Source: Gammaproteobacteria bacterium
GTDB taxonomy: Bacteria; Pseudomonadota; Gammaproteobacteria; Pseudomonadales; Azotimanducaceae
Reading direction: 5' to 3'
NCBI GenBank assembly: GCA_028821405.1
Contig: JAPPGK010000107.1
Coordinates: 1 to 57,646 of the forward strand
DNA length: 57,646 nucleotides
Each line of letters starts with the position of its first letter. Positions within the stretch are counted from its first letter, which is position 1. A model generated the notes under the pieces. That model did no database searches and had not been told where the DNA came from. It saw only the letters and a program-made list of their open reading frames with translations. This document shows positions 1 to 57,646 of the stretch, piece after piece. Position numbers and translations under genes: made by a program.

Positions 1-112
1 GCGACGCTTGCGGCCACGCTGACGCGACGTTTGAGGGTTGACGGGACACTAGCTCCGTCCATTCATCGGGCGGGGTTGAGGACCGAAGCCTGAGAGCAGA
101 TTGGTCAACAGA

Positions 113-150
113 TGACTAAATTTAGTCATTGTACAGTGACTAAATTTAGA
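113..150. promoter_or_regulatory. Palindromic direct-repeat site upstream of the ATPase gene
   Basis: A perfect 16-bp palindrome, TGACTAAATTTAGTCA, lies at 113-128. The same half plus core, TGACTAAATTTAGA, recurs at 137-150, a 24-bp pitch or a little over two helical turns. The stretch is much more AT-rich than its surroundings and ends 35 bp before the ATPase start at 186. Two symmetrical sites on one helix face suggest a dimeric repressor or autoregulatory site. No regulator can be named. Bases 1-112 show nothing recognisable. Confidence 0.5.
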
Positions 151-185
151 TAACACTTGCCGCTTGTCCGGCACGCGGGCTCGGT

Positions 186-1577
186 ATGGACCCGAGATTC
201 CTCCCCCACAACAGCCACCGGGAGAATCCCGGGGGGTTCTCGACGAATGATCCGCAACTTAAGCATCTGGCGGGATGTCCGTTCAGGCACCGGTCCGCCT
301 TGCTCGACCGGTTGCCCAGACGAACGTCTGGCATTTTCACTTTGGGCGGTGGACGGCAGACCGGCAAGTCCACGTTGCTCAAACAGTGGATGGCTGAGTT
401 GCTTCAGGACGGGGTGTTGCCAATGGCGGTCTCCTACCTAACGGGCGAACTGATTGACGACCACCACAGCCTGATGAGGCACATCGAGGACCACTTGGCG
501 GCGGTGCCCCACGGCGAATTCAACTATCTCATCGTCGACGAGGTCACCTACATTCGGGGCTGGGACATGGCGGTGAAGTATGCGGCCGACGCCGGCATGC
601 TCGACTCGACAGCGCTAGTGGTGACGGGCTCGGATCTCTCCTTTCTTCAGGAGGCCCGGGTGCGGTTCCCGGGCCGGCGGGGCGATGCGGCGGTCAACGA
701 CTACCACCTCCGCCCGCTGTCGTTCAGAGAGTTTGTCGGACTGGAAGGCAAGGTCACCGCCGCCGCCGATCAGTTCGAAGAACCGTTCGACCTGTCAGAC
801 CAAGCGGTCGATCTCATCTTCGACGCTTTCGATCGCTACCTACTCCACGGTGGCTACCTGACGGCTATCAACGACATGGCGGCGCATGGTGCCATCCGCC
901 AAAGCACGCTCGCGACCTACTCCGACTGGATTCGTGGCGATGTCCTGAAGCGAGGCAAACAGGAGGCGTATCTGCGCGAAGTCCTGTCGGCAATCGTTAC
1001 GCGCTACACCAGCCAGGTTACGTGGAACGGCCTTGCGCAGGACCTGTCCATCGACCACCCCAAGACAATCGCGGACTACGTCGAGTTGCTCGAGCGCATG
1101 GACGCTGTTGCCATCGTTCCGGCACTGCGGGAGGACAAACTTGGTCCCGCGCCGAAGAGAGCCAGGAAGCTGACGTTCTGCGACCCGTTCATTCTGCACG
1201 CTGTGCGAGCCTGGCTCGCGCCGTCGACCGACCCATTTGAGAACCAGGTGCTCGCCGCATCGCAGGATCCCGTTTGGGCATCGCAGATCGTCGAGGCCTG
1301 TGTCGCGAACCACTTCAAGAGGTTCTTCCCGACCTACTACATCAAGGCGCAGGGGGAAGTGGACATCGCGTATGTCCGCGACGGTCGGTTCTGGCCGGTT
1401 GAGATCAAGTGGACCACCCAGCTACGCCCCAAGACGCTGAAGCAAATCGCGCGCTATACGAACGGTGTGATCTGGAGCAAGAGCCGCCACGTTGGCCAGA
1501 TTGAGGGGGTCGATGTACGGCCGTTGCCAATCGAACTGCTTCGCATCGGCCAAGAAACTCGTGCTGGCTACGGTTGA
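186..1577 (+). CDS. AAA ATPase with DUF4143 C-terminal domain
   Basis: The 463-residue protein has a Walker A motif GGGRQTGKST near residue 53, a Walker B YLIVDEVTYI near 113 and a sensor-1-like TGSDLSFL. The C-terminal half looks like DUF4143: after a winged-helix-like stretch it carries GEVDIAYVRDG followed by VEIKW, the D...ExK pattern of PD-(D/E)XK nuclease folds. Proteins of this AAA_14/DUF4143 type are common accessory genes of uncertain role, often proposed to act on DNA or in defence; here that is inference. The start is ATG without a clear ribosome site. It sits 35 bp after a palindromic AT-rich element, apparently as a single-gene unit, and is followed by the DUF2975 pair. Confidence 0.85.
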   Translation: MDPRFLPHNSHRENPGGFSTNDPQLKHLAGCPFRHRSALLDRLPRRTSGIFTLGGGRQTGKSTLLKQWMAELLQDGVLPMAVSYLTGELIDDHHSLMRHIEDHLAAVPHGEFNYLIVDEVTYIRGWDMAVKYAADAGMLDSTALVVTGSDLSFLQEARVRFPGRRGDAAVNDYHLRPLSFREFVGLEGKVTAAADQFEEPFDLSDQAVDLIFDAFDRYLLHGGYLTAINDMAAHGAIRQSTLATYSDWIRGDVLKRGKQEAYLREVLSAIVTRYTSQVTWNGLAQDLSIDHPKTIADYVELLERMDAVAIVPALREDKLGPAPKRARKLTFCDPFILHAVRAWLAPSTDPFENQVLAASQDPVWASQIVEACVANHFKRFFPTYYIKAQGEVDIAYVRDGRFWPVEIKWTTQLRPKTLKQIARYTNGVIWSKSRHVGQIEGVDVRPLPIELLRIGQETRAGYG

Positions 1578-1606
1578 ACTCTCCGGCCACCTATTGTAGT
1601 TGCAAA

Positions 1607-1624
1607 ACGATATCTAATTATCGT
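1607..1624. promoter_or_regulatory. Inverted repeat upstream of the DUF2975/XRE pair
   Basis: ACGATA at 1607-1612 and TATCGT at 1619-1624 form a perfect 6-bp inverted repeat around TCTAAT, in a short AT-rich island just before the DUF2975 gene. A candidate -35 (TTGCAA, 1600-1605) sits next to it. The location suits an operator for the small XRE regulator encoded downstream, but this is inferred from position only. Confidence 0.4.
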
Positions 1625-1658
1625 AAAACAATAACTCTAGGGGCAAGCAGGTGGGTCC

Positions 1659-2240
1659 ATGGAGAATCGCAGTCCACGTCTCAGACTAGCCAGACCGGGC
1701 CATACCGATCTCGACGATCCGCGCCTCGGCCGGGTCCGGAGCTTGAGCTTCTGCGTCCGCCTATTGATCTTGGCACTGGCGGGAACTTACGCGCTGTCCG
1801 TCGTCGCCGGCAACGGTTGGGTTCTTGAGGGCCCTAGCGGATTTCACGTGACGCTGATGGATTTCCAAATCCGAACGCAGGGTGAATTCGCTTGGCAGGA
1901 TCTCGCCCTTTTCGCCTTTTGGGTGCCCGTGCTGGGGATAGGGATCGCGTTTTTCTATCAGGTGGACCGCCTGTTGGCGGCCTATCAGGGCGGCGTGATC
2001 GTGGATGTCGGCAACGCCACGCGCATCAGCCGTATCGGGCTCTTCATCGTGGTGATCTGCGTGGTGCTTGTGGTTGAGGGTTTCCTTGAGGTCGCGCTGG
2101 CCGCCTCGTTGGGTACCCCGCCGAACGAGAGGATCACCCTCGAATGGCCCTGGCTAATCGCGGGTCTCGTCTTCAGGGCCATCGGATACGCCATGGGGAT
2201 CGCCTGCGAGATCGCCGAAGACGCTGAACTCACGGTCTGA
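1659..2240 (+). CDS. DUF2975 family membrane protein
   Basis: The 193-residue protein shows four hydrophobic segments, roughly residues 28-50, 80-100, 127-150 and 162-183. This matches the usual DUF2975 layout, including the conserved stretch between segments 2 and 3 (YQGGVIVDVGNATRISRIG). DUF2975 proteins are uncharacterised and normally paired with a short YozG-like helix-turn-helix protein. That gene follows here after 2 bp, so the two are surely co-transcribed. The likely role is a membrane partner or sensor for the regulator; that is inference from the conserved pairing. Confidence 0.85.
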   Translation: MENRSPRLRLARPGHTDLDDPRLGRVRSLSFCVRLLILALAGTYALSVVAGNGWVLEGPSGFHVTLMDFQIRTQGEFAWQDLALFAFWVPVLGIGIAFFYQVDRLLAAYQGGVIVDVGNATRISRIGLFIVVICVVLVVEGFLEVALAASLGTPPNERITLEWPWLIAGLVFRAIGYAMGIACEIAEDAELTV

Positions 2241-2242
2241 CG

Positions 2243-2488
2243 ATGGCGATCGTCGTCAACCTCGATGTCATGCTCGCGCGTCGCAAGATGCGCGCCAAGG
2301 AACTGGCCGCGGCGATCGGCATTACGGCGCAGAACCTATCCATACTGAAGACAGGCAAAGCCCGCGCGATCAGATTCTCGACCTTGGACGCCCTCTGCCG
2401 AATACTGGCGTGTCAGCCGGCCGATCTCATTGAGTATCGGGACGACGCGGGCACGGGCCAAACCACGAAACCTACCCGACCGTCCTGA
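2243..2488 (+). CDS. YozG-like XRE family transcriptional regulator
   Basis: An 81-residue protein that is almost entirely one Cro/C1-type helix-turn-helix. The core runs from about residue 8 to 66, with MRAKELAAAIGITAQNLSILKTG as helices 2-3 and STLDALCRILACQPADLIEY as the typical tail. The size and sequence match the small XRE regulators that accompany DUF2975 membrane proteins. It starts 2 bp after the DUF2975 stop. A plausible target is the inverted repeat at 1607-1624. The last 15 residues are polar and probably disordered. Confidence 0.88.
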   Translation: MAIVVNLDVMLARRKMRAKELAAAIGITAQNLSILKTGKARAIRFSTLDALCRILACQPADLIEYRDDAGTGQTTKPTRPS

Positions 2489-2552
2489 GTCAACGTCACG
2501 CGGCAACTGCTGCAACTGCTATAGTGCACTCCACATCGGCAGGTACTCGGGC

Positions 2553-2954
2553 ATGGGTCAGATCCTCGCTGAAGTCGAGTTGGAGAACACGGGTGATCGC
2601 ACGGCGTTCGAGGACGGTTTTCGGGCGGAGTCCGACATCCGGCGGACGTCCACGGATGGCATCGTGGACACGGGTGCGGTCACCCTGGTGCTGCCGCAGA
2701 ACATCGCCGAACGCCTGGGTCTACGTACTCGGCGAACCGTCGTTGCCACCTATGCGGACGAGCGCAAGGAGGAGAGGCCTGTGGCCGGGCCGGTGACGAT
2801 TCAGATCGGCGACCGGTTCATGAGCACGGATTGCATCGTTGGACCACCGTTCAGCGAGACCTTGATCGGTCAGGTCGTATTGGAATCGCTGGATCTGCTC
2901 GCCGACAGCCAAAACCAAACGCTGCTCCGCGAATGCCGGACTATCCTCTCCTGA
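2553..2954 (+). CDS. Retropepsin-like clan AA aspartic protease
   Basis: A 133-residue protein with the catalytic signature VDTGAVTLVLP near residue 38. The ATG at 2553 is preferred over an upstream in-frame start at 2430 because the extra 41 residues overlap the XRE gene and look non-coding, and the protein then begins directly with the first beta strand (MGQILAEVEL). The C-terminal GQVVLESLDLLAD matches the hydrophobic Gly end of small bacterial retropepsin-like proteases (AF_0612-type), which act as homodimers. Substrate and role are unknown. The region is accessory, with a gene stub just downstream. Confidence 0.72.
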   Translation: MGQILAEVELENTGDRTAFEDGFRAESDIRRTSTDGIVDTGAVTLVLPQNIAERLGLRTRRTVVATYADERKEERPVAGPVTIQIGDRFMSTDCIVGPPFSETLIGQVVLESLDLLADSQNQTLLRECRTILS

Positions 2955-2975
2955 ATCTGAAGTGACTGTCGGCGT

Positions 2976-3041
2976 GATCTCGGTACCGCACTCCGAGCAC
3001 TCGGATTCGCGCACAACCGAGAAAACGGGGATGTCGGTCAC
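2976..3041 (-). pseudogene. 5' stub of a small zinc-ribbon protein gene (DUF2293-like)
   Basis: Read from a GTG at 3041, preceded by the good ribosome site AAGGAAGAG, the sequence encodes VTDIPVFSVVRESECSECG followed by TEI. This resembles the N-terminus of small proteins beginning with a CxxC zinc knuckle (ECSECG), as in the DUF2293 type. The expected second cysteine pair and the body of the protein are missing. After about 22 residues the frame runs into unrelated sequence antisense to the protease gene. I read it as a gene truncated at its 3' side, possibly when the accessory patch to the left arrived. The family assignment is from memory and tentative. Confidence 0.35.
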
Positions 3042-3076
3042 GACTCTTCCTTCGTGCCGGGGCAACGGAAGACACT

Positions 3077-4036
3077 TCAACCCAGATTCCACTCCTGCTG
3101 TTCGCGCAACCGAACCATGAACGCCTCGGAATAGGCCTCCTCCGGCGTGTCGCGGACCATTTCGTCCAGCCGGTGTGCGTCGTCGCCTACCAGGATTCGC
3201 CAGCGCTCTTCCCGGACGCCGTCGAGGATGATCGATGCCGCCTGCTCGGCCGTCGTGCGGGCATTGTCGCGGAAGCCCCGGCCGATCTCGGCGATCATCC
3301 CGCGCAACGCCTCGTCGGTGACGGTTTCGTCGACCATGCCGAGCGCCGTGTAGCGTTTCCGCATCGCCTCGATGTCCTCGGGGGTGTAGTCGCCGCCGCG
3401 CATGATCCGCCCGGAGTTGATCGCGATGGAAGTACCGATATGACCCGGCATGACCACGGACACCTTGACGTGAGGTGCGTTGTTGGCGAAGTCGGTGACC
3501 AACGCTTCGGAGAACCCCTTGACGGCGAACTTCGCGGTGCTGTAGGCCGAGTGGGCGCTCTGGGGTCCGAGCGTCGCCCAGAAGCCGTTGACGCTGCTGG
3601 TGTTGATCATGTGCGCGTCCTCGCTGGCGACCAGCAGCGGCATGAACGCCCGGGCGCAGTTGTAGACGCCGAACCAGCAGATGTTGAAGGTGCGTTCCCA
3701 TTCGTCACGCGATTCCGCGTTCACGAAGCTGCCGCCGCCGCCGATCCCGGCGTTGTTGAACAAGAGATCGATGTGGTCGGTGTCGTGGGCGGACTTGACG
3801 GCATCGCGGAAGGCGTTGACGGCGTCTTCATCGGCGACGTCGCAGTGGTGGGTAGTGATAACGCGGCCCTGCGGTGCCTCCTGCTCGCAGAGACGCTTGG
3901 TCTCGGCCAGATTGTCGTCGAGGATGTCGCAGGTGGCGACGTCGCAGCCTTCTGCGATCAACTGCCTCGCTAACGCCCGTCCCATGCCGGTGCCGCCGCC
4001 GGTGATGACCGCCAGTTTGCCGCCGAAGTCTCTCAT
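3077..4036 (-). CDS. Short-chain dehydrogenase/reductase
   Basis: A 319-residue classical SDR. It has the cofactor motif TGGGTGMG (12-19), NNAG (94-97), a catalytic serine in NTSS (145-148) and YxxxK at Tyr165-Lys169. The long C-terminal part (after about 250) exceeds the usual 250-residue core and includes REEQQEWN at the end. It should be an NAD(P)-dependent oxidoreductase; the substrate is unknown. The ATG at 4036 follows GGGAAGAG. It is divergent from the amidase gene across a 49-bp gap. Confidence 0.85.
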   Translation of the reverse strand: MRDFGGKLAVITGGGTGMGRALARQLIAEGCDVATCDILDDNLAETKRLCEQEAPQGRVITTHHCDVADEDAVNAFRDAVKSAHDTDHIDLLFNNAGIGGGGSFVNAESRDEWERTFNICWFGVYNCARAFMPLLVASEDAHMINTSSVNGFWATLGPQSAHSAYSTAKFAVKGFSEALVTDFANNAPHVKVSVVMPGHIGTSIAINSGRIMRGGDYTPEDIEAMRKRYTALGMVDETVTDEALRGMIAEIGRGFRDNARTTAEQAASIILDGVREERWRILVGDDAHRLDEMVRDTPEEAYSEAFMVRLREQQEWNLG

Positions 4037-4085
4037 CGTCTCTTCCCGCTGTGTTTGATGGCCGGCGAAGTATAAGGTCTATGCC

Positions 4086-5501
4086 ATGGAGTCCGATCTG
4101 ACGGCGATGACGGCCAGCGAACTAGCGGCAGCTATCGCCGCAGGGGCGTGTTCCGCGCAAGAGGCTGCCTGGTCGTTCTTGGATCGCATCGACGCGGTCG
4201 ATCCCGCGCTCAACGCCATCCTGGAGGTCAATCCGGCGGCATCGGAGATCGCCCTCAGATGCGACGAGTCGATGGCCCGGGGCGACGACTGCGGTCCCCT
4301 CCATGGCGTTCCGGTCGTGTTGAAGGCCAACATCGACACCGGCGACGACATGGCGACGAGCGCCGGATCCCTGGCGTTGGCAGACCATCGGCCAATGCGC
4401 GACGCGCCGCTGGTCGCCCGGTTGCGCGCGGCCGGCGCGGTCGTGCTGGGCAAGGCGAACTTGAGCGAGTGGGCGAACTTTCGGTCGACCCGGTCGATCA
4501 GCGGTTGGAGCAGCTTGGGCGGTCAAACCCGGAATCCGTACTCGCTGGACCGAAGCCCGGCGGGTTCATCCAGCGGTTCCGCGGCGGCCGTGGCTGCCCG
4601 GCTGGTGCCACTTGCGGTCGGTACGGAGACCGATGGGTCCATCGTGTCGCCGGCGGGCGCTTGTGGAGTCGTCGGCATCAAACCCACGGTGGGCGCCATC
4701 GACCGCGAGGGCATCGTCCCGATCGCCGCGAGTACCGATACGGCGGGACCCTTCGCGAACAACGTTGCCGATGCCGCGCTGCTGCTCGACGCGATGGGCG
4801 GAACGTCGACCACGAACGCGGGCGAGTCGGGTCTGAAGGGTGTGCGGATCGGCGTCTTGCGCCACGGGGCGAAATCGCACGCCGGCGTCGCCGGAGCGCT
4901 TGGGGAGGCGGTCAGCGCCCTGTCGGGCCTCGGCGCCGACGTCGTGGACGGGCTGTTCCTCGACGTTCCCGATGCCTTCTACGACGCCGAGTACCAACTG
5001 CTGCTGCATGAGTTCAAGGACGGGCTCAACCGCTACCTGGCGAGTCACGACACGGGGTTTCGCGATCTCGCGAGCCTCATCGCCTACAACGAAGCCCACG
5101 CGGATGTGGTCATGCCGTTGTTCGGCCAGGAGCACTTCGAGGCCGCCCAGGCCACCGAGGGTCTCGACTGCCCCGCCTACCGGGCGGCGGTTGCCGACAG
5201 CGTTGACACGATGCGCCAGGCCATCGAGCGCATGTTTCGAACCCACGACCTTCGGGCGCTCATCGCGGCGACCAACGGGCCGGCGTGGAAGATCGGCGAG
5301 TCCGAACGGGGCCTCATCAGCAGTTCGACGATCGCGGCGGTGTCCGGCTATCCCAGCATCGCGGTGCCTTGGGCGTTGGTCGATGAGTTGCCGGTGGCCG
5401 TATCGTTCATTGGGCTTGCGCACGCGGAAACGGCCCTCGTGGGCATGGCAATGGCGTTCGAGGAAGCCCGGGGTGTGTTCCCCCCGTCTCCGTTCGGGTG
5501 A
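4086..5501 (+). CDS. Amidase signature family hydrolase
   Basis: A 471-residue amidase-signature enzyme. The catalytic triad is visible as Lys80 (PVVLKANIDT), cis-Ser161 in AGSSSGSAAA and nucleophile Ser185 in TETDGSIVSPA; the spacing between the serines matches the family. These enzymes hydrolyse carboxamides to acid and ammonia; the substrate cannot be told from sequence. It heads a plus-strand run with the formyl-THF hydrolase-like gene (89 bp downstream) and a crotonase, so a shared degradative pathway is plausible. A REP-like palindrome lies in the gap after it. Confidence 0.88.
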   Translation: MESDLTAMTASELAAAIAAGACSAQEAAWSFLDRIDAVDPALNAILEVNPAASEIALRCDESMARGDDCGPLHGVPVVLKANIDTGDDMATSAGSLALADHRPMRDAPLVARLRAAGAVVLGKANLSEWANFRSTRSISGWSSLGGQTRNPYSLDRSPAGSSSGSAAAVAARLVPLAVGTETDGSIVSPAGACGVVGIKPTVGAIDREGIVPIAASTDTAGPFANNVADAALLLDAMGGTSTTNAGESGLKGVRIGVLRHGAKSHAGVAGALGEAVSALSGLGADVVDGLFLDVPDAFYDAEYQLLLHEFKDGLNRYLASHDTGFRDLASLIAYNEAHADVVMPLFGQEHFEAAQATEGLDCPAYRAAVADSVDTMRQAIERMFRTHDLRALIAATNGPAWKIGESERGLISSSTIAAVSGYPSIAVPWALVDELPVAVSFIGLAHAETALVGMAMAFEEARGVFPPSPFG

Positions 5502-5517
5502 AACCGGTCACCGCGAC

Positions 5518-5540
5518 GGGCGATTGCAAGGGTCGCCCCT
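5518..5540 (+). repeat. REP-like palindrome, family 1
   Basis: GGGCGATT, loop GCAAG, then GGTCGCCC and CT. It lies between the amidase and the formyl-THF hydrolase-like gene. It shares the 8-bp arm, 5-nt loop, 8-bp arm plan with the copies at 14159, 17301 and 57320. Confidence 0.6.
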
Positions 5541-5590
5541 GGGGAGCCTGACAGGTACGCTAGAGGGCTGACACAGGAGGTGAGGGGACA

Positions 5591-6535
5591 ATGCGAATCA
5601 TCGTCAATGGGCAACAAGCCTTTGGCCGTTCGGTGCTCGACGCCTTGCTCGACCGCGGCGAGGAGGTGGTCGGCGTCTTTACCGCACCCGATTCGGGCGG
5701 TCGAGCCGATCCCTTGAAGGAGGGTGCGGTCGAACGGGGCATTCCGGTCTTCCAGCCGAAGTCGTTCCGCCGGGAGGCCGTGTGGGAACAGATTCGCGAA
5801 CTCGAGCCCGACCTCGGGGTGATGGCCTACGTCACCTTGTTCGTGCCGGAGGAAGCACTGAACATTCCCACCCACGGGACGATCCAGTACCACCCGTCGC
5901 TCCTGCCCTTGCACAAGGGCCCGAGTTCCATCAACTGGCCGATCATCTTCGGCGAAACCGAGACCGGGCTGTCGATCTTCTGGCCCGACAACGGGCTCGA
6001 CACCGGCCCGGTGCTGCTGCAGAAGGCGGTGGACATCGGCCCCGACGACACGCTCGGAAGCGTCTACTTCGATCATCTTTTCCCGCTCGGCGTGGACGCG
6101 ATGATCGAGGCCGTCAACCTAGTTCGAGCGGGCAGGGCGCCGAAGACGCCGCAGTGGGAATTGGCGGGTCGCGAGGCCGAGGTCGATCCCTCGGAACTCG
6201 GCACCTACGAGGGCTGGTGCCGAGCGGAGCAGGTCGAGATCGATTGGAGTGCGCCCGCGGCGACGGTCTACAACTTGATTCGCGGTTCGAATCCGCAACC
6301 CGGTGCATGGACGACCTACGAAGGAAGCCAGTTGCAGATCTTCGACTCCCGCAAGGTCGACGGGCCGACCCCGGGCGAACCGGGAACCGTCACGGCGTTA
6401 GGCGACGACGGGTTCGAGGTCGCCGCGGGGGATGGATCGATCAAGGTCATGCGGGTCAGGCCCGCGGGTCAGGGCAAGGTGCCCGCCGCCGAGTTCGCCG
6501 CTGCGGCGGGGCTCCGCCTCGGACACCGGTTTTAG
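5591..6535 (+). CDS. Stand-alone 10-formyltetrahydrofolate hydrolase-like protein
   Basis: The 314-residue protein matches, along its full length, the N-terminal hydrolase domain of 10-formyl-THF dehydrogenase (ALDH1L type, about 310 residues) better than methionyl-tRNA formyltransferase. Shared features are GxxxFG near the start, YHPSLLP with catalytic His101, INWPIIFGETETGLSIFW, GLDTG with catalytic Asp137, and IRGSNPQPGAWT in the C-terminal subdomain. The His-Asp spacing of 36 equals that of the mammalian enzyme. It likely removes a formyl group from a folate or related donor, or transfers it to an unknown amine; the choice is open. It has a very strong ribosome site (AGGAGG at about 5576) and is followed 18 bp later by a crotonase. 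Confidence 0.8.
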   Translation: MRIIVNGQQAFGRSVLDALLDRGEEVVGVFTAPDSGGRADPLKEGAVERGIPVFQPKSFRREAVWEQIRELEPDLGVMAYVTLFVPEEALNIPTHGTIQYHPSLLPLHKGPSSINWPIIFGETETGLSIFWPDNGLDTGPVLLQKAVDIGPDDTLGSVYFDHLFPLGVDAMIEAVNLVRAGRAPKTPQWELAGREAEVDPSELGTYEGWCRAEQVEIDWSAPAATVYNLIRGSNPQPGAWTTYEGSQLQIFDSRKVDGPTPGEPGTVTALGDDGFEVAAGDGSIKVMRVRPAGQGKVPAAEFAAAAGLRLGHRF

Positions 6536-6553
6536 GAGGCTCGAGGGGAATCC

Positions 6554-7462
6554 ATGAGTGATTTTGACAGCATCATCTACGAGGTCGAGGACGGTCGCGC
6601 TCGCATTACGCTGAACCGGCCCGAGAAGCTGAATGCCCTTTCGCTAAAGCTGCAATCGGAGCTCAACGAGGCGCTTTGGGAGGCGGACAACAACACCGAC
6701 GTGCACTGCGTGATCCTGCGCGGCGCTGGCCGGGCGTTCTCGGCGGGCTACGACCTGACCGGCGCCGACGGCAACATTCCCCTCTCCCGGGTCCAGTCGT
6801 CCGAGAACAGCTACCGGGGCGGGCGCAGCATCGACGACGACGCCTGGCAGTTGGAACGCTCCCAGCGCTATCGCATGGCGTTGTTCGACATGCACAAGCC
6901 GTCCATCGCCCAGGTGCACGGCTACTGCCTGGCCGGCGGTACCGACGTGGCGCTCCTCACCGATATGATCATCTGTGCGGACGACGCCCTGTTCGGCTTT
7001 CCCCCGGCCCGGGACCTGGGCGCGTTGCCGAACAACATGTGGCTCTACAACGTCGGCCCGCAATGGGCCAAGCGTCTCATGCTGACCGGCGACAGCATCA
7101 CCGGCGCGGAGGCGCAGCAGATCGGCCTGGTGTTGAAAGCCGTGCCGAAGGAGCATCTCGAGTACGAGGTGGAGCAACTCGCCGACCGCCTCTGCAAGAT
7201 CGACCCGGACCTGCTGTCCACCAACAAGCGCATCATCAACATGGGCCTCGAGCTCATGGGCGCCCGGACGCTGCAGCGCATGGCGGCCGAGAACGACGTC
7301 CGCGGGCACAACGCCCGGGCGGCTTTCGGCTTCCGCGAGTCGGTGGCGAAGATCGGCCTGCGCGAGACCCTGCGCAACCGCGACTCGAAATTCGGCGACG
7401 GGCGCGTGCGGGTCAACGGGCCGGAGTTCCGGGACGAAGAGGGTCGGCTCACAAACAGCTGA
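6554..7462 (+). CDS. Enoyl-CoA hydratase/isomerase family protein (atypical active site)
   Basis: A 302-residue crotonase-fold protein. The oxyanion-hole segments GAGRAFSAGYD (57-67) and HGYCLAGGTDVALLTD (122-137) are present, so acyl-CoA binding is expected. The two catalytic glutamates of true hydratases are not: the first position is Asp131 in GGTDVA, and the second region reads FPPARDLGALP with no Glu. It may therefore be an isomerase, a hydrolase or another crotonase reaction. The ATG follows AGGAGG at about 6535, 18 bp after the previous gene, so they are co-transcribed. Confidence 0.85.
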   Translation: MSDFDSIIYEVEDGRARITLNRPEKLNALSLKLQSELNEALWEADNNTDVHCVILRGAGRAFSAGYDLTGADGNIPLSRVQSSENSYRGGRSIDDDAWQLERSQRYRMALFDMHKPSIAQVHGYCLAGGTDVALLTDMIICADDALFGFPPARDLGALPNNMWLYNVGPQWAKRLMLTGDSITGAEAQQIGLVLKAVPKEHLEYEVEQLADRLCKIDPDLLSTNKRIINMGLELMGARTLQRMAAENDVRGHNARAAFGFRESVAKIGLRETLRNRDSKFGDGRVRVNGPEFRDEEGRLTNS

Positions 7463-7471
7463 GCAATAGTT

Positions 7472-7488
7472 GAAGCGCCGCCCGCTTC
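7472..7488 (+). terminator. Weak hairpin after the crotonase gene
   Basis: GAAGCG (7472-7477) and CGCTTC (7483-7488) form a short stem with a 5-nt loop just after the crotonase stop. A run of T residues appears only 33 bp later (7523-7529), too far for a classical intrinsic terminator. It may end the amidase-crotonase operon or only protect the 3' end. Confidence 0.3.
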
Positions 7489-7557
7489 CTTCCCGCATCG
7501 GTTCTCGGTATGGTTGCGCATCTTTTTTTGGCCGCACAGACGAATCGGAGACGACAG

Positions 7558-8019
7558 TTGGAAGAGAAAGGCGGGGGCATCCTACGATCCACCTTGTTTT
7601 GGCAGGGGTGGAGCTTCGCGGCGACCGTGGCGGCAGTATTCGCGTTCGCGGTCAACGTCGAATACCCGGTGGACGGCCACGCGCCGGACTACGTGGCCAT
7701 CGTGGGCGACAGCGCAGAGCCGCTGTGGGTCGTCAATGCCGATCTGGAGGACGGGGTGATCAACGTCCGCGCGGGTACGGCCACCACGCCCGGCGAAGAT
7801 CAGGTGTTCCGGCTTTGGGTGGCACGGCAGGATGACGCCCTACCGATTGGCGTCTTGCCGGTGAACCGTGCCCGGGAGACGTACTCTATGAACAGCACCG
7901 TGCGCGCGATCCTCGCCCACGGACAGACACTCGGTGTCTCCCGGGGTCCCGCTGCCGACCCGAACGGGGAACCGGCCGAGGTCTCGTTCGACTACCAGGC
8001 GACCCTCACCCGGCTATGA
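7558..8019 (+). CDS. RskA-type anti-sigma C-terminal domain protein, no zinc domain
   Basis: From a TTG at 7558 (GGAG 7 nt upstream) the gene encodes 153 residues; an ATG at 7510 would add 16. One membrane segment (about residues 15-31) is followed by an exported domain resembling the RskA C-terminal domain, with FRLWVARQDDALPIGVLP and a closing GPAADPNGEPAEV. The usual N-terminal cytoplasmic sigma-binding zinc domain is absent and no sigma gene is adjacent. It may be an orphan sensor domain or a degraded anti-sigma gene. Its stop overlaps that of the PhyH gene by 6 bp, tail to tail. Confidence 0.62.
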   Translation: MEEKGGGILRSTLFWQGWSFAATVAAVFAFAVNVEYPVDGHAPDYVAIVGDSAEPLWVVNADLEDGVINVRAGTATTPGEDQVFRLWVARQDDALPIGVLPVNRARETYSMNSTVRAILAHGQTLGVSRGPAADPNGEPAEVSFDYQATLTRL

Positions 8020-8919
8020 AGGGTTGACGCCGTCCCGGTAGGGCACCATGTCCATGCCCGGGTAACGGGCCCCGACGCCGGCGCGGGTTTCGTCGGTCCA
8101 GTAGGGATGCCCCGGCGGCGGGAACCCAAGTAGCTCCCGCTCCTCGGGTGTCGCCTTTTCGATCCAACGCCGGTGCGAGGGTTTGATGGCTTCGGCGGAC
8201 CAACCCACGATGCCGAGCCACTTCCACGCGGCTGGCGCGTAGGTGATGAAGTGCCCGAGACGGCCGCCTTCGGTCCGGAAGGCCGTTCCGCGGTGGAACG
8301 TCCGCATGCTGTAGATGAACAGCGAGCCCGCCGGCACCACGACCTTGACCTCGTGGTCGTAGATCGCCGGGCGCTGCTCTCGGGTGTAGTGCGCCGGCAC
8401 GAGGATCTTCTCCGGGTAGTGCCGCCGTGAACACACGGCCGTCGGCGCGAGATCCTCGGTGACGTCCGTGTAGTAGAGCAGGTAGGCCGTCTGCCAATAG
8501 GCGGGGTCGTCCGGCGGATAGGCCAACGTGTGATTGCCGTAGTCGCAGTGCATGGCCTGTTCGTGGTCGTTGGGATTGCCCTTGCACTTGAACGTGAGGT
8601 GCGACTGTTCGCAGAACATCTCGCTCCCGCCTGCCATGAGTTTGGCGAACGCCACGAGTTCCGGATGCAGGGTGATCGCGTTCAAGTGCGACCCCGCGAA
8701 CGGGAACCTGAACCGGTGGAAGTTGATCGGTCGACCGGGGCGTTGGGCATTGTCGGGCTTGGGCGCAGACGGATCTTGGCAGTACTCGACCCAGCCCGGC
8801 AGGATTTCGCGCCACTCGTCAAGGGCGCCGGTCAACTCGTCCTCGGTCAGGAATCCTTCGATGATCGCGTAGCCATGCTCGCGATAGTGCGCGAGGTGTT
8901 GCTCGTTGATGCGATGCAA
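8014..8919 (-). CDS. Phytanoyl-CoA dioxygenase (PhyH) family protein
   Basis: A non-haem Fe(II)/2-oxoglutarate oxygenase. Iron ligands are visible as HCDYGNH (HxD) in the middle and MRTFHRGTAF for the distal histidine, followed by an Arg for 2-oxoglutarate. I place the start at TTG 8919 (GGAAGGGAA just upstream, 301 residues). A longer frame to GTG 9045 would run through a REP-like palindrome (8940-8962) and into the divergent DUF2085 gene, so the extension is almost surely non-coding. Substrate unknown; PhyH relatives hydroxylate acyl-CoAs, small metabolites or amino acids. Confidence 0.82.
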   Translation of the reverse strand: MHRINEQHLAHYREHGYAIIEGFLTEDELTGALDEWREILPGWVEYCQDPSAPKPDNAQRPGRPINFHRFRFPFAGSHLNAITLHPELVAFAKLMAGGSEMFCEQSHLTFKCKGNPNDHEQAMHCDYGNHTLAYPPDDPAYWQTAYLLYYTDVTEDLAPTAVCSRRHYPEKILVPAHYTREQRPAIYDHEVKVVVPAGSLFIYSMRTFHRGTAFRTEGGRLGHFITYAPAAWKWLGIVGWSAEAIKPSHRRWIEKATPEERELLGFPPPGHPYWTDETRAGVGARYPGMDMVPYRDGVNPS

Positions 8920-8939
8920 TTCCCTTCCCCGTTCCGCCC

Positions 8940-8962
8940 GCAGGGGCGACCCTAACGCGCCC
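8940..8962 (-). repeat. REP-like palindrome, family 1
   Basis: Minus-strand copy. Its AGGGTCGCCCCT core (plus-strand 8942-8953) is identical to that of the copy at 5518-5540. It lies between the divergent PhyH and DUF2085 genes and supports the short PhyH start. Confidence 0.5.
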
Positions 8963-9005
8963 GCCCGGCGCACACGCGCTTCGCCAGAAGAAGTGTAGCC
9001 TCTTC

Positions 9006-9524
9006 GTGCAACCGGTGGACTACCGACGTGCGTTGTCGCATACACTGCTCGGTGTGGACGGCGAACCTCTGACAGACCTGCGCACCCGGTGGCGTTGGCT
9101 CCTGTTGGCCGCCTGCGTGTGCTGGCTCGGCTTCGTGTTCGCGCCGCCCTTCGTGTCGGACCCTGACCTTTTGCGTTGGCTGCTGCACCCGGTCTGCCAT
9201 CAGATACCGGAACGGAGTTTCCATCTGCTGGGCGAGCCGATCGCGGCTTGCCATCGATGCACGGGTCTCTACGTGGGGTTTACGCTTGGAGTGCTCCTCT
9301 GGCCGTGGATTCCTAGGCTGGCAACGAAACTGACGACGAATCCCCGCTGGGTCGGGTTATTCTTTGTACCGTTGCTGGTCGACTGGGCGGTCACCGTCAA
9401 CACACCGGCTTCGCGCTTCGCCACCGGCGTGGTCGCGTCGTTTCCCGTGGCCGTGCTGCCGCTCGTGGCGCTGGTGCAGTGGGCCGGGTCGAACAAGCAG
9501 TGCAAACAAGAAGGAGTTACTTGA
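9006..9524 (+). CDS. DUF2085 family membrane protein
   Basis: A 172-residue protein starting at GTG 9006. It carries the DUF2085 signature: HPVCHQIPERSF and, some 20 residues on, CHRCTGLYVGF. Hydrophobic segments precede and follow (about 30-50, 95-112, 118-135 and 142-160). The conserved Cys/His residues may bind a metal or cofactor, but the function is unknown. The next membrane-protein gene starts 1 bp after its stop with AAGGAG inside this gene's end, so they are coupled. Confidence 0.8.
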   Translation: MQPVDYRRALSHTLLGVDGEPLTDLRTRWRWLLLAACVCWLGFVFAPPFVSDPDLLRWLLHPVCHQIPERSFHLLGEPIAACHRCTGLYVGFTLGVLLWPWIPRLATKLTTNPRWVGLFFVPLLVDWAVTVNTPASRFATGVVASFPVAVLPLVALVQWAGSNKQCKQEGVT

Positions 9525-9525
9525 C

Positions 9526-9987
9526 ATGAACGAGAAAATGAAAGCGGCGCTCATTGGCGGCGTCAGCTTCGGCATCGCCTCAGCACTTCCCTACCTCTCT
9601 TACGTGAATGGCATCTGCTGTTCGCTCTACATCGGCGGCGGCGTGCTGGCCGCCTACCTCATCATGAAGGATGTGCCGCCGCAGGCCCGGGCGCCTTACA
9701 AGGACGGTGCCGTGGTGGGGGTCTTGGCGGGTTTGTTCGGCGGCGTCGCAGCGGTGATTACGAGTCTGGTCGCCAAGGCCCTGGGGTACGACCCTGCCGC
9801 CGAAATGGCGGCGACGATGCAGCAGTTCGGCATACCCATGCCGACCGAGGGCCTCGGAGTAGACCCCACGGCTGGCATGCAACTTCTTGGTTTCGTGATG
9901 ACAATCGTCTTCGATGCGATTTTCGCGACGCTCGGCGGCTTGGTCGGCGTTGCGATCTTCCACAAGAAAGAGGCCAAAGCGGACTAG
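9526..9987 (+). CDS. Small glycine-rich membrane protein
   Basis: The 153-residue protein has about four hydrophobic segments: 8-28, 30-47 (ending in the conserved-looking MKDVPPQARAPYKDGA), 62-85 and 122-147. The tail is charged (HKKEAKAD). The layout resembles DUF4199/DUF5518-like small membrane proteins, but I cannot assign a family. It begins 1 bp after the DUF2085 stop with AAGGAG at 9511-9516. The two probably form a membrane pair. Confidence 0.7.
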   Translation: MNEKMKAALIGGVSFGIASALPYLSYVNGICCSLYIGGGVLAAYLIMKDVPPQARAPYKDGAVVGVLAGLFGGVAAVITSLVAKALGYDPAAEMAATMQQFGIPMPTEGLGVDPTAGMQLLGFVMTIVFDAIFATLGGLVGVAIFHKKEAKAD

Positions 9988-10006
9988 GCGTCCCTCGGAT
10001 CGACCG

Positions 10007-10777
10007 GTGCGCATCGCCACCTGGAACGTCAACGGGCTGCGTGCGCGGCTCGACTTCATCCTGCACTGGCTTCAGAGCCGGAAGCCCGATGTTGTCGGCA
10101 TGCAGGAACTGAAAGTCGCCGACGACGAGTTCCCCGTGGAGGCATTCGACGCAGCCGGGTACGAGGTCGTCACCCACGGGCAAAAGGGCTGGAATGGCGT
10201 GGCCATCGCATCCCGGCTGCCCGTGGAGGTCGAGACGCGCGGCTTGCCGGGCCAGGAGGCTGCCGGTGCCCGCCTGATCCGTGCCCAGGTGGAGGACTTG
10301 AGCTTCGCCACCGTGTACTGCCCCAACGGCAAGGACATCGACCACGAGGACTATCCCCGCAAACTCGCCTGGTACGACGGCCTGCGCGAGTACCTGGGCG
10401 GCGTGGATGCGGGCACCCCATTCGTGATCGGCGGCGACTTCAACGTATGTCCCGCGCCGATCGACTGCTGGCGTGGCGGGGCCGCGGACGGCACGATCTT
10501 CTGTACCACCGAGGAACGCAGCCGCTTCCAAGGGCTACTCGATGGTGGGCTTGTGGACCTGTTCCGGCATGCTCGACCGGGCGAGCAGGTCTACTCCTGG
10601 TGGGACTACCGTGGCGGGGCGTTCCACCGCGGCATGGGCTTGCGTATCGACATGCTGCTCGGAACCGCACCCGTTGTGCAACGCCTGCGCGAAGTCACCG
10701 TGGACCGGGAATACCGCCGCAAGCAGGAGGGCATGACCGCATCGGATCACGCGCCGGTGATCGCCGATTTGAACTGA
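10007..10777 (+). CDS. xth: Exodeoxyribonuclease III (AP endonuclease)
   Basis: A 256-residue EEP-family nuclease starting at GTG 10007, 19 bp after the preceding gene. Motifs in order: RIATWNVNGLRARL, the metal-binding Glu in GMQELK, the catalytic Tyr region ATVYCPNG, GGDFNVCPAPIDC, DMLLGT and SDHAPV at the C-terminus. These give the complete Asn-Glu-Tyr-Asp-Asn-Asp-His set of ExoIII. The role is repair of abasic sites and 3'-end trimming. An upstream in-frame ATG at 9914 overlaps the membrane-protein gene and adds only basic low-complexity sequence, so it is rejected. Confidence 0.93.
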   Translation: MRIATWNVNGLRARLDFILHWLQSRKPDVVGMQELKVADDEFPVEAFDAAGYEVVTHGQKGWNGVAIASRLPVEVETRGLPGQEAAGARLIRAQVEDLSFATVYCPNGKDIDHEDYPRKLAWYDGLREYLGGVDAGTPFVIGGDFNVCPAPIDCWRGGAADGTIFCTTEERSRFQGLLDGGLVDLFRHARPGEQVYSWWDYRGGAFHRGMGLRIDMLLGTAPVVQRLREVTVDREYRRKQEGMTASDHAPVIADLN

Positions 10778-10863
10778 CGCGGGGGAACTCGGGTCGGCAC
10801 CGTTTTCGATGGTTGCTTCGACGATCCGGCCCATGGTGGTCCCGGAGTTTCCGAGGGGCGACA

Positions 10864-12138
10864 CTAGCGGATGGCATCGAGCCCAAGTCCGACAGCCTTC
10901 GTCACGCGCTCGAGGTCATCGGGGCTGATCACGTACGGCGGCATCAGGTAGACGAGGTCGTTGAACGGCCGAATCCACACGCCGGCCTCGACGAAGACCC
11001 GTTGCATGGCGGCGACGTCCACCGGGTCTCGGGTTTGAACGACGCCGATGGCGCCGAACACGCGAACGTCGCGCACATGGGGAAACGCGGCATAGGGCGC
11101 CAGTCCGCTGGCAAGCTGCGACTCGATGGCGGACACCTGCGAGGGCCAATCGTTCTCGAACAGCAGATCGATGCTCCGCTTTGCGACGGCGCAGGCCAGG
11201 GGATTGGCCATGAACGTCGGCCCGTGCATCAGGACGCCGCCGTCTTGGGAAATGCCATGCGCAACCCGTGATGTCGTAAGCGTCGCCGCAAGGCTCATAT
11301 AGCCACCGGTCAGCGCCTTGCCGAGACACAGGATGTCCGGCTCGACGTCGGCGTGCTCGCAGGCGAACAGCGGCCCGGTGCGCCCGAACCCGGTGGCGAT
11401 CTCGTCGAACACCAATAGCACGTCGTACCGGTCGCACAGCGCCTTGACGTGGTTCAGGTATTCGGGTGCGTAGAACCACATGCCGCCGGCACCCTGTACG
11501 ACGGGCTCGAGGACCACCGCCGCCACCTCCTGGTGGTGCGCCGCGAGCAACTGCGCCATGCCGGCGAGATCGTCGGGATGTAGGGCCTCGCCGGGCCGGG
11601 CCCGGGGCCGAGCTGCGAACAGGTGTTCCGGAAGTACGTGCCGGAAACGTTCGTGCATCCCGGTTACCGGGTCGCAGATGCCCATCGCACCGAAGGTATC
11701 GCCGTGGTAGCCGCCGCGGATGGTCGCCAAGCGGTGTTTCCCGGGCCGTCCCACGGCGCGCCAGTATTGGATCGCCATCTTGATGGCGACCTCCACAGCG
11801 ACCGAGCCAGAGTCGCAGAAGAAGACGTGCTGTAGTCCGGGTGGCGTGAGTTCGACGAGGGTCCGAGCAAGATCGGTGGCGGGTCGATGGGTCAAGCCGC
11901 CAAACATCACGTGGGCCGCGGCATCGAGTTGCGCCCGGACTGCGGCGTTCAGGTCGGGGTGGTTGTAGCCGTGGATCGCACACCACCAGGACGACATCCC
12001 GTCGATCAGTTCGCGACCGTCGGCCAGGCGAATGCGGACACCCGTAGCCGAGGCCACCGGATACACGGGTAGCGGATCGACCATCGACGTGTAGGGATGC
12101 CAGACGTGTTCCCTGTCGAACTCGAGGGAGTCGTTCAT
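10864..12138 (-). CDS. bioA: Adenosylmethionine-8-amino-7-oxononanoate aminotransferase (BioA)
   Basis: A 424-residue class III aminotransferase. It shows HVWHPYTSM near the N-terminus, [22 protein letters not shown], the PLP lysine at 274 ([10 protein letters not shown]) and [12 protein letters not shown]. The lysine number equals that of E. coli BioA. It converts KAPA to DAPA in biotin synthesis, with S-adenosylmethionine as amino donor. Its ATG overlaps the bioD stop by 4 bp (ATGA), so translation is coupled. It is last in the bioF-bioD-bioA run and converges on xth across 86 bp with no clear terminator. Confidence 0.95.
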
Positions 12139-12833
12139 CGGGAGGCGAGAAGCGGGGCGATATCGAGATGCTCGCAGGCCGCCCGAGGCGTGGCGTCGGT
12201 GCCGAGGAACGGCACCACCCCTAGGCAGGGCGCCGTAAGACGCGCCCGAAGTGTGGCCACGTTCTCGTCGAACGCGGACATCTCGGGTGTCGGACAGTTG
12301 GCGACCCAACCGGCCAACTCGGCACCTGCCTCGCCGATGGCCGCGGCCGTGAGCAGCGCGTGGTTGAGGCAGCCGAGCTTCATGCCGACGACGAGTACCG
12401 GACGGGCGCCGATGCCGACGCAGACGTCGGCTAGCGTCTCGCGTTCGTTGAGCGGTACCAGCCAGCCCCCCGCCCCCTCGACGATGGCGAAGTCGATGCC
12501 GTCGCGCAGGGCGTCGAGGCAGTGCGCGGCGAGTTCGCCGGCATCAAGAGTGATTCCCGCTTGTCGAGCGGCGATGTGGGGCGCGATCGGGGGCTCGAGG
12601 GCGACGGGATTGACCGTTCGGTAGTCGAGGTCGGTGTCGCTGGCGGTGATCAACCGGAGGGCGTCGTCGTTGACGAATCCGCCGTCGGAGCGGACGCATC
12701 CGGCGGCGATGGGCTTCAAGGCCGCGCAGTGCAGTCCGCGGTCGCGGGCCAGCGTGAGGAGCGCGGCTGCAACGAACGTCTTGCCGATCTCCGTGTCGGT
12801 ACCCGTCACGAAATAGGGTGGCCTTTGCGGCAT
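12135..12833 (-). CDS. bioD: Dethiobiotin synthetase (BioD)
   Basis: A 232-residue P-loop ATPase with [15 protein letters not shown] at the N-terminus (BioD Walker A), KPIAAGC and [11 protein letters not shown]. It closes the ureido ring of DAPA with CO2 and ATP. The start ATG overlaps the bioF stop (TGATG) and the stop overlaps the bioA start, so the three genes form a tightly coupled unit. The order bioF-bioD-bioA, without bioB, bioC or bioH, means the rest of the pathway lies outside the window. Confidence 0.94.
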
Positions 12834-14038
12834 CAGCCGCCAACCGCCGACTCAACGGGGGCAGGCGAGGCAATGGTCCCCAAGGCTTCGAGCAGACGGT
12901 CCACGTCCTCCATCCGGTGTGCGGCGGTCATCGTCACCCGCAGACGGGACGTGCCTTTCGGGACCGTGGGCGGGCGAATGGCACCGATCAGGAAACCGCT
13001 CTCCTCGAGCCTACGGCTGATGGCAAGGGCGCGGGCCGGATCGCCGATGACGAGGGGCTGAATCGGCGAACTCGACGCCGTTAGGTCGAGCCCCAACTGG
13101 CCGGCACCGTCCCGGAACCGCCTGGCCAGCGCTCTCAGGTGTGCGCGTCGCCAATCCTCGGCCTGGGCGATCGCGAGGCTCTCCTGGGTGGCGACGGCCA
13201 GCGCACTCGGCATTGCCGTGGTGAAGACGTAGTTCCGCGAACGCTGGATCAACGTCTCGATGAGGCTCTCGTCGCCGGCGACAAACGCGCCGGCGGTGCC
13301 GAAGGCCTTGCCCAGCGTACCCACGAGCACGGGCACGTCGGCGGTGGAGTAGTGCGTCGGATCGACAAGCCCGACGCCGCCCGTGCCGTGTACGCCCATG
13401 CCGTGGGCATCGTCGATCATCGCCCAGGCCTCGTGCCGTTTGGCCACGGCCAGGAGGTCGTCGAGCGGACACGGGTCGCCATCCATGCTGAAGGTGCCGT
13501 CGCTGACGATCAGCTTGCGGGTGGGTTCATCTTCGACCTCGTCAAGCCTAGCGTCCAGATCCGCCATGTCCCGGTGCTCGAACCAGGCAAACGCCGCCCG
13601 GCTGATCCAGCCACCGTCCAGGAGCGACGCGTGGTTGAGCCGGTCCTCGAAGACGAAGTCGCCTACGCTTAGGAGGGCGTTGATGACACCGACGTTGGCG
13701 GCATAGCCGCTACCGTAGAGCAAGGCCCGGGGCCGGCCCGTGAACGCGGCCAGGGCCTCTTCGAGTTCCTCGTGGGCGGCGGTGTGGCCGCAGATCAGGT
13801 GCGATGCGCCGCTGCCGGTGCCCCAACGGTCGATGCCGCGCTTGAAGGCTGCCGCCACGCGCGGATCGCCGGCAAGTCCCAAGTAGTCGTTGCTGCAGAA
13901 GTTGAGGAGCGGGCGACCGTCGACGAGCACCTCGCGACCTTGGGGGCCTTCGAGACTCCGGCGAACGCGGTACATGTCGCGACGGCGAAGATCGTCGAGG
14001 CGACGCTGCAGGTCTTCGAATCCCTGGCCGTGGCGCAT
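12833..14038 (-). CDS. bioF: 8-Amino-7-oxononanoate synthase (BioF)
   Basis: A 401-residue alpha-oxoamine synthase. It has FCSNDYLGLAGDPR, GSGASHLICGHTAAHEELE, SDGTFSMDGD, IDDAHGMGVHGTGG and the PLP lysine at 244 (GTLGKAFGTAGA). It condenses pimeloyl-ACP or -CoA with L-alanine. I start it at ATG 14038; the frame stays open upstream through the cytochrome gene, but that extension has no BioF character. A REP-like hairpin at 14159-14184 separates it from the upstream alcohol dehydrogenase trio, so bioFDA may have its own promoter in the 140-bp gap. Confidence 0.94.
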   Translation of the reverse strand: MRHGQGFEDLQRRLDDLRRRDMYRVRRSLEGPQGREVLVDGRPLLNFCSNDYLGLAGDPRVAAAFKRGIDRWGTGSGASHLICGHTAAHEELEEALAAFTGRPRALLYGSGYAANVGVINALLSVGDFVFEDRLNHASLLDGGWISRAAFAWFEHRDMADLDARLDEVEDEPTRKLIVSDGTFSMDGDPCPLDDLLAVAKRHEAWAMIDDAHGMGVHGTGGVGLVDPTHYSTADVPVLVGTLGKAFGTAGAFVAGDESLIETLIQRSRNYVFTTAMPSALAVATQESLAIAQAEDWRRAHLRALARRFRDGAGQLGLDLTASSSPIQPLVIGDPARALAISRRLEESGFLIGAIRPPTVPKGTSRLRVTMTAAHRMEDVDRLLEALGTIASPAPVESAVGG

Positions 14039-14158
14039 GGCCGATGGTGTTCCCGCTCGTGTCCGTTGCGGGAGAATAACGGCGGGGCGTCGAGGGCGCA
14101 CCCTTGGGGTTGTCGTCGTTCCCCGGGGGAGGTCACGCGGTGTTGGCGTCGGCCACAC

Positions 14159-14184
14159 GGGCGACCACGAGGGTCGCCCTACGG
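14159..14184 (+). repeat. REP-like palindrome, family 1, at the cytochrome c stop codon
   Basis: Perfect arms GGGCGACC (14159-14166) and GGTCGCCC (14172-14179) around ACGAG, then TACGG. The CTA of this end is, on the minus strand, the TAG stop of the cytochrome gene. The hairpin could end or insulate the dehydrogenase transcript before bioF. Confidence 0.65.
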
Positions 14185-14517
14185 CCCCGTGGTGATGTAG
14201 GCGACGAGGCGCCAGATGTCGTCGTCGCCCTGAGGCAGTTTGCCCTGGAAGGCGATCATCGTGGTGCCGGGAATACCGTTCGCGATGCTGTCGAAGATCT
14301 CCTGGTCCGTGCCGCCATGCACCCATTGCCCGTCGAACAGGTAGGGCGCCTCCCGATTGCCCGACGTCGTCGTGTGGCAATAGCCGGCGCAGGTGCCGAT
14401 GAACAGCGCCTTGCCCCGCTTGACGGCCTCGGCATCGTTCCGGAAGGCATCGGCGGGCGCGGCGGGCCCGCAAGCGGAGACGAACAACGCGCCGGCCACG
14501 ATAAGGATGCCGCGCAT
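14179..14517 (-). CDS. Small c-type cytochrome with CX3CH haem motif (XoxG-like position)
   Basis: A 112-residue lipoprotein-like protein: FVSAC at the N-terminus is a lipobox-type signal. The haem site reads CAGYCH (Cys43, Cys47, His48), with three residues between the cysteines instead of two. The likely axial Met is Met86 in GTTMIAF. The class I cytochrome fold ends at DDDIWRLVAYI. It starts 2 bp after the binding-protein gene, itself 18 bp after the PQQ dehydrogenase gene. The natural role is electron acceptor of that dehydrogenase, as XoxG/MxaG do for methanol dehydrogenases. The unusual haem motif was checked at the codon level. Confidence 0.82.
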   Translation of the reverse strand: MRGILIVAGALFVSACGPAAPADAFRNDAEAVKRGKALFIGTCAGYCHTTTSGNREAPYLFDGQWVHGGTDQEIFDSIANGIPGTTMIAFQGKLPQGDDDIWRLVAYITTGP

Positions 14518-14519
14518 GG

Positions 14520-15353
14520 CTAAAGCGCGAGAAGGTCGGCGGTTGAGTGGGCCGACTCGAACGGCCCCCGAACCGGGATCCGATGCTCGATCAGCCGTTT
14601 GCCGACCTGGGCCTGGAACTCCCGAGAGGCGAACAGGCGATCAACGTCCCCGCGCAGAGCGGTGTCCCTGCGAAACGCGGCGTGGAGGTTCCAGCGCAGC
14701 ACGGGCGGCGCTTCGAAGTCAGCGTTGGGGTCGACATCGAGAATCGCAAGTTGCGGTCCCCACACGAGTCCGGCAGCCGCACGGCCCTCGGCGACGGCTT
14801 GCACGATGCCCGCATTGCTCGACTGCTGCGACCAGTCCAACCCGGCGGCGTTGAGCGCGAGGTGGGCGACGGTGTTCGCACGCACGGCGACGGTTCCCGG
14901 AAAGGCCGAGCCGAAGCGGAACGCGGAGTCTTCCGGAATGAGCTCGAAGCCTGCGCCGTAGTAGGGTTTGCTCAATACGAGCCACCCCCGAAAGCGCTCC
15001 ACTGCGCCGGTCGGCACCGACAGTTGCAGGTCGCATTGGCCACCGAACAGGGGGCGGAAGTCGATGTCCGTGGACTCGATGTCGGTCTGTTCCTCCTCGG
15101 GCAGCCACACGATCGTCAGGCGCCGTCCCAGCCCGGCGGCGAGATCCCCGGCGACACCGGCATCGAGGCCGCCGCCGCCGCGTTGCGCACGCGGCGGATC
15201 GTTCTCCGGCAGGCACACCCGGAGCGTGGCCGTTGACGCACTCGTGTCGATGGCACGGTCGGTCGGTGCTTGTCCGCAAGCCGCGAGTCCAAGCGCCGCG
15301 CACGCGGCCAAGAGCGAGCACGCCGTTGGCAACGGCCGTGGATCCTCGGGCAT
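14520..15353 (-). CDS. Periplasmic substrate-binding lipoprotein, XoxJ/MxaJ-like by context
   Basis: A 277-residue protein with a signal ending in the lipobox LAAC (Cys26), then a type-3 solute-binding fold: LRVCLPENDPP as first strand, FGGQCDLQLSVPTG, and FRGWLVLSKPYYGAGFELI, the usual hinge and 'pretends to be transport' pattern. It sits between a PQQ dehydrogenase gene and a cytochrome c gene with no transporter nearby, which is exactly where xoxJ/mxaJ lies. In those systems J is thought to help activate or mature the dehydrogenase. Function here is inferred from the neighbourhood. Confidence 0.75.
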   Translation of the reverse strand: MPEDPRPLPTACSLLAACAALGLAACGQAPTDRAIDTSASTATLRVCLPENDPPRAQRGGGGLDAGVAGDLAAGLGRRLTIVWLPEEEQTDIESTDIDFRPLFGGQCDLQLSVPTGAVERFRGWLVLSKPYYGAGFELIPEDSAFRFGSAFPGTVAVRANTVAHLALNAAGLDWSQQSSNAGIVQAVAEGRAAAGLVWGPQLAILDVDPNADFEAPPVLRWNLHAAFRRDTALRGDVDRLFASREFQAQVGKRLIEHRIPVRGPFESAHSTADLLAL

Positions 15354-15371
15354 AACGCCGGGTCGATCCGC

Positions 15372-17153
15372 TCAGTCGGGGAGGGCGAACACGAACAGGT
15401 GGCCACCTTCGGGAACCGCCACGGTGCCCGCCGCGAAGCCCGCGATGGTCAGGTCGTTGCCGGACCCGATGGCAACATGGGTCCTACCGCCAGCCCGGTA
15501 GGCCACGGGCTGGCTGCGTACGCCGCCACCCATCCGGAACTTCCAAAGCACGTCGCCGGTCGCCGCGTCGAGGGCGAGCGCGAAGCCGTCGCGATTGCCC
15601 GTGAACACGACACCCCCCGCCGTCGACAGCGCACCGGCCATCATCGGTTCCGGATCCTTGTAGCGCCACCGAACTTCGCCGGTGTGGATGTCGATCGCGG
15701 ACAGGTGGCCGTAGTCGGTGCCGGCGATGACATCCACCGTGATGGGCAGGCCGCCCATGAACGGTTGGCCCTTGACGAAGGCCACGATGCCTTTCTGGAA
15801 GTACTGGCAGGACTCGATGGTGGGAATGTAGGCGAGGCCGAGATTCGGGTTGAGTGCGCCGGTCCACGCGCCGTTCATGCCGCCTAGGTTGCCGGGGCAG
15901 ACCCGGAAGTCGGGATCCTCCACCGGGTTGGCGCGGGGATCGACCACCGGTCGGCCGGTGTCGTCGATGGTTGCCCAGTTCAACTGCTCGACGTACTGCG
16001 TGGCGCTGATGAACTCGCCGGTGGCCCGGTCGAGCGTATAGAAATAGCCGTTGCGGTTGGCCTGCACGATAGCCTTGACGGCCTCGCCGTCACGTTCGAC
16101 ATCCGTGAGGAAGATGTGGGTATTGCCGTCGTAGTCCCACACGTCGTGGGGCGTGAACTGGAAGTGCCAGATCCGTTCCCCGTTGTTGGGATTGACGGCC
16201 AGGAGGCTGTTCGAGAACAGGTTGTCGCCGGCCCGCAAGTCGCCGTTCCAGTCGGGCGACGGGTTGCCGGTGGTCCAATAGAGGATGTCCGTCTCCCGAT
16301 CGTAGGCACCGCTGGTCCACGCGGGCGCCCCGCCGGTCTTGTAGGAGTCGCCGGCCCAGGTCTCGGTGCCGGGCTCGCCCTCTGCGGGAATCGTGTAGTG
16401 GCGCCAAACCAGATCGCCCGTGGTGACGTCGTAGGCGTCGAAGAAGCCGCGAACGCCGAATTCGCCGCCGGCGATGCCGATGATGGCCAAGTTCTTGACG
16501 ATCATCGGCATGGACGTGGCGCTGTATCCCTCGCCGTAGTCGGCGAGGGTCTTCTGCCAGCGGATTTCGCCCGTCAACCGGTCGAAGGCGATGAGTTTCG
16601 CGTCCAGCGTCGCCATCAGCACGAGGTCGCCGGCGATGGCGGCGCCCCGGTTCACGGTGCCGCAGCACAGGCGAAGGTCGGCGGGCTGCTGGTGGTCGTA
16701 GCGCCAGTAGATCTCGCCGGTTTCGGCGTCCAAGGCAAAGATGCGGTTGAAGGACGTCGTGACATACATGATGCCGTCGTAGACGGTCGGCGAGACCTCG
16801 AACTGCTGGGACGTTCCCGTCGGGAAAGCCCACGCCACTTGAAGCTTGGCGACGTTGTCGGGCGTGATGTCGCCGATGGGCGAGTGGCGGAGATTCGCGT
16901 AGTCGCCGCCGTAGAGCAGCCACTCCTCGGGGTTCGACGGTGCGCGCAGCAAATGCTCGTCGGTCACGCCGGCACCGCCCAGGCCGATCTCGCGGTCGTT
17001 GGTCCAGTGGTGCATCACGGGGGCCGGTGCCGCTTCCACGGCCGTCGTCTCGACCGGAACCGGCGCGGGAGGAGCGTCGCCCGCAGGAACGGATTCGCGT
17101 TCGCACGCCACGAGACCACACGCGGCGACGACCGCGGCTACCGAATAACGCAT
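15372..17153 (-). CDS. PQQ-dependent alcohol dehydrogenase, lanthanide-type signature
   Basis: The 593-residue protein (ATG 17153; a longer start adds 11 residues) is an eight-bladed quinoprotein dehydrogenase of XoxF/ExaF kind. The signal ends in the lipobox LVAC (Cys17). The vicinal disulfide is Cys163-Cys164 (RLCCGTVNRG). Metal ligands are Glu231 (GGEFG) and Asn297 (TTGNPSPDWNGD), and the catalytic base is Asp340 in HDVWDYDG. Asp342, two residues on, is the extra carboxylate typical of lanthanide-dependent enzymes; calcium enzymes have a non-acidic residue there. W-motifs (TGEIYW, TGEIRW, TGDLVW, TGEVRW, TGDVLW) mark the blades. There is no C-terminal haem domain, so it needs the separate cytochrome encoded downstream. 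Confidence 0.92.
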   Translation of the reverse strand: MRYSVAAVVAACGLVACERESVPAGDAPPAPVPVETTAVEAAPAPVMHHWTNDREIGLGGAGVTDEHLLRAPSNPEEWLLYGGDYANLRHSPIGDITPDNVAKLQVAWAFPTGTSQQFEVSPTVYDGIMYVTTSFNRIFALDAETGEIYWRYDHQQPADLRLCCGTVNRGAAIAGDLVLMATLDAKLIAFDRLTGEIRWQKTLADYGEGYSATSMPMIVKNLAIIGIAGGEFGVRGFFDAYDVTTGDLVWRHYTIPAEGEPGTETWAGDSYKTGGAPAWTSGAYDRETDILYWTTGNPSPDWNGDLRAGDNLFSNSLLAVNPNNGERIWHFQFTPHDVWDYDGNTHIFLTDVERDGEAVKAIVQANRNGYFYTLDRATGEFISATQYVEQLNWATIDDTGRPVVDPRANPVEDPDFRVCPGNLGGMNGAWTGALNPNLGLAYIPTIESCQYFQKGIVAFVKGQPFMGGLPITVDVIAGTDYGHLSAIDIHTGEVRWRYKDPEPMMAGALSTAGGVVFTGNRDGFALALDAATGDVLWKFRMGGGVRSQPVAYRAGGRTHVAIGSGNDLTIAGFAAGTVAVPEGGHLFVFALPD

Positions 17154-17253
17154 AGCATACTTTCCTGCTTGAAGGTCGAGCCGCAATTATCGCCGATCCC
17201 AACGGTTGGTGTTGGGTCGTGCGTATCCCACTCCCTGATCGCGTGCGATCATC

Positions 17254-17324
17254 GCGCGTAGGGGCGCGTCCTCGCCCGCGTCGGCGCGCAAGGGTCCCCC
17301 GGCGGCCGCAAGGGGCGCCCTACG
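17254..17324. repeat. Pair of REP-like palindromes, family 1, in opposite orientation
   Basis: A minus-strand copy at 17254-17277 and a plus-strand copy at 17301-17324 (arm, GCAAG loop, arm, TACG) form a large imperfect inverted repeat. They fill most of the 237-bp gap between the PQQ dehydrogenase and the LLM flavoprotein gene. Nothing else is recognisable in this gap. Confidence 0.55.
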
Positions 17325-17390
17325 TTGCGCCTCGTCGATCTGCACCCCATCGGCGGGTCGATGGCGACGCGACGCCGGCGTCGGCGCCGT

Positions 17391-18392
17391 TCAGGCGATC
17401 CCGAAGGCTTCGGCGATCAATTCGTACGACCTGATGCGGTCGGCGAACGTCGGCGTGATGGTCAGGAGGATCGCTTCGTCGGCGCCGGACTGCGCCGCGA
17501 GATCCTCGATGTCGGCTTTCACCTCCTCCGGCGTGCCGATGATCTGCCGCGAACGGCGGTGCCGCATGGCCTCGAGTTCCTCGTCGGTGAACGGCCACTC
17601 GGCAGCCTCTTCCAGGGTGGGCGCCGGACCGCGTTGGCCCCGGTCCCGACGGATGCGCTGAATCTCGCGCATGCGCCGGAACAAATCGGCGCGCTCGGGA
17701 TCCTCGACCGCGATCGCGAACACCCCGATGGAGGCATAGGCCTGGGTCAGGTGCTCGGGGACGAACCGTTCGCGGTACTGTTGAAGCGCCTCGATGGCCA
17801 ATTGCGGCGCGATGAAGTGGGCGTGGGAGTAGGGCAGGCCGAACCGGGCCGCGTAGGCGGCGGAGTCGTAGCTCGATCCAAGCATCCACACTTCCGGCGT
17901 GGTCGCCGTTCTGGGTGTGGCCTTGAGGTCGTGGAACGCCTCGGTGATGGGTATGCCGCCGGACACGAAGGCGATCAGATCCTTGACCTTGGCGGGGTAG
18001 TACTCGATGCCCAGTGGATTGCCGTAGGCGAGCGCCGCCGCCGTCAGCCCGTCGCTGCCCGGCGCACGGCCGACACCGAGATCGATACGACCCGGGTAGA
18101 GCGCCTCCAGCAAGCGGAAGTTCTCGGCCACCTTGAACGGCGAGTAGTGGGACAGCATGACACCGCCGGAACCCACCCGGATGCGCTCGGTCTCCGCTGC
18201 CAGGCGCGTGATGAGTATCTCCGGCGACGAACTCGCCAAGGTGTTCGACGCGTGGTGTTCGGCGACCCAGTAGCGGTGGTAGCCGAGTTCGTCGCAGCGT
18301 TTGGCCAATGCCATCGTGTTGGCGATGGCGTCCGTCGCCTCCTCGCCACGAGCGATGGGCGATTGGTCGAGAATACCGAGTTGGAGGGGCAA
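17391..18392 (-). CDS. LLM-class flavin-dependent oxidoreductase
   Basis: A 333-residue bacterial luciferase-like protein beginning LPLQLGILDQSPI at TTG 18392, which matches the family's usual start; the longer frame upstream is GC-rich and without family character. Further motifs: YWVAEHHASNTLASSSPEI, RIRVGSGGVMLSHYSPFKVAE, GRIDLGVGRAPGSD and IGTPEEV near the end. It belongs to the YhbW/MsnO8-type single-component group that binds FMN(H2). Substrate unknown. It is a single-gene unit between two palindrome-bearing gaps. Confidence 0.86.
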   Translation of the reverse strand: MPLQLGILDQSPIARGEEATDAIANTMALAKRCDELGYHRYWVAEHHASNTLASSSPEILITRLAAETERIRVGSGGVMLSHYSPFKVAENFRLLEALYPGRIDLGVGRAPGSDGLTAAALAYGNPLGIEYYPAKVKDLIAFVSGGIPITEAFHDLKATPRTATTPEVWMLGSSYDSAAYAARFGLPYSHAHFIAPQLAIEALQQYRERFVPEHLTQAYASIGVFAIAVEDPERADLFRRMREIQRIRRDRGQRGPAPTLEEAAEWPFTDEELEAMRHRRSRQIIGTPEEVKADIEDLAAQSGADEAILLTITPTFADRIRSYELIAEAFGIA

Positions 18393-18522
18393 GGCTTGTG
18401 TCCGGATCGGGTGGCAAGGGCAAACGCCAAGTTTACGCACCGTGCCGGCGGTAGTCGTGTGCATCCGCCGCCACGCCGACACGGGTGCACAACAATCCAC
18501 GCCGGACGGGAAACACCCGGGA

Positions 18523-18540
18523 GGGGACAAGCCCGTCCCC
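18523..18540. repeat. REP-like palindrome, family 2
   Basis: GGGGAC, loop AAGCCC, GTCCCC, in the 170-bp gap between the LLM and DUF3108 genes. The same GGGACA...TGTCCC-type hairpin is found at 21415, 31814 and 40220. Confidence 0.5.
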
Positions 18541-18562
18541 GAGGGGAGGGCGCTCGAGTGGG

Positions 18563-19261
18563 CTAGCGGTCGACGCGGAGCCTCAGGACGCCATCCGGCA
18601 GGAACGGCACGCGCACCTGTACGCGCACGGGGAACCGCGGCTCGCCATCATCGGCGATCCACACCGACACCCGGCGCGTGCTGCCATCGACGTACCGGAA
18701 CCGATAGTCGCAGCGTACGGTGGGACCCGAGTAGTAGCGGGATCGCTGGTTCAGATTCCGTTCCGAGGTGCGCTCGGGCACGATGCGGTACGCGTCCTCG
18801 CCATCGTGCACGGTTGTCTCGGCGAGACAGTGGGGTGCCAGGAACATCACCGACATCAGGTCGGAACCCGGCGGCACCGGGAGTTCCTCGGACTCGTCGT
18901 CGGTGGCGTGGATGGTGGTCCTGTCGCCGAAGGCAAGCAGCACTTCCCGGGTTTCGCCGTCGTCCTCGAGGAGCAGGTAGGCCTTCGTGGTCGGGAAGCC
19001 CTCGACCATGCGGCCGGTGGCGGCGAACTGCCCCCGCCACTTGAACAACCGGTTCATGGCGCCGGCGGTGGTGACGACGCCCGACAGTTCGTAACGGTCC
19101 CCGTTCTCGCCCAACGTCATGCTGATGGTGCCTGCGTGAAACCAAGCCACTTGGGCGTCGTAGCGCATCTCCTCGGTGGCCGCCGAGCCTGTCACGAACG
19201 CAACGCCGAGGAGGCCGAGGCGGAACGCCCGTGTTGAGCCGATTGCAGCGGGACGGATCAC
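18563..19261 (-). CDS. DUF3108 domain-containing exported protein
   Basis: A 232-residue protein starting at GTG 19261, overlapping the upstream methyltransferase stop as GTGA. A short hydrophobic signal (FRLGLLGVAFVTGSAA) is followed by the DUF3108 pattern: MRYDAQVAWFHAGTISMTL, GAMNRLFKWRGQFAATG and a beta-rich remainder. DUF3108 proteins are periplasmic or outer-membrane proteins of unknown function. It is last in the envelope glycan cluster. Confidence 0.8.
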   Translation of the reverse strand: MIRPAAIGSTRAFRLGLLGVAFVTGSAATEEMRYDAQVAWFHAGTISMTLGENGDRYELSGVVTTAGAMNRLFKWRGQFAATGRMVEGFPTTKAYLLLEDDGETREVLLAFGDRTTIHATDDESEELPVPPGSDLMSVMFLAPHCLAETTVHDGEDAYRIVPERTSERNLNQRSRYYSGPTVRCDYRFRYVDGSTRRVSVWIADDGEPRFPVRVQVRVPFLPDGVLRLRVDR

Positions 19262-20001
19262 CGGCGTTTGACCCCGAAATACACCGCCCCGGCCCCGGGC
19301 GCGTCGATGCCGTACCTGGCCTGCTCCGGTCTGGTGGCGAGATCGTCGGGATGTATCACCCGCACCTCGAACCCCACCGATCCCATGCGCTGCGGAAAGT
19401 CCAAGCCGTAGGTCCGCAGGTGCTCGTGGGGCCGTCGGTCGCCCCGACGACGCGGCCGGAGCGGGGTGTCGCGATGGTCTACGGTCGCCTGGGCGGTGAC
19501 GGGGATGTTGAGTATCGCCCAGCCGCCGGGTTTCAGGATACGGTGCAACTCCGCCATGGCGATCAGGTCGTCGGGAACATCCTGCAGGACGTGGCTGCAA
19601 TAGACCGCATGGAAGATGCCGTCACCGTGCGGGATCGTCATCACGTCGAAACGCTCGTCCACGTCTGTTCGAATCAGATCCGCGGTCCGATAGTCGCCGT
19701 CGGCCAGGTGGCGCAAGCAGGGCTGAATGCACGCTTCCGGGGCGATGTGCAGCAACGGCCCGCCACAAGCGGGTCCGTCGGCGCTGGTCAGGAAAAGGTA
19801 GGTCAGCCGGTCACGCTCCCGTGCCCCGCAGTAGGGACAGACGGCGTTCGGACGCCGGTTGCGCTTCCCGCCGGCGGGCCGGAAACCCCGAAACGAGCGG
19901 TCGCATACCGGACACCGCACGGCATCGCCGGCCCAGGTCAGGGGCGCTGCGAGTCGGCGCAAGCGGCGCAGCCCGGCTTCGATGCGCTTAAGCGCCGGCA
20001 T
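19258..20001 (-). CDS. SAM-dependent methyltransferase with zinc-ribbon N-terminus
   Basis: The 247-residue protein starts at ATG 20001, overlapping the YrbL stop by 14 bp. It has CPVCDRSFRGF and CPYCGARERDR, two CxxC knuckles likely binding zinc. These are followed by a class I methyltransferase core with LHIAPEACIQ in place of the classical glycine loop, YCSHVLQDVPDD and RILKPGGWAILN. This matches methyltransferases found in cell-wall and LPS clusters; the acceptor is unknown. An upstream frame extension lies within yrbL and is rejected. Confidence 0.8.
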   Translation of the reverse strand: MPALKRIEAGLRRLRRLAAPLTWAGDAVRCPVCDRSFRGFRPAGGKRNRRPNAVCPYCGARERDRLTYLFLTSADGPACGGPLLHIAPEACIQPCLRHLADGDYRTADLIRTDVDERFDVMTIPHGDGIFHAVYCSHVLQDVPDDLIAMAELHRILKPGGWAILNIPVTAQATVDHRDTPLRPRRRGDRRPHEHLRTYGLDFPQRMGSVGFEVRVIHPDDLATRPEQARYGIDAPGAGAVYFGVKRR

Positions 20002-20632
20002 CGGAATCGTCCGTGCCCGCGGGAAGCAGGATGCGGATCCGGTCGTCGAACTTCGTGAGTTTGCGTTCGATCTTCGCCCGCGCGCAGAACTTGAACCAAT
20101 GCGACAGGGGGATGAACTCGCTGTTGCCAATGCCATCGACAATGACCAGCCGATAGCGTTCCGGGCTGTCCGCCACCGCAATGATGTTGTGCGGCAGGAG
20201 GTCCCGGGTCAGGAAACGCTCCCGGCGCAGCCACTGCTTGAACTCGTCGATGGCCTTTTCCAGCGCATCGGTCATGCCCCCGGGCAGAAGCTCCTCGAGG
20301 TTCTTGGGAAAGCCGCCGTCGAAGTCGCGGAACAACGCCGTGACGATGCCGACGCCCTGGTCGGTCTCGACCGTGCCGTAGAAGCGGGGGACGTGCGTGT
20401 AGTCGAGCTGACCGCTGCGCTTGAGATGCCGGTATGCCTCGGTCTCCTTGCGCTGGTCGTCGAAATTCTGCAAGCGTTTGAAACGTCGCCAGCCTGTGAC
20501 GACGGCCCGGCGCGCAGTTGGCGTTCGGTCGGGGCGGAGCACCTTGACACAGCGGGTCGGGTCCTCCGGGTGGACGTAGCAGCGGCGGGTTCCGCCGATG
20601 GCGAAGGGTTCGATGTCACGAAGGTTCAGCAT
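19988..20632 (-). CDS. yrbL: YrbL family kinase-like protein
   Basis: A 214-residue protein, close to the 210 residues of E. coli YrbL, with a protein-kinase-like fold: IGGTRRCYVHPEDPTRCVKV at the nucleotide loop, RRERFLTRDLLPHNIIAV as catalytic loop and LVIVDGIGN as metal-binding strand. In enterobacteria yrbL is PhoP/PmrA regulated and its function is not settled. The setting between methyltransferases and glycosyltransferases suggests phosphorylation of a sugar or lipid in envelope synthesis, as LPS-core kinases do (inference). The ATG at 20632 is preferred over an upstream start. Confidence 0.82.
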   Translation of the reverse strand: MLNLRDIEPFAIGGTRRCYVHPEDPTRCVKVLRPDRTPTARRAVVTGWRRFKRLQNFDDQRKETEAYRHLKRSGQLDYTHVPRFYGTVETDQGVGIVTALFRDFDGGFPKNLEELLPGGMTDALEKAIDEFKQWLRRERFLTRDLLPHNIIAVADSPERYRLVIVDGIGNSEFIPLSHWFKFCARAKIERKLTKFDDRIRILLPAGTDDSDAGA

Positions 20633-20658
20633 GGCTGCAATGGGGCGGGACGCGCTCT

Positions 20659-21414
20659 TCACCGCTTGACCAGGCACGCACAGGTGACTTGATACGGCCT
20701 GACCAGGTACTTGAGCTTCGAGACCGAACGTTTCCATTGCCGCCAACCGAGAAACGGAACCGGCAACCGGAACAGGTGCCGCATCAGCAGGACGACGGGC
20801 CTGCGGGCGAACTCCTGACGATACGAACCCGTATCGAGGATCTCGGCTCGCTCGACATCGAACCCGTCGAACAAGGCCACGAGTTCGGCGACGTTGGGCC
20901 GGAACATCGTGTCGATTGGATCGTTATGGTGGGGGTAGCGGTGCGGTACGGTCACGAGAAGCCGTCCGCCCGTCGCGACCAATGTTCCGAGCCGGGCGGC
21001 GAACGCGGTGGCGTCGGGTACGTGCTCGAGTACATTGCAGCATAGTACGAGGCGCGCGTGCACTGATCGGAGCCGCGCGAGGCCGTCGGCCGTCATCAGA
21101 TCCGCGACGAGGTCGATCCCCGGTGCGTCCTCCACGTCGGAGAATACGACGGATGCCGAACGCGCCGACAACGGATCGAAGATGCTGCGCTGAATCCAAG
21201 GCTGAATGACGGTGCGGAACTCGCGGTTGGCAGACCCGATGTCCAGCACGATGTCGAGTGCCTCCGCTGGCAACGCCGCGAGCGCGCCCTCGATCCATTC
21301 AGCTTCTTGGGGAAACACCCTTGTTGGACTGTTGCGGCTGAGGCGGGTTGTCTGCAGCTTAAGGTCGAGGCGCCCGCCGGCGTCGCGTTGGCCGCATCGG
21401 GGCGAACGACGCAC
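20659..21414 (-). CDS. Class I SAM-dependent methyltransferase
   Basis: Up to 251 residues. The core has LDIVLDIGSANREF (motif I), DVEDAPGIDLVADLM, LCCNVLEHVPD and GGRLLVTVPHRYPHHNDPIDTMF, the pattern of methyltransferases in glycan clusters. The start is uncertain: GTG 21414 lies in a REP-like palindrome, so the true start may be GTG 21318 (220 residues). It precedes yrbL by 26 bp. The C-terminus is basic and hydrophobic, possibly membrane-associated. Confidence 0.78.
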   Translation of the reverse strand: MRRSPRCGQRDAGGRLDLKLQTTRLSRNSPTRVFPQEAEWIEGALAALPAEALDIVLDIGSANREFRTVIQPWIQRSIFDPLSARSASVVFSDVEDAPGIDLVADLMTADGLARLRSVHARLVLCCNVLEHVPDATAFAARLGTLVATGGRLLVTVPHRYPHHNDPIDTMFRPNVAELVALFDGFDVERAEILDTGSYRQEFARRPVVLLMRHLFRLPVPFLGWRQWKRSVSKLKYLVRPYQVTCACLVKR

Positions 21415-21430
21415 GGGACACGCCTGTCCC
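21415..21430. repeat. REP-like palindrome, family 2
   Basis: GGGACA, CGCC, TGTCCC: a perfect 6-bp stem in the gap between the glycosyltransferase and methyltransferase genes. It matches the family 2 copies elsewhere. Confidence 0.5.
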
Positions 21431-21480
21431 CTCCCACAAGACCACTTGCATCAGGCCGTTCTCGCCACACGGGTCTTGCG

Positions 21481-22467
21481 TCATCGCGTAATCCCCAGGT
21501 AGACGTCACGTGTCGCCTCGACCATCTTATCCACGGTAAGCGTCTGTGCTGCCCACTGGAACAGACGGTCCATGCGCACGCGCGCAGCGTCGGGGTCGCC
21601 AAGGCACTCCTTGATGGCCGACTTGAGATTCCCGGCCGACGCCAAGTGGGTTGGCGGCAAGAGTTCGGCCGCACCGGGAACGGGGGTCGAGACAATGGGT
21701 AGCCGCGCCTGGAGCGCTTCAACCATGGCGTAGCTGAACCCCTCGCGCTCCGAAGCGAAGACCATGAGGTCGGCACCCGTCATCATCGAACGCGCATTCG
21801 CCTGGAAACCGGCCAAGATGACGGGCTTGCCCTCGGCGAGCGGCTCGAGACGGCGTCGTTCCGGACCTTCGCCGACGATCAGGAGCCGCCCCATCGTGTC
21901 GTCCCAGATCTCGATTAGGCGGTGAAAGGCCTTCGCGGGCACCAGCCGCCCGATCGCCAGCGTCAGTTTCTCGTCGTCGGGGATCGCGAATCGTTGGCGG
22001 AGTTCCGCGGCCGACAGCGATGACGAAGGGGGGTGGACGCCGTTGTACACGACGTGCTTGTTGTCGTGTCGCAGGTCCGCGACCACACCGCGACTGACGC
22101 CGATGACCGCATCGAATCCGAGATACGACGTAAGGTTGCTTTTCTTGTTGTGGATCGTGCCCACGACCCGGGCCGACGGGCGGATCGCGGCGATCAGGTC
22201 GGCGGCCTTGCCGCCTTGGGCGTGAACGATGGCGGGCGCGTTGGCCTCGATCAGCCGGCGCAGCCCCCGGCGCAGGAAGGGGTCGCGGCGGTTGCGGGCA
22301 AGGTTCAACGGCGCGAAGTGGACCGTGTCGTCGAAGCCGTCCCGATACCGCGAGTGCCCTATGGCGACGACCTCGTCGCCGAGGGCGGCAAGACCGTTCG
22401 CCAAGTCCATGAAGTGGGTTTCCAAGCCACCGTCGTCGCTGCCGCCCATGACTTGGCAGACCTTCAT
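21481..22467 (-). CDS. GT4-type glycosyltransferase
   Basis: The 328-residue GT-B enzyme begins MKVCQVMGGSDDGGLETH at ATG 22467. The N-terminal half has HAQGGKAADLI and VVYNGVHPP, and the C-terminal half has AIGRLVPAKAF, LLIVGEGPER and ASEREGFSYAMVEALQARLPIVST, the nucleotide-sugar site with EGFS-x7-E. It transfers a sugar from a nucleotide donor to a lipid or glycan acceptor at the cytoplasmic membrane. Upstream is a polysaccharide deacetylase gene (85 bp gap). Confidence 0.87.
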   Translation of the reverse strand: MKVCQVMGGSDDGGLETHFMDLANGLAALGDEVVAIGHSRYRDGFDDTVHFAPLNLARNRRDPFLRRGLRRLIEANAPAIVHAQGGKAADLIAAIRPSARVVGTIHNKKSNLTSYLGFDAVIGVSRGVVADLRHDNKHVVYNGVHPPSSSLSAAELRQRFAIPDDEKLTLAIGRLVPAKAFHRLIEIWDDTMGRLLIVGEGPERRRLEPLAEGKPVILAGFQANARSMMTGADLMVFASEREGFSYAMVEALQARLPIVSTPVPGAAELLPPTHLASAGNLKSAIKECLGDPDAARVRMDRLFQWAAQTLTVDKMVEATRDVYLGITR

Positions 22468-22552
22468 CGCGTCATTCCGTGTCGAGCGCTCGCTATCGAT
22501 CCGTGTTGCATCATAACCAACCCGCGCAAGGCAACGGCCCGTCGGTGACCGG

Positions 22553-23377
22553 TCAGTCCAGCACCCCGCGCTTGCCGGTGCGCAGGCAAATCGAGAATCC
22601 CAGGGCACCTTCCTTGCCGCTAACCTTGACGCGCTTGAGCCGCAATGCGTCGGCGCGTGGATCCGGGCTGATGCCGGCGACTGTGGTCACCGCGTAGCGG
22701 TAGTTCGCGCTCGCCACGGCCGCGACGTCGTCGTCGGTGAAGATTCCGAACGGATAGGCAAAGCTCGACACCTCGGTTTCGAAGGTGTCCTCCAACACCG
22801 CTCTGGCCCCGGCGACTTCGTGTTGCTTGTCGGCTTCGGCAAGGTCGGGTAGGAGCGCATGGGTGGTGGTATGCGCGGCAAGCTCCCAGGTACCCGAGTC
22901 GAGCATCGCGCGGACCTCGGCGTCGCTGAGCTTTGGCTCTCGCATCAACTCGCCTGAGTCGTGGTGGGCTTTCTTGGTGGTGGACCAATCCCGGTCGAAG
23001 CGGTCGACGACCAGGAAAAGCGTCGCCTTGGCGCCGTATTTGACGAGCAACGGGTGTGCCGCCGTGTAGTTGTCGCGATAGCCGTCGTCGAACGTCAGTA
23101 CCACCGTCTTGGGATTGCCCGCCATGTCCGCGAGTTCGGACAGAAAGGCGAATTGCCAGCCGTTGTCGATGAGCCATTTCAACTGCCGTTCGAACTCGGC
23201 CGGGGCCACCCTCAGCTTGTTGAAGCGCCCACCGGGGACGTGTTCGCGGATCATGTGATACATGAGAATGCGCGGCTGCCGATAGTCCACGGGCCCGCGC
23301 CACCAGGCGTAGCGCAGCGAAAAGAACACGGTTCCGAGCAGGGCGGCGCAGCCGACGGCGATGATCGTGGCCGTCAT
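22553..23377 (-). CDS. Polysaccharide deacetylase (NodB domain)
   Basis: A 274-residue protein with an N-terminal membrane anchor (residues 3-22) and a NodB catalytic domain. VLTFDDGYRDN holds the catalytic Asp and metal Asp, and AHTTTH the metal histidines (HxxxH). It probably removes acetyl groups from a surface glycan in the periplasm. Its ATG overlaps the stop of the preceding glycosyltransferase (ATGA), so the two are translationally coupled. An upstream extension of 26 residues lies inside the glycosyltransferase gene and is rejected. Confidence 0.88.
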   Translation of the reverse strand: MTATIIAVGCAALLGTVFFSLRYAWWRGPVDYRQPRILMYHMIREHVPGGRFNKLRVAPAEFERQLKWLIDNGWQFAFLSELADMAGNPKTVVLTFDDGYRDNYTAAHPLLVKYGAKATLFLVVDRFDRDWSTTKKAHHDSGELMREPKLSDAEVRAMLDSGTWELAAHTTTHALLPDLAEADKQHEVAGARAVLEDTFETEVSSFAYPFGIFTDDDVAAVASANYRYAVTTVAGISPDPRADALRLKRVKVSGKEGALGFSICLRTGKRGVLD

Positions 23378-24504
23378 GATCGGCAGCGACCGGTCGCGGC
23401 TTCGTTCGATTTCCCGCGCACGAGTTCTCCGTAGAGGTCGATGGTCTGCGCGCACATTCTGGCAACATCGAAATCGTGATCGAGTATTGCCCGCGTCGCC
23501 GTTGCGGGATCGTCGAGAATCCCGCCGAGTCTTCTTGCCACAGCCCCGGTATCGCCGACCGGCACGCGCCCCGCGGCGTAGACATGGGTGAGGATTTCAC
23601 CGACACCACCGTGTTCGTAGCCGACTACCGGGGTGCCCAGGGAAAGGGCCTCCAGCACCGTGCGGCCGAAGGACTCCGGCTTCTGCGACAACGAGACGAC
23701 CGCTTCGGCGATGGCCATGATCTCGGGCAGATCGCTGCGCTGCCCCGTGAAGACGATGTCCCGGCCCCGCCGCCGGATCTCGTCCGCGTAGGCCCGATGC
23801 CGGGGATCGACGCCGCCCACGACGACGCCGAGCGCATTGGGGTGGGTGTTGTGCAGTTGCTCCATCACGTCGATGAAGTCGGTGTGTCCCTTGAGACGCG
23901 TCAGCCGTCCGGGCAGGACCACGAGATCCCTACCTTCGCTTGCCGGGAAGTCGCGGCGCCATGTGGCGAGCCAGTCTGCGCCGGGCAAGAGCCCGCGGTG
24001 GAACCTTTGCCGGTCGACGCCCCGGTAGATCCGATCCACCTTGGCCATGTCGATCCGGGGATAGTTCGCCTGCACGTACCGTCGGGCCGTGTCCGAGACG
24101 GCGATCACCCGTTCGCCACGCACCATGATCGCGCTGTAGCGGCTCACCGAATACAGACCGTGCACCGTCGTGACGAAACGCGGTCGAGCGTTCTCGGGCA
24201 TCGCGCGCCACGCCAGCCAACAGACCCAGGCGGGGAGACGCGAGCGTGCGTGGAGTATCGCGGGCCGTTCATCGGCCAGCCAACGCCTGAATCGCCGGGC
24301 CGCGAGGACCGTCGCCGGATGCTTGCGGCCGATGTCCCAGGTGCGGTGGCGGCTGCCGGCCCGTTCCAGTCGGTCTACGAGGCGACCGCCCTTGGAAACG
24401 ACAATCGACTCGTGACCGGCGGCAGTAAGCGCCTCGGCGATTTCCAACGTGCCCTGTTCGACCCCGCCGCTTTCCATCGCGGGCAGAACCTGGACGACCT
24501 TCAA
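23374..24504 (-). CDS. GT4-type glycosyltransferase
   Basis: A 376-residue GT-B enzyme beginning MKVVQVLPAMESGGVEQGTLEIA, the usual GT4 opening. Other motifs are HARSRLPAWVCWL, VHGLYS, VIAVSD, VVLPGRLTRLKGH and the donor site LSQKPESFGRTVLEALSLGTPVVGYE. It is first in the envelope cluster. Its C-terminus resembles the mannosyl/heptosyl transferase group of LPS core synthesis. It overlaps the deacetylase start by 4 bp. Confidence 0.88.
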   Translation of the reverse strand: MKVVQVLPAMESGGVEQGTLEIAEALTAAGHESIVVSKGGRLVDRLERAGSRHRTWDIGRKHPATVLAARRFRRWLADERPAILHARSRLPAWVCWLAWRAMPENARPRFVTTVHGLYSVSRYSAIMVRGERVIAVSDTARRYVQANYPRIDMAKVDRIYRGVDRQRFHRGLLPGADWLATWRRDFPASEGRDLVVLPGRLTRLKGHTDFIDVMEQLHNTHPNALGVVVGGVDPRHRAYADEIRRRGRDIVFTGQRSDLPEIMAIAEAVVSLSQKPESFGRTVLEALSLGTPVVGYEHGGVGEILTHVYAAGRVPVGDTGAVARRLGGILDDPATATRAILDHDFDVARMCAQTIDLYGELVRGKSNEAATGRCRS

Positions 24505-24573
24505 CGTTCATCTCCGCCGGGCCATCGCTTGAGCAGTGTAGTGCCCCTTGCGCTCTTGTTACCATGACCGCAG

Positions 24574-25881
24574 ATGGGTAGCAGGCGTGAATTCATCGCC
24601 CTCACGGCAACGGCAAGCGCCGTGGCGGGTTTTGCGTGGCGCCCTCTGGCGCGAACCGCGCAAGATCACCTGCGGCCGGTCGCCGATCTTGCGACGGGCG
24701 AGTACCTGCTCCGTTTGCCTCCGGGGTTCAGTTACATCTCCCACGACTGGCGCGGCGATGCCATGGCCGACGGCAACCCCGTACCAGGCGCACACGACGG
24801 TATGGGTGCATTCCCCCAGGAAGACGAGCGCACGGTCGTCCTCGTGCGCAACCACGAGATCATCGAGGGCCGCCCTATTGGGGACGTGGCCGTGTACGAC
24901 TCGCTCGGCGGTGGCGGCACGACGACGCTCTCGTTCGACTTGGCGGAGCGCGCATGGCGTGAGTCCGGGGTCTCGCTGGCGGGTACGACCAGGAACTGCG
25001 CCGGGGGGCCGACGCCATGGGGAAGTTGGTTGACCTGCGAGGAGTGGGTGGTCGATCCCGAGCCCGGTCACGCGGAACGTGCCCACGGGTTCGTGTTCGA
25101 GGTGCCGGCGAACGGGGTCGGCGACGTCAGACCGTTGACCGGTTTGGGTCGTTTCGAGCACGAGGCCGCCGCCGTGGATCCCAAGTCGGGAATCGTCTAT
25201 CTGACCGAAGACGAACGGCGGTGCGGCCTGTACCGGTTCGTGCCGGGCGGTGATGTCTCGGGCCGCGCGAGCCTGCGGGGACCGGGTCGGCTTCAGATGC
25301 TCGCCGTCGACGGCCGTCCCAACTACGCGGGACGATGGCCGGTGGGTCTCAGGATGCCGACCGCCTGGGTCGACATCGACGATCCGGAGGCTGGCCGCGC
25401 GTCGGTGTTCCAGCAGGGTTTTGCGCGGGGTGGCATGCGTTTCAAGCGCCTGGAGGGCTGCTGGTGGGACGACGGACATCTCTATTTCGTGTCCACCACG
25501 GGCGGATGGGCCGGCCGGGGCCAGGTCTGGGAGTTGAATACCGACCAGGACCGCCTCCGGCTGCTCTACGAATCGCCGGGGCGGGACGTACTCGACTGCC
25601 CGGACAACATCGCGATGATGACCCATGGCGCGCTGATGCTCTGCGAAGACGGGCACGGACCGACCCGCCTGTCCATGCTCACGCCTTCGGGCGCCGTGAT
25701 GACTGTCGCCGAAAACAACGTCGTGTTGAACGGCACCAAGGGTTTCAGCGGCGACTACCGAGGCGGCGAGTGGTGCGGCGTTTGCCAGGTCGGCGACTGG
25801 ATCTTCGCGAATCTGCAGGCGCCGGGCATGACGTTGGCCATCACGGGTCCCTGGAACGACCTCATGGAAGGGCGAGCGTAA
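24574..25881 (+). CDS. PhoX family alkaline phosphatase-like protein (DUF839)
   Basis: A 435-residue protein with a likely Tat signal, GSRREFIALTATASAVAGFAW. The DUF839 beta-propeller motifs are present: LVRNHE, GGGTTTLSFD, GTTRNCAGGPTPWGSWLTCEE, HEAAAVDP, YLTEDE, LEGCWWDDG and CPDNI. PhoX enzymes are calcium/iron phosphatases of the periplasm or surface; shorter relatives like this are not all proven phosphatases. It is divergent from the envelope cluster. Its stop codon lies inside a REP-like palindrome. Confidence 0.84.
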   Translation: MGSRREFIALTATASAVAGFAWRPLARTAQDHLRPVADLATGEYLLRLPPGFSYISHDWRGDAMADGNPVPGAHDGMGAFPQEDERTVVLVRNHEIIEGRPIGDVAVYDSLGGGGTTTLSFDLAERAWRESGVSLAGTTRNCAGGPTPWGSWLTCEEWVVDPEPGHAERAHGFVFEVPANGVGDVRPLTGLGRFEHEAAAVDPKSGIVYLTEDERRCGLYRFVPGGDVSGRASLRGPGRLQMLAVDGRPNYAGRWPVGLRMPTAWVDIDDPEAGRASVFQQGFARGGMRFKRLEGCWWDDGHLYFVSTTGGWAGRGQVWELNTDQDRLRLLYESPGRDVLDCPDNIAMMTHGALMLCEDGHGPTRLSMLTPSGAVMTVAENNVVLNGTKGFSGDYRGGEWCGVCQVGDWIFANLQAPGMTLAITGPWNDLMEGRA

Positions 25882-25894
25882 CGCGCCCCTACGG
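25870..25894 (+). repeat. REP-like palindrome, family 1, containing a stop codon
   Basis: GGGCGAG, loop CGTAA, CGCGCCC then CTACGG. The TAA in the loop is the stop codon of the PhoX-like gene. A second GCGCGCG-rich stretch follows up to about 25925. Confidence 0.5.
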
Positions 25895-26018
25895 CGCGCG
25901 CGGTCGCCCGCAACCGCGACGCGACGGCTCTTAATGCCTGAACGCGGCGGCGGGACGGCGCGAGCCCGTTGCCACGGGCCTTGCGATGCCCGAACGCCCG
26001 TCGTGTTCGGCGCGGTCG

Positions 26019-26921
26019 TTACTGTCTATACAGATCCGGCTCGTTCGGCAGGCGGAAGCGTTTGTACTCCCATTGATACTGAGCCGGCGCCCGGGCCACG
26101 ACGGTCTCGATTGCGACGTTGATCGCGTGTGCGCAAACGGCCGGGTCGGCGTCGCGTACGGCATCGTCGATGGCTTCGAGGCGGATCGTGAAACCACCGG
26201 CTACGCGGGTGGCCGTGCCGACCACCACATCGACGTCGACACGTTGCAGGAGTTTCGAAACCAGTGACATGGTGAGGGCGGGGCGGCCGAAGAACGGCGC
26301 GGCCACGGCCGAATCCACGCTAGGAACCTGGTCGGGCAGGATCGCCAGGAGGCCACCGGCGCGCAGCGCTTTCAAGAGCTGCCGGAGACCGGCCACCGAG
26401 TCGGGGGCGGAGCGGCTGCCCAGGCGGTCGCGGGCGGCTGCCAGCACTTGGTTGACGCTACGCGAGCGCCGGCGCTGGTAGAGCGGCGTGAGGGTCTCCA
26501 GGGTGTTCAGGTAGTAGCCGAGGTACTCCCAGTTCCCGAAGTGGGGAACGAGCACGATCGCGCCGCGGCCCAATGCGCGGCGCGTGAGGAGCTCCTCCCC
26601 TTCAACGCCCTTCAACAGCTTGGCAAGGCGACGAAGCGGCCAGGTCCACAGGGCAGCGGCTTCGAACAGCGTCATCGACGTTTGCTGGAGGCTCGAGCGG
26701 ACGAGCCGTCGGCGCCAGGCTTGGTCCTTGTCCCCGTAGACGAGGTCGACGTTGACGCCCGTGACCTTCGCCACGCGGGAGTTTCCTAGGGAGACCAGCG
26801 TGCCAGCGAACGTGCCGATGCACCGCAACGGGCCAAGGCCGAACCAGGCCAACACCCGGGCGAGTGAACGCGCGAGGGCGATGCCGAGGCGAACGCCGGG
26901 TTCCGCGTGCGACGCCGTCAC
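26019..26921 (-). CDS. LpxL/HtrB-family lipid A acyltransferase
   Basis: The 300-residue protein starts at GTG 26921 and carries the acyltransferase signature HFGNWEYLG with His127 and Glu132 (HX4E), then LYQRRRSRSVN, LLAILPDQ and APFFGRPA. It adds a secondary acyl chain to lipid A or a lipid A precursor at the inner membrane. Only one such gene is seen here, separate from the glycan cluster by PhoX. Flanking gaps (25895-26018 and 26922-27043) hold nothing else recognisable. Confidence 0.88.
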   Translation of the reverse strand: MTASHAEPGVRLGIALARSLARVLAWFGLGPLRCIGTFAGTLVSLGNSRVAKVTGVNVDLVYGDKDQAWRRRLVRSSLQQTSMTLFEAAALWTWPLRRLAKLLKGVEGEELLTRRALGRGAIVLVPHFGNWEYLGYYLNTLETLTPLYQRRRSRSVNQVLAAARDRLGSRSAPDSVAGLRQLLKALRAGGLLAILPDQVPSVDSAVAAPFFGRPALTMSLVSKLLQRVDVDVVVGTATRVAGGFTIRLEAIDDAVRDADPAVCAHAINVAIETVVARAPAQYQWEYKRFRLPNEPDLYRQ

Positions 26922-27043
26922 GGGTCCCGCCCCGTAGTGGCGACCCTTGTGGACGCCCGCATCGGTTCCCGCACGACCTTGGTCCGCTCAGCAGGGGACC
27001 CCACGGAGCGCTACCTTGAAGCCCCCTCCGCAGCGCGAACTTC

Positions 27044-27451
27044 CTAGGCGGGCCAGACGCCGATGATGACGCCCATGACGGCCGAATAGGCGACCCGGTA
27101 GCCTGCCTGGATTGCCCAGAGCTTCCATCCCCAGCCGCAGAACGCGGTGTCCGATGCCGAGGAAGCGGCGATGAACCCGATACCGGTAAGCAGCCCGAGC
27201 ACGGCGCCGTCGGCAGCCCCGCCCATCCCCAGGCCGCTCATCAGCGCGGCCACCACGATGCACGTGGCAAGCGCGGCGACGAAACTCACGACGAACGGGG
27301 TGGGCGAGGGTTGGATTTCGTCCTCGCTCTTGCCGAGAGCCGCAAGCCATGCCTTGCCGAATACCGGCCCGTACCAGACGTATCCGAGCACGAAGGCCGC
27401 TGCGGTGGCCGCGAGGATCGCCCACCAGTTCAGACCGGCGAAGTCCAACAT
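27044..27451 (-). CDS. DUF1761 family membrane protein
   Basis: A 135-residue protein with four membrane segments (8-26, 53-72, 77-96 and 114-132). It has the DUF1761 hallmarks: LNWWAILAATAAAFVLGYVWYGPVFGKAW at the start and GWGWKLWAIQAGYRV in the last third. Function unknown. ATG 27451 follows GGAG. The 223 bp upstream to the pseudogene show no gene. Confidence 0.87.
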   Translation of the reverse strand: MLDFAGLNWWAILAATAAAFVLGYVWYGPVFGKAWLAALGKSEDEIQPSPTPFVVSFVAALATCIVVAALMSGLGMGGAADGAVLGLLTGIGFIAASSASDTAFCGWGWKLWAIQAGYRVAYSAVMGVIIGVWPA

Positions 27452-27674
27452 GTTCTATTCTCCAATCGGTTGGGCCATGGCGACGAAGTATCGCAGCATT
27501 ATTGGCCGATCGCGCAACAGCCCCTGATCGCGCGGCTGCGATTCCATGACGCGGTTTTGCAGGTTCGGTGACGCTTCCATGACTCCCAGACGCCGTAACA
27601 TGCACCTGGGCGTTGGACTTCTCGTTCGGGTTCCTTAAGGCATACCCTTCTCTAACCGACTAGGGACCGCTTCC

Positions 27675-27859
27675 ATGAAGATTGCCGAGGTCAGACCGAT
27701 CATCGTCAGCACTCCGTCGCCCCATCGCGGCGGGCGGGGAAATCCTGAAAGGCGCCCAAACAGTGGGAGGACGGCCACATCATTCCGCCGGCCAAGCCCG
27801 GTCTTGGGGTGGAACTCGATGAGGACGTCGTCGCCCGGCACGCGTTCCGGGAGCCTTGA
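27675..27859 (+). pseudogene. Enolase-superfamily dehydratase remnant with internal deletion
   Basis: The first about 20 codons from ATG 27675 read MKIAEVRPIIVSTPSPHRGG, the opening of mandelate racemase/galactonate dehydratase-like proteins. Within 20 bp the frame changes to one encoding QWEDGHIIPPAKPGLGVELD then EDVVARHAFREP and a TGA at 27857-27859, which is the very C-terminus of the same family. About 300 residues between these ends are missing. This is a clean internal deletion, leaving both ends of the gene. A kinase-like gene starts 35 bp later. Confidence 0.7.
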
Positions 27860-27894
27860 GGACGACGTGGATCGCGTCGTACCGACAGCGAACG

Positions 27895-28731
27895 ATGAAT
27901 GATGCGAGCCGCCGCCTGCCTCAGGGCGGCAAGAGCGAGGTGACGCTCTCGGACGACGGAACCTTGGTCCGCAAGGCCTACAACGACAACGGCGAGCCGA
28001 CGGGGAAGTATCGGCGCGAGGTCGGGTTCTACGCTCACTACGGGGCATCGGGGCTGATCCCCGACCTAGTGGATTCAATTCCCGAGGAACGGGCCATCGT
28101 CCTCACCCGCGCCCCGGGAATCCGTTGCCGAGACCTGCAGCCGGATCAGGATCTGCGACGCAGCCTATCGGCTGACTACGCTGAGAGGGTCGTGGATCTC
28201 CTTACCATTGGCGGCGATGTGCGCACCGTGAAGGGGCGCTACTACGACAACGTGGGTGCGAGGGCGTACCGCGACCGCGTCGTGACGATCCTCGATCGCC
28301 ATCCCCCGGATTCCCGGCGCGCCGACGACATCGTTACGCGACTGTGCGCGTCGTCGTCGCAGATCACGGTCGCCGACGAGATCTTGATCAAGCTCGATTG
28401 GAACGCGTCGAACGTCTTCGTCGACGGTGGAGCGGTCCGGCAATTCATCGATTTCGAACAGGCGTTCATCGGTACGCGCGAAATGCTGACCGGCATCCTG
28501 CTGCACAACCCGTTCTGGTGTGCCCGGACGGTGTTTGCGGTGCTGTGCCGGCGCGGAATGTTCCCGGCGTCCGGGGTGGATGTCGTTCCCTTTGTGGATT
28601 TTGCCCTGGCTGCCGTAATCGCCGACGCCTTCGAGCGTAACGGACGGCCTTGGAGCGAACACCGCCTCGAGTGTGCCTACCAGCGTCACGTCGTCGACCG
28701 GATGGCGGAACTGTCGGCGTCGCCGTCGTAA
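27895..28731 (+). CDS. Protein-kinase-fold (APH/YrbL-like) protein
   Basis: A 278-residue protein. KSEVTLSDDGTLVRKAYND looks like the nucleotide loop with its lysine, IKLDWNASNVFVDG the catalytic loop and RQFIDFEQAF the metal-binding strand (DFE). This places it among aminoglycoside-phosphotransferase or lipopolysaccharide-kinase-like proteins, but the catalytic HxD is read as LDW, so activity is uncertain. ATG 27895 is chosen over an earlier start overlapping the pseudogene. It appears to stand alone, followed by a tandem repeat. Confidence 0.65.
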   Translation: MNDASRRLPQGGKSEVTLSDDGTLVRKAYNDNGEPTGKYRREVGFYAHYGASGLIPDLVDSIPEERAIVLTRAPGIRCRDLQPDQDLRRSLSADYAERVVDLLTIGGDVRTVKGRYYDNVGARAYRDRVVTILDRHPPDSRRADDIVTRLCASSSQITVADEILIKLDWNASNVFVDGGAVRQFIDFEQAFIGTREMLTGILLHNPFWCARTVFAVLCRRGMFPASGVDVVPFVDFALAAVIADAFERNGRPWSEHRLECAYQRHVVDRMAELSASPS

Positions 28732-28776
28732 CCGCCGACCAGAACCAACCGGTGCATGACATCGGCATAGCATCAC

Positions 28777-28902
28777 ATTGCGGCCGAAAACGCGTGTGTC
28801 CGCGTCACGAATGGGAGAGTGATATCAGAGTAACGTTAGATTGCAGCCGCAAATGCGTGTGTCCGCGGCGCGACGGGGAGTGAGATCAACGTGATGTCAC
28901 CC
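28777..28902. repeat. Imperfect tandem repeat, two 63-bp units
   Basis: Units at 28777-28839 and 28840-28902 both begin ATTGC-GCCG and share TGCGTGTGTCCGCG-type cores (GCGTGTGTCCGCG exactly), then GGGAG/AGTGA and GATATCA/GAGATCA. Similarity is strongest in the first 45 bp. The 231-bp gap between the kinase-like and VOC genes has no ORF of note. It may be a duplicated regulatory site or a decayed repeat. Confidence 0.55.
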
Positions 28903-28962
28903 TAGGGAGAACGCTCACGAGTCTGCCGTTTCGCGACGGCGTGATGCGGCGTTGGCGGGCGG

Positions 28963-29406
28963 CTAGATCGCCGGGGGTTTGCCGCGATGCGCAGGGTCCG
29001 GTGGGCTCATCAGTCCAACGTGATTGCCGTCGGGATCGACGACGATGGCGTAGCGCGAGCCCCAGAACGTGTAGTAGGGCGACTGGGAACTGCCGTGTCC
29101 CAGGGCCACGACGCGGCGGTAGATCGCGTCGACGGCATCGGCATCGGCAACGCGGAAGCTCATCAGCGTTCGATTGCCTTCGCCCTTGAACGCTCTCCAA
29201 CCGGCGTTGTAGACGCTCGCCAACGCTTCACTATCCAGTCCCAGCTCGAAACCGCCGGGCATTTCGATCTCGACGTGGTGGGATCCGGTTTCCGTTGCCC
29301 ATACGATGTCGTCGGGGATGTCCAGGCCAATGGCCCGATAGAACTCGATCGAGCGCGCCATGTCGCGCACGACGAGGTTCAACTGGTCGAGGATGGGTTC
29401 GTTCAA
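28963..29406 (-). CDS. VOC/glyoxalase superfamily protein
   Basis: A 147-residue protein with two beta-alpha-beta-beta-beta units: LDQLNLVVRDMARSIEFYRAIGLDIP, HHVEIEMPGGFELGLD, then MSFRVADADAVDAIYRRV and YAIVVDPDGNHVGLMSP. Start is taken as TTG 29406. The first metal position reads Asn rather than His (LNLV), so it may be a non-catalytic binding protein. Role unknown. The TauD gene ends 88 bp upstream. Confidence 0.8.
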   Translation of the reverse strand: MNEPILDQLNLVVRDMARSIEFYRAIGLDIPDDIVWATETGSHHVEIEMPGGFELGLDSEALASVYNAGWRAFKGEGNRTLMSFRVADADAVDAIYRRVVALGHGSSQSPYYTFWGSRYAIVVDPDGNHVGLMSPPDPAHRGKPPAI

Positions 29407-29493
29407 CGCCGTTGCTCGAATCCTGTGTTCTGAACGGAGGGCAAAGCTAGGCGTCCAGCGGTAGCGAACGGCGGTCGACCTTGTGCGCCGGCG

Positions 29494-30603
29494 TCAATGC
29501 GCGGCCGGCGCGTAGTAGGGCGTTCGGCGCGACTCGTCGTAGTCGAGGATCGTCAACCGTTCCATCAGCCGCCGGTGCGGCCAGAAGTCGGCGCTCGCCG
29601 TGTGCAGCACGCAGCGGTTGTCCCACATGGCGATGGCGCCAGGCGTCCAACGGAACCGGCAGGTGTATTCGGGACGTCCCTCCTGGAGCTTCATCCGCCC
29701 AAGTAGCGCTTTCTGTTCGTCTTCCGCCACGCCGTGTTCTTCCGCGAACCGGCGCACGAAGCCCTGCTGGACGTAGAGCGTCGTCCGTCCGGTCTCGGGG
29801 TGGGTTCGGGCGACGGGGTGGACGGCCACCGGCGTAACGCCATCCATCTGGTGGCCGACGGAGCCGATGTGGACGGCGGTGAGGTGCTCCACCCGTTGCT
29901 TGACCTCCAACGGCAACCCCTCCCACATCGCGTAGCAGTCGCAGAAGCAGGTGTCGCCGCCGACGGGAGGAGCTTCCCGGCACATCAGGATCGACCCCAT
30001 GGGCGGGCGCGGTTGCCAAGTCGCGTCCGCGTGCCATCCCGACGCGGCGTTGGGCACGGCCTCGTCGGATGGCAGCACGAGCATGTTGGGGATGCCGTCC
30101 ACCTTGACCTGCTGGTTCAGGTCGTGGGGCGAGTTCGGCATGTGTTCGCGCTCGCCGAACTGTGCCCCGACCTCGCCGAAGCGTTCGGCGAAGGCCACCA
30201 TCTGCGGGCGCGTCAAGTGGCCCTGGTTGCGGAACATGATGACCCGTCGCTCGAGCCACAGTTCGCGCAGGAACGCCACCACTTCGGGTTCCTGGAGATC
30301 TACGGCGAGGTCGATTCCGTGCACGACGGTGCCGATCGACGGCTGCACCGGCTCGAGTTTCAACTCGATCCCGCAGACGGTGACGGGCTTGTAGTAGACG
30401 GTGCCGAAGCTGCCCGCGACGAGATCGCCATCCTGGGCGAGAATCCCCTCCTGCATGGTCCGGCGACTCGTGCCGGGAAAACGGGTCTGCGCGACCGCAC
30501 CCAACGGACTGGACCGGGCGGGCGGCTTGTCGGCCCTGGCTCGCTCGGCGCGTTGGATATACAACGGATTGCTGGCAAGTTGCGGGTTTTGGGGCTCGGC
30601 CAC
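29494..30603 (-). CDS. TauD/TfdA family Fe(II)/2-oxoglutarate dioxygenase
   Basis: A 369-residue oxygenase starting at GTG 30603, which has AGGAG 8 nt upstream. Iron ligands are His191 and Asp193 (GWHADATW) and His334 (NRCVLHTA), with an Arg-rich 2-oxoglutarate site near FWPHRRLMERLTI. About 70 extra N-terminal residues precede the conserved fold. The substrate is not predictable; taurine, sulfonates, aryloxyacids or carnitine-like compounds are known for relatives. It is transcribed divergently from a CmcJ-like gene through a perfectly symmetrical promoter (30651-30685). Confidence 0.86.
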   Translation of the reverse strand: MAEPQNPQLASNPLYIQRAERARADKPPARSSPLGAVAQTRFPGTSRRTMQEGILAQDGDLVAGSFGTVYYKPVTVCGIELKLEPVQPSIGTVVHGIDLAVDLQEPEVVAFLRELWLERRVIMFRNQGHLTRPQMVAFAERFGEVGAQFGEREHMPNSPHDLNQQVKVDGIPNMLVLPSDEAVPNAASGWHADATWQPRPPMGSILMCREAPPVGGDTCFCDCYAMWEGLPLEVKQRVEHLTAVHIGSVGHQMDGVTPVAVHPVARTHPETGRTTLYVQQGFVRRFAEEHGVAEDEQKALLGRMKLQEGRPEYTCRFRWTPGAIAMWDNRCVLHTASADFWPHRRLMERLTILDYDESRRTPYYAPAAH

Positions 30604-30650
30604 GTTGGGTGTCTCCTGCGATGCCCCTTCCGGCACAGCGCGAAATCGCC

Positions 30651-30685
30651 CAAGTATAGACGGCATTCGGGGCGGTCTATACTTG
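30651..30685. promoter_or_regulatory. Perfect inverted repeat forming two divergent -10 elements
   Basis: CAAGTATAGAC (30651-30661) and GTCTATACTTG (30675-30685) are perfect 11-bp inverted arms around 13 bp. Each arm carries TATACT, a good -10 hexamer, pointing outward: at 30678-30683 to the CmcJ-like gene (start 30769), and on the minus strand at 30658-30653 to the TauD gene (start 30603). No strong -35 is seen. One regulator could therefore bind both promoters at once and control the two oxygenases together. Confidence 0.6.
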
Positions 30686-30768
30686 AAGTGCTGCCGAGGC
30701 GGCCCGCGAAGCCGGTCAAGCCACCCGGCGGGAACCGGTTGGTGGAAGCGGACATCGGAGACGACGAG

Positions 30769-31746
30769 ATGCCTGATTCGCAGCCCGCGTCGATCAAGAC
30801 CACGGCCAACTTCGCCAACCGCCTACACCGGGGATTCCGGGTCCCCAACCACTACTCGGTGAAGCACCCGGACGAACTGAAGACCCTCGGTAGCAGGGAA
30901 CACATAGTCGTTCACAACGCCCGCCTGCTGGACCCGGCACCGACCTTGGCGAGTCACGGCTTCCAGCTCGTGATCGCGCCCACGAAGCTGGACCTCTTAG
31001 ACAATGACGTGGTTCGGAACGAGTTCTACCCGGAGTGCCGTGACCTGCTGAAATCGGTGACCGGTTGCGACGAAGTCCGGGGCGGCGGTCACGAGTATCG
31101 AAACGGATTCGGCGGCGAGACCGGCCCGCGCGGCGTCAAGCCGACGCCCAACGGCAGCGGCGGCGCCTACGCCCAGGGCATCCATGCCGACATGTCGCCG
31201 GCCGTTGAGGCGGGGTTCCGGCGCATCGTCCCGGACGACCGGCACTTCGAGAGCATCAATATCTGGCGCAGCGCCACTCCGGAGACGGTCCGGATGATGC
31301 CGCTCGCGGTCTGCGACATGCGTTCGGTCAGGATCGACGACATCGTGTTCGGGGATGGCCAGAACACCGGCAATATCCAGCAGTACACCAAGGTCGTGGA
31401 TCAGCGATTGATCCACGGTCCGCACCAGCGGTGGTTCTACTTCCCCGACATGACGCCCGACGAGGTGCTGCTGTTTCGCCAATACGACACGCGCCAGGAG
31501 GTATTGAACCTGCGCACGGTGTTCCACACGGCGGTCGCCGATCCCACGACCCCCGACGATGCCCCGATGCGTTCGAGCATCGAAGTACGGATGCAGGCGA
31601 TCTACGGCAACGATACGGAACGCGAAGCGCGCGCCGCTCGGTTCAGGGCCGTGATCCCCAAGTACTACCGCGACGGCCGCGTCTGCAACTGGTGGAGTGG
31701 TCCCATCGAGGGCTACGTGCCGCCGAAGGGGGTCGCTGGCGCGTAG
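30769..31746 (+). CDS. CmcJ/NvfI-like non-haem oxygenase
   Basis: The 325-residue protein resembles the CmcJ/AsaB family: IHADMSPAVEAGFRR (His139, Asp141), INIWRSATPETV, RWFYFPDMTPDEVLLFRQYD and FHTAVADPTTPDDAPMRSSIEVR (His253). The HxD...H set fits a non-haem iron oxygenase. The family includes CmcJ (cephalosporin 7-alpha-methoxylation) and fungal endoperoxidases and desaturases. The ATG at 30769 has CGGAG upstream. Bacterial members are little studied, so the substrate is unknown. Its TAG stop lies in a REP-like palindrome. Confidence 0.8.
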   Translation: MPDSQPASIKTTANFANRLHRGFRVPNHYSVKHPDELKTLGSREHIVVHNARLLDPAPTLASHGFQLVIAPTKLDLLDNDVVRNEFYPECRDLLKSVTGCDEVRGGGHEYRNGFGGETGPRGVKPTPNGSGGAYAQGIHADMSPAVEAGFRRIVPDDRHFESINIWRSATPETVRMMPLAVCDMRSVRIDDIVFGDGQNTGNIQQYTKVVDQRLIHGPHQRWFYFPDMTPDEVLLFRQYDTRQEVLNLRTVFHTAVADPTTPDDAPMRSSIEVRMQAIYGNDTEREARAARFRAVIPKYYRDGRVCNWWSGPIEGYVPPKGVAGA

Positions 31747-31765
31747 GCGCGACCCTCGCGGTCGG
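31741..31765 (-). repeat. REP-like palindrome, family 1, at a stop codon
   Basis: Minus-strand copy: CGAG loop, GGTCGCG and CCTACGC. The TAG at 31744-31746 that stops the CmcJ-like gene is part of the repeat end. Confidence 0.45.
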
Positions 31766-31813
31766 TATGGACTCCCGACGCGGCGGCGTCGCCCGCCTTC
31801 GGATGGCCGGAAC

Positions 31814-31831
31814 GGGACAAACCCCGGTCCC
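31814..31831. repeat. REP-like palindrome, family 2
   Basis: GGGAC at 31814-31818 pairs with GTCCC at 31827-31831, between the converging CmcJ-like and aldo-keto reductase genes. It may act as a bidirectional transcript end. Confidence 0.4.
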
Positions 31832-31861
31832 TAGGCCCGAACGGCAGGTCGATGTGAGTGC

Positions 31862-32731
31862 CTATTGGGCGGCACGTCCCGCGGAAACATCCTCCGCGTC
31901 GCCCTGGTCCGGATAGGCCGGGGCATACTGGCCGTATAGATAGGCACCGATCCGTTCGATGCGTTCGCGCTCGTCGGGCTCGAGGGGACCGCGCTCCATG
32001 GCGGCGATGGCCTGGTCCATCTGGTCCGCGCTGGCGGGGCCGCAGAGCACCATGTCGATGGCGGGGTGGGACATCGAGTAGCGGTAGCAGTCGCGGGCGC
32101 TGACGGGTTCCTCGCCATCGGGCATCTTGGCCGGGTCCAAGAGATGTCCCCAACGTGTCGCCGTGTACGTCATGATCGTGGGTTTCCGCCCCGACTCGGG
32201 AACGAATGGAAAGACGTCCTTCTCGGCACCCCGGTGGACGCCGTTGTAGCGCAGCATCAAGAGTTCGTAGGGGCTCTCGCCACGACCGTAGAGGTCGATG
32301 AGTTGCGGCAGCATGGGGCGGTTGTGGCTGCTCAAGGACATGAACCGCACGATGCCCCGGTCGCGCAATCGCTCGAACACGTCGACGAACGCCTCGGCCG
32401 GCACCGTGGCGCGGTTGCCGAGCAGCAGAAAATCGAACCGGTCGACCCCCGAGGCCCGCAACGCCTCATCGATCTCGCCCTCGATGGTGCCCGCGTCGGG
32501 CGAATAGGACTGGATCGTGACGATCATGTCGTCACGGTGCTGCCTGGCCAGATTGACCATTGCCTGCGCGAACGTCGGCTGGCGCACCGTGCCCCAGTAG
32601 AGATAGTTGATCCCGCGGTGAAAGGCGTCCTCGATCACCTGCGTCGGCGCATTGAATGTCGAGCCGATGCCCAACCGGCTCGACATCAAGCCTGTATTGC
32701 CAATCTCGCGCCGTTCAAGGAATTCACTCAC
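31862..32731 (-). CDS. Aldo-keto reductase-like protein lacking the catalytic tetrad
   Basis: A 289-residue AKR-fold protein from GTG 32731 (GGAGG upstream). The barrel starts RREIGNTGLMSSRLGIGS, and VSARDCYRYSMSHPAIDMVLCG matches the usual C-terminal AKR pattern. The tetrad is not conserved: where Asp and Tyr are expected (GINFFDTA.YG) it reads GINYLYWGTVRQ, the Lys position is IQSYS, and the His position is LLLGNRA. It probably is not a normal NADPH reductase; a binding or regulatory role is possible. Gene neighbours give no clear partner. Confidence 0.75.
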   Translation of the reverse strand: MSEFLERREIGNTGLMSSRLGIGSTFNAPTQVIEDAFHRGINYLYWGTVRQPTFAQAMVNLARQHRDDMIVTIQSYSPDAGTIEGEIDEALRASGVDRFDFLLLGNRATVPAEAFVDVFERLRDRGIVRFMSLSSHNRPMLPQLIDLYGRGESPYELLMLRYNGVHRGAEKDVFPFVPESGRKPTIMTYTATRWGHLLDPAKMPDGEEPVSARDCYRYSMSHPAIDMVLCGPASADQMDQAIAAMERGPLEPDERERIERIGAYLYGQYAPAYPDQGDAEDVSAGRAAQ

Positions 32732-32805
32732 CCCACACCCTCCGGTAGTTGATCGGCACAGCATATAACGACCCGGCCGGCTTGGGTTCCCGATCAACGG
32801 GCGGC

Positions 32806-34401
32806 TCACGCGCTTCGACGGTGGTCCCGCAGTATCTCCCGGGCCGCGTTGCGCCCCGGCAACCCGGTCACCCCGCCCCCCGGGTGGGCGCCCGCGCCGC
32901 AGTGGTAGAGCCCCTTGATCGGTCCGCGGTAGTCGGCGTAGCCCATGACGGGCCGATTCACCCATAGCTGGTCGAGGGTCATGGCGCCGTGGAAGATGTC
33001 GCCCCCGGGAAGCCCGAAGCGCTCCTCGAGATCCGCGGGGGTCAGGATCTCCCGGGCGATCACGGCGTCCGAGAAGTTTGGCGCGAAACGGTCGATGGCG
33101 GCGAAGACCGTGTCCGCGGCCGCTTCGCGGTGGGTGTCCCATTCGCGGTCGCGGGGGAAGTGCTGGCAGAACAGGCTCGCGACGTGGTGGTTGGGCGGTG
33201 CCAGGGAGTCATCGACCGTTGACGGTATGAGCATCTCGACCACTGGCGCGGCGGACCAGGTGCCTTGGCGGGCATCCAGGTAGGCCTGCTCCATGTAGGC
33301 GAGGGTCGGGCCGACGACGATACCGGACGCGTGATGATCCCCCGGTTCTATTCCGGGCTTGCAGGTGAATTGCGGCAGTTCGCGCAAAGCGACGTTCATG
33401 CGCAGCGTCGCCGACTCGGCGCGGATGCTGCGCACCCGGTGCAGGAACTCGTCGTCGAGGTGGGTGTCCTCAACGAGCTCCAGGTAGAGCGTTTTCGGGG
33501 CGACATTGGCGGCGACTCGGCGGGCCATCCGGATTGCGCCATCGGCGAGCATCACGCCGGCGGCGCGGTCCCGTTCCACGATCACGCGGGCAACCTCGGC
33601 GTCGGTCTCCACCGCGACGCCGAGGGCTTGTGCTTCCGCCAACATCGCCTGGGTGATCGAACCCATGCCCCCCATAGCGTGTGCCCAGGCACCGCGCAGG
33701 CCATCGAGTTCGCCGATCGCGTGGTGGAGGAGTCCATAAGCGGTACCCGTCGCGTAGGGCGACGCGAAGTTGCCCACGACGGCATCGAAGGCGAGGGCGG
33801 CTTTGACGTGTCTGTTCTCGAAGAAGGCGTCGAGCAGGTCGGCGACGGATTTGAGGAATAGGTCGGCCAGATCGCGGCGGCGTGGCATGGAGAGGTTCTT
33901 GGCATCCATGGCGGCGAGCCCGGCGTTCACGAGGTCGCCGACGCCACCGCCGACATTGGGCGGGGTGCGGTCCATCTGTCGGCGCACAAGGCCGCCGACC
34001 TCGCGGACCACTTCCCGAAATCGCGGTAGCGTTTGGGCATCGGCGGCGGAAAAGCGGGCGAACTCCCGGGCGGTTCGAGCGTCGTCGTTGAAGAGGGTCA
34101 GCGACTCGTCGTTGGCCAGCGGCAGGAAGTTGGCGACGGGACGCGGCACGAAGCGGAGCCCGTGGGACTTGAGGTGGAGATCCCGGATGACGTCGGCGGA
34201 AAGCAGACCGACGGTGTAGCTTGCCGTCGAGTTGCGATAGCCCGGGTGAAATTCCTCGGTGACCGCGGCACCCCCGACCCTCGCGCGGCGTTCCAGCACC
34301 CGCACCCGGAGCCCGGCCTTGGCGAGATAGCAGGCGCAGACGAGTCCGTTGTGCCCCCCGCCGATGACGATGACGTCCGATTGTTCGCTTGCCCGGTTCA
34401 A
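32806..34401 (-). CDS. FAD-dependent oxidoreductase, phytoene-desaturase/PYROXD2-like
   Basis: A 531-residue protein with the dinucleotide motif VIGGGHNGLVCACYLAKAG (11-29), LERRARVGGAAVTEE, a central substrate domain, and GLYHCGAGAHPGGGVTGLPGRNAAREIL at the C-terminus, the FAD-binding end typical of carotenoid desaturase relatives. No other carotenoid genes are present, so the closest description is PYROXD2-like oxidoreductase. The TTG start at 34401 follows the stop of the metalloprotease-like gene by only 6 bp, suggesting coupled translation. Confidence 0.83.
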   Translation of the reverse strand: MNRASEQSDVIVIGGGHNGLVCACYLAKAGLRVRVLERRARVGGAAVTEEFHPGYRNSTASYTVGLLSADVIRDLHLKSHGLRFVPRPVANFLPLANDESLTLFNDDARTAREFARFSAADAQTLPRFREVVREVGGLVRRQMDRTPPNVGGGVGDLVNAGLAAMDAKNLSMPRRRDLADLFLKSVADLLDAFFENRHVKAALAFDAVVGNFASPYATGTAYGLLHHAIGELDGLRGAWAHAMGGMGSITQAMLAEAQALGVAVETDAEVARVIVERDRAAGVMLADGAIRMARRVAANVAPKTLYLELVEDTHLDDEFLHRVRSIRAESATLRMNVALRELPQFTCKPGIEPGDHHASGIVVGPTLAYMEQAYLDARQGTWSAAPVVEMLIPSTVDDSLAPPNHHVASLFCQHFPRDREWDTHREAAADTVFAAIDRFAPNFSDAVIAREILTPADLEERFGLPGGDIFHGAMTLDQLWVNRPVMGYADYRGPIKGLYHCGAGAHPGGGVTGLPGRNAAREILRDHRRSA

Positions 34402-34407
34402 CGCGGT

Positions 34408-36690
34408 TCAGTTGCACTCATCCCGGGGAAAGCAGCCGTCGGCCACCCAATCGCGGAAGTCGGCATAGGCTCTCGACTCAACGCCGTCTTTCAACAACGC
34501 CGCCAAGGGTTCGAGTTCCGGCGCTAGGATCCAGACCGTGCCTTGATCGAGATGCACCCGGGCGGCTGCGGAGAATCCCGTCTCGTCGGCAGCCGCGGGG
34601 GCCAGCGCGCGGAAGTGGGATGCGAACGCCTCGGCGGACTCGGTTGTCCGCCAACGGCTGGTCCAGGTCCAACCGGTCGTTTCGCCTTCGCCCCCATCGT
34701 CGCAGCGAATGAACGATTGGTGGTCGCCGCGCCAGTCCTCGAGGAACGAGGGCAACCCGTCCTCTTCGGGCCAGCGGCCATAGTCCATGAGCAGGTTCCA
34801 AATGCCGAGCACGCCTTGGGACTCCGAGGCGCCGATGTGACAGCCAGCCTCGGCCAAACCGGATCGAGGCATGCGGATGAACTCCACATCGCCCGGCTGG
34901 TCCGGACGAAGCAGTTGGAGCATCGACATCGGTGGTGCGTCGAGCCACTCGCGCAGTCCGGCGGCGCCGGCGCGTTCGAGGACGCGAACCGCGAGCGCGG
35001 CGCCATGGGTCGTCGCAACGACCCTCGGCGAGGCGAAGGGCCGGTCCACGTCGGCGTAGTAGGCGCTTTCGAGCCAAGCGCGGAAGCCCTCGCTCCCGAG
35101 GCAAGCCGGCAGCAGTTGCCAGTCGGGGTCGGCGTCCAGCCGGGCGAGGTAGCCCACGCTGCCGTAGCCGGCTCGGCAGGCGTTCTTGAGGTCCGAGTTG
35201 CCCGCCGTGTTGGTGGCGCAGAACACACCGAGGCGGCCGGCGGCCGCCGCGAGCGGCTCGGTCTCGCCGATTCGGCGCAACGAGGGATCCCGGGCACGGC
35301 GGACCCTTGCCAACCAGTCCGAAAACGCGCGCGGCGTCTGGGCATCCAACGGACAAGCGCCATCTTCGAAGGTCGAGCGCACCTCGCCCTGGTCGCCTTC
35401 GCCATCGGTGTCATAGCAGGCTTCCTGGGGAAAGCACCCGCTTTCGATCCAGTCGTCGTACCGGGCGAAAGTCCGTACCTCCGATGTCTCGATAGCGGCA
35501 ACGGTGTCCACCAGGCCGGGCGTTGCCACGATCACCGATCGATTGCGCAGGACGGCGGTCGGGTTCGCCCCGAGAACGCCGCCGTATTTCGCGACCGAAG
35601 GCGCGATGGCGCGGAACCGTTGCGCGAACGCCTCGGCTGCACGGGTAGTCCGCCAGCGGGTCAGCCAGGCGAGTTCGTCGTTCTCGTCGGGGCAGGACAG
35701 GTGCACGAAGCGGTCGCCCTGCCATTCGTCGACGAACGCGGGCGGACGGTTGCCGGACGCGCCATCGTGGATACGGAAGAGCGCCCAGATGCCGACCGCG
35801 CCGACGGTATTGCGCAGCCCGACTGCGCAGTTCCTGCCCGAAAGGGCGCCTGCAAGCGTATCGACGGGAAGCCTGATGAAGTCGACGGCGCCGGCCTGGG
35901 CGGGTCGCAATACCGCGAGCGTCGACAACGGGGGATTGGCGAGCAGCGCGTCGAGTCCATCCGTGCCGCCCGCGAGCAGGGCTTCCATGGAGATGGCCGG
36001 TCCAAAGGCGTGCGGAAACATTTCCAGCGCCGTGAAATCGTCCGGTGCCCAGTCCCACCACTGCGGTTGCCGCGATCCGTCTTCCTCCACCGTCATCATG
36101 CACAACTGCATGCGCCGACTCGGACGGAACGACCAGCCGACCACATGGGCCCCGCCTTCGATCACGGTATTGCCGGCGGCTGCCAGGTCGCGGTTGTACC
36201 AGAGATGGAGCGCGTTCAGCGCCGGGAAATTCTGATGCTGAAGGGCATGGGTGAACTCGTGGGCAACCGTGCTGTTGAACTCTTCGCTCTCGGTATTCAC
36301 GTAGAGCACGTTGGCCGCTGGGTCGTACAACCCGCGCGGCCGGCCGGCGGACTTGACCGTGCCTTTGTCCTTGTCCCTGGATTCGCAGTAGACCCCCACG
36401 GCACACCAACCATCCCGCCATGCGCCCGCGTACTGCTCCTCCCACACGGTGCTGCCGATTCCCTTGGTATAGCCGCCCTCGAAGGTCGCCATCGGTCGGA
36501 CTTCCACCGGGTGCTTGATCGGCAGTTTGCGGATCGCGCAGGTCTCCGCCAACGTCCGCTCCACGAGGGCGTGCCACGCCGGCTCGTCGGCTGGGGTCGA
36601 GACGGGAGCGCAGGCCAAGAGCAGGATCGCCAATGGGCCGCCCAGGTGTGAATCGTGGCGGGTGCCCTCGTCTGCAGCCTTGTTGCGCAT
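34408..36690 (-). CDS. HExxH metalloprotease-like lipoprotein with a duplicated C-terminal module
   Basis: A 760-residue protein with a lipobox LLAC (Cys27). Residues 40-200 form a gluzincin-like domain: AHEFTHALQHQ (His144, Glu145, His148) and, 30 residues on, VIEGGAH (Glu178), the usual third zinc ligand. Two similar modules follow, about 225-425 and 552-760. Both contain PP(L/M)S-L-LRP, VGxxGIW, W-GD, RWRTT-(S)AEAF-FRA(L/I)AP and end in GCFP-(E/C). The second copy is not preceded by a zinc motif; the region 450-550 there looks like a non-catalytic counterpart. I do not recognise the module family. It is probably an outer-membrane-tethered protease. Confidence 0.7.
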   Translation of the reverse strand: MRNKAADEGTRHDSHLGGPLAILLLACAPVSTPADEPAWHALVERTLAETCAIRKLPIKHPVEVRPMATFEGGYTKGIGSTVWEEQYAGAWRDGWCAVGVYCESRDKDKGTVKSAGRPRGLYDPAANVLYVNTESEEFNSTVAHEFTHALQHQNFPALNALHLWYNRDLAAAGNTVIEGGAHVVGWSFRPSRRMQLCMMTVEEDGSRQPQWWDWAPDDFTALEMFPHAFGPAISMEALLAGGTDGLDALLANPPLSTLAVLRPAQAGAVDFIRLPVDTLAGALSGRNCAVGLRNTVGAVGIWALFRIHDGASGNRPPAFVDEWQGDRFVHLSCPDENDELAWLTRWRTTRAAEAFAQRFRAIAPSVAKYGGVLGANPTAVLRNRSVIVATPGLVDTVAAIETSEVRTFARYDDWIESGCFPQEACYDTDGEGDQGEVRSTFEDGACPLDAQTPRAFSDWLARVRRARDPSLRRIGETEPLAAAAGRLGVFCATNTAGNSDLKNACRAGYGSVGYLARLDADPDWQLLPACLGSEGFRAWLESAYYADVDRPFASPRVVATTHGAALAVRVLERAGAAGLREWLDAPPMSMLQLLRPDQPGDVEFIRMPRSGLAEAGCHIGASESQGVLGIWNLLMDYGRWPEEDGLPSFLEDWRGDHQSFIRCDDGGEGETTGWTWTSRWRTTESAEAFASHFRALAPAAADETGFSAAARVHLDQGTVWILAPELEPLAALLKDGVESRAYADFRDWVADGCFPRDECN

Positions 36691-36712
36691 GCGGGTTCTT
36701 ATAGCATGCCCA

Positions 36713-39166
36713 TCACGCGGCGGATTCCATTTCGTCCAGGGTACCCGTCACGCCTGCCGACACCAGGTGCTCGTAGTCGGCGTCCGTCATGCCAAGCTCT
36801 TCGGCGAAGACTTCACGGCTATGCTCGCCGACGCAGGGCGCACCACGAATCGGTTCCGAGGGCGCAGCGGAAAAGCGCCAGGGCCGGCCCGGCAACCAGG
36901 TGGGCCCCGCCTCCGGATGGTCGATCCTCGCGATGAACCCGGACGCCGCGAGTTGCGGATGGGGTCGGCTGTAAACCTCCGCCAAGGGAACCACCCGCGC
37001 GGCGCAGATCCCGGCGTTGCCGAGTGCCTGGGCGATGGTCTCGGCGTCCTGGGAGCGGCACCAGGCCGCGAGAATCGCATCGAGGTCGGCTTCGTTCGCC
37101 TTGCGGGCGGCGTTCGTCGAGAATCCCGCGGCCTCAAGTCGTGGATCGCCCACGATGGCTTTGAGCGCCGTCCACGCTGCCTCGGTTTCGGCGGCGAGGG
37201 CCAGGTAGTCGTCGCCAGCGGCACGGTAGGTGTTGTGTGGCGCGATGCGGGGGTGGTGATTCCCGGCGGGGCTTGGCTTGCGGCCGGTGAGGTCGTATTC
37301 GAGGAGCGCATCGCCGACGGTGGTCGCGACGGCCTCCATCATGGACAGGTCCACCCGTTGGGCCTCCCCCGTGCGGTCTCGGTGGGCAAGTGCCGCCAGC
37401 ACCGTAGCGCACAGGAAGTAGCCGCTGACAGGGTCGGGGATCAGCCCGTTGGTGTTCATCCCGGGGTCGCCCTCATAGCCGTTGAGCGCCGCGAGCCCGG
37501 CCATGGGTTCCGTGGTATTGCCGTTCGCCGGATAGTCGCGATAGGGACCGTCCTCGCCGTAGCCGGAGATCGAGGCCCACACCATGCCCGGGCGGATCTC
37601 GTGGAGTTTCTCGAGGGTGATTCCCCAGGACGGCAACACGGTGGGCCTGAAGTTGTCGGCGACGATGTCGAAACGCGGCAGGAGCTTCCACAGGATCTCC
37701 CGACCACGATCGTCGGTGAGATCCAGGTTGACTTCGCGCTTGTGCAGGTTGACCGCGTTGTACTGCCCTTGGGTATTGGCCGGATGCTGGCTTCTGGATT
37801 CGTCGGCGACACCCGCCGGAACGCGATTGCTGATGCGACGGAAGGCATCCGGGTGCTTGGTCGAGGCAATCTGGACCACATCGGCGCCGAGGAGGGCGAA
37901 TAGTTCTGTCGCGAAGGTGCCCGACCAGGCCTGGCCGAAGCTCAATACCCGTATGCCGGCCAATGGACCGGCGGCGAGGCCGTCGACCGTCGGGGCGACG
38001 CTTGTCGTCGTCTCAGGCGATGGTCGCTTGGCAGTCGTGGCGCCAACGGGGGCTTGCCTCGACCGCAGTGCCGAAGCGCCGAGCTTGGGCGCCGCCCGGG
38101 TGAGCTCCCAGGGCGACGGGAACAGCTTCGCCGGTGCGCCGCCGGCCCGGGCCCTGCGCCCCTCGACCTCGGTGGTGACGAAGTACCCGCGGGCGGCGAA
38201 CTGCTCGTTGGCCGGCATGTCCGCGACATCCTGGACGACGCCGATCACGCACCGAAGCTTGGCAAGCGCATGGAAGACGTCCCAGCGCTTGAGCTTGGGC
38301 AGGGACTCGGCCAGCCCCCAGACGACATCACGCATGTCCTGTGAATGGCGGCCGATATCCGGAATCAGTTCGGGGCGTGCGCCGATTTGCGGGAGGTTGC
38401 AGACGTTCATCGCCTCCTGCCAGTTGTGGAAATCCGCGAGCCCGAGGTTCATGCGGCCATCGGCCATGTCCCAGAGCGGCCCGGGATCGCCGCGCCGTCG
38501 CCCGCCCCCTCGCCGCCGGCCGTCCACGCCGTGGTAGGCGGATGCGACGCCCCACGGGTGGACGGTCAACGCGAAGGCTTCGAGTTCGCTGACGTCCACA
38601 CGCTCCGCGCTGTCGACGGCATGACGCCGGCGCAACGCGGCGGCCGCCGCGATGAAACCGGTTACGCCTCCCACCACGCCCGACGAGTCCCGGGGTAGTT
38701 GCAGCGGGGCTTCCTCGGCGAAGCGGTTTATCGACGCCCATCCGACCCGGGCGCCCATGGTCAGGTTGTTGCCGGGCACGTCGGTCAGCGGATCTTCGAG
38801 TCCGTGGGGCGTGATGGACAGGTGGACCGTATCCGGGGGCAGCGACGAAAGGATGTCAGCCAGCTCCGGGGCTGGCGCCACCATCGTCGTCACGACCACG
38901 TCCGCTCCACGTAGTGCTTCGGCGCGTTCCGATGGGGAGTCCGCGCGGGCGGAGTGCTTGTTCCAGTTGAAATAGGCATGGATGACGCTCTTGTCCAGTC
39001 CAGGCGTATCGTCCATGAACGGCGGTTCATGGCGCAGCGGGTGGCCTTCGGAGGGCTCGACGAGCAGCACGTCGGCACCAAAGTCCCCGAACAGCCGTGC
39101 GGCGAATGCGCCGGACAGGCGTGTTGAGAGGTCGACGACACGAAGCCCGTCGAAAGGGGCGACCAT
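36713..39166 (-). CDS. Fused class III CoA-transferase (two CaiB/BaiF domains)
   Basis: The 817-residue protein has two CoA-transferase domains: about 3-400 (FDGLRVVDLSTRLSGAFAARLFGDFGADVLLVEP) and 430-800 (LAGIRVLSFGQAWSGTFATELFALLGADVVQI). The second half keeps the probable catalytic Asp in IPDPVSGYFL; the matching position of the first half is Gly (VVGGVTGFIAA). So one active and one structural half are predicted, although single-domain homodimers are the norm in the family. The ATG at 39166 follows AAGGA. The acid substrate is unknown. It is divergent from the esterase gene. Confidence 0.85.
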   Translation of the reverse strand: MVAPFDGLRVVDLSTRLSGAFAARLFGDFGADVLLVEPSEGHPLRHEPPFMDDTPGLDKSVIHAYFNWNKHSARADSPSERAEALRGADVVVTTMVAPAPELADILSSLPPDTVHLSITPHGLEDPLTDVPGNNLTMGARVGWASINRFAEEAPLQLPRDSSGVVGGVTGFIAAAAALRRRHAVDSAERVDVSELEAFALTVHPWGVASAYHGVDGRRRGGGRRRGDPGPLWDMADGRMNLGLADFHNWQEAMNVCNLPQIGARPELIPDIGRHSQDMRDVVWGLAESLPKLKRWDVFHALAKLRCVIGVVQDVADMPANEQFAARGYFVTTEVEGRRARAGGAPAKLFPSPWELTRAAPKLGASALRSRQAPVGATTAKRPSPETTTSVAPTVDGLAAGPLAGIRVLSFGQAWSGTFATELFALLGADVVQIASTKHPDAFRRISNRVPAGVADESRSQHPANTQGQYNAVNLHKREVNLDLTDDRGREILWKLLPRFDIVADNFRPTVLPSWGITLEKLHEIRPGMVWASISGYGEDGPYRDYPANGNTTEPMAGLAALNGYEGDPGMNTNGLIPDPVSGYFLCATVLAALAHRDRTGEAQRVDLSMMEAVATTVGDALLEYDLTGRKPSPAGNHHPRIAPHNTYRAAGDDYLALAAETEAAWTALKAIVGDPRLEAAGFSTNAARKANEADLDAILAAWCRSQDAETIAQALGNAGICAARVVPLAEVYSRPHPQLAASGFIARIDHPEAGPTWLPGRPWRFSAAPSEPIRGAPCVGEHSREVFAEELGMTDADYEHLVSAGVTGTLDEMESAA

Positions 39167-39258
39167 GGAGGTTCCTTCTGCGCGAGCGAACGCACAATAA
39201 TGCACCAGCAGAGGGGATGTGTCCGGTCGGCTCGCGCCACGCCGCCTTGGGGAATGCC

Positions 39259-40188
39259 ATGGACATCGAGACTTACCGCCGCCACGGCCTGCACCGCAAT
39301 TTCAACGAGGTGAATCCGGACGGTATCGTCAACAACCGCGCCAATGCCGAGATCGTGCAGGCCCTCGACACGCCGGGCGATGCGCACTACCACCCCTGCC
39401 CCGAGGCCACGGCGCGACCGAACGTGCCCGAGGGGGCCGTACGGAGCATCCGAGGGTACGCGGCGAGTTCCGTGTTCCCCGACACCCGCCGCGACATGTG
39501 GGTATACACGCCGGCCGGGCTCGCGCAGCTCCAGCACGCTCCCGGACTCATCGTTTTCAACGACGGCGCCTACTATCTCGACCGCAACGGTCCCGTGCGG
39601 GCCACCCGGGTACTCGACAACCTGATCGCTGCGGGAGACCTCGATCCCCTGGTCGGCGTCTTCGTCATGCCGGGTGCCCGTCGGGGTGGCCCGAGCGAGC
39701 GCGACCGCCGTGACCAGCGCAGCATGGAATACGACTCGATGACGGACGACTACGTGCGCCTGCTCGCCGAAGACGTGCTTCCCCTCGTCGAGGAGACCGT
39801 CGGGCGGCCGTTCGCCCCGGCGCCAACCCGGCGGGCCATCTGCGGCATTTCGAGCGGCGGCATCTGCGCCTTCAACGCCGCCTGGCACCGTCCGGACCTG
39901 TTCGGCCGGGTGATCAGCCACTGCGGATCGTTCACCGCCATCCGCGGCGGGCACAACTTTCCGTACCTGGTGCGCAGCACGCCACGAAAACCGTTGCGCG
40001 TGTTCCTGCAGAGCGGTGCGGCGGACGCCGACATCATCTTCGGCAGCTGGCCGCTCGCGAACCAGGAGATGGCGGCCGCCCTCGAATTCGCCGGCTACGA
40101 CTGCCGCTTCGAGTTCGGCACCGGCGGGCACAACCTGCGCCACGGCGGCGCGCTCTTCGCGGACACCCTCCGGTGGATTTTTCGATGA
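39259..40188 (+). CDS. Esterase of the enterochelin-esterase/D fold
   Basis: A 309-residue alpha/beta hydrolase. The nucleophile elbow is CGISSGG, the acid is probably in SGAADADI and the histidine in GTGGHNLRHGG. It resembles the Fes/IroE and esterase D group (VYTPAG, GLIVFNDGAYYL, FGRVISHCGSF), although no siderophore genes are near. It hydrolyses an ester of unknown identity; no export signal is seen. Its ATG lies after TTGGGGA. The 160-bp gap downstream contains a REP-like palindrome (40220-40243). Confidence 0.82.
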   Translation: MDIETYRRHGLHRNFNEVNPDGIVNNRANAEIVQALDTPGDAHYHPCPEATARPNVPEGAVRSIRGYAASSVFPDTRRDMWVYTPAGLAQLQHAPGLIVFNDGAYYLDRNGPVRATRVLDNLIAAGDLDPLVGVFVMPGARRGGPSERDRRDQRSMEYDSMTDDYVRLLAEDVLPLVEETVGRPFAPAPTRRAICGISSGGICAFNAAWHRPDLFGRVISHCGSFTAIRGGHNFPYLVRSTPRKPLRVFLQSGAADADIIFGSWPLANQEMAAALEFAGYDCRFEFGTGGHNLRHGGALFADTLRWIFR

Positions 40189-40219
40189 TGCATCGGCACG
40201 TCCGTGGATTGCCGCCGTC

Positions 40220-40243
40220 GCGGGCGGGCTTGTCCCGTCCCGC
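40220..40243. repeat. REP-like palindrome, family 2
   Basis: An imperfect stem GCGGGCGGG / CCCGTCCCGC with the GGGACAAGCCC core (minus strand), between the esterase and SDR genes. Confidence 0.4.
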
Positions 40244-40348
40244 GAAGCGCTTGGGCGTATCGGGGCGATGGTGGGGCCGCCGCAACGGTTGTATTCGTGC
40301 TGCCGGTTGGTTTGAAATAGCCCGCTTCGCTTCAGGCAGGACACATCC

Positions 40349-41233
40349 ATGAGTGATTTCGAGGACAAGGTCGTCATCGTGACGGGTGCGGGCAACGGCC
40401 TTGGCCGCAGCCATGCGCTGGCGTTCGCACAACGGGGTGCGATGGTCGTGGTCAACGACTTGGGTGGCTCGGTGCACGGAGAGGGTGCATCCGACGCAGC
40501 GGATGCCGTGGTCGAGGAGATCAAGTCCGCAGGCGGTGCGGCGATCGCCAACAAGGCATCGGTATCGGATCGCGACGGGGCCAAGAGCATCGTGGACGAC
40601 GCGTTGGCGGCGTTCGGCACCGTCGACATCGTCGTCAACAACGCCGGGATCCTGCGCGACAAGTCGTTCAAGAACATGACCCTCGACGAGTTCGATCTGG
40701 TCATCGACGTGCATCTGCGCGGCTCCGCCTACGTAACCAAGTTCGCCTGGCCCATCATGTACGACAAGAACTGGGGCCGGGTGGTGTTCACTTCTTCCAC
40801 GTCCGGCATCTTCGGCAACTTCGGCCAGGCCAACTACGGGGCGGCCAAGATGGCGATGCTTGGCCTCATGAACGTGCTCGCCATCGAGGGCATGACGCAC
40901 AACGTCCGGGTCAACTGCCTGGCGCCGGGCGCGGCGACCCGGATGACCGCGAGCGTGCCGGGCTCCACCCTCGACATGTCGAACCCGCCGCCGCAGATGA
41001 GCCCGGCGCTGGTGACCCCCGCCGTGCTCTACCTGTGCAGCGAGGATGCGCCCTCTGCCCAGACCATACATGCTGCGGGCGGTCGGTATTCGAGGTCCCA
41101 GACTTTCACCAACCAGGGCGTCTCGCTGGGCTTGGAGGCGAACTACGAGGACCTCACCGAGGAGGTCGAGAAGGTCGTGGACATGTCCTCGGCAACACCT
41201 TTCGATCCGCTAGCGAGGCGTCGTAGGCGTTAG
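40349..41233 (+). CDS. SDR resembling the hydroxyacyl-CoA dehydrogenase domain of multifunctional enzyme 2
   Basis: A 294-residue SDR: VTGAGNGLGRSHALAFA (12-28), NNAGILRD (97-104), FTSSTSG with Ser149/150, and Tyr163-x3-Lys167 in ANYGAAKMAM. The wording NDLGGSVHGEG and DEFDLVIDVHLRGSAYVTKFAWP are hallmarks of the (3R)-hydroxyacyl-CoA dehydrogenase part of MFE-2 (HSD17B4). A role in acyl-CoA side-chain or beta-oxidation is likely, matching the CoA-transferase nearby. The stretch after 250 is acidic and ends in an Arg run. Confidence 0.86.
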   Translation: MSDFEDKVVIVTGAGNGLGRSHALAFAQRGAMVVVNDLGGSVHGEGASDAADAVVEEIKSAGGAAIANKASVSDRDGAKSIVDDALAAFGTVDIVVNNAGILRDKSFKNMTLDEFDLVIDVHLRGSAYVTKFAWPIMYDKNWGRVVFTSSTSGIFGNFGQANYGAAKMAMLGLMNVLAIEGMTHNVRVNCLAPGAATRMTASVPGSTLDMSNPPPQMSPALVTPAVLYLCSEDAPSAQTIHAAGGRYSRSQTFTNQGVSLGLEANYEDLTEEVEKVVDMSSATPFDPLARRRRR

Positions 41234-41324
41234 CCCACAAGCACGTCGCGTTGAGACGCATCCGTTACTGCGCCAGCCCGCCGGACGCGAGGTGCGGGCT
41301 TGAACCGTGTACGTCGGGCGCCGC

Positions 41325-41894
41325 CTACGAATCGTCGGTGGTGAACGGGCCTGCACCGGCGCGAGCCCCGCGGCCCCAACCGTCGGCGCGGTGCTCGGCC
41401 ACGACGGCCAAAGCCGCTTCCGTACTGTAGCCTTGGGCCAACAACGACCCCATGGCTTGGTGCGCATATAGCGTCTCCCGAGGCGCGCCGGACAACATGC
41501 GCCAGTCGCGCTTGTGCGCGGTTTCCGGCCAATCGCGCCGACAGGCGGCAATGTATTCGTCGGTGTTTGCGAACTGGCCGTAGGCGATTGACCACAGGAT
41601 CCACGAACCGCGCGAAACCTGACCGGGCTTTGCGGTTCGCAGTGCGTGGCGCCAGAGATCTCGGGGGACGTCGTCGCGCGTATAGGCGATGTCGTCGTCC
41701 GTGCCGAAGTCCATCACGTGCCACAGGTAGCGGGGCGCATTGCGGAGGACTGTCCACGGAGGGCCGTTCCACCACACGCGCGCGGCGATGCGATGCCGTT
41801 CGGGAGTCTCTGCGAGCGGGCGATCCACCGGCGGAATCGGTGTGCCCCGCCAGCGCTTTATATCGGGACGGGGGTCGTAGCCGAGATCCGTCAT
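41325..41894 (-). CDS. Unknown protein coupled to an AbiEii-like gene
   Basis: A 189-residue soluble protein, rich in Trp and Arg, that I do not recognise. It starts with MTDLGYDPRPDIKRWRGTPI, contains WWNGPPWTVLRNAPRYLWHVMDFGTDDDIAYTR and a helical C-terminal half, and ends GPFTTDDS. Its ATG overlaps the stop of the AbiEii-like gene (ATGA), so the two are one unit. By position it may be an antitoxin, a substrate-specific partner or simply a cotranscribed gene. It is not the usual AbiEi antitoxin, which has a winged helix and lies upstream. Confidence 0.6.
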   Translation of the reverse strand: MTDLGYDPRPDIKRWRGTPIPPVDRPLAETPERHRIAARVWWNGPPWTVLRNAPRYLWHVMDFGTDDDIAYTRDDVPRDLWRHALRTAKPGQVSRGSWILWSIAYGQFANTDEYIAACRRDWPETAHKRDWRMLSGAPRETLYAHQAMGSLLAQGYSTEAALAVVAEHRADGWGRGARAGAGPFTTDDS

Positions 41895-42535
41895 TGCCTG
41901 CTTGCGCCCTTCGACAATTGTTCGGCGAACCGGCGCAGGGTCTCGTGGTCGCGGCTACCGAGATTTAGACTGACGTGACGGGGAATACCACAGATCAGGC
42001 GCGCAACGTTGATGGAACGCGGCTGCTCCTGTTTCGGGACGATCTCGGCGGCGTGTCGAGCTTCGCACGGCCATGCCCGGATCGACTCGGCCAGATCCAC
42101 ATAATCGCGCAGTTCGTCGCGCCCGACCAACGCCCACATCTTCGATGCCACTAGGTCGATCGGATGTGCGACGGCGACGCCGTTAGGCGCGACGACCGGA
42201 TCCCTTGTCGGTCGGGCGAACAACCTGCCGGTCTCCAGAAAGGTCACGGCTACGGTTCGGTGCCGAGCCACTATTTCGGCATCGACCATGCCAGTTCCGC
42301 CGACTGCGTTGCGCACCTCGAAATACGGAATCGAATGCACGAAGTCGAGATGGACGACGCCTGGAATCGGGGTGACGAAGTCGAAGTCGGTGGATGCCCG
42401 GTGGTTGCGGTAGAGCGCTAGAGCCGTACCCCCGTATAGCCGGAGGTCGCCTGGCATGGGCCCGAGATCATCCCATACCCGGCGCATATCGCCGTCCATG
42501 AAGTCGGTATGGATGGGCTGCTCGACCACGGCCAT
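41891..42535 (-). CDS. AbiEii-like nucleotidyltransferase
   Basis: A 214-residue protein with the nucleotidyltransferase core LRLYGGTALALYRNHRASTD (Gly35-Gly36, Asp50, Asp52: G[G]-x9-S.DFD). It also has the downstream HPIDLVASKMWALVGRD and RDYVDLAE pattern of the DUF1814/AbiEii family. Family members are toxins of type IV systems or standalone enzymes that modify tRNA. The gene begins ATG 42535 and overlaps the 189-residue partner by 4 bp. It is probably an accessory pair. Confidence 0.72.
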   Translation of the reverse strand: MAVVEQPIHTDFMDGDMRRVWDDLGPMPGDLRLYGGTALALYRNHRASTDFDFVTPIPGVVHLDFVHSIPYFEVRNAVGGTGMVDAEIVARHRTVAVTFLETGRLFARPTRDPVVAPNGVAVAHPIDLVASKMWALVGRDELRDYVDLAESIRAWPCEARHAAEIVPKQEQPRSINVARLICGIPRHVSLNLGSRDHETLRRFAEQLSKGASRQ

Positions 42536-42567
42536 GAGTCGATTATCGCACTCGGCGGCGCGGCGAT

Positions 42568-42582
42568 GGGCGCGCCTACGCG
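42568..42582 (-). repeat. REP-like half copy, family 1, at a stop codon
   Basis: GGGCGCGCCTACGCG. The CTA is the TAG stop (minus strand, 42576-42578) of the monooxygenase gene. It is a shortened copy. Confidence 0.35.
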
Positions 42583-44498
42583 AAGTCGAAATCCTCCGGG
42601 TTCGGTTCCCGGGTTTGGTTCCAGAACTCAAGGAGTGTGAACGGCCAGTTCTGGGTGACCCGCCCGTGCTCGTTCTTGTACCAGCTTCGGACGTCGGGCG
42701 ATCCCCAGGCCATGCCCAGGTTGCCGGCGTCGATCCTCTCGTTGTAGGCGTCGTGCACGTCGCGCCGGCAGTCCATGGCGGGCAGTTCGCCACCGATCAG
42801 GAGCTTCAGGCACCCCATGATGTAGCGCACCTCGCACTCGGAGAAGAACACGATGCTGCCGTTGACCACGATGTTCGTGTTGGGGCCGTAGCAGCAGAAC
42901 AGGTTGGGGTAGCCGGGCATGACGATGCCGAGGTAGGCACGGGGATCGTCGCCCCAGTGCTCGCGAAGTTCGCGGCCATCCTTGCCGAACAGTTTCATCG
43001 GGAATAGCAGGCGGCTGGCGTAGAAGCCGGTGCCGTAGATGATGACGTCGGCGTGCACCTGCCTTCCCGACTGCGTCTCGACGCCGTCCGGGTTTATCCG
43101 TGCGATGGGATCCGTTACCAGTTCGACGTTGTCGCGCCGCAACGCCCGGAACCAGTGGCCGTTGTCGATCAGCATCCGCTTGCCCGCCGGCGGGTAGGTC
43201 GGTACGCATTGGGCGAACAGTGCCGGGTCGTCGCCAACCATGCGCTCCACGCTCGCCGTCAGCAACGCCCGCAATTGGTCGTTGGCGGCACTCACGGACC
43301 GTTCGCCGTTCGAGTCTTCCCCGGGATTGCCGTCCCATTCGGGGTCGCGCCGCACCATGGAGAGCAGGCCCTCGCCGGTGGTCCAGAACATGAAGAACCG
43401 GTACCACTTGCCGTAGAACGGGACTTGGTTCAAGAGCCAGTGCTTGGCCTGTGTGATCGGGGCGTGGTAGTCGCCCCGCAACGACACCCACGGCGGTGTG
43501 CGCTGGAAGACCGTGACCTGCGCCGCCTCCTTGGCGATCTCCGGCACCGTTTGGAATGCGCTGGCACCGGTGCCGATCACGACGATGCGCTTGCCTTCGA
43601 GGTCGGGTTCGGCTTGCCATTGGGCGGTATGGAACGCCGGTCCCCGGAAGCTGTCGCGGCCGTCGATCTCCGGTAGCTTGGGCCGATTGAGCTGGCCCAC
43701 GGCACTGATGATCGCATTCGCGGTCAGCGTCGACTCGCCATCCGGACCCCGAACCTTGACGCGCCAGGTGCCGGCATCCTCGTAGCGGGCTTCGAGGACT
43801 TCCGTGGACAGCCGGATGTCGCCCCGAATGCCGTGCTCCGTGGCGATCCGTTCGAAATACTCGAGCAGCACGCGCTGCGGCGAGAAGTGCTGCGGCCAGT
43901 CCTCGGGTGCGAACGAATAGGAATAGGTGTGGTTGGGCGAGTCCACCCGGCAACCGGGGTAGCGGTTCTCGAACCACGTCCCGCCGACGCCGGCATTCTT
44001 GTCCACCACGGTGTAGCTGACGCCCGCTTCCTTCAGACGTATCGCGGCCAGAATGCCGGACATGCCCGCGCCGATCACAAGCACGTGGAAATCGCGCCGG
44101 GAGGACTCGGGTAGGTCGTCCAAGGACACCCGGTAGGGATCCTCGTCGAAGATCTTGAGCTCCGACATCAGGAACTCGCCGTAGGCGTCGTCCAGCTCCA
44201 CGCCGGTGATGAAGTCGACCATTTCCTTCACCAGTTTCGGCGAAGGTGCCGGCAGGTCTGGGAAGCCGGCGTCCCGGTGGGCTCGGAGCACGGCCACCGC
44301 GCGCGCTCGAATCGCCGCCTGGTGTTCCGGCGAAATGCCGCCTTGGGGGTCGCCGAACAGCTCGCTGGCAGGTCGCTCTTCGCCTCGGATCAGCGAAACA
44401 TCGCCCGTCAAGTGCACCAGGGCGTTGATCAGGGATGGCACATGGGCTTCGGCAAGCGCGGCATCGATGGTCGCGTCGCTCCACGATGTGTCGGTCAA
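42576..44498 (-). CDS. Type I Baeyer-Villiger monooxygenase
   Basis: A 640-residue flavoprotein from TTG 44498 (GGAG 6 nt upstream). It has two Rossmann motifs, VIGAGMSGILAAIRL and VIGTGASAFQ, and the BVMO fingerprint FxGxxxHxxxW in FRGPAFHTAQW. A further motif is YGTGFYASRLLFP. About 130 N-terminal residues precede the FAD domain, as in the longer BVMOs of sterol or terpene breakdown. It should convert a ketone to an ester with NADPH and O2. It is divergent from an amidohydrolase gene (82-bp gap), a possible next step. Confidence 0.87.
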   Translation of the reverse strand: MTDTSWSDATIDAALAEAHVPSLINALVHLTGDVSLIRGEERPASELFGDPQGGISPEHQAAIRARAVAVLRAHRDAGFPDLPAPSPKLVKEMVDFITGVELDDAYGEFLMSELKIFDEDPYRVSLDDLPESSRRDFHVLVIGAGMSGILAAIRLKEAGVSYTVVDKNAGVGGTWFENRYPGCRVDSPNHTYSYSFAPEDWPQHFSPQRVLLEYFERIATEHGIRGDIRLSTEVLEARYEDAGTWRVKVRGPDGESTLTANAIISAVGQLNRPKLPEIDGRDSFRGPAFHTAQWQAEPDLEGKRIVVIGTGASAFQTVPEIAKEAAQVTVFQRTPPWVSLRGDYHAPITQAKHWLLNQVPFYGKWYRFFMFWTTGEGLLSMVRRDPEWDGNPGEDSNGERSVSAANDQLRALLTASVERMVGDDPALFAQCVPTYPPAGKRMLIDNGHWFRALRRDNVELVTDPIARINPDGVETQSGRQVHADVIIYGTGFYASRLLFPMKLFGKDGRELREHWGDDPRAYLGIVMPGYPNLFCCYGPNTNIVVNGSIVFFSECEVRYIMGCLKLLIGGELPAMDCRRDVHDAYNERIDAGNLGMAWGSPDVRSWYKNEHGRVTQNWPFTLLEFWNQTREPNPEDFDFA

Positions 44499-44580
44499 TT
44501 GGGACTCCGTCGCGGCAGACAGCCTACGGATGCTACGTGGGCGGCTATCATCGCTGCAACACAACGGCACAGGACTCGAC

Positions 44581-45666
44581 ATGGCCGAACTGCTACGAGA
44601 TATCCCGGGAGAGAACCTCAAGCGCTGGCTGGCGCGTACGCCCGAAGCGGCGATCGACCCCGAGCAGCCGATCATCGATCCCCACCATCACCTTTGGGAT
44701 CGAAGGCCGCGCCCGGAAATGGCGCGCGACGCGCGTCAGCAGCTACGGTACATGCCCGACGACCTGGTCGAGGACATCCGTGGCGCGGGCCACAACGTCG
44801 TCGACACGGTATTCGTCGAATGCCGGTCGATGTACCGGGAGACCGGCGGCCCGTTCGCACCGGTGGGCGAAACCGAATTCGTGCAAGGTGCCGCGGCGAT
44901 GGCGGCGTCGGGTCTATACGGCGACGGCGTGCGATTCTGCGGGGCGATCATTGGCTTTGCGGATCTCACCTTGGGTGCGCAAGTGGAAGACGTCTTGTTG
45001 GCCCACCGCGCGGCCGGCCGCAATTTCCGCGGTATCCGCCACGCCCACGGCTGGCATGCCTCTCCCGAAATGCCGAAGTCCCACCATCCCACGGCAGGCA
45101 CGGAAGGATTGCTCGCAACGCCGGCATTCCGGGAGGGCTTCGCGGCCCTCGACCGGTTGGGCATGGTGTTCGACTGCTGGGGATATCACGGCCAGCTCGG
45201 TGAGGTGGCGAACCTGGCGAATGCCTTTCCCGGCACCACGATTGTTCTCAACCATATCGGCGGCCCGATCGCCATGGGGCCGTACGAAGGCGAGCGGGAA
45301 GGGCGGTTGTTCCGGGCGTGGAAGGCAGGCATCGAGACCGTCGCGCGCTGTCCGAACATCGTCGTCAAGGTCGGCGGTTGCGGGATGGTCACCTACGGCT
45401 TCGGTTTCGAGAAGCAGGACGACCCGCCGGACTCGGCAACGCTTGCCCGGGCTTGGCAACCCTACGTCGCCCACCTCATCGAGTGCTTTGGTTCGTCCCG
45501 CTGCATGTTCGAGTCGAACTTCCCCGTCGACAAGCTGTCATGCTCCTACGGCAATCTCTGGAACGCCTTCAAACGGATCGCGAAGGACCTGGGGCTGTCG
45601 CTCGAGGAGCGCGCCGAGGTGTTTCATCGGGCAGCGGCTCGCAGCTATTCGATGGACTGGTATTGA
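44581..45666 (+). CDS. Amidohydrolase 2 family (metal-dependent hydrolase)
   Basis: A 361-residue protein with IIDPHHHLWD (metal HxH) near residue 31, GIRHAHGWH, LNHIGGP and MFESNFPVDK (C-terminal Asp ligand). This is the amidohydrolase_2 fold of lactonases, ACMS decarboxylase relatives and similar enzymes. Lactonase or decarboxylase activity would fit the neighbouring BVMO, but the specific reaction is open. The ATG at 44581 is preferred. It converges on the giant TPR gene across 29 bp. Confidence 0.86.
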   Translation: MAELLRDIPGENLKRWLARTPEAAIDPEQPIIDPHHHLWDRRPRPEMARDARQQLRYMPDDLVEDIRGAGHNVVDTVFVECRSMYRETGGPFAPVGETEFVQGAAAMAASGLYGDGVRFCGAIIGFADLTLGAQVEDVLLAHRAAGRNFRGIRHAHGWHASPEMPKSHHPTAGTEGLLATPAFREGFAALDRLGMVFDCWGYHGQLGEVANLANAFPGTTIVLNHIGGPIAMGPYEGEREGRLFRAWKAGIETVARCPNIVVKVGGCGMVTYGFGFEKQDDPPDSATLARAWQPYVAHLIECFGSSRCMFESNFPVDKLSCSYGNLWNAFKRIAKDLGLSLEERAEVFHRAAARSYSMDWY

Positions 45667-45695
45667 TGTCGTTGTTTCAAGCGTCGTAGCAGTTT

Positions 45696-48600
45696 TCAAT
45701 CCAATTGCTTCTGGGCCGCCTCCTCGCGCCGTATTCGCGCCGCCAAGTCGCCCGCGTAGGCCGCATCGCCCGCGCGTTCGGCCATCGTATACAACCGGCG
45801 TAGCATCGCGAGTCCATGATCGATTCCATGATCGCGGGCAAGCTTCAGCAACGCGTCGATCTCTTCGGAATCCTCAAACATGCCGACGAGATTGACCTTG
45901 TCCCGCCAGACCAGGCCGTCATTCTTCAGGACGTCAGCGATCAGGCTCAAAGGCAGGGGGCTCCCCGTCGTTCGAGCTAGGGAAGCAAGGCTCATTGCCC
46001 CGCGTGAGCCTAGTGGCACGCCGGAGGACTCAACACCGGCGATTGTGCGAGTCAGCAGATCCCGAGCGAGGTCCGGTTCACCCATTTGCACGCCACGCTT
46101 GCCGAGGGCGGTCAGGATCTCGAGCACCGAAGCCTGATCCACCTTTCCGTCGTGCAACCATCCCAACAGCGCTTGCCGAGCGGTATCGGTCCACTCGGAA
46201 ACCCGTGGCCAGTCGGGTGCGCTTGTGGGGAACAGCCGCTCCTTGCGGGCGAGGACTGCCTCGACGCCGGCCAGGACCACCCGGTTGTAGCCATTTGTCC
46301 GGGTCAAGGTGTCGATCCCATAGAGCGTTTCTAGATCACCCAGCGCGGCCGCGACCACGTCGGGTCGGCCACTTGGATCATCATACGGTTGGGTTCGGCT
46401 GGCCGATCCCTTCAATAGGGCACCGAGTATCTTGACTGCGTGGCACGGGTCGCCGGCTCTCGCGTACGCTCGCACGAGTTCCACCGCCTTGGCCGCTCCC
46501 ACGCCTGCCAGTTGAGCCGGCATGGCCAGGACCTGAGGGTACCGGCGTGCCACCTGTTCGAGCAGTTCTTGCGGCCCGTAAACCAAGTCCAACAGCGCAA
46601 GCACGAGAATATCGAACAACGCGTCTGCGCCGGGAACATCATCGGCGCGCCGGGCCACGGAGAGAATGTCCTCCACGAATCCGCGCGCCACCGCTTCGGG
46701 CAGCCTTGCGGCCACTTCGCTGGCGAGTCCGAGCAAGCCGGCAAGGTCCGATTCGTACAAGAATCCGCCCCTTGGCGCATTTTCGGACTTCGCGTACTCG
46801 CCGTGGCGGATCAGTCGTGCTGCCACAAGCCGGTATCGTTCCTCGGCCCCGTCCACCGCGCCCCCGGCGGCGAAAACGCGGGCCGTCAACACCAACTGGA
46901 AGAGCGACGGGTCGGCCATCGAGGACAGACGTTCTTCGAACGCTTCCCGCTCGCCCGCAACGAACGGTCCCGGTTGGCGTTCGCGCAGCAGCATCCACAG
47001 AGTGAACTCGTGATCGTCGATCGTCTGCCCGAGTAGGCGGGACGTGAGTTCCTTCCGACGTTGCCCGTCGGCGGTCGCCCGGGCCAGGTGGCCGTAGAGC
47101 CGATGAAATCCCCTTCGAATCTCGTCCGGCATCGCCCGCAAGTATCCGTCAAGCTCCCGTGCGCCGTAGGGTGACTCCGCGACCGCATCGAACAGCGTGC
47201 GCGGCTCGGCGGGTGCTTGTGCTCGAGGGTTGCGCGGCAGGCGCGCGCTCAACAGGGGGGATGCAATGAGTTGAAGGCTCATGTTCCCCGGCGTCGCATG
47301 TCCGGACGATTCGAGCGGCATCAGGAGCTTGCGCCAGGCTTTGCGCAACGCCCGCCGGCCTTGTTCGGGTTCTCCGGCGCCGAGCGCCTCAACAAGACCT
47401 TGCGTGGCCCAACGATCGGCTGCGGGGGACTGCGGCGCAGGAGGTCTCTGATCGCCGAGGTCAACCAATTGCCGCAGAAGCCGATCGAACGGCGCGGACA
47501 AATCCGCGGTTCGCGCCGCGAGCTCGGATTGGTAGACCGCGGGGTCTCGAAAGTCCAGGCCGCCGTCCGCTGCCACCGCTACCGCCTCTTGAAACCGCTG
47601 CTGCGATCTCAGCAATTGAAAGTACGCCAAGCGCCAGTAGTCGCGATCGGGCGACGCCCCGTAGGCGCCGGCGATCGCTTCCTCGGCGCGAGCCGCATAG
47701 CCCAGGTTCAGCCATGCTTCGATCAATCGAGCCAGCGGGAGATCGTTGTCGGGATCAAGCTTGCACAGGCGTTCCAGCAACGGCGCATGGCGCTCGGAAT
47801 CCGCCCGCGTGGGCTTGCCGAACCGCTTTTCCGGATACTCCATTTCGTAGGCGGCAACCGCCAGCCTCGGGTCCACCTGCCGACCCGCCGCAATCTCCGC
47901 CAACAGTTGCGATCTGGCAGCGGTCAGCGCCACTCGAGTACCGCGATGGGTATAGCCGGGATAGGGGAACGGGTGCTCCGGCAAGCCGTATCCCAACTCG
48001 GACAGACGTTGGGACACCTGCAACGGGCGGCCCTCGTATACCGCCCTCAACAGCGGCTCTGCACTTGATAACTCGGACCAGCGGGATTCGGCGAACCCGG
48101 CGATCCGGTATAGCACTCCCGAATTGCTCGGGTGGGCATCAAGGGGCAGGACGGCAAGTACGTCGTATCGAACGCCGTCGTCGTAGATGCTGCGAAGGCC
48201 CGATAGTCTTTCGATGATCGTGTCCGTGACCTCGGTACGCTGCCTGGCGGTCAGTTCACCCCGGAGAAGCGCACGGAACGCGCCGACGGTCCCGAGCCGT
48301 GCAGACCTCTCGCCCCGTCGGGAGCGTTCCGCCTCGACCCGCAAATAGCGGATCCGGTCGTCTGTGGTGCCCCGCTTCTCAAGGTATCGCCAGTGGCCGA
48401 GCTTGTCGTTGTCCCCGAACCCATCGAATGGCTGGCCACCGGCATGGGGCTTGAGCAGCAGCGTAATGACCTCCTGCGGCGGGATCAGCGGGCGGCCCAC
48501 CGCCTCTTCGACCCTCAGGAACAATCCGGCGTCCCGCAACAGGAATCCAATCAAGGCGTCCGGATCCGCCGCCAACTTCGACGAGGCGACCCGCGCCAGG

Positions 48601-51600
48601 CGATCGAGCTTCGCCGCTTCCAGAAAGAGCAATCCGTAGCCCAGCCCCTCGCGGAATCTCCCGTCTCGGATCCGCTCGCCCAACAACCTTTCGATCTCGT
48701 CGGCGGCGCCGGCGAGGCGCAGCCGTTTCAATCGGGTTTCGAAGCCGTCCTTCTCGTCGGTCCGCCCGGGTTGTCTGGTCGACGACCCTTGGGCGCCGTT
48801 GTGTGCTGGCGCGGATACGCCGTCGGGCAGCAGCCGTCCGGCGACCCCGTAGGCTTGCCTAAGGTGTTCGGCGAAGTCCTCGTCGCCGCCGAAGTGCACC
48901 AGCAGGCGTACGTCCGCGTGCTCCGCCAGATCGTCGTCGCCCAGGAAGAAACCGACGCGGCGGATCAGCCTCGCGGTGCGGTCGAGTCGCGCGTAGCGGG
49001 CTAGCGGCAGGGGTCCGTCGTCCGAACGTTGGATCACGTTGGCCAACTCCGTATCGAACAGGGCTTTCAGTTCCGCGGCCGCAGATTCGGACTTCCCGGG
49101 GGCCCCCGGCCAGCTCAACAGCAATCCCTGCTCCAGCGAGTCGAAGTGGTCGCGATACTCGCGCGATACCGTCGCGTTGAGGCTCTCCGTTGCCGGCTGC
49201 CGCGAGTTTGGGTCAACCGGAGGCAATACCGTCGGCTGGCGTCCGAGCACGATGCGGATCGCCCGAAGGTAGCGCTGAAACGCGACATCTTCGCGGGCGG
49301 TGGCCTCGTAAAGAAAGCCCGTCTTGTGGAGCAGTTCCAGGCTGTCGCGGTTGACGTTCAGTGCGCGGTTGTAGAAGACCCGCGACTGCTCGCCATAGCC
49401 CGTCGCCTCGAAGATTTCCGCCTTGGTCCGATCGATATCGATCAAACCCGTGATGTCGTCGATCATCTCGAAGGCCCGCTCGGCCCCGGGCACGTCCCCG
49501 TTGGCCAACAGCGAGGCGCCGACGCCGATATACACCTCCGGGGGCAACTGCTGGCGCAGACCCACCAGTCGGCGTCCATACTTCAGCTGCCGGTCGATAT
49601 CCCCGCGACCGGTGCTGAAACCACCGAAGCCGGCGTTCGGCGTGGCCATGGTCACCAGCTCGCGAAGCACCGCCGGGCGCCGAATGCCCGCTTCGGCCAA
49701 CGAGTTCTCCAAGGCCAGGAACGAAGCCTCGGTGTCGCCCTTTTCGTGCGCGATGTCGGCCAGCAACTCGTACAGATAGAACTTGCCGGCGCGACGGGCA
49801 ATGCGCTCCAGGATTATCCGGCGGGTCCACTCCAGCGTATCCAGTGCCTCGGTGTTCGGTCTCCGGGAAAAGCCGGTGGTGCCGAGGAGGTTGAGAATGC
49901 CGTCCACCGCCACCACGAAGTCGTTGTCCTCGACGGCGTTCTCGGCGAAGAACTGCAGAGTGGCCAATGCCTTGTCCGCCTGGCCGTTGTCGGCCATCGC
50001 CTCGGCCAAGAGCAGCAGGTTGTCGTCGTTCTCCGGCTGTTCCACCAACGCCCGCCGGTACGCCGCCACCGCCTGATCGGCAAACCCCGCCATCGAGAAG
50101 ACGCCGGCCTCGAACTCGCCCGTGACCGCGCCCCGGTCGAATTGTCTGAGCTTGTGCATCCAGCGCTGGATCTCCTCGAATCGCTCGTCGGAATTGGCCG
50201 CCAGATCAAGGGTCAGCAGATTGACGATGATGCTCTTGATGTGATCGACGCGGTTGGCGGGATCGATCTCGTAGAGCCTGCGCAATGCCTTGTCGTGCGC
50301 CGGATAGTCCTTAAGGAGCAGGTGGACATGCGCCAGCAGTCGCTGGTGGCCGATCTCGTCCTCGCCCAGCGCCCGGGCGTACTCGTCGATGATCTCGGTG
50401 GCTGAGAGCGAATCGCCCGCCTCGGTGTAGATCCGCACCAGGAGGTTCATGTGGTTGCGCCTTGCCGTGCCCGACATCAGCATCTCTTCGAGCTCCACCG
50501 CGAGGTCGCCCATCGTGCCCAGTTCGGCAGCCAGGGGCAGCATCTGGCTCTCGGCGAGACTGCGCCGCGCCGGCGTCTCCATGCCCACCCAGATGTCGCG
50601 CCACAGGGTCAACGCGTCGCGCCTGCGGTCCACCCGGGCATACAGCCACGCCAGGCGCACTTGATCGTCGAACCCCAGTTCGCCGCGTACGTCCTGTATG
50701 GCCTCGAACACCCGTATCGCCTCCTCCGGGCGACTCAAGCGCTCATACGCATCCGCCAGCTCGATGCGCTCTGCGGCATCCGCAGGCAAGAACGCTTCAA
50801 GCCGTACCAAGGCGCCCAATGCGCTCGGGTCCTCGCCCCGGTCCAACCATGTCTCGAACAGGAACAACAGCGCGCCCACGTCGGCACCCCGGGCCTCGAT
50901 GTGACGTTCGATCATCGCCACACCCTCGTCCACAAAGCCCATGGATCGCATCAGCCGTGCGCCTTCGACCAGCACCCCGGCACGCTCCCCGTTACGTGCC
51001 TCCAGCGCTTGCCACACGGCCAGTGCCGCATCGTCGTCCCCCAGGTGGAGATAGTGCGCCGCCAAGGCGTCGTACCACCGCAACTCGGCCGGTTCTGCTT
51101 CGATCATCCGGCGATACTCCTGGACCATGGCATCGGTGTCGCCGGCAGCTTCATGCAGGGCAACCAGCCGTTGCCGTTCGTCAATGTCCGCGTTCGTTGG
51201 CGACAGTTCCTCATACAGCGCAATGGCGCGGTGGTACTCCTCGGTCTCGATCAGGGCTTCCACCCGAAGTCGCAGCAGATCCTCATCGTCGGATTCGCGC
51301 GCGGCCAGATCCTCGATCAGTTGATGCAGTTCACCGGCGGAACGGTACGACTCCGTCAACAGGCCGAGGGCGTATAGGCGATCGGTGCGCACCGGCGCGG
51401 CCGCATAGCCCAGCCAAGCCTGTTCCCGGGCCAGTTCGTGCGACCCGGCCTGAAGCGCCCACTCGGACAAGCGCACATGCCGCGGGTACGGCTTGCCGTT
51501 CGTCTTCAGCGGCTGATACAGCGTGATTGCGCGGTCCGGGCGGCCCAGCAGCGCCAGCACCACGGCCGCCTGGTTGCGGAAGCCCGGTTCTCGTTGTAGA

Positions 51601-52163
51601 GCGAGCTCCTCCAACGCCGCCACGTTGCGCGAGCTCATGTCCATCATCGCCAGGCGAACCCGGATCAGCCATTGCTCATCGCCCGGCCCAAAGGCCTCGG
51701 CGGCGCGTTGATACCAGTCCCGGGCCTGGTCCGCCACGCCGCCGGCGTCGAGGAGGCGCGCCTTCAGCAACAACGCCCCGGGCTCAGGCGAACTGCGAAG
51801 CGCGTCGTCGGCGGCGACCACGGCGGCTTCGATCGCCCCGTCGCGCCACCTGAAGTGCGCAATCGCCAGGTGACAGGCCGCCCGGCTTTCCGGACTCAAC
51901 CCAGCCCGGCGTGAATAGGCCCGCAATCGGGCGACGGTGCGGTCGATGCCGGTGCCGCCGACCACCGCCTCGCGATAGACCGCAGCGGCCTTGTCCGGGT
52001 CGTGGCGCCCTGTCGTCTCCAGGGAAGCGATGAGCTCGGCCAAGGTTGTGGCAGCGGCGGCCGTGGATGGCGGCAGCAGGAGCGCGGCCAACAACAGTGT
52101 CAGCGCGAATCCATGGGGATGGGTCGCTCCAACGCTCGCCGAGGGCATCGGGCGCCTTTTCAC
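45696..52163 (-). CDS. Giant exported tetratricopeptide-repeat protein (2155 residues)
   Basis: From GTG 52163. Residues 1-38 are a signal peptide (ALTLLLAALLLPPSTAAAA). Most of the first ~1000 residues are TPR-like helical pairs: AHFRWRDGAIEAAVVAADDAL, LHEAAGDTDAMVQEYRRMIEAEP, YERLSRPEEAIRVFEAI, AEAMADNGQADKALATLQFF and GADVGALLFLFETWLDRGEDP. The rest is also mainly helical with scattered TPR-like units and Pro/Gly breaks near 1080-1110 and 1580-1600. No catalytic motif or membrane anchor is seen. It is the fourth gene after a sigma factor, FecR and TonB receptor, 86 bp behind the receptor stop, and ends RREEAAQKQLD. A periplasmic scaffold or effector is inferred. Confidence 0.85.
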   Translation of the reverse strand: MKRRPMPSASVGATHPHGFALTLLLAALLLPPSTAAAATTLAELIASLETTGRHDPDKAAAVYREAVVGGTGIDRTVARLRAYSRRAGLSPESRAACHLAIAHFRWRDGAIEAAVVAADDALRSSPEPGALLLKARLLDAGGVADQARDWYQRAAEAFGPGDEQWLIRVRLAMMDMSSRNVAALEELALQREPGFRNQAAVVLALLGRPDRAITLYQPLKTNGKPYPRHVRLSEWALQAGSHELAREQAWLGYAAAPVRTDRLYALGLLTESYRSAGELHQLIEDLAARESDDEDLLRLRVEALIETEEYHRAIALYEELSPTNADIDERQRLVALHEAAGDTDAMVQEYRRMIEAEPAELRWYDALAAHYLHLGDDDAALAVWQALEARNGERAGVLVEGARLMRSMGFVDEGVAMIERHIEARGADVGALLFLFETWLDRGEDPSALGALVRLEAFLPADAAERIELADAYERLSRPEEAIRVFEAIQDVRGELGFDDQVRLAWLYARVDRRRDALTLWRDIWVGMETPARRSLAESQMLPLAAELGTMGDLAVELEEMLMSGTARRNHMNLLVRIYTEAGDSLSATEIIDEYARALGEDEIGHQRLLAHVHLLLKDYPAHDKALRRLYEIDPANRVDHIKSIIVNLLTLDLAANSDERFEEIQRWMHKLRQFDRGAVTGEFEAGVFSMAGFADQAVAAYRRALVEQPENDDNLLLLAEAMADNGQADKALATLQFFAENAVEDNDFVVAVDGILNLLGTTGFSRRPNTEALDTLEWTRRIILERIARRAGKFYLYELLADIAHEKGDTEASFLALENSLAEAGIRRPAVLRELVTMATPNAGFGGFSTGRGDIDRQLKYGRRLVGLRQQLPPEVYIGVGASLLANGDVPGAERAFEMIDDITGLIDIDRTKAEIFEATGYGEQSRVFYNRALNVNRDSLELLHKTGFLYEATAREDVAFQRYLRAIRIVLGRQPTVLPPVDPNSRQPATESLNATVSREYRDHFDSLEQGLLLSWPGAPGKSESAAAELKALFDTELANVIQRSDDGPLPLARYARLDRTARLIRRVGFFLGDDDLAEHADVRLLVHFGGDEDFAEHLRQAYGVAGRLLPDGVSAPAHNGAQGSSTRQPGRTDEKDGFETRLKRLRLAGAADEIERLLGERIRDGRFREGLGYGLLFLEAAKLDRLARVASSKLAADPDALIGFLLRDAGLFLRVEEAVGRPLIPPQEVITLLLKPHAGGQPFDGFGDNDKLGHWRYLEKRGTTDDRIRYLRVEAERSRRGERSARLGTVGAFRALLRGELTARQRTEVTDTIIERLSGLRSIYDDGVRYDVLAVLPLDAHPSNSGVLYRIAGFAESRWSELSSAEPLLRAVYEGRPLQVSQRLSELGYGLPEHPFPYPGYTHRGTRVALTAARSQLLAEIAAGRQVDPRLAVAAYEMEYPEKRFGKPTRADSERHAPLLERLCKLDPDNDLPLARLIEAWLNLGYAARAEEAIAGAYGASPDRDYWRLAYFQLLRSQQRFQEAVAVAADGGLDFRDPAVYQSELAARTADLSAPFDRLLRQLVDLGDQRPPAPQSPAADRWATQGLVEALGAGEPEQGRRALRKAWRKLLMPLESSGHATPGNMSLQLIASPLLSARLPRNPRAQAPAEPRTLFDAVAESPYGARELDGYLRAMPDEIRRGFHRLYGHLARATADGQRRKELTSRLLGQTIDDHEFTLWMLLRERQPGPFVAGEREAFEERLSSMADPSLFQLVLTARVFAAGGAVDGAEERYRLVAARLIRHGEYAKSENAPRGGFLYESDLAGLLGLASEVAARLPEAVARGFVEDILSVARRADDVPGADALFDILVLALLDLVYGPQELLEQVARRYPQVLAMPAQLAGVGAAKAVELVRAYARAGDPCHAVKILGALLKGSASRTQPYDDPSGRPDVVAAALGDLETLYGIDTLTRTNGYNRVVLAGVEAVLARKERLFPTSAPDWPRVSEWTDTARQALLGWLHDGKVDQASVLEILTALGKRGVQMGEPDLARDLLTRTIAGVESSGVPLGSRGAMSLASLARTTGSPLPLSLIADVLKNDGLVWRDKVNLVGMFEDSEEIDALLKLARDHGIDHGLAMLRRLYTMAERAGDAAYAGDLAARIRREEAAQKQLD

Positions 52164-52195
52164 CAGATCGAGGGCTCGTTAAACGAAAACGGGCA

Positions 52196-52224
52196 TGGGG
52201 CGCGCCTTTGCGGGCGACGCCCCA
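52196..52224 (-). promoter_or_regulatory. Hairpin between the TonB receptor and TPR genes
   Basis: TGGGGCG (52196-52202) and CGCCCCA (52218-52224) form a perfect 7-bp stem with a 15-nt loop, just after the receptor stop. There is no T-run. It may partly stop or stabilise the transcript, lowering TPR expression relative to the receptor. Confidence 0.4.
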
Positions 52225-52249
52225 CGCCGCGGGGACACATGAAGGCGGT

Positions 52250-55200
52250 TTAGTTCCCCATCGCCCAGGTCACCTCCAGGTACAGTACCCGGCTGCGGGC
52301 GTCCCAGCGCGTCGGGTCGTAGCCTAGGATTCCGCTGAACGACCACGGGCTCGGCGATTCCCGCTTGAACAGGTTGCGCCCGCCGGCGCGCAGGCGAAGT
52401 CCGTTGTCGAACCAGTAGCTGGCCGAACCATCCACCGTCGTCAGCGAAGTGGCCTCGATCGCGGGAAGCTGCTGGAACGAAGTCAGGCACCGCCCCACTA
52501 CGTTGTTGCAACTTCCCGGCCGATCGTTCGTGTAGCCAGGCGTGTAGTAGACAAAGAGGTCGGCGGCAAGGCGCTGCCACTGCCAGGTCAGCTGACCTGT
52601 CAGCCGATACCGGTCACTGCCGTGCTGCGTGCCCAACCGGCTTGTGGGCTCGGCGACTTCGGTCAACTGGAAATACTCCTCGAGGAATCTCGAATAGGTC
52701 AGGCGGGGCGTGACCCTGCCGAAGTTCGTGTCGAAGGAGTACTGAACGGACGTCTCGACGTACTCGCTGACCTTCACCGCCAGGTTGACCAGCCCGCGGG
52801 TGGCACTGATGGGATATCCGTTCTCGTCACGCTGGATGACTTTCTCATTCCCCGCAATCAATTCCGGGTGGGTACCCGTGAAGTCGGAAGCGTCGGCGAT
52901 CTTGTCCGTGAAGTCAGTCTGCGACCAATCCACCCTCCAGCGCAGACCGGGGAATGACTCGGATCGCCAGTCGATGCCCAGGGAGAGCTTGTCCGCATAT
53001 TCAGACTTGATTTCCGGATCGTATGGCGCGTCGATTAGCGGTAGTGCGACGAATACGAAGTCGTCTTCCCCTCTGTCCGGATGGAGATAGTCCTGGAAGA
53101 AAAGGCCAAAATCGCGCATTCTGATGTCTTCGACACTGAATTGCTGCGAAAACAGCGGCGGATGAAACGACTCCGTCCACGCCGCCCGGATCGACAGCGA
53201 ATCGAGGGGCTTGTATAGAAGGCCAATCCGTGGCGTGGTGTCCTTCCTTTCGATGTCGAGAATGTTGGCCGTGCCTAGCAGGGTGTCGTACTCGGGTCCC
53301 CAGGCATCCACCCATCCCACGCCCGGTTGCCATGCTCGATATGCGTTCGGTTCGAATCCGCCTGGTGTGCGTTGTACCCCGCCCTGCGGCCCATTAAAGG
53401 TATGCGTGTCGCGCCGGGCCTGCACGCTCACGTACAACTCTCGGGCACCCGGCCGGGCATTCTTCGCTCCGAACAGCGGAAAGCCCAGTTCCATGAACTC
53501 CGCCCGTAGCCCGGATTCGGGCTCGGGTACGGCATAGGCATCCGCCCAATAGTCCAATACGTCCCTGCCTCGGTCGGCAAACCAACTCCAGTTGCGTCCA
53601 ATCTTCCTTGTGCGGTCCTCGACACCCACGACATAGTTGATGGGTCCGCCCCAGATCTCCAGCAGATTGCCACGCAGCACCAACTCGAAAGTAGTGCTTA
53701 CAGTGCGGCCTCCGAAGTCAAAGGTGGGCACAAGGAACGACGAAAGATCAGCACTCTGGGCCGAGCCGTCGCCAAACGGATTGAAGGCAACGTTGGGATC
53801 GGGACTCGACAGGATCCGATAGAACTCGGCTGCGGTGGGTTCATCCTCGGTTCGGTGGTACCGGGCGCGCCACGCCGTCGATTCTTGCTCGGATTCGGAG
53901 CGCGTCACGCTCACGTCCAACTCGTGGCTACCACCGAACCGCCAGACGGTGCCGAGGTTGATCGTCTGCATTGTGTGAACTGATTCGTCGTTGGCGGTCG
54001 GAAACTGGCCCGACTCCACTTCGCGAAACGGGGCATAGGTCACCGCCACGTTGTATCCGAACGGGTTGTAGGCATTGTCGGCCCCGATGATGTAGCCGTC
54101 CGCAAAGGTCCGTGCCTCGATGTAGGCATCGTGTTCGGAAAGAAGTGCTTCCCCGTAGACCATCAGGCCATCCCGGAGATACTGCTCGGCGCGCACGTTC
54201 AGGCCCATGCTCTCGGAAACCCACCCGTTTTGGGGTGGCACGTAGTCGAAGAGCGCAAGCTCCTGCGTGAAGTCGTCCACTGTCGCGCCGACGCCGCTGT
54301 GTCCGAGCGGCAGCTGCATCCGTGGGGCGCCACGCTCGCATCTCGGAAAGACCAGCCAGTACGTGCCGAAAAATCCCCCGGCCTGCTGGCATACGATGCC
54401 GGGCTGCGCGATCGAATTGCGCCTGTCGTACTCCGGTCCCAACAGATCGCGATAGTCCATGCTGGTCCAGATCTTGCGGTTGTTGACCGGCTCCGACTCA
54501 TCGCGCGAAAGATCCGCGGTCACGCTGCCGCTGTCCCACGCGTAGCCGCCGCGCACGCTCATCACTCTTCGATCCGCGTCGGTGGCGCTCAGTTCCTGGC
54601 GAACCGTCGCCTCCAAGCCGGTGAAGCGTTTCTTGGTAATGAAGTTGATGACGCCGCCGATGGCGTCGGAACCATAGATCGCGGACGCGGAACCCAAGTC
54701 GATGTCGACACGCTCGATTGCCGAAAGCGGAATGTTCACCAGGTTTACGGCGTTGTACTCCGAGCCGCCCCGGCCCGAGACGCGTCGCCCGTTGACCAGG
54801 ATCAGCGAGTTCTCCGAACCCAGCGCGCGCAGGTTCGCGAACGACACCCCAATCCCCATTCCATCCCCGGTGCTTATTTCTCGATCCACATCGACGGGTG
54901 CATCGAAGTACCGGCTGCTCTGGGACGTGTTCGAGGCATAGGCCCATGGCATCTGACGAAACAGTTCCTCCATGGTGGAAATGCCGCGCCGCGCCATGTC
55001 CTCGGCAGTTATGCTGACGACATTGGCCGTGGGATCGCCCCCTTTCAATCGCGAACCGGTGACCCGTTGCGCCTCCAGTTCGACGGGCTCTTCCCCTTCT
55101 TCCTCGCTTTCCTCGGCCGCCTCCGCGTTCGCGCCGCCCCCATCCCCGTCGGGTGACTCCTGTGCGCGGCGAACCACGACCGTGTTCTCCGAAGCGAACT

Positions 55201-55489
55201 CGTACGCAAGGCCGGTGCCACTCAAAAGCGTCGCCAACGCTTCTTCCAAGCGGTATTCGCCCTCCAACCCTTCGACTTTGACATCCGCCCCGGCATCCTC
55301 AGGCAGTATGATCTGCACGCCCGACGACTCCCCGAGCGCCACCACGGCCGAACCGATGTTCTGCGGCTCGATGTCGAGCATCATGACCTTGTCAGACCGC
55401 GCCGAAGCACCGGTCGCGAGCAAAGCCAACCCGGTCAATGTGATCGCGGTTAACGACCTCGCATTCGGAATCCCCATAATACTGTGCAT
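52250..55489 (-). CDS. TonB-dependent receptor with N-terminal STN signalling domain
   Basis: A 1079-residue receptor from ATG 55489 (GGAAGG upstream). Signal peptide about 1-34. An STN (secretin/TonB short N-terminal) domain follows at 36-105 (VMMLDIEPQNIGSAVVALGESSGVQI), then an acidic linker. The plug starts near VTGSRLKGGDPTANVV and runs to GSASAIYGSDAIGGVINFITKK. The rest is a long beta-barrel with extended loops; the last strand reads LYLEVTWAM, then GN, without the usual terminal Phe. The STN domain passes ligand binding to FecR. The ligand is unknown; loops are larger than in siderophore receptors, consistent with peptide or glycan uptake. Confidence 0.92.
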   Translation of the reverse strand: MHSIMGIPNARSLTAITLTGLALLATGASARSDKVMMLDIEPQNIGSAVVALGESSGVQIILPEDAGADVKVEGLEGEYRLEEALATLLSGTGLAYEFASENTVVVRRAQESPDGDGGGANAEAAEESEEEGEEPVELEAQRVTGSRLKGGDPTANVVSITAEDMARRGISTMEELFRQMPWAYASNTSQSSRYFDAPVDVDREISTGDGMGIGVSFANLRALGSENSLILVNGRRVSGRGGSEYNAVNLVNIPLSAIERVDIDLGSASAIYGSDAIGGVINFITKKRFTGLEATVRQELSATDADRRVMSVRGGYAWDSGSVTADLSRDESEPVNNRKIWTSMDYRDLLGPEYDRRNSIAQPGIVCQQAGGFFGTYWLVFPRCERGAPRMQLPLGHSGVGATVDDFTQELALFDYVPPQNGWVSESMGLNVRAEQYLRDGLMVYGEALLSEHDAYIEARTFADGYIIGADNAYNPFGYNVAVTYAPFREVESGQFPTANDESVHTMQTINLGTVWRFGGSHELDVSVTRSESEQESTAWRARYHRTEDEPTAAEFYRILSSPDPNVAFNPFGDGSAQSADLSSFLVPTFDFGGRTVSTTFELVLRGNLLEIWGGPINYVVGVEDRTRKIGRNWSWFADRGRDVLDYWADAYAVPEPESGLRAEFMELGFPLFGAKNARPGARELYVSVQARRDTHTFNGPQGGVQRTPGGFEPNAYRAWQPGVGWVDAWGPEYDTLLGTANILDIERKDTTPRIGLLYKPLDSLSIRAAWTESFHPPLFSQQFSVEDIRMRDFGLFFQDYLHPDRGEDDFVFVALPLIDAPYDPEIKSEYADKLSLGIDWRSESFPGLRWRVDWSQTDFTDKIADASDFTGTHPELIAGNEKVIQRDENGYPISATRGLVNLAVKVSEYVETSVQYSFDTNFGRVTPRLTYSRFLEEYFQLTEVAEPTSRLGTQHGSDRYRLTGQLTWQWQRLAADLFVYYTPGYTNDRPGSCNNVVGRCLTSFQQLPAIEATSLTTVDGSASYWFDNGLRLRAGGRNLFKRESPSPWSFSGILGYDPTRWDARSRVLYLEVTWAMGN

Positions 55490-55520
55490 GCTTCCTTCCA
55501 CCCTTGAATTGTGTTTTTTC

Positions 55521-56570
55521 TCAGTTCCCCGCCGTAGCGGTAAGCACGATCCGGTCGTATTGCTCTGTGACTTCGATTGGCAGCGCCCGCGCTAGGCCAT
55601 CAAGCGCATGATCGATCTCGCGGATGCTCAACGCCGTGTAGACAACCAAACCCTTAACCGAGTCATCCTCAATCGAGATCTTCTTGGCCGAGTATCGGTT
55701 CAGCTCCTGGACCACGAGGTACAGCGGCTCCCCGTAGAAACTGAGCATGCCGCTGCGCCAACTCCCAAAACGTTCCATGGACTCTGGCTGAAACGCCCTA
55801 AACACGCCGCGGCTGACGTCGAACTCGGCTACCCAGCCTGCGTCAACACGTCGCTGCGTGAGCGGGGAACTGATTGCCGCGTGATCGGCGTCCGAGACTC
55901 CCCAAGGTGCCCCGTGCAATTCGTCCGTCGGTTCATGGAAAGCGACGGCGCCTTCAACGACCGCCACTTGGTAGTGTTCCGGATACTTGCGGATATTGAA
56001 TGCGGTTCCGACCGCCGTGACCGACCGGACGCCCATATCCACCGTAAAGGGGCGAACCGGATCTTCAGATACCTCGAAGTACGCCTCGCCTCGCTCCAGG
56101 AGGACGCGGCGGAGTTCCTCGTCGTAGTCCACCGCGAGCCGGCCGGCGGTATTGAGCGAGATCACGCTGCCGTCGCCAAGTTCTATGACCTGCTGCTCGC
56201 CGATGCGCGTGAAATACTCTTGCAGTTGACTGTCGTTTGAACCGCGCCACGGCGAGAAGGAGATGACAAGCGCGCCGACAGCCAGCAGCAATCCCGCCGC
56301 TACACCCAGCGCGGCCATCCTTGTCAGTTTGTGTTCGTGGACAACTCGGCGACAGTCCCGAACGATTTCGAGGTGCTCGCCATCATTCGCCAATGCCTCC
56401 ATGGCGGCGAGAACTTCCATCGAACCGTGGAATTCCTCACGGTACTTTGGATCGCTCTGCACACGCCGGTGGATGGCCGCCGCCTCGGCTTCCGAGAGAT
56501 CTTCGGACCAGATGCGCACCAATGCATGCTCGACGTCGCCGTCCATGATTTCCTGAAGGTTCTTCAGCAT
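55521..56570 (-). CDS. FecR-type anti-sigma regulator
   Basis: A 349-residue protein: an N-terminal cytoplasmic part (1-80), one membrane helix (MAALGVAAGLLLAVGALVISF), then a periplasmic FecR domain (IELGDGSVISLNTAGRLAVDYDEELRRVLLERGEAYFEV...PFTVDMGVRSVTAVGTAFNIRKY). The C-terminal about 60 residues (LVVQELNRYSAKKISIEDD... ALPIEV) are a DUF4974/STN-like domain that meets the receptor signalling domain. ATG 56570 overlaps the sigma gene end by 7 bp. It carries the receptor's signal across the inner membrane. Confidence 0.9.
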   Translation of the reverse strand: MLKNLQEIMDGDVEHALVRIWSEDLSEAEAAAIHRRVQSDPKYREEFHGSMEVLAAMEALANDGEHLEIVRDCRRVVHEHKLTRMAALGVAAGLLLAVGALVISFSPWRGSNDSQLQEYFTRIGEQQVIELGDGSVISLNTAGRLAVDYDEELRRVLLERGEAYFEVSEDPVRPFTVDMGVRSVTAVGTAFNIRKYPEHYQVAVVEGAVAFHEPTDELHGAPWGVSDADHAAISSPLTQRRVDAGWVAEFDVSRGVFRAFQPESMERFGSWRSGMLSFYGEPLYLVVQELNRYSAKKISIEDDSVKGLVVYTALSIREIDHALDGLARALPIEVTEQYDRIVLTATAGN

Positions 56571-57166
56571 GATTTTTCCCCTGCGGCCTTGATCTTGCGC
56601 TGTGCCTCGCGGATCCGGCGCATCGCGCGGACCAGGTACCGGTCCACCTGCCTCACACTCACCCCCATGTGCAACGCGATCTCCTCGTAGCTCAGATTGC
56701 CGAAGCGCTGCAGAACGAACGCCACTCGCCAATTCAGACGCATGTTCTTGATGACGGACCTCATCGCCTCCAATTCCAGTTCCGCCGCGATGATCCGCTC
56801 CGGTGTCCGCTCATCGACGCTTTCACTCCCGATGCCCCGTTGCTCCGCCGCGTACGCGTTGCGGACCTGCAATTTGCGGCGCCTGTCGACGATCAGGTTG
56901 TTGGCCATGGTCAGGAGATAGGAACGACTGCTTCCGGTCGAGTCGGACATCTTTTCTTCCAGGCGTTCCACGCCCAAGAGCCGGGAAAAGAGCTCCTGCA
57001 CCACGTCGTCGATCTCATCGGGCGGAATCGACCAACCCAGCAGGAAGTGACGCAAGGCTCGCGCATGCTCATCGAAGAGTTGCTCGACCACCTTCCTTCG
57101 CCCCGGCCTCTCGCGCGAAGCCAGGTCGATGATGTTCTTGTTCCCGGACGCAAATATTCGGCTCAA
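56564..57166 (-). CDS. ECF sigma factor (FecI-like)
   Basis: A 200-residue sigma-70 family protein. TTG 57166 is chosen because GGAGG lies 9-10 nt upstream. Region 2 is FDEHARALRHFLLGWSIPPDEIDDVVQELFSRLL with NNLIVDRRRK. Region 4 is MRLNWRVAFVLQRFGNLSYEEIALHMGVSVRQVDRYLVRAMRRI, the recognition helix. It overlaps the fecR start by 7 bp, so the pair is coupled. It should activate the downstream receptor and TPR genes when the receptor is occupied. Confidence 0.9.
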   Translation of the reverse strand: MSRIFASGNKNIIDLASRERPGRRKVVEQLFDEHARALRHFLLGWSIPPDEIDDVVQELFSRLLGVERLEEKMSDSTGSSRSYLLTMANNLIVDRRRKLQVRNAYAAEQRGIGSESVDERTPERIIAAELELEAMRSVIKNMRLNWRVAFVLQRFGNLSYEEIALHMGVSVRQVDRYLVRAMRRIREAQRKIKAAGEKSC

Positions 57167-57319
57167 GATTTGCTCCCTCCTACAATGAAAACGTTCACGA
57201 CTCCGTGTTCCTCCCCCTCCCCGGAAACACCGAGCCTCGACGACGATCCGCGTGACGGCGCGCCGGTGAACTCTGGGGACAAGGCTGGGTTCGAATGACG
57301 CGGGACGCCACAGAGGCGC

Positions 57320-57345
57320 GGGACGCCGCAAGGGCGTCCCCTACG
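57320..57345 (+). repeat. REP-like palindrome, family 1
   Basis: Perfect arms GGGACGCC (57320-57327) and GGCGTCCC (57333-57340) around GCAAG, then CTACGCGCG. It sits upstream of the sigma gene. 57167-57319 shows nothing recognisable. Confidence 0.6.
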
Positions 57346-57381
57346 CGCGCCTCGCGCTGGATTCGCTCCGCCAAATCCACA

Positions 57382-57532
57382 CCTCGGCCGGCTCTGCATC
57401 CGTCATCGGGCGATGCCCCCGTACTATGGCATCGCTGTCGCGGGCAGATTCATGCAGGGCAACCAGCCGGTGCCGCTCGGCTCCGCCAACAGGCGAGGGC
57501 GGATAGGCGAAGCGCCCGCTCGGACAAGCGCA
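57382..57532 (-). pseudogene. Decayed partial copy of the giant TPR gene
   Basis: Three blocks match the TPR gene in the same order and strand. 57382-57485 corresponds to about 51080-51185, including an identical 20-bp run at 57450-57469 and 51151-51170. 57491-57510 corresponds to 51361-51381, and 57509-57532 to 51453-51476 (23 of 24 bases). The first block is still open and reads ERHRLVALHESARDSDAIVR, against ERQRLVALHEAAGDTDAMVQ in the full protein. Intervening parts are deleted and the frame shifts between blocks, so it is non-functional. An assembly artefact near the end cannot be excluded. Confidence 0.6.
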
Positions 57533-57540
57533 AAGGGGCG

Positions 57541-57646
57541 CGGGCGCCCCCCGGCGGCGGCGGGGCCCCCCCCCCCAGGGGGGGAAAGGGGATGCGGCTA
57601 TCCGTATTGGGGGGGGGGGTACAAGTTATGGGTAGTGCAAGCCAGA
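57541..57646. other. Low-complexity window end
   Basis: The last 106 bases hold an 11-C run (57566-57576), a 7-G run directly after, and an 11-G run (57609-57619) with GGCGGC repeats. No gene is seen. This pattern is more typical of poor sequence at a contig edge than of genuine coding or regulatory DNA. Confidence 0.5.

Follow-up and report, generated by a model that had tools for sequence, protein, structure and literature searches.

Fec-type signalling (FecI-FecR-FecA, with FpvA/PupA as further STN receptors) relies on three genes in a fixed order: an ECF sigma factor, a FecR in the membrane, and a TonB receptor with an STN domain. The Vibrio TonB2 and TonB3 energisers have the gene order TtpB-TtpC-ExbB-ExbD-TonB-TtpD. 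Bat and other MoxR/VWA operons bring together a MoxR AAA_3 protein, DUF58, BatA, a VWA protein with a MIDAS motif, and a TPR protein. MoxR/VWA systems are considered chaperone-like (PMC3557215); another paper reports that TonB2-driven siderophore use in V. vulnificus requires TtpB2 (DUF3450) and the TPR protein TtpD2, and that the first gene of the tonB3 operon is a receptor (PMC6957404). In the open-access literature, we found no paper joining MoxR and a TonB-dependent receptor with FecR, or joining these two with both tetratricopeptide and von Willebrand factor; nor did we find one joining TonB2 and TtpC with tetratricopeptide, or MoxR, DUF58 and tetratricopeptide with TonB.

The window (the whole 57,646-nucleotide stretch that was analysed, contig JAPPGK010000107.1) encodes, in this order on the minus strand, an ECF sigma factor, a FecR, a TonB receptor with an STN domain, and a giant repeat protein. 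The sigma factor (positions 56564–57166, 200 aa, TTG start at 57166) matches Sigma70_r2 (36.6 bits) and Sigma70_r4_2 (41 bits), both above cut-off. The FecR-type anti-sigma factor/regulator (55521–56570, 349 aa, ATG start at 56570) scores 67.7 bits against a FecR cut-off of 24, and has one TM-like segment (residues 85–103). The receptor (52250–55501) has an STN-Plug-barrel architecture, with scores of 37.2, 55.6 and 46.2 bits, respectively, each above the Pfam cut-off. Its STN signalling domain lies at residues 63–113 (55163–55315), and residues 41–119 match the solved signalling domain of a pseudobactin receptor (2a02, E = 2.3e-6); among solved structures the receptor has no close relative, the best match (2hdf, E = 6.1e-13) covering part of the plug only. 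Three sequence features of a Fec-type system—sigma regions 2 and 4, a single-segment FecR and an STN receptor—are present in the window. An earlier note on this DNA had proposed that the sigma and FecR genes overlap, that the receptor has an STN domain, and that a giant TPR-type gene directly follows; each of these proposals holds, with an overlap of 7 nt and a receptor/giant spacer of 86 nt. Two things set the cassette apart from Fec-type systems: the receptor gene is followed by that of the giant repeat protein, or in relatives by a MoxR/VWA operon, and the 19 nt gap between FecR and the receptor is too small for a separate receptor promoter region. A promoter scan, which says little on ECF promoters, found none. 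A second sigma factor, with 63% identity to that of the cassette, is encoded further along the same contig.

The giant protein (hereafter TPRg; minus strand, 45696–52163) is a TPR-type helical-repeat protein of 2155 aa, with TPR_19 and TPR_14 matches above cut-off. It has a GTG start; an alternative, in-frame ATG lies at 52148, preceded by an AGAAGG-like site. Hydropathy analysis gives an N-terminal hydrophobic segment (residues 19–37) and an internal TM-like stretch (1843–1861), and AlphaFold2 predicts a helical solenoid for both halves. The protein would be an exported one, forming an extremely long solenoid of the TPR type in the periplasm. A fold search of a PDB library returned generic helical-repeat proteins with low TM-scores; the periplasmic entries among them are LbcA and a chain of the flagellar scaffold of Campylobacter. 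Two candidate identities were rejected: TPRg scores 77.9 bits as PrsT (TIGR02917) against a curated cut-off of 312.2, and none of eight proteins (TPRg plus seven from locus L042) gave a match to the anti-phage defence models of PADLOC at E ≤ 1e-5. The window's own genome holds three TPRg copies, two with a receptor less than 100 bp away and the third at 1.8 kb, with a 385-aa ORF called in between. An ORF adjoining the copy on C92 is presumably Uma2.

Ligand binding by the STN receptor would be signalled via FecR to free the ECF sigma factor. The freed sigma factor would then transcribe sigma-FecR-receptor and, beyond a GC-rich, attenuator-like hairpin in the receptor/TPRg spacer (minus strand, 52190–52231), TPRg. 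The 86 nt spacer folds at -36.7 kcal/mol (z = -2.98), with 0 of 200 shuffles equally stable, and the hairpin arms are conserved in G078 and G138. The terminator scan did not flag the hairpin (7 terminators found, 8.3 expected). The hairpin may attenuate TPRg, and separate regulation of TPRg, the second observation that the earlier note had named as speaking against its reading, is possible.

The earlier note had taken the four genes to be one unit, and they do form a cassette that recurs within the genus (G000, G078, G138), with a TPRg identity of 78% in G138 and G078. One contig of G111 ends in sigma-FecR-receptor and another begins with TPRg, making it probably the third additional genome with the cassette, across a contig break. 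The same order is also present in a distant lineage (L132/L061). Many of these MAGs presumably derive from sponges. Receptor-TPRg adjacency is above chance: with 61 Plug matches in the 4.77 Mb own genome, rough arithmetic puts the likelihood that a gene lies no more than 500 bp from a receptor edge at ~1.3% (~3.8% for 1500 bp). Of the 21 TPRg copies judged outside genus g8, 17, from several clades and orders, have a receptor in their own gene run or in the convergent run next to it. Copies that are broken or lie at a contig edge were left out of this count (the window type of G111, G006, G096, G145, G165, L053 of G150, L064 of G094, G948, L062 and L055). Genes were called with ORF scripts and named by BLAST against reference proteins of these loci, with Pfam run on representatives; the initial calls overlooked MoxR in G947 as well as the ExbB/TonB genes of L114 and L051, all of them recovered later. 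Of the 24 genomes with TPRg, neighbours were read in those named here; some of the 24, G081, G146 and G094 among them, enter only as far as stated. Among 200 genomes of the family, 17 encode the receptor subtype (E ≤ 1e-100), and each of these belongs to the 24 with TPRg; these genomes are mutually related, so that 17 of 24 does not represent 17 independent events, and with two or three candidates scored per genome, copy numbers and absences are lower bounds.

The idea that a receptor of this subtype invariably precedes the giant is not borne out. TPRg relatives lacking a nearby TonB receptor, which the earlier note had named as evidence against its reading, exist in genus g8, where profile searches across 20 loci (338,799 bp) gave no match to a receptor, a FecR or a sigma factor, and at the G062 (40 kb) and L066 TPRg loci, where likewise none was found. 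L066 comes from Aurantiacibacter xanthus, a remote relative in culture, whose TPR gene is part of a VWA operon. In g8, matching receptors sit elsewhere in the genome, away from TPRg. The relatives are members of a MoxR-DUF58-BatA-VWA operon, in which TPRg directly follows VWA in many cases; this holds for one TPRg copy per genome in all nine g8 genomes read. Pfam runs on representatives, the operon genes of L042 included, gave AAA_3, DUF58, BatA, VWA with GATase1_like, and redoxin domains, and a DTSGS MIDAS motif is found in all three VWA proteins inspected. These operons differ from Bat in having a separate polypeptide of ~2,200 aa as their TPR component, and in the redoxins and receptors attached to them.

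In six genomes, the two kinds of neighbourhood are joined on one strand, in the pattern receptor-X511-X505-MoxR-DUF58-BatA-VWA-TPRg. Sigma-FecR lies ahead in four: G946, G949 (where two ORFs make up the receptor), G078:C9 (with a pair of redoxins behind the receptor) and G138:C57 (two receptors, two redoxins). No sigma-FecR is readable in G150:C114, and a response-regulator/kinase pair takes its place in G947. In the distant lineage, traces of such an operon persist: at L063, the C-terminal 168 residues of VWA (60% identity) still separate the receptor from TPRg, and L061 has a more decayed VWA C-terminal remnant. From these retained ends we conclude that the distant receptor-TPRg pairs evidently arose from VWA-TPRg operons. 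In a tree of 40 TPRg copies—a quick build, with long-branch warnings—the window clade of four (support 100) stands beside four MoxR-operon copies (joint support 99). The window's flanks (L031, L040, L041) gave no MoxR or VWA match, the cassette consisting of sigma-FecR-receptor-TPRg only, and a blastx search of the spacer for a VWA remnant gave chance-level matches only. As a control, we read 50 kb around three further MoxR loci in the genome of the window; none gave a receptor, FecR or sigma match.

The explanation that we favour, with belief and doubt about evenly balanced, is that TPRg serves as the scaffold, on the periplasmic side, of a MoxR/VWA complex of the envelope, and has been recruited to a receptor under Fec-type regulation that is driven by TonB2. 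Ancestrally, TPRg would have provided the scaffold for a Bat-like MoxR/DUF58/BatA/VWA complex; in the window's branch, its gene would have come to lie directly downstream of the receptor and close to a TonB2-type energiser. Its most likely role would be that of a connector in the periplasm, linking VWA proteins with the receptor or TonB side and perhaps with clients that the redoxin keeps in shape. Against this stand (i) the MoxR/VWA genes and VWA remnant missing from the window cassette and its spacer, respectively, (ii) the optional nature of the receptor link, (iii) the spacer hairpin, which could end transcription ahead of TPRg, and (iv) the generic fold matches and the quick nature of the tree.

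The energiser in question is a DUF3450-TtpC-ExbB-ExbD-ExbD-TonB-TPR cluster beside the cassette on the own C11 (DUF3450, TtpC-like, TonB and TPR by Pfam; ExbB and the two ExbD from ORF reading). The assembly of C11 has a gap at 57647–57656. It shares with the Vibrio systems DUF3450, a TtpC-like MotA/ExbB protein, ExbB, ExbD, TonB and a final TPR gene, but has two ExbD genes and the extra, giant TPRg. Such a cluster adjoins the cassette in G000, G078, G138 and G111; in G111, it continues on the same strand into X511-X505-MoxR-DUF58-BatA. It is conceivable, if unlikely, that TPRg is an oversized, TtpD-like TonB2 accessory that helps TonB2 to engage the receptor, the MoxR/VWA link being historical only. 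The Vibrio requirement for TtpB2 and TtpD2 and the receptor-led tonB3 operon would fit, as would G078:C57, where receptor, TonB2 cluster and TPRg form a single run on one strand (G155 has a convergent version). However, the TonB match of G078:C57 is split over two frames, and 16 g8 loci holding TPRg or its operon gave no DUF3450, ExbD or TonB match. Further, the TtpD position is already filled by a small TPR protein lacking detectable kinship to TPRg (phmmer of the cluster's own protein, rather than Vibrio TtpD, against five TPRg sequences; no match at E ≤ 10), a result that also weighs against the scaffold explanation.

More doubtful is that TPRg acts with a redoxin as a periplasmic maturation factor (folding, disulfide formation, cofactor insertion) for the receptor or co-induced proteins. 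TlpA/ResA-like redoxins with a WCGPC motif adjoin many TPRg copies, a neighbouring FG-GAP protein has a DsbD_N domain, and the chaperone-like view of MoxR/VWA systems points the same way; against it, no redoxin is among the ORFs called between sigma and TPRg in the window cassette. It is very improbable that TPRg binds or stores an imported ligand, such as a polymer that enters through the receptor (the earlier note's idea): the long predicted solenoid beside a receptor would suit it, but TPRg relatives exist with no receptor nearby, and a domain scan of TPRg found no carbohydrate-binding or hydrolase domain. Least probable is a general envelope protein gene landing behind a receptor by chance; large TPR genes duplicate readily (tandem copies in g8, three copies in the own genome) and receptors are abundant, but the 17 of 21 adjacency across clades and the receptor-free control MoxR loci speak against it.

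The scaffold explanation can be carried further, to a tentative and rather doubtful proposal: a trans-envelope machine in which the Fec-regulated, TonB2-driven receptor depends on an inner-membrane MoxR ATPase/VWA complex via a periplasmic solenoid of >100 helices, so that ATP- and ion-gradient-driven systems would act on one receptor. Several genomes physically link the receptor with the TonB2 energiser, the MoxR/VWA genes and the giant TPR protein under a Fec-type switch, and two questions—the role of MoxR/VWA systems and the need of TonB2 for a TPR protein—meet at these loci. Together, these arrangements suggest that, in some bacteria, a receptor for a nutrient or a signal is coupled to an assembly machine of the envelope. 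Should this link prove functional, MoxR/VWA complexes would have a defined partner in the outer membrane, one that can be induced and so used to test it.

Open reading frame analysis and Pfam searches bear out the four-gene unit of the earlier note, which lies on the minus strand. It consists of a sigma factor gene (Sigma70_r2 and Sigma70_r4_2), a FecR gene (FecR domain), a TonB-dependent receptor gene (STN, Plug and barrel) and the gene for TPRg, a giant, putatively exported helical-repeat protein of 2155 aa (45696-52163; TPR_19/TPR_14). FecR and sigma overlap by 7 nt, while gaps of 19 nt and 86 nt separate receptor from FecR and TPRg from receptor, respectively. The STN region of the receptor is matched by the solved signalling domain 2a02. 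The hydropathy profile of TPRg contains an N-terminal hydrophobic segment and a single internal TM-like stretch (1843-1861). AlphaFold2, run on two halves with 33 sequences each, predicts an all-helical solenoid for residues 36-1078 (57 helices; pLDDT 85) and an almost entirely helical second half (1079-2155; 59 helices and a few short strands; pLDDT 79).

Contig C11 (180,666 bases) of the source genome, G000, begins with the window, which is directly followed by ten Ns (57647-57656). Past the window lie a second FecR and sigma (C11:57836-59487; L031:2836-4487), sharing 52% and 63% identity with the window's copies. In genomes G138 and G078, the receptor is directly preceded by a FecR-sigma pair of this second type (80-89% identity); on this comparison, the pair therefore seems to have been duplicated in the source genome. 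Divergent from the second pair is a TonB2 cluster, encoding DUF3450, a TtpC-like MotA/ExbB protein, ExbB, two ExbD, TonB and a 435-aa TPR protein. Separately, a piece at 57377-57484 (minus strand) matches TPRg residues 327-362 (58% protein; 83% DNA over 103 bases). It lies near poly-G runs and the scaffold gap, and either is left over from a second unit or arose during assembly.

TPRg copies occur in three gene arrangements, the third of which is described below. Firstly, the sigma-FecR-receptor-TPRg order is found in the window, G138 and G078, and probably in G111, where it spans a contig break. Secondly, TPRg closes a Bat-like operon, X511-X505-MoxR-DUF58-BatA-VWA-TPRg (X511 and X505 are ORF labels), often with a redoxin. 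Outside a related genus, g8, a receptor lies in the same or a convergent neighbouring gene run for 17 of the 21 copies with judgeable flanks: (i) three directly, (ii) two in G950 (loci L061 and L063), (iii) six via the MoxR operon, (iv) one via the TonB2 cluster, and (v) five convergently. Ten more copies, at contig edges or broken, are omitted from this count.

In the six MoxR cases (G946, G949, G078, G138, G150 and G947), the receptor heads the MoxR-VWA-TPRg run on the same strand. It is preceded by sigma-FecR in G946, G949 (its receptor spread over two ORFs), G078:C9 and G138:C57 (both with two redoxins behind it). G150:C114 carries two receptors and two redoxins, where the contig stops, and in G947 a response regulator and kinase follow the receptor. 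In the third arrangement, redoxin-TPRg or VWA-TPRg is convergent with a receptor in G078:C132, G111:C54 and, twice, C92 of the source genome; TPRg adjoins a receptor-containing TonB2 cluster in G078:C57 (one strand) and G155 (convergent). In G948 (L056), the MoxR operon is followed by redoxin, sigma (61% identity to the window's) and FecR (48%). The four copies without a receptor in the run are those of G062 and L066 (no receptor matches around either), G037 (closest match ~12 kb past the MoxR operon) and L060 (sigma-FecR-receptor starts ~4 kb downstream). At L112:392-9215 (G950:C119), a receptor has TPRg-like ORFs (~30% identity) on either side, with FecR nearby.

The two C92 receptors share 40% and 30% identity with the window receptor; of their gaps to the TPRg copies, one measures ~90 nt and the other 1.8 kb, with a 385-aa ORF called in the longer. 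Between the two receptors are two adjacent genes (L067:1112-4488), one of which encodes FG-GAP repeats and a DsbD_N domain; relatives adjoin receptors in L047 and L050. Contig C28 encodes FecR and two receptors nearer to the window receptor (~50%), with no TPRg match found on that contig; the order is FecR-receptor-receptor (L034:2415-10903), and the second receptor ORF opens with a stretch resembling a FecR C-terminus. Contig C121 (L138), cut by contig ends, duplicates the BatA/VWA region found at the end of C92 (~90% DNA identity), and the assembly may lack a further TPRg copy.

Two loci of G950 (MAG OFTM314) carry VWA remnants. In L063, receptor and TPRg are separated by an ORF that corresponds to the C-terminal 168 residues of the L060 VWA (60%); the L061 spacer retains a more decayed VWA end (48%). 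These remnants show that the receptor-TPRg pairs of this lineage derive from VWA-TPRg operons. The L061 receptor is preceded by sigma and FecR (L132), the L063 sigma-FecR pair is divergent, and the STN matches of both receptors miss the Pfam cut-off of 28.4 bits, one narrowly (28.2) and the other by more (25.0). No VWA remnant is left at the receptor/TPRg junction of the window clade. A quickly built tree of 40 TPRg copies, with long-branch warnings, places that clade beside MoxR-operon copies, which every other major group also contains. In G111, X511-X505-MoxR-DUF58-BatA begins 354 nt behind the TonB2 cluster on the same strand and runs to the contig end, and sigma-FecR-receptor starts divergently on the cluster's opposite side. 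As a control, three other MoxR loci of the source genome over the cut-off (C76, C122 and C116; 50 kb read) gave no receptor, FecR or sigma match; the fourth, on C121, is a TPRg-type operon.

In g8, one TPRg copy immediately follows VWA in all nine genomes read (G063, G097, G133, G166, G113, G140, G151, G156 and G176), with additional copies arranged in tandem or placed on different contigs. Behind MoxR-VWA, several giant TPR genes form arrays (L080-L095), with a maximum of four in tandem (G166). No receptor, FecR or sigma match was obtained at 20 g8 loci (338,799 bp), nor any DUF3450, ExbD or TonB match in 16 of them; g8 receptors of this type (E<=1e-100) sit away from TPRg.

A contig scan with the three TPRg paralogues of the source genome returned 28 loci, nearly all from Gammaproteobacteria or Pseudomonadales MAGs, plus one Acidobacteria MAG and Aurantiacibacter xanthus. 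Within the family, TPRg (E<=1e-20) occurs in 24 of 200 genomes and 3 of 37 genera; with two candidates scored per genome, 369 class and 398 phylum genomes yielded the source genome only. The receptor (E<=1e-100) is present in 17 of the 200, all among the 24 (the other seven being G037, G094, G145, G006, G062, G113 and G176).

In the receptor/TPRg spacer, a conserved GC-rich hairpin precedes a T-rich stretch (folding z of -2.98 in the window, -3.05 in L040 and -2.35 in L041; the L039 piece as folded, missing the 5' arm, is not unusually stable), and thus TPRg may be produced in smaller amounts than the receptor. In four genomes, the intergenic region between sigma and the divergent TonB2 cluster is short and contains conserved blocks; the gene facing the cluster in G000 is the second sigma, not that of the window.

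One study describes ttpB2 (DUF3450) and ttpD2 (TPR) as the first and last genes of the V. vulnificus tonB2 operon, both essential for TonB2 function (PMC6957404). Another describes a proposed periplasmic complex of Bat proteins carrying VWA and TPR parts, and the postulate that MoxR loads their MIDAS metal (PMC3557215). The individual modules (Fec-type, MoxR/VWA and TonB2) are already known, and searches of an open-access library showed no paper joining them. On the simplest reading, a Fec-type switch would raise receptor and TPRg together, close to a TonB2 energiser, with TPRg serving as a periplasmic scaffold, as it would in its MoxR/VWA setting.
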